A DNA stretch of 8,784 nucleotides from Candidatus Rokuibacteriota bacterium (lineage in GTDB: Bacteria; Methylomirabilota; Methylomirabilia; Rokubacteriales; JACPHL01): positions 1-8,784 of the forward strand of contig JACPHL010000300.1 of assembly GCA_016188625.1 (NCBI GenBank), read 5' to 3'. Below are positions 1-8,784 of this stretch, in pieces. Both the position numbers and the translations under genes were made by a program. The notes beneath the pieces are model-generated. The model saw nothing but the letters and a program-made list of their open reading frames with translations, did no database searches and had not been told where the DNA came from. Positions within the stretch are counted from its first letter, which is position 1, and each line of letters begins with the position of its first letter.

Positions 1-26
1 AGAGGGCTCAAGCCGAAGGAAGTCAC

Positions 27-32
27 GGAGGG
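27..32 (+). promoter_or_regulatory. Ribosome binding site that decides the ATPase start
   Basis: GGAGGG lies 7 bases before the GTG at 40 and only 1 base before the GTG at 34. This favours 40 as the start. The reading frame stays open leftward to base 1, so an upstream start outside the window cannot be excluded. Confidence 0.5.
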
Positions 33-39
33 TGTGACG

Positions 40-2454
40 GTGTCACAGGAGAAGCTTCAGCTCAAGATCGGGGGGATGGCGTGCTCCTTCTGCACCGAGA
101 CGATCAAGAAGGGGCTCGGCCGGATGGACGGGGTGTCAGAGGTCAACGTGAGCCTGGCTCACGAGGAGGCCCTGGTCGTCTTCGATCCCGATCGCGTGAC
201 CCCGCGCGTCCTGACCGACACGCTTCGGAGCCTCGGCTACACCGTGAGGGACCCGAAGAAGGTCCGGACCTTCGAGGAGGAGGAGGCCGAGCTCGGGCGG
301 GAGCGCGATCGGTTGACGATCGCCGGGGCCGGCGCCTGGGCGCCTTTCATGGCCATGGTGCTCATGTGGGTGGGGCGGCACCACCCGTGGATGGACTGGT
401 TCATGGGGGCGCTCGGCCTCGTCATGGTCTTCGGTCCCGGCCTCCACATCCTCAGGATGGCCTGGGCCTCCGCGCGGCGCCGGATCCTGAACCAGCACGT
501 CCTCATGGAGGTCGCCGCCTTCGGCGGGCTCCTGGGCGGCGCGATCGGGCTGGCCAATCCCGTCTTCCCGAGCTGGGAGTTCTCCGCGGTCTCGGTCTTC
601 GTCACCGCCTATCACATCCTGGGCGGGTATACCTCGCTCCTGGTGCGGACCCGCGCCTCCCAGGCGGTGAAGAAGCTCCTCTCGCTCCAGCCGCCCACGG
701 CGCGCATCGTCCGCGACGGGGCAGAGGTCGAGGCACCGATCGAGGAGGTCAGGGCGGGCGACCTGGTCCGGGTGCGCCCGGGCGAGCAGATCCCCGTGGA
801 CGGGGTCGTCGAGGAGGGGGCCTCGGCCGTCGATGAGAGCCTGGTCACGGGCGAGCCGCTCCCGCGGGAGAAGCTCCCGGGGCACGAGGTGATCGGCGGC
901 TCGCTCAACCACTCCGGCACCCTCCTGGTCCGCGTGAGCCGCGTGGGCGAGGAGAGCTTCCTCCAGCAGGTGGCCCGCCACATTCGTGAGGCCCGGGCGC
1001 TCAAGCCCGGGATCCTCCTCCTCCTGGACCTAGTCCTCAAGTACTTCGTCCCCGGGGTCCTCCTCGTCGGCGCGGCCGCCTTCGTCTTCTGGACCCTCGG
1101 CGGGTGGCTCCTCTGGGGCGCCGCTGATTGGGAGCGCGCCGGCTTCGCGGCGCTCGCGGTCCTCGTGATGGGCTACCCGTGCGCCCTCGGGATGGCCACG
1201 CCGCTCGCGATGATCCGGGGCGGCGGGGAGGCGGCCCGGCAGGGGATCCTGATGCGCAGCGCGGCCTCCTTCCAGGCGTTCAAGGACGTCTCGGTCGTCG
1301 TCCTCGACAAGACCGGCACCATCACCCACGGCGAGCCGCGGGTGGTGGAGGTGCTCCCGGCCGAGGGGTGGGACGCCGACGGCCTCCTCGCCCTGGCCGC
1401 CTCGGCCGAGCAGGTCTCCGAGCACCCGCTCGGCCAGGCCGTGGTCAAGGCCGCGAAGGAGAGGGGCGTGCGACTCGACAGGGTCGAGAGCTTCGAAGCC
1501 GTTCCGGGCAAGGGGGTGCGGGCCACGGTGGCTGAGAGGCCGGTGCTGATCGGGACGCTGCGCTTCCTTCAGGAGTCCGACGTCGAGACCGGCGCGCTCG
1601 CCGGGCCGGCCGGAGAGCGTGAGGCCAGGGCGCAGACGGTCGTCGCCGTGGCGATGGCGGGCCGGGCGGCAGGGCTCATCGCCCTTGCCGACACGGTCAA
1701 GGACGATGCGAGGGAGGCGATCGTCCGGCTTCAGGGCCTCGGGATCGAGCCGGCCATGATCACCGGGGACAACGAGCGGACGGCCCGGGCGGTGGCGGAG
1801 CAAGTCGGGATCCAGGAGGTGCTCGCCCAGGTCCTCCCCCACGAGAAGGCCGAGCGTGTCCGCGCGCTCCAGCGCCGGGGGAAGCGCGTCGCCATGGTCG
1901 GGGACGGGATCAACGACGCCCCGGCGCTCATGCAGGCGGACGTGGGGCTCGCCATCGGGGCGGGCACCGACATCGCCATCGAGTCGGCCGACGTGGTCCT
2001 CGTGGGCGAGCGGCTCACGGCCGTGGTGGACGCCTACCATATCGCCCGCCGGACCTACCGGAAGACGGTCCAGAACCTTTCCCTGGCGTTCAGCTTCAAC
2101 GGCGTCGGGGTCCCGCTGGCCACGACCGGCCTCGTCTCCCCGGTCTGGGCGATGGTGGCGATGGCCGCCAGCGTGAGCACCGTCCTCCTGAATTCCTTCT
2201 GGGGCCGGCTCGTCCCTCGCCTCGTCCCACGGACGGCCACCGTCGAGCGGGTGACGCTCCGGGTCCCCAGCATCCACTGTCAGGGGTGCGTGACGACGAT
2301 CCAGGAGACGCTCGTGAAACTGCCGGTGGTGATGGCGGTCGAGGGGGACCCTCATACCAAGGAGATCGTCGTGACCATGCGCGACGGCCCGGGCCGGCTC
2401 AAGGCCGTCGAAGAGGCGATCGCGCGCATCGGCCACGTCGTGGGGGAGAAGTGA
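40..2454 (+). CDS. P1B-type heavy-metal-translocating ATPase with N- and C-terminal HMA domains
   Basis: Inner-membrane ATPase that exports a soft metal, probably Cu(I)-like, from the cytoplasm (inferred from family). From the GTG at 40 it has 804 residues, normal for CopA-type pumps. Seen in order: HMA domain with CSFC (C15, C18); four membrane segments at about 97-200; actuator TGE (270-272); two more segments, the second with YPCALG (379-381); phosphorylation DKTGT (D423); nucleotide-site HP (462-463); hinge GDGIND (621-626); two last segments with Nx6FNx4P (N679, F686, N687) and MxxS (M708, S711); then a second HMA domain with CQGC (C747, C750). TM7 and TM8 resemble Cu(I) pumps with Tyr replaced by Phe, but the first Cys of CPC is Tyr, so metal specificity is uncertain. 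A C-terminal HMA domain is uncommon. The frame is open to the left edge, so the protein may be longer. The next gene follows after one base. Confidence 0.95.
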   Translation: MSQEKLQLKIGGMACSFCTETIKKGLGRMDGVSEVNVSLAHEEALVVFDPDRVTPRVLTDTLRSLGYTVRDPKKVRTFEEEEAELGRERDRLTIAGAGAWAPFMAMVLMWVGRHHPWMDWFMGALGLVMVFGPGLHILRMAWASARRRILNQHVLMEVAAFGGLLGGAIGLANPVFPSWEFSAVSVFVTAYHILGGYTSLLVRTRASQAVKKLLSLQPPTARIVRDGAEVEAPIEEVRAGDLVRVRPGEQIPVDGVVEEGASAVDESLVTGEPLPREKLPGHEVIGGSLNHSGTLLVRVSRVGEESFLQQVARHIREARALKPGILLLLDLVLKYFVPGVLLVGAAAFVFWTLGGWLLWGAADWERAGFAALAVLVMGYPCALGMATPLAMIRGGGEAARQGILMRSAASFQAFKDVSVVVLDKTGTITHGEPRVVEVLPAEGWDADGLLALAASAEQVSEHPLGQAVVKAAKERGVRLDRVESFEAVPGKGVRATVAERPVLIGTLRFLQESDVETGALAGPAGEREARAQTVVAVAMAGRAAGLIALADTVKDDAREAIVRLQGLGIEPAMITGDNERTARAVAEQVGIQEVLAQVLPHEKAERVRALQRRGKRVAMVGDGINDAPALMQADVGLAIGAGTDIAIESADVVLVGERLTAVVDAYHIARRTYRKTVQNLSLAFSFNGVGVPLATTGLVSPVWAMVAMAASVSTVLLNSFWGRLVPRLVPRTATVERVTLRVPSIHCQGCVTTIQETLVKLPVVMAVEGDPHTKEIVVTMRDGPGRLKAVEEAIARIGHVVGEK

Positions 2455-2455
2455 G

Positions 2456-2962
2456 ATGAAGAGATGGGCTTGGCTCGCCGTGATCGTCGCTGCGCTCGTG
2501 ACTGGGTACGCGGCGGGGTACTTCCTGAACCCCGCGGGGGTGCCGCCGGTCAAGGCCTATACGGAGGGAAGGGAGATCCGCTTCCTCCACACCGAGGCCT
2601 CGGATCCGAAGGTGGCGACGCTGCTGACCAGGATGATGAAGTCGCCGGTCCTGGTCGTCCCCGCCCTGGCCCAGGCGCCGGAGTCGATGCTCGCCAACGT
2701 CTACGTCTTCACGAACGGCGTCCGGCGGGGCGAAGGCCCGTTCAAGTTCCAGGCGGACGTCTTCGACCGGCCGCCGGGGACCGATGAGCACAGCCCTCTG
2801 CGCGCCGTCAATCTCGTGAAGTGGACGAACGAGGCCGCTGCGCGCGAGCTCCGCTCGGCCGCGGAGGTCAAGGAGGCGGAGGCCAAGGGGGAGCTCACGA
2901 TCGAGCGGCCGGGCGTCGTCGTCAACATGCCGTTCCTCACCTGGCCCGGCGGTCGCCGGTAA
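2456..2962 (+). CDS. Membrane-anchored or secreted protein of unknown function
   Basis: 168 residues, starting at an ATG one base after the ATPase stop, so almost certainly translationally coupled to it. The first ~25 residues are a Lys/Arg-led hydrophobic stretch (MKRWAWLAVIVAALVTGY) acting as a signal peptide or membrane anchor; the rest should be periplasmic. The body has no Cys and no CxxC or CxxCH motif, so it is neither an HMA protein nor a cytochrome. It contains HTEASDP (about 45-51), a segment ending ANVYVFTNG, SPLRAVNLVKW, and a terminal VVVNMPFLTW. The SPL...NLVxW / RELRSAAEV / VVNMPF pattern loosely recalls periplasmic domains annotated only as DUFs (possibly DUF7482), from memory and not verified. 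The location suggests an accessory role in metal export, but no function can be assigned. Confidence 0.8.
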   Translation: MKRWAWLAVIVAALVTGYAAGYFLNPAGVPPVKAYTEGREIRFLHTEASDPKVATLLTRMMKSPVLVVPALAQAPESMLANVYVFTNGVRRGEGPFKFQADVFDRPPGTDEHSPLRAVNLVKWTNEAAARELRSAAEVKEAEAKGELTIERPGVVVNMPFLTWPGGRR

Positions 2963-2990
2963 GCCGACCGGGGGCCGGATCCGGGCGGGG

Positions 2991-3545
2991 ATGGGCGGTC
3001 CAGAGGGCGGGGCGGGAGCTTCCCCCGCCGAGTTCGAGGCCGCCCTCCTGCCGCATCTGGAGAGCATGTTCCGCCTCGCCCGGTCCCTCATGCGCGGGAA
3101 CCGGGCCGACGCCGAGGACCTCGTCCAGGACGCCGTCCTGAGGGCCTTCCAGGCCTTCCCCCGCTTCCGACCGGGCACCAACCTCCGCGCCTGGCTCTTC
3201 CGGATCCTCCGCAACAGCTACGTCGATCTGCTCAGGCGCAAGGGGCGTCAGGCCGAGCTGGCCGACCTCGAGGAGGCGAGCGCTGAGCACGATCCCGCCG
3301 TGGAGGAGTTCCGGGCCCAGGCGGCGCGGGAGCGGGCGGAGGCCGACCTGGAGAGCGCGCTCGCCCAGCTCCCGGCGGAGCATCGCCTCACGCTCCTCCT
3401 GGTCGACGGCGAGGGGATGCGCTACGAGGAGGCGGCCGAGATCATGGAGTGCCCGATCGGGACCGTTCGGTCACGCGTGCACCGCGGCCGGCACCTCCTC
3501 CGCCAGTGTCTTCTGGAGATCTGGAGGGGTCGGGCACCGTCCTGA
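2991..3545 (+). CDS. RNA polymerase ECF (sigma-70 family) sigma factor
   Basis: 184 residues, the usual size for a group IV (ECF) sigma factor. Region 2 spans about residues 22-85, with DAEDLVQDAVLRAF followed by FRPGTNLRAWLFRILRN, the core-binding and -10-recognition signature. A charged linker follows. Region 4 spans about 122-178, with LPAEHRLTLLLVDGEG and the helix-turn-helix YEEAAEIMECPIGTVRSRVH, which reads the -35 element. There is no extra C-terminal domain. The ATG at 2991 is the first usable start after the previous stop, with only a weak ribosome site (GGCGGGG), so translation may depend on the upstream genes. The next gene encodes its likely anti-sigma factor. It presumably directs transcription of part or all of this locus (inference). 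Confidence 0.93.
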   Translation: MGGPEGGAGASPAEFEAALLPHLESMFRLARSLMRGNRADAEDLVQDAVLRAFQAFPRFRPGTNLRAWLFRILRNSYVDLLRRKGRQAELADLEEASAEHDPAVEEFRAQAARERAEADLESALAQLPAEHRLTLLLVDGEGMRYEEAAEIMECPIGTVRSRVHRGRHLLRQCLLEIWRGRAPS

Positions 3546-3580
3546 CCGTCGCGGGTGCCGGCTCCCTCCTCCCTTTTGGG

Positions 3581-3610
3581 GCTCCCGGGAACTTTCAGGG
3601 GGCCGGGAGC
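3581..3610. repeat. Perfect 8-bp inverted repeat between sigma and anti-sigma genes
   Basis: GCTCCCGG at 3581-3588 and CCGGGAGC at 3603-3610 are exact reverse complements separated by 14 bases. The loop holds most of the GGAACTT element. No T-run follows the right arm, so it does not look like an intrinsic terminator; an operator or an mRNA hairpin is more likely. Confidence 0.55.
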
Positions 3611-3620
3611 GATCTTGTAA
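3588..3620 (+). promoter_or_regulatory. Candidate ECF-type promoter upstream of the anti-sigma gene
   Basis: GGAACTT at 3588-3594 matches the -35 class read by RpoE-like ECF factors. About 18 bases later comes TCTTGTAA (3613-3620), a plausible -10. The element sits in the 99-base gap after the sigma gene and about 25-55 bases before the anti-sigma start. The sigma factor may therefore drive the anti-sigma and downstream genes, leaving the sigma gene itself on a different promoter. This rests on pattern matching only. Confidence 0.4.
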
Positions 3621-3628
3621 GTGAGGGG

Positions 3629-3637
3629 AGGAGGTGA
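3629..3637 (+). promoter_or_regulatory. Near-perfect ribosome binding site of the anti-sigma gene
   Basis: AGGAGGTGA is a full-length match to the anti-Shine-Dalgarno sequence and ends 7 bases before the ATG at 3645. It selects that ATG over the in-frame GTG at 3621, which lies upstream of the site. Confidence 0.7.
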
Positions 3638-3644
3638 CGGGCCG

Positions 3645-4451
3645 ATGAACGAAGGGACGTGCCAGGACTCGCGCGAGCGGATCACCGCCTGGGTGGACGG
3701 TGAGCTGACCGACCCTCGGGAGGCGGCCGGTCTCGAGGCCCATCTCGCTGGCTGCGAGCGCTGCCGCGGCTACGCCGAAGCCGAGGCAACCACGAAGACG
3801 CTGATCGCCACCGCGTACACGGCCCCTGTTGAGGTCAGCGGGCTTCACAGGCGGATTCGGGGGCTCCTTGAGGCGGCCACGCCCCCGAAACGCCGCCCCT
3901 GGCGCCTCTGGCTGCCGCGGCTCGCCTGGGGGGCCCTCGCGGCGGGCCTGCTGGTGGCGGCGGCGATCGGCGATGTCGCGGTCCAGCCAGGGCGCCCGGT
4001 GGAGGCCTCCCCGCTCGTCCGGGCCGCGGTCTCGGACCACGTCCAGTGCATGCTCGGCCAGCTCCCGCTCGAGGTGACCACCACCGATCAGGATGAGGTC
4101 GGCCGCTGGCTTCGGGAGCGTCTGGCGCGGCCGGTGGTGCTCCCGCCCCTGGCCTCGGAAGGGGAGCTCTCGACCCGGATGGCCCGCCTCGCGATGGCCC
4201 AGGGGGCGCAGATCCTCTTCGACCGGGGCGGGCGGATGCTCTCGCTCTTCATCATGCCGGTGAGCGAGGTGACGGGGGCGCTCGGCAGGCCGGTGCCCCG
4301 GGGAGGGCGGGAGTTCTTCGTGAACGAGGTGGAGGGGTACACGGTCGTCTTCTGGCGGCAGGGGGATCTCCTGTACTGCCTCGTGTCGGCCGCCGGGCAG
4401 GACGAGGTGCTGACCTTTGCCGCCGAGTACGCCGGAGCATCCACGGGCTGA
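3645..4451 (+). CDS. Transmembrane zinc-finger anti-sigma factor
   Basis: 268 residues, probably inhibiting the ECF sigma factor encoded just upstream. The cytoplasmic N-terminus has the zinc-finger anti-sigma layout: C6, then ITAWVDGEL, then H33-x3-C37-x2-C40 (HLAGCERC). A basic stretch (PPKRRPWRLWLPR) precedes one membrane segment at about 93-113 (LAWGALAAGLLVAAAIGD). The remaining ~155 residues should lie in the periplasm and act as the sensor. They include DHVQC (H132, C135), LSLFIMP, and VVFWRQGDLLYCLVSA near the end, with one more Cys. The paired His/Cys and the second Cys could bind metal or respond to thiol oxidation; this is inference. The start is set by the ribosome site at 3629-3637. 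The sigma gene ends 99 bases upstream and the cytochrome gene begins 37 bases downstream. Confidence 0.88.
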   Translation: MNEGTCQDSRERITAWVDGELTDPREAAGLEAHLAGCERCRGYAEAEATTKTLIATAYTAPVEVSGLHRRIRGLLEAATPPKRRPWRLWLPRLAWGALAAGLLVAAAIGDVAVQPGRPVEASPLVRAAVSDHVQCMLGQLPLEVTTTDQDEVGRWLRERLARPVVLPPLASEGELSTRMARLAMAQGAQILFDRGGRMLSLFIMPVSEVTGALGRPVPRGGREFFVNEVEGYTVVFWRQGDLLYCLVSAAGQDEVLTFAAEYAGASTG

Positions 4452-4488
4452 GGGGCCGGGCGCGAACCCCGAGCGTCGTTGGCCCAGC

Positions 4489-5358
4489 ATGAAGCGGCGA
4501 GAGGTGACTTTCGGAGGGCTCCTCGCGCTCCTCGCCATCGGAAGCGCTGGTAGCGTGATTGGCTCGGCCCTGCCGGCGCCCGACCTCGAGCGGGGACGGC
4601 TGGTGTATGAGACCAACTGCGCGATCTGCCACGGTCTGGACGGCAACGGCAGGGGGATGGCCCGCCATCATTTCGAGACCCCGCCGGCCGACTTCCGGAC
4701 CGGCAAGTTCAAGTTCCGCTCGACGCCGTCGGGCTCGCTGCCGCTGGATGCCGACCTCTTCAGAACCATCACTCAGGGCGTGGGGCGGACGGGGATGATC
4801 CCGCAGGTCCACCTGGACGAGGCGGATCGCCGGGACGTGGTCGCCTACATCAAGACGCTCTCCCCGCGGTTCGGGCGAGAGGAGCCCCAACCTCCGATCC
4901 CGATCCCTTCTACCCCCGACCGGACCCCGGAGTTCATGGCCCGGGGCCGAGCGCTCTACTTCGATGCGGGGTGCGCCGACTGCCACGGCGAGGGCGGCAA
5001 GGGCGACGGCCCGTCGGCCCGGGAGCTCACGGACGACTGGGGCAACCCGATCCGCCCCGCCGACCTCACCCGCCTCCCCCGGAAGAGCGGCCCGAAGCCG
5101 GAGGACCTCTACCGCACGATCGGGACCGGGCTGGACGGCACCCCGATGCCGTCGCACGCCGATGCCCTGACACCCGAGGAGATCTGGGCGCTCGTGGCGT
5201 ACCTGTGGGGGCTGCCGCCGAAGTCTGAATGGGCGAACCTGGGGACGTTGGTCGATGAGGAGATCGTCGGGTTCAACGTCGAGAAGAGGCACCGCCAGCC
5301 GCTCCCGCCCAGGGGCTCGCCGGGACCGGGCGCGCCTGCCGGGAGCCGCAAGCGCTGA
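4489..5358 (+). CDS. Diheme c-type cytochrome
   Basis: 289 residues. An N-terminal hydrophobic segment after MKRREV (about residues 8-28) serves as signal peptide or anchor, placing the protein in the periplasm. There are two class I cytochrome c domains with CxxCH heme sites: CAICH at 44-48 (within NCAICHGLDGNGRG) and CADCH at 162-166 (within GCADCHGEGGKGDG). Likely axial Met ligands are in GRTGMIPQV and LDGTPMPSH. Each domain ends in the expected helix (DVVAYIKTL; EIWALVAYLWGL). The tail is Pro/Gly/Arg-rich. I chose the ATG at 4489 because it begins directly before a signal-like segment; the ribosome site is weak. An upstream in-frame GTG at 4417 would overlap the anti-sigma gene. The role is probably electron transfer; its substrate in this metal locus is unknown. 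Confidence 0.92.
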   Translation: MKRREVTFGGLLALLAIGSAGSVIGSALPAPDLERGRLVYETNCAICHGLDGNGRGMARHHFETPPADFRTGKFKFRSTPSGSLPLDADLFRTITQGVGRTGMIPQVHLDEADRRDVVAYIKTLSPRFGREEPQPPIPIPSTPDRTPEFMARGRALYFDAGCADCHGEGGKGDGPSARELTDDWGNPIRPADLTRLPRKSGPKPEDLYRTIGTGLDGTPMPSHADALTPEEIWALVAYLWGLPPKSEWANLGTLVDEEIVGFNVEKRHRQPLPPRGSPGPGAPAGSRKR

Positions 5359-5370
5359 GCGTTCCCTGAC

Positions 5371-5377
5371 GAGGAGG
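5371..5377 (+). promoter_or_regulatory. Ribosome binding site that decides the HMA-protein start
   Basis: GAGGAGG lies 8 bases before the ATG at 5386. The alternative in-frame GTG at 5377 overlaps this site and is unlikely to be the start. Confidence 0.65.
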
Positions 5378-5385
5378 TGCTGCGT

Positions 5386-5586
5386 ATGGCCGAAACGAAG
5401 ATGCTGGCGGTTCCCGGGATCAAGTGCGAGGGGTGCGCCGAGACCATCACGACGGTGGTGAAGGCCCTGGCAGGCATCCACGACGTCAGGGTGGACGTCG
5501 GGCGGAAGGAGGTCACCGTGACCTTCTACCCGGGCGCGACGACCCTGGACGCGATCCAGTCGCAGATCCGGCTCGCAGGGTTCTGA
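5386..5586 (+). CDS. Cytoplasmic HMA-domain metallochaperone (CopZ-like)
   Basis: 66 residues forming a single HMA domain: a beta strand (MLAVPGIK), the metal motif C-E-G-C (GIKCEGCAETI), helix 1, the GIHDVRVDV strand, the EVTVTFYPG strand, helix 2 (LDAIQSQIRLAGF). This is the length of stand-alone CopZ/Atx1-type chaperones, which bind Cu(I) or other soft metals through two thiolates and pass them to ATPase HMA domains. There is no signal peptide, so it should act in the cytoplasm. Its VPxIxCxGC pattern resembles the C-terminal HMA domain of the ATPase (VPSIHCQGC), a hint that the two interact or share origin. It lies 27 bases after the cytochrome gene and 32 bases before a secreted HMA protein. 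The metal is not determined. Confidence 0.9.
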   Translation: MAETKMLAVPGIKCEGCAETITTVVKALAGIHDVRVDVGRKEVTVTFYPGATTLDAIQSQIRLAGF

Positions 5587-5618
5587 GTCGCCCGGACGCC
5601 GCAACGAGAGGAGACACG

Positions 5619-5945
5619 ATGGCGAAGACGCGCACGCTCGCAGTGGTCCTGGCGCTGGCCGCGCTGGCCTCCGCCGCGGGAGCCGGGGCGGCCGAGCGGC
5701 TCGTGCTGAAGGTGGACGGGATGGTCTGCCCGGCCTGCGAGCGGGCCGTGGAGTCCGTCCTGCGCTCCCAGCCCGGCGTCCTCGAGGCCCGCGCCAGCTT
5801 CAGGACCGGCAGGGCCACGGTCCTCTACGATCCCGAGCGGGTGACGCCGGAGGAGATCGCGGAGGCGATCAACACGCGGACGTTCTACCGCGCCCGGATC
5901 CTCGGGCCCGGCGAGGGCGCCGCGGCGCGCCCGCCGGCGCGGTAG
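5619..5945 (+). CDS. Secreted HMA-domain protein, MerP-like
   Basis: 108 residues. The N-terminus MAKTRTLAVVLALAALASA is a clear signal peptide, with cleavage likely near the AGAGAA stretch (about residue 25), so the mature protein should be periplasmic. One HMA domain follows: LVLKVDGMVCPACERAV with metal motif C-P-A-C, QPGVLEARASF, RATVLYDPERVTPEEIAEAIN. The layout of signal peptide plus one HMA domain matches MerP-type periplasmic metal binders, although MerP is shorter at the C-terminus; here a Gly/Ala/Arg/Pro-rich tail (GPGEGAAARPPAR) follows. No MerT, MerR or MerA is visible, so a mer operon is not supported and the metal is open. The ATG at 5619 follows an AGAGGAG ribosome site. The membrane protein gene begins 15 bases downstream. 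Confidence 0.9.
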   Translation: MAKTRTLAVVLALAALASAAGAGAAERLVLKVDGMVCPACERAVESVLRSQPGVLEARASFRTGRATVLYDPERVTPEEIAEAINTRTFYRARILGPGEGAAARPPAR

Positions 5946-5960
5946 CGTCCGGGCGGGCCC

Positions 5961-6656
5961 ATGCAGGCGCTCCTGGAGGTCGCCCTCCCGCTCGGCCTGG
6001 GCGTCGTGGGGGCCTTCACCCCGTGCGCGCTGGGGATCAACGCCGTCATCCTCACCTACCTCGCCGGGAAGGCGCGCGCGGCGCGGCTCGTCCAGGTGGG
6101 CCTCATCACCGGGGTCCGGGCCCTGTTCCTCATGTCGCTCGGGCTCCTCTTCGGCCTGTTCGGGCAGTCGGTGGCCGTCTTCATCCGCGGCTACCAGCAG
6201 GTCATCGCGCTGGCGATCGTCGCGGTGGGCGTGGCCTTCGTCCTGAGCGCCTTCGTGGACCTCCCGATGCCCCGCCTCAGGGTCCTCCGCCCCAGGGGAG
6301 GGGCCGGGAGCGCGCTCGCCCTGGGCACCGCCTTTGGGCTCTCAATCCCTGCCTGCACCAGCCCGCTGGTGATCGGCCTCCTGGCGCAGACGGTCCTGGT
6401 CGGCGACTGGGCGACCGGCGCGGGGATCCTCTTCCTGTTCGGGATCGGCATGTCCCTCCCCCTCGTCGCCGTCAGCCTCTTCGACGGGATCAACCGCGGG
6501 CTCGTGGAGTGGGCGCGCCGGTGGCGGATCCCGGCGTACGTGCTCGCCGGCGGGGTGTTTATCCTCCTGGGTGCCGCCGAGTTCTCGCCATGGGTGATGG
6601 CGTTCTTCGCCGATCTCCTGGATTGGGTCACCCCTGTGGCCGCGGGCCTACTGTGA
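5961..6656 (+). CDS. CcdA/DsbD-like membrane thiol-reductant transporter
   Basis: 231 residues, almost entirely hydrophobic, with about six membrane segments, matching CcdA-type proteins. These carry reducing equivalents from cytoplasmic thioredoxin across the inner membrane through a pair of cysteines. The expected pair is visible: C22 in FTPCALGINAV of the first segment, and C132 in SIPACTSP at the start of the second half, the position of the PC motif of the second repeat in CcdA. A Gly/Pro/Arg linker (VLRPRGGAG) separates the halves. Between a secreted CxxC HMA protein and, two genes on, a secreted CxxU HMA protein, its likely job is to keep those periplasmic metal ligands reduced; alternatively it supports cytochrome c heme ligation, given the diheme cytochrome nearby. 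Both are inferences from context. The start is the ATG 15 bases after the previous stop. Confidence 0.85.
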   Translation: MQALLEVALPLGLGVVGAFTPCALGINAVILTYLAGKARAARLVQVGLITGVRALFLMSLGLLFGLFGQSVAVFIRGYQQVIALAIVAVGVAFVLSAFVDLPMPRLRVLRPRGGAGSALALGTAFGLSIPACTSPLVIGLLAQTVLVGDWATGAGILFLFGIGMSLPLVAVSLFDGINRGLVEWARRWRIPAYVLAGGVFILLGAAEFSPWVMAFFADLLDWVTPVAAGLL

Positions 6657-6685
6657 AGATCTGTCGCCCGCCAGGGAGGCGTCCT

Positions 6686-7630
6686 ATGCACACGGTGAGC
6701 CGAGCTGTGCTGCCGGCGGGGATCCTCGTCCTGATGCTGCTCCTGCCCGAGCTGGCCGCGGCGTTCCCGATCAACGCGCCGAACGCCCGCACGCTCTTCG
6801 GGGGGTTCACTTTGGGCGCCTTCCGGCTCCGGGTGACCCGTGAGGCGACCCTCAAGGAGGGGACGAAGACCGTTTCGGACCCTCGGGATCAGGCCGTCAC
6901 GACCTTCGAGGAGGACGTGACCGTCGTCTACGGGGCGACCCGGGACCTGACGGTGGGCGCGACCCTTCCGATCATCCAGCGCCGGCTCCGCTTCGACGAC
7001 CCGGCGGGAGGGCGCCGAACGATCTCGGCCGACGGGCTCGGCGATCTGGCGCTGGTGGGAGCGTACCGCTTCTACCGGAGGGACGTCGAGCGGAGCACCA
7101 CGCAGTTCTCGCTCCTGGGCGGCCTCAAGCTCCCCACCGGGCGCACGGACGTCGAGGACTCCGATCTCCCGCGCCTGACAGGCGGGACGGAGACCCGGCT
7201 CCCGCCGAACCTCCAGCTCGGCTCGGGGGCGGTGGACGGGATCGTCGGCCTCGCCGGCTTCCACAATATCGACCGGCTTAGCTTCTCCGCCGACGTCCAG
7301 GGGAAGTTCAACACGGAGGGCGCCCAGGACTTCCGGGCCGGCAACTCGCTCCACTACGACCTGTCGGCGGACTACGTCCTCCTGCCAGGGCGCAACATGT
7401 TCCTGATCCTGGAGCTGAACGGGGTCTTCAAGGCGCGGGCGGAGCAGGCCGGGAGGACGGTCCGGGATTCCGGCGGCCACCTGCTCTTCCTGTCACCGGG
7501 GATCCAGTACCTGCCGATCCCGCCCCTCATCCTGGAGGCGGGGGTCCAGATCCCGATCTTTCGGGACCTGAACGGCCGCCAGCTCGCGCCGGACTGGAGC
7601 GTGGTGGTGGGCCTGCGGTACCTGTTCTGA
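6686..7630 (+). CDS. Outer-membrane beta-barrel protein (putative transporter, PF13557-like)
   Basis: 314 residues. A signal peptide (MHTVSRAVLPAGILVLMLLL, cleavage near ELAAA-FP) is followed by about 290 residues of alternating-polarity strands and short turns, for example TTFEEDVTVVYGATRDLTVGA, FSLLGGLKLPTGRTD and LILEAGVQIPIFRDL, ending in GLRYLF. A C-terminal aromatic on the last strand is the usual signal for outer-membrane insertion. The GLGDLALVGAYRFY and GGLKLPTG segments recall the group annotated as transporter / MetA-pathway of phenol degradation family, whose biochemical role is poorly known. It has no Cys. In this locus it may provide an outer-membrane route or scaffold. The ATG at 6686 is preceded by AGGGAGG and lies 29 bases after the CcdA-like gene. 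Longer in-frame extension upstream would overlap that gene and can be discounted. Confidence 0.85.
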   Translation: MHTVSRAVLPAGILVLMLLLPELAAAFPINAPNARTLFGGFTLGAFRLRVTREATLKEGTKTVSDPRDQAVTTFEEDVTVVYGATRDLTVGATLPIIQRRLRFDDPAGGRRTISADGLGDLALVGAYRFYRRDVERSTTQFSLLGGLKLPTGRTDVEDSDLPRLTGGTETRLPPNLQLGSGAVDGIVGLAGFHNIDRLSFSADVQGKFNTEGAQDFRAGNSLHYDLSADYVLLPGRNMFLILELNGVFKARAEQAGRTVRDSGGHLLFLSPGIQYLPIPPLILEAGVQIPIFRDLNGRQLAPDWSVVVGLRYLF

Positions 7631-7724
7631 GCGGGAGGCCTGAAACCGCGGCCCGAGAGGATGCATCACATGAGAACAAGTTCCACCCTTTCTAACGCGT
7701 ACCCCGGAAAAAGGAGGAGAACAA
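7631..7724 (+). promoter_or_regulatory. 94-base leader upstream of the selenoprotein gene
   Basis: One of the two longest gaps in the window. It contains a small palindrome, GAAC-AA-GTTC (7674-7683), TCTAACG shortly after (from 7691), and an A-rich stretch ending in the AAGGAGGAG ribosome site (7711-7719). It is less GC-rich than the surroundings and could hold a separate promoter, but no convincing -35/-10 pair and no terminator can be named. Confidence 0.3.
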
Positions 7725-8261
7725 ATGCGCAGACTGTTTGCTCTGGCGCTCGCCCTGGCTCTCGCGGCCCTGGCCGCGCCCGCCCCGGCGATGGCCGAGG
7801 TCGAGAAGGTGGTCATCGACATCCTGGGCGGCATGCAGTGCAGCCTCTGAACGTACGGGGTGAGCAAATCCCTGAGACGGCTGGATGTCGTCCGAGATGT
7901 GAAGACCGAGCTGAGCACGCAGTCCTCGACGCTCACCTTCAAGCCCGGGAGGCCGATCGACTTCCGCGCCCTCGCCGACGCGGTTGACAGGGCGGGCTTC
8001 AAGGCCGGGAAGATCACCCTCTGGGCCACGGGGACGCTGAAGGTGGGGGCGGACGGCCGCGCGATCTTCACCGTGAGCGGCACGAACCAGGCCCTGCCTG
8101 TGGCCGACAGCCCACAGCTTGCCCCCCTGAAGAAGGAGGCCGGTAAGGAGATCCCCATCGTCGCGGAGGTCCGCTTCCAGGAGACCCCGCCCAGGCTGGT
8201 CATCGCGTCCGCCAAACCCGGCATGGAGGGGATGCCCGGGATGAAGGGGATGGGGCAGTAG
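7725..8261 (+). CDS. Secreted HMA-domain selenoprotein with a CxxU metal site (UGA recoded)
   Basis: 178 residues if the TGA at 7848-7850 is read as selenocysteine. AAGGAGGAG sits 5 bases before the ATG. Residues 1-24 are a signal peptide (MRRLFALALALALAALAAPA...AMA). The HMA domain follows: VEKVVIDILGGMQ-C39-S-L-U42-TYGVSKSLRRLDVV, then LSTQSSTLTFKPG and DFRALADAVDRAGFKAGKI. U42 is exactly where the second Cys of CxxC belongs, and the later HMA elements are in the same frame. From about residue 92 a second beta-rich domain of unknown family runs (LWATGTLKVG...IPIVAEVRF), perhaps OB-like. The tail has Met at 167, 170, 173 and 176. The protein should bind a soft metal in the periplasm. A conventional caller would give a 41-residue peptide and a second ORF from the GTG at 7860, which lacks a ribosome site and a signal peptide. 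The alternatives are a Cys-to-stop mutation or a sequencing error (TGC to TGA). Sec genes are not in the window. Confidence 0.82.
7848..7850 (+). other. Probable selenocysteine (UGA) codon
   Basis: An in-frame TGA at codon 42 aligns with the second Cys of the HMA CxxC motif, giving C-S-L-U. The frame is continuous on both sides and encodes coherent HMA sequence. Confidence 0.8.
7876..7892 (+). promoter_or_regulatory. Candidate bacterial SECIS hairpin
   Basis: GACGGC (7876-7881) pairs with GTCGTC (7887-7892) in six base pairs including one G-U. The loop is TGGAT, with a G at its second position. The loop begins 31 bases after the TGA. Bacterial SECIS elements lie directly downstream of the UGA within the coding region, with a short stem, a G near the start of a small loop, and about 16-37 bases between UGA and loop; this hairpin fits. 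The lower stem is not convincing, and folding was done by eye. Confidence 0.5.
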
Positions 8262-8271
8262 AAGGCCGGCG

Positions 8272-8784
8272 GTGCCGCCCCTGATCCAGGACACCTTGAC
8301 CTGGGCCTGGGCGTACGTCCAGCACGTCGTGATCATGTTCTACTGGGCGTGGGTTCCGGGCTTCCTCGCCGCCGCCCTCCTCAGCGCTCGCTACCGGCCT
8401 GCGCTCGCTGCCATCACCCTCCGGGAGCGCGCGGGACCGAGGGCCTTCTGGGCCGCGGTCGGCTGGGGGATGGCGAGCGGGCCCGGACGCCGGTCCGGCC
8501 TGGAGACGGCCAGGCGTCTCTGGGAGCAGGGGGTCCCCGATCACGTCGTCCTGGCCTTCCTCGTCGCCAGCCAGGGCCTCGTCCTCTACAGCCTGGTGCT
8601 CTTCACCCTCCTGATCGGCCTCGAGTTCGCGCTGGGCGTGTTCCTGGGCGGGCTGGTGATGATCGGTCTCCTGCGCCTGCTCGCGCCCGCCCGGGGGCCG
8701 GGGAGCGAGCGCACGCCGGACGCCCCAGCGGAGGCCGCCGGGCCGCGCCCCGAGACCTGGAGGGCCCTCGTCTGCTCCGCAAGG
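8272..8784 (+). CDS. Permease-like inner-membrane protein, 3' end outside the window
   Basis: 171 codons are visible with no stop, so the gene continues beyond the right edge. The GTG at 8272 starts 10 bases after the selenoprotein stop, with GAAGG just upstream; an internal ATG at 8335 is a less likely start because it would cut into the first membrane segment. Membrane segments are visible at about 19-37 (VVIMFYWAWVPGFLAAALL), 92-115 (VVLAFLVASQGLVLYSLVLF) and 117-138 (LEFALGVFLGGLVMIGLLRLL), with a cytoplasmic-looking stretch between (RPALAAITLRERAGPR, GPGRRSGLETARRLWEQG). The arrangement of a short ETARRLWEQG helix followed by AFLVASQ and an LEFxLG segment recalls the predicted permeases of the DUF318/ArsP (YraQ) group, some of which export arsenic compounds; this is from memory and weak. 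After residue 138 a Pro/Glu/Arg-rich loop begins. Its position makes it part of the metal-handling operon. Confidence 0.7.
   Translation, partial: MPPLIQDTLTWAWAYVQHVVIMFYWAWVPGFLAAALLSARYRPALAAITLRERAGPRAFWAAVGWGMASGPGRRSGLETARRLWEQGVPDHVVLAFLVASQGLVLYSLVLFTLLIGLEFALGVFLGGLVMIGLLRLLAPARGPGSERTPDAPAEAAGPRPETWRALVCSAR

Follow-up and report, generated by a model that had tools for sequence, protein, structure and literature searches.

Hg(II) is bound more strongly by selenolate than by thiolate, and the use of selenocysteine (Sec) as a metal ligand instead of a redox centre is thought to be rare among selenoproteins. Among the described systems closest to the locus considered here, selenoproteins designated 'Mercuric transport protein MerP' were recorded in the GOS survey of 2008, the table of which includes two MerP sequences with no Sec motif given (PMC2398784). 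MerT selenoproteins with a C/SxxU motif and P-type ATPase selenoproteins with a UxxC motif have also been reported, UxxU proteins of the NF041115 type have been listed as metal-binding protein/putative mercuric reductase, and a Methylomirabilota MAG with 63 selenoproteins has been cited, in a 2026 review according to which the roles of selenoproteins in metal detoxification need investigation (PMC13188914).

The window analysed here (the whole 8,784-nt stretch of DNA) contains a gene in which an HMA domain is combined with a predicted Sec at the metal motif, as in the NF041115 model (UxxU_metal_bind, metal-binding (seleno)protein). The host belongs among the Methylomirabilota/Rokubacteria, and its closest named relatives are the Candidatus Rokuibacteriota MAGs JACOUJ010000108.1 and JACPCF010000087.1.

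An in-frame UGA in a conserved two-domain gene

The gene occupies positions 7725..8261 of the + strand (ATG at 7725, end of the TAG stop at 8261) and comprises 178 codons, of which codon 42 (TGA, 7848..7850, +) would be read as Sec and provide the second metal ligand. Translated in this manner, the product begins MRRLFALALALALAALAAPAPAMAEVEKVVIDILGGMQCSLU TYGVSKSL... and runs for 178 residues to the TAG. The first-pass annotation described a ribosome site, a signal peptide, HMA sequence up to Cys39-Ser-Leu, the TGA and a same-frame continuation with an extra domain, with which both the coordinates and the sequence agree. A Shine-Dalgarno-like AAGGAGGA (7711..7718, +), read from the sequence, is located 6 nt before the ATG, and GGAG-containing sites are found upstream of the start codons of homologues as well. 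The putative signal peptide MRRLFALALALALAALAAPAPAMA (7725..7796, +) was predicted by eye from the sequence pattern; this N-terminus has low pLDDT in the AlphaFold2 model and is hydrophobic in homologues too. The HMA domain (7797..8015, +) contains the metal motif G-G-M-Q-C39-S-L-U42, and the proposal that it extends across the TGA is borne out by the PF00403 match to the read-through translation, which spans the TGA and exceeds the gathering cut-off (28.3 versus 24.8 bits when Cys stands in for Sec). It is followed by a C-terminal domain (8016..8219, +), predicted to be an OB-fold barrel from the AlphaFold2 model and its OB-fold matches, and by a Met-rich tail GMEGMPGMKGMGQ (8220..8258, +), which is disordered in the model and occurs only among Rokubacteria-type CxxU orthologues. 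The absence of TAA and TAG from 136 codons has a probability of ~4 % from composition in GC-rich DNA, and the long open frame by itself is therefore weak evidence.

When 95 genomes of the phylum were searched for the same gene, the same TGA was encountered in G094, G072 and G029 (85, 74 and 67 % identity, respectively), such that all four Rokubacteria/Methylomirabilota CxxU orthologues (4/4) carry TGA at this codon. Since the TGA, and not TGC or TGT, recurs in three independently assembled relatives, it is no sequencing accident. Among the CxxU genes, pN/pS is 0.11–0.23 before the TGA and 0.21–0.43 past it, which indicates purifying selection on both sides and not the downstream decay of a pseudogene. 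In a wider alignment search of 388 genomes, followed by translation of the matches, two-domain homologues were also found outside the phylum. Within the phylum, UxxU two-domain forms occur in G014, G026, G027, G029, G023 and G028; outside it, the motifs comprise UPTU in G167, UPFC (UxxC) in G244 and CPFC in G270, while G284 encodes both a CPFC (CxxC) and a UGGU copy. A distant homologue in G191, from another phylum, has CVFU (CxxU) and, like the Rokubacteria-type proteins, carries an insertion of one residue ahead of the motif. Throughout the two-domain homologues found, both metal-ligand positions are Cys or Sec. The equivalent of position 42 is encoded by TGA or a Cys codon in the distant homologues, an outcome that the first-pass annotation had named as supportive. 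The CxxU rows cluster in the phylogeny, but the support is weak (56/42) and does not warrant the claim that CxxU arose only once. Viral contigs and plasmids yielded no relatives. The shared position of the TGA in four genomes, the pN/pS values downstream and the Sec/Cys residues of distant homologues together constitute evidence beyond chance.

The host genome, which had been singled out as the place to look for selA, selB, selC and selD, contains all four. A tRNA-Sec (selC) with a UCA anticodon, SelA and SelB are encoded together on contig C273 (6.9 kb), where the SelA-like gene, recognized from its sequence and not by a profile search, lies between the tRNA-Sec and SelB. SelD exceeds its cut-off and itself has one in-frame TGA, read GUACK (L037, G000:C179:1347-2267). 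Because tRNA-Sec, SelA, SelB and SelD are present, the host is equipped to decode Sec. Apart from the window genome, tRNA-Sec exceeds the cut-off in 9 of the 13 homologue genomes, and SelB is present in two more, G023 and G028; in G270, in which only the Cys form was found, neither tRNA-Sec nor SelB does so. G284 is the one exception, having a two-TGA copy, yet neither tRNA-Sec nor SelB reaches the cut-off, for which contamination, a missing contig or diverged machinery may account. In this genome, which is 98 % complete, the UGGU homologue adjoins the CxxC copy on the same contig.

If the UGA were an ordinary stop, the gene would be either a pseudogene or a 41-residue peptide followed by a GTG-started ORF of 133 residues. 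Such an ORF does exist at 7860..8261, and a short first product is conceivable in principle; however, the second product would start within an HMA helix and lack a signal peptide, and the HMA domain itself spans the TGA. Combined with the purifying selection on both sides, the retention of TGA in four genomes and the Sec/Cys alternation in homologues, this makes termination at codon 42 very improbable. Insertion of another amino acid, by Trp recoding or general stop readthrough, is compatible with the sequence alone, but Trp would abolish the CxxC metal site, the homologues have Cys at the position, the genome encodes the full Sec machinery and other genes of the window end normally in TGA; this alternative seems even more remote. 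A CxxU selenoprotein hidden by an in-frame UGA, as originally proposed, accounts for the recurrent TGA, the purifying selection, the Sec/Cys exchange and the Sec machinery, and the gene almost certainly encodes a selenoprotein into which Sec would be inserted in vivo.

Hairpins downstream of the UGA

Two hairpins are predicted downstream of the UGA in 11/11 genes of the first set. The first of these (7857..7873, +), conserved in the 11 genes with four invariant base pairs, was rejected as a SECIS core, its loop being too near the UGA by the published model. According to that model, a bSECIS has a loop of 3–9 nt with G in the first two loop positions, a stem of 4–16 bp, a distance of 16–37 nt from the UGA and an MFE of ≤ −7.5 kcal/mol (PMC13188914). 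The second hairpin (7875..7893, +), which is regarded as the candidate SECIS, fits this description with its apical loop UGGAU (7882..7886) 31 nt after the UGA and a stem of 6–7 bp. In the window gene its bare stem is borderline in energy (−7.4 versus the limit of −7.5 kcal/mol), the local fold with flanks reaches −10.6 and the bare stem is at −10.7 in three orthologues.

In the alignment of the SECIS region (n=11 sequences), 88.8 % of cells pair, the covariation score is higher than in any of the 500 shuffles or of the slid versions, and both-side changes are observed in the second hairpin at columns 28:46, 29:45 and 33:41. Codons of the CxxU genes in which the amino acid is invariant vary synonymously at 1/13 positions in the interval +1..+14, versus 20/33 at +15..+59 (Fisher p = 0.002), and the same test on the UxxU set yielded 3/9 versus 14/15 (p = 0.004). 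A hairpin of equal strength is present at 30 of the 211 TGA triplets of the window (14 %), although a (U)GGA loop is found at only two, and for this reason the hairpin alone was not accepted as proof. The SECIS evidence is the conservation, and not the hairpin as such. The Rfam model SECIS_1 (RF00031) gave no match in the host genome, a result which is uninformative because it gave none in any control either.

Other HMA selenoproteins were encountered alongside. Five of them, from the Methylomirabilota genomes G083, G069, G073, G078 and G016, have the motifs CQSU, CSGU, CQFU, CPSU and CAAU, several with a second HMA-like repeat, and have in common the hairpin CAGCCTTGGAGAGGCTG, which is invariant and lies 16 nt downstream of the UGA. 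Two more HMA proteins, in G051 and G201, carry Sec in the first position of the motif (USSC and UGLC).

Predicted fold, gene neighbourhood and candidate metal

The AlphaFold2 model of the protein (mean pLDDT 80.6) has an HMA fold at residues 25–100, for which structure comparison returned HMA7, PacS, MerP and CopZ; the best Z of 9.4 belongs to a Cu-binding HMA domain, and MerP has a Z of 8.5. Modelled alone, the C-terminal domain forms a five-strand barrel (pLDDT 83.0), with OB folds as its best matches, including the C-terminal domain of NlpE (Z 7.5), SilF (6.6) and the C-terminal domain of SilB (5.8). No function was drawn from these matches, since the arrangement is a common one and NlpE, SilF and SilB tie with numerous unrelated OB folds. 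The domain is not covered by any Pfam model, and its best Pfam hits, with E values of 0.01–0.1, were taken as chance.

The selenoprotein gene lies between genes for a predicted outer-membrane protein of the PF13557 (Phenol_MetA_deg) type (6686..7630, +) and an ArsP_1-like permease (8272..8784, +), of which only the start is included because the window end cuts the gene; both are conserved neighbours. A heavy-metal ATPase of the P1B type that contains two HMA domains (34..2454, +) is a recurrent neighbour of the module, and the region further encodes CopZ-like and secreted HMA proteins (CEGC, CPAC) and a DsbD_TM-type membrane protein (5961–6656). The metal island also includes a diheme cytochrome c (4489–5358), and between the ATPase and the remaining genes of the island there is an ECF sigma factor with a zf-HC2 anti-sigma-like gene (2991–4451), a pair that is found beside the module at one other locus (L029) too. 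By tblastn of the homologue loci, the PF13557 protein and/or the permease, and often the ATPase, adjoin the two-domain protein in most cases, other phyla included. Full-length module permeases (n=3) match PF03773 ArsP_1 only, and none of the three matches NF033936 (SO_0444 family Cu/Zn efflux transporter).

Genes resembling those of mer operons accompany several homologues, the mer-type assignments being below the curated NCBIfam cut-offs, with the exception of MerA, and MerE passing that of Pfam. In G191, the genes for the CxxU protein and its permease belong to one co-directional cluster with those for MerE-like and MerT-thioredoxin proteins and for a MerA that exceeds its curated cut-off and ends in SCCAE (a C-terminal CC pair). 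The UxxC protein of G244, with its PF13557 neighbour, is accompanied by a MerA ending in SCCAS. The CxxC form of G270 is immediately preceded by genes for a MerR-like regulator and a MerTP-like fusion, and the PF13557 protein comes after it. MerT-like genes are located in the vicinity of the G014, G026 and G029 copies, and MerA-like genes beside the copies in G026 were dropped as MerA, as they lack the C-terminal CC pair. Within the window itself, no merA, merT or merR-like genes were found.

Granted that the protein is a selenoprotein, it might still be redox-active, as a thiol-selenol oxidoreductase or peroxide sensor, and carry no metal. CxxU is a common redox motif and the DsbD_TM-type gene of the window would supply an electron-transfer component, but the fold is that of HMA and not of thioredoxin, the neighbours are a metal ATPase and a permease, and MerT-, MerE-, MerA- and MerR-like genes stand beside the homologues; a redox role is thus considered unlikely, and a selenoprotein from this gene would very probably be a metal carrier. 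Which metal it would carry is less clear-cut. That Cu(I) or Ag(I), and not Hg(II), is the metal of such a carrier is suggested by the CopA-like P1B ATPase, the CopZ-like HMA protein and the diheme cytochrome in the window, by the Met-rich tails of the CxxU orthologues and by the silver/copper chaperones SilF and SilB among the OB-fold look-alikes. However, the resemblance to OB folds is generic (Z up to 7.5), and mer genes occur with the homologues in G191, G244 and G270, as do MerT-like genes in G014, G026 and G029. Copper or silver is accordingly held as a tentative alternative, and mercury is favoured over copper because mer genes neighbour the relatives, which would make it, on balance, the probable main metal of a metal-carrying selenoprotein.

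The computations directly yield the Sec codon and its conservation, the host's set of Sec-decoding genes, the predicted fold of the protein and the conserved module of genes, and a mechanism may be proposed on this basis. UGA42 would be decoded as Sec under the direction of a SECIS hairpin within the coding region, and Cys-Ser-Leu-Sec would then form a thiolate-selenolate pair on the HMA metal-binding loop, where soft metals may be bound tightly, as the first-pass annotation suggested. The mature protein, presumably secreted to the periplasm and similar to a metallochaperone, may capture a soft metal ion there; Hg(II) has the best support as this ion, and Cu(I) or Ag(I) are the alternatives. 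The protein may then pass the ion to, or receive it from, the outer-membrane protein and the ArsP_1-like permease of the inner membrane, both encoded in the same module, with the OB-fold domain as a possible partner-docking or second binding module. As a whole, the interpretation as a periplasmic CxxU selenoprotein that carries soft metals, with its presumed Sec insertion, export, metal and direction of transfer, is judged to be likely. A bolder suggestion, which is put forward with some reserve, is that the HMA-OB selenoprotein, the PF13557 protein and the ArsP_1-like permease may constitute an undescribed envelope-spanning system for soft metals (mercury) in several phyla, with CxxC, CxxU, UxxC and UxxU carriers.

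The natural occurrence of CxxC, CxxU, UxxC and UxxU forms of one metal loop would permit a direct measurement of how Sec influences metal affinity and transfer. Gene callers for which TGA is a stop would shorten such genes or overlook them, and the module is therefore probably under-annotated.

Comparison with described metal-binding proteins

The two-domain protein scores far under the cut-offs of every HMA-related NCBIfam model, and no description of a two-domain CxxU protein was found in the literature. The expectation that a secreted two-domain version is little described therefore holds for the curated libraries searched. NF041115, a 74-position single-domain model with UxxU, differs from the protein described here, which has CxxU and the extra OB-like domain and scores 33.3 bits against a cut-off of 95. 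MerP (TIGR02052) is likewise a periplasmic HMA protein, and some homologues of the present protein are found in the company of mer operon genes; however, MerP lacks the second domain, and the score is 34.9 bits versus a cut-off of 92.55. In NF045683 (MerT/CopZ fusion-like heavy metal transport selenoprotein), an HMA segment with Sec is similarly placed in a soft-metal transport setting, but its MerT membrane part is absent from the protein here, which scores 25.7 bits versus 375. Copper chaperones of the CopZ/Atx1 type share the HMA fold (Z up to ~8) but, unlike this protein, are cytoplasmic, have a Cys-only CxxC motif and consist of a single domain. HMA/MerP-type selenoproteins are thus already on record, whereas the two-domain CxxU family appears to be undescribed.
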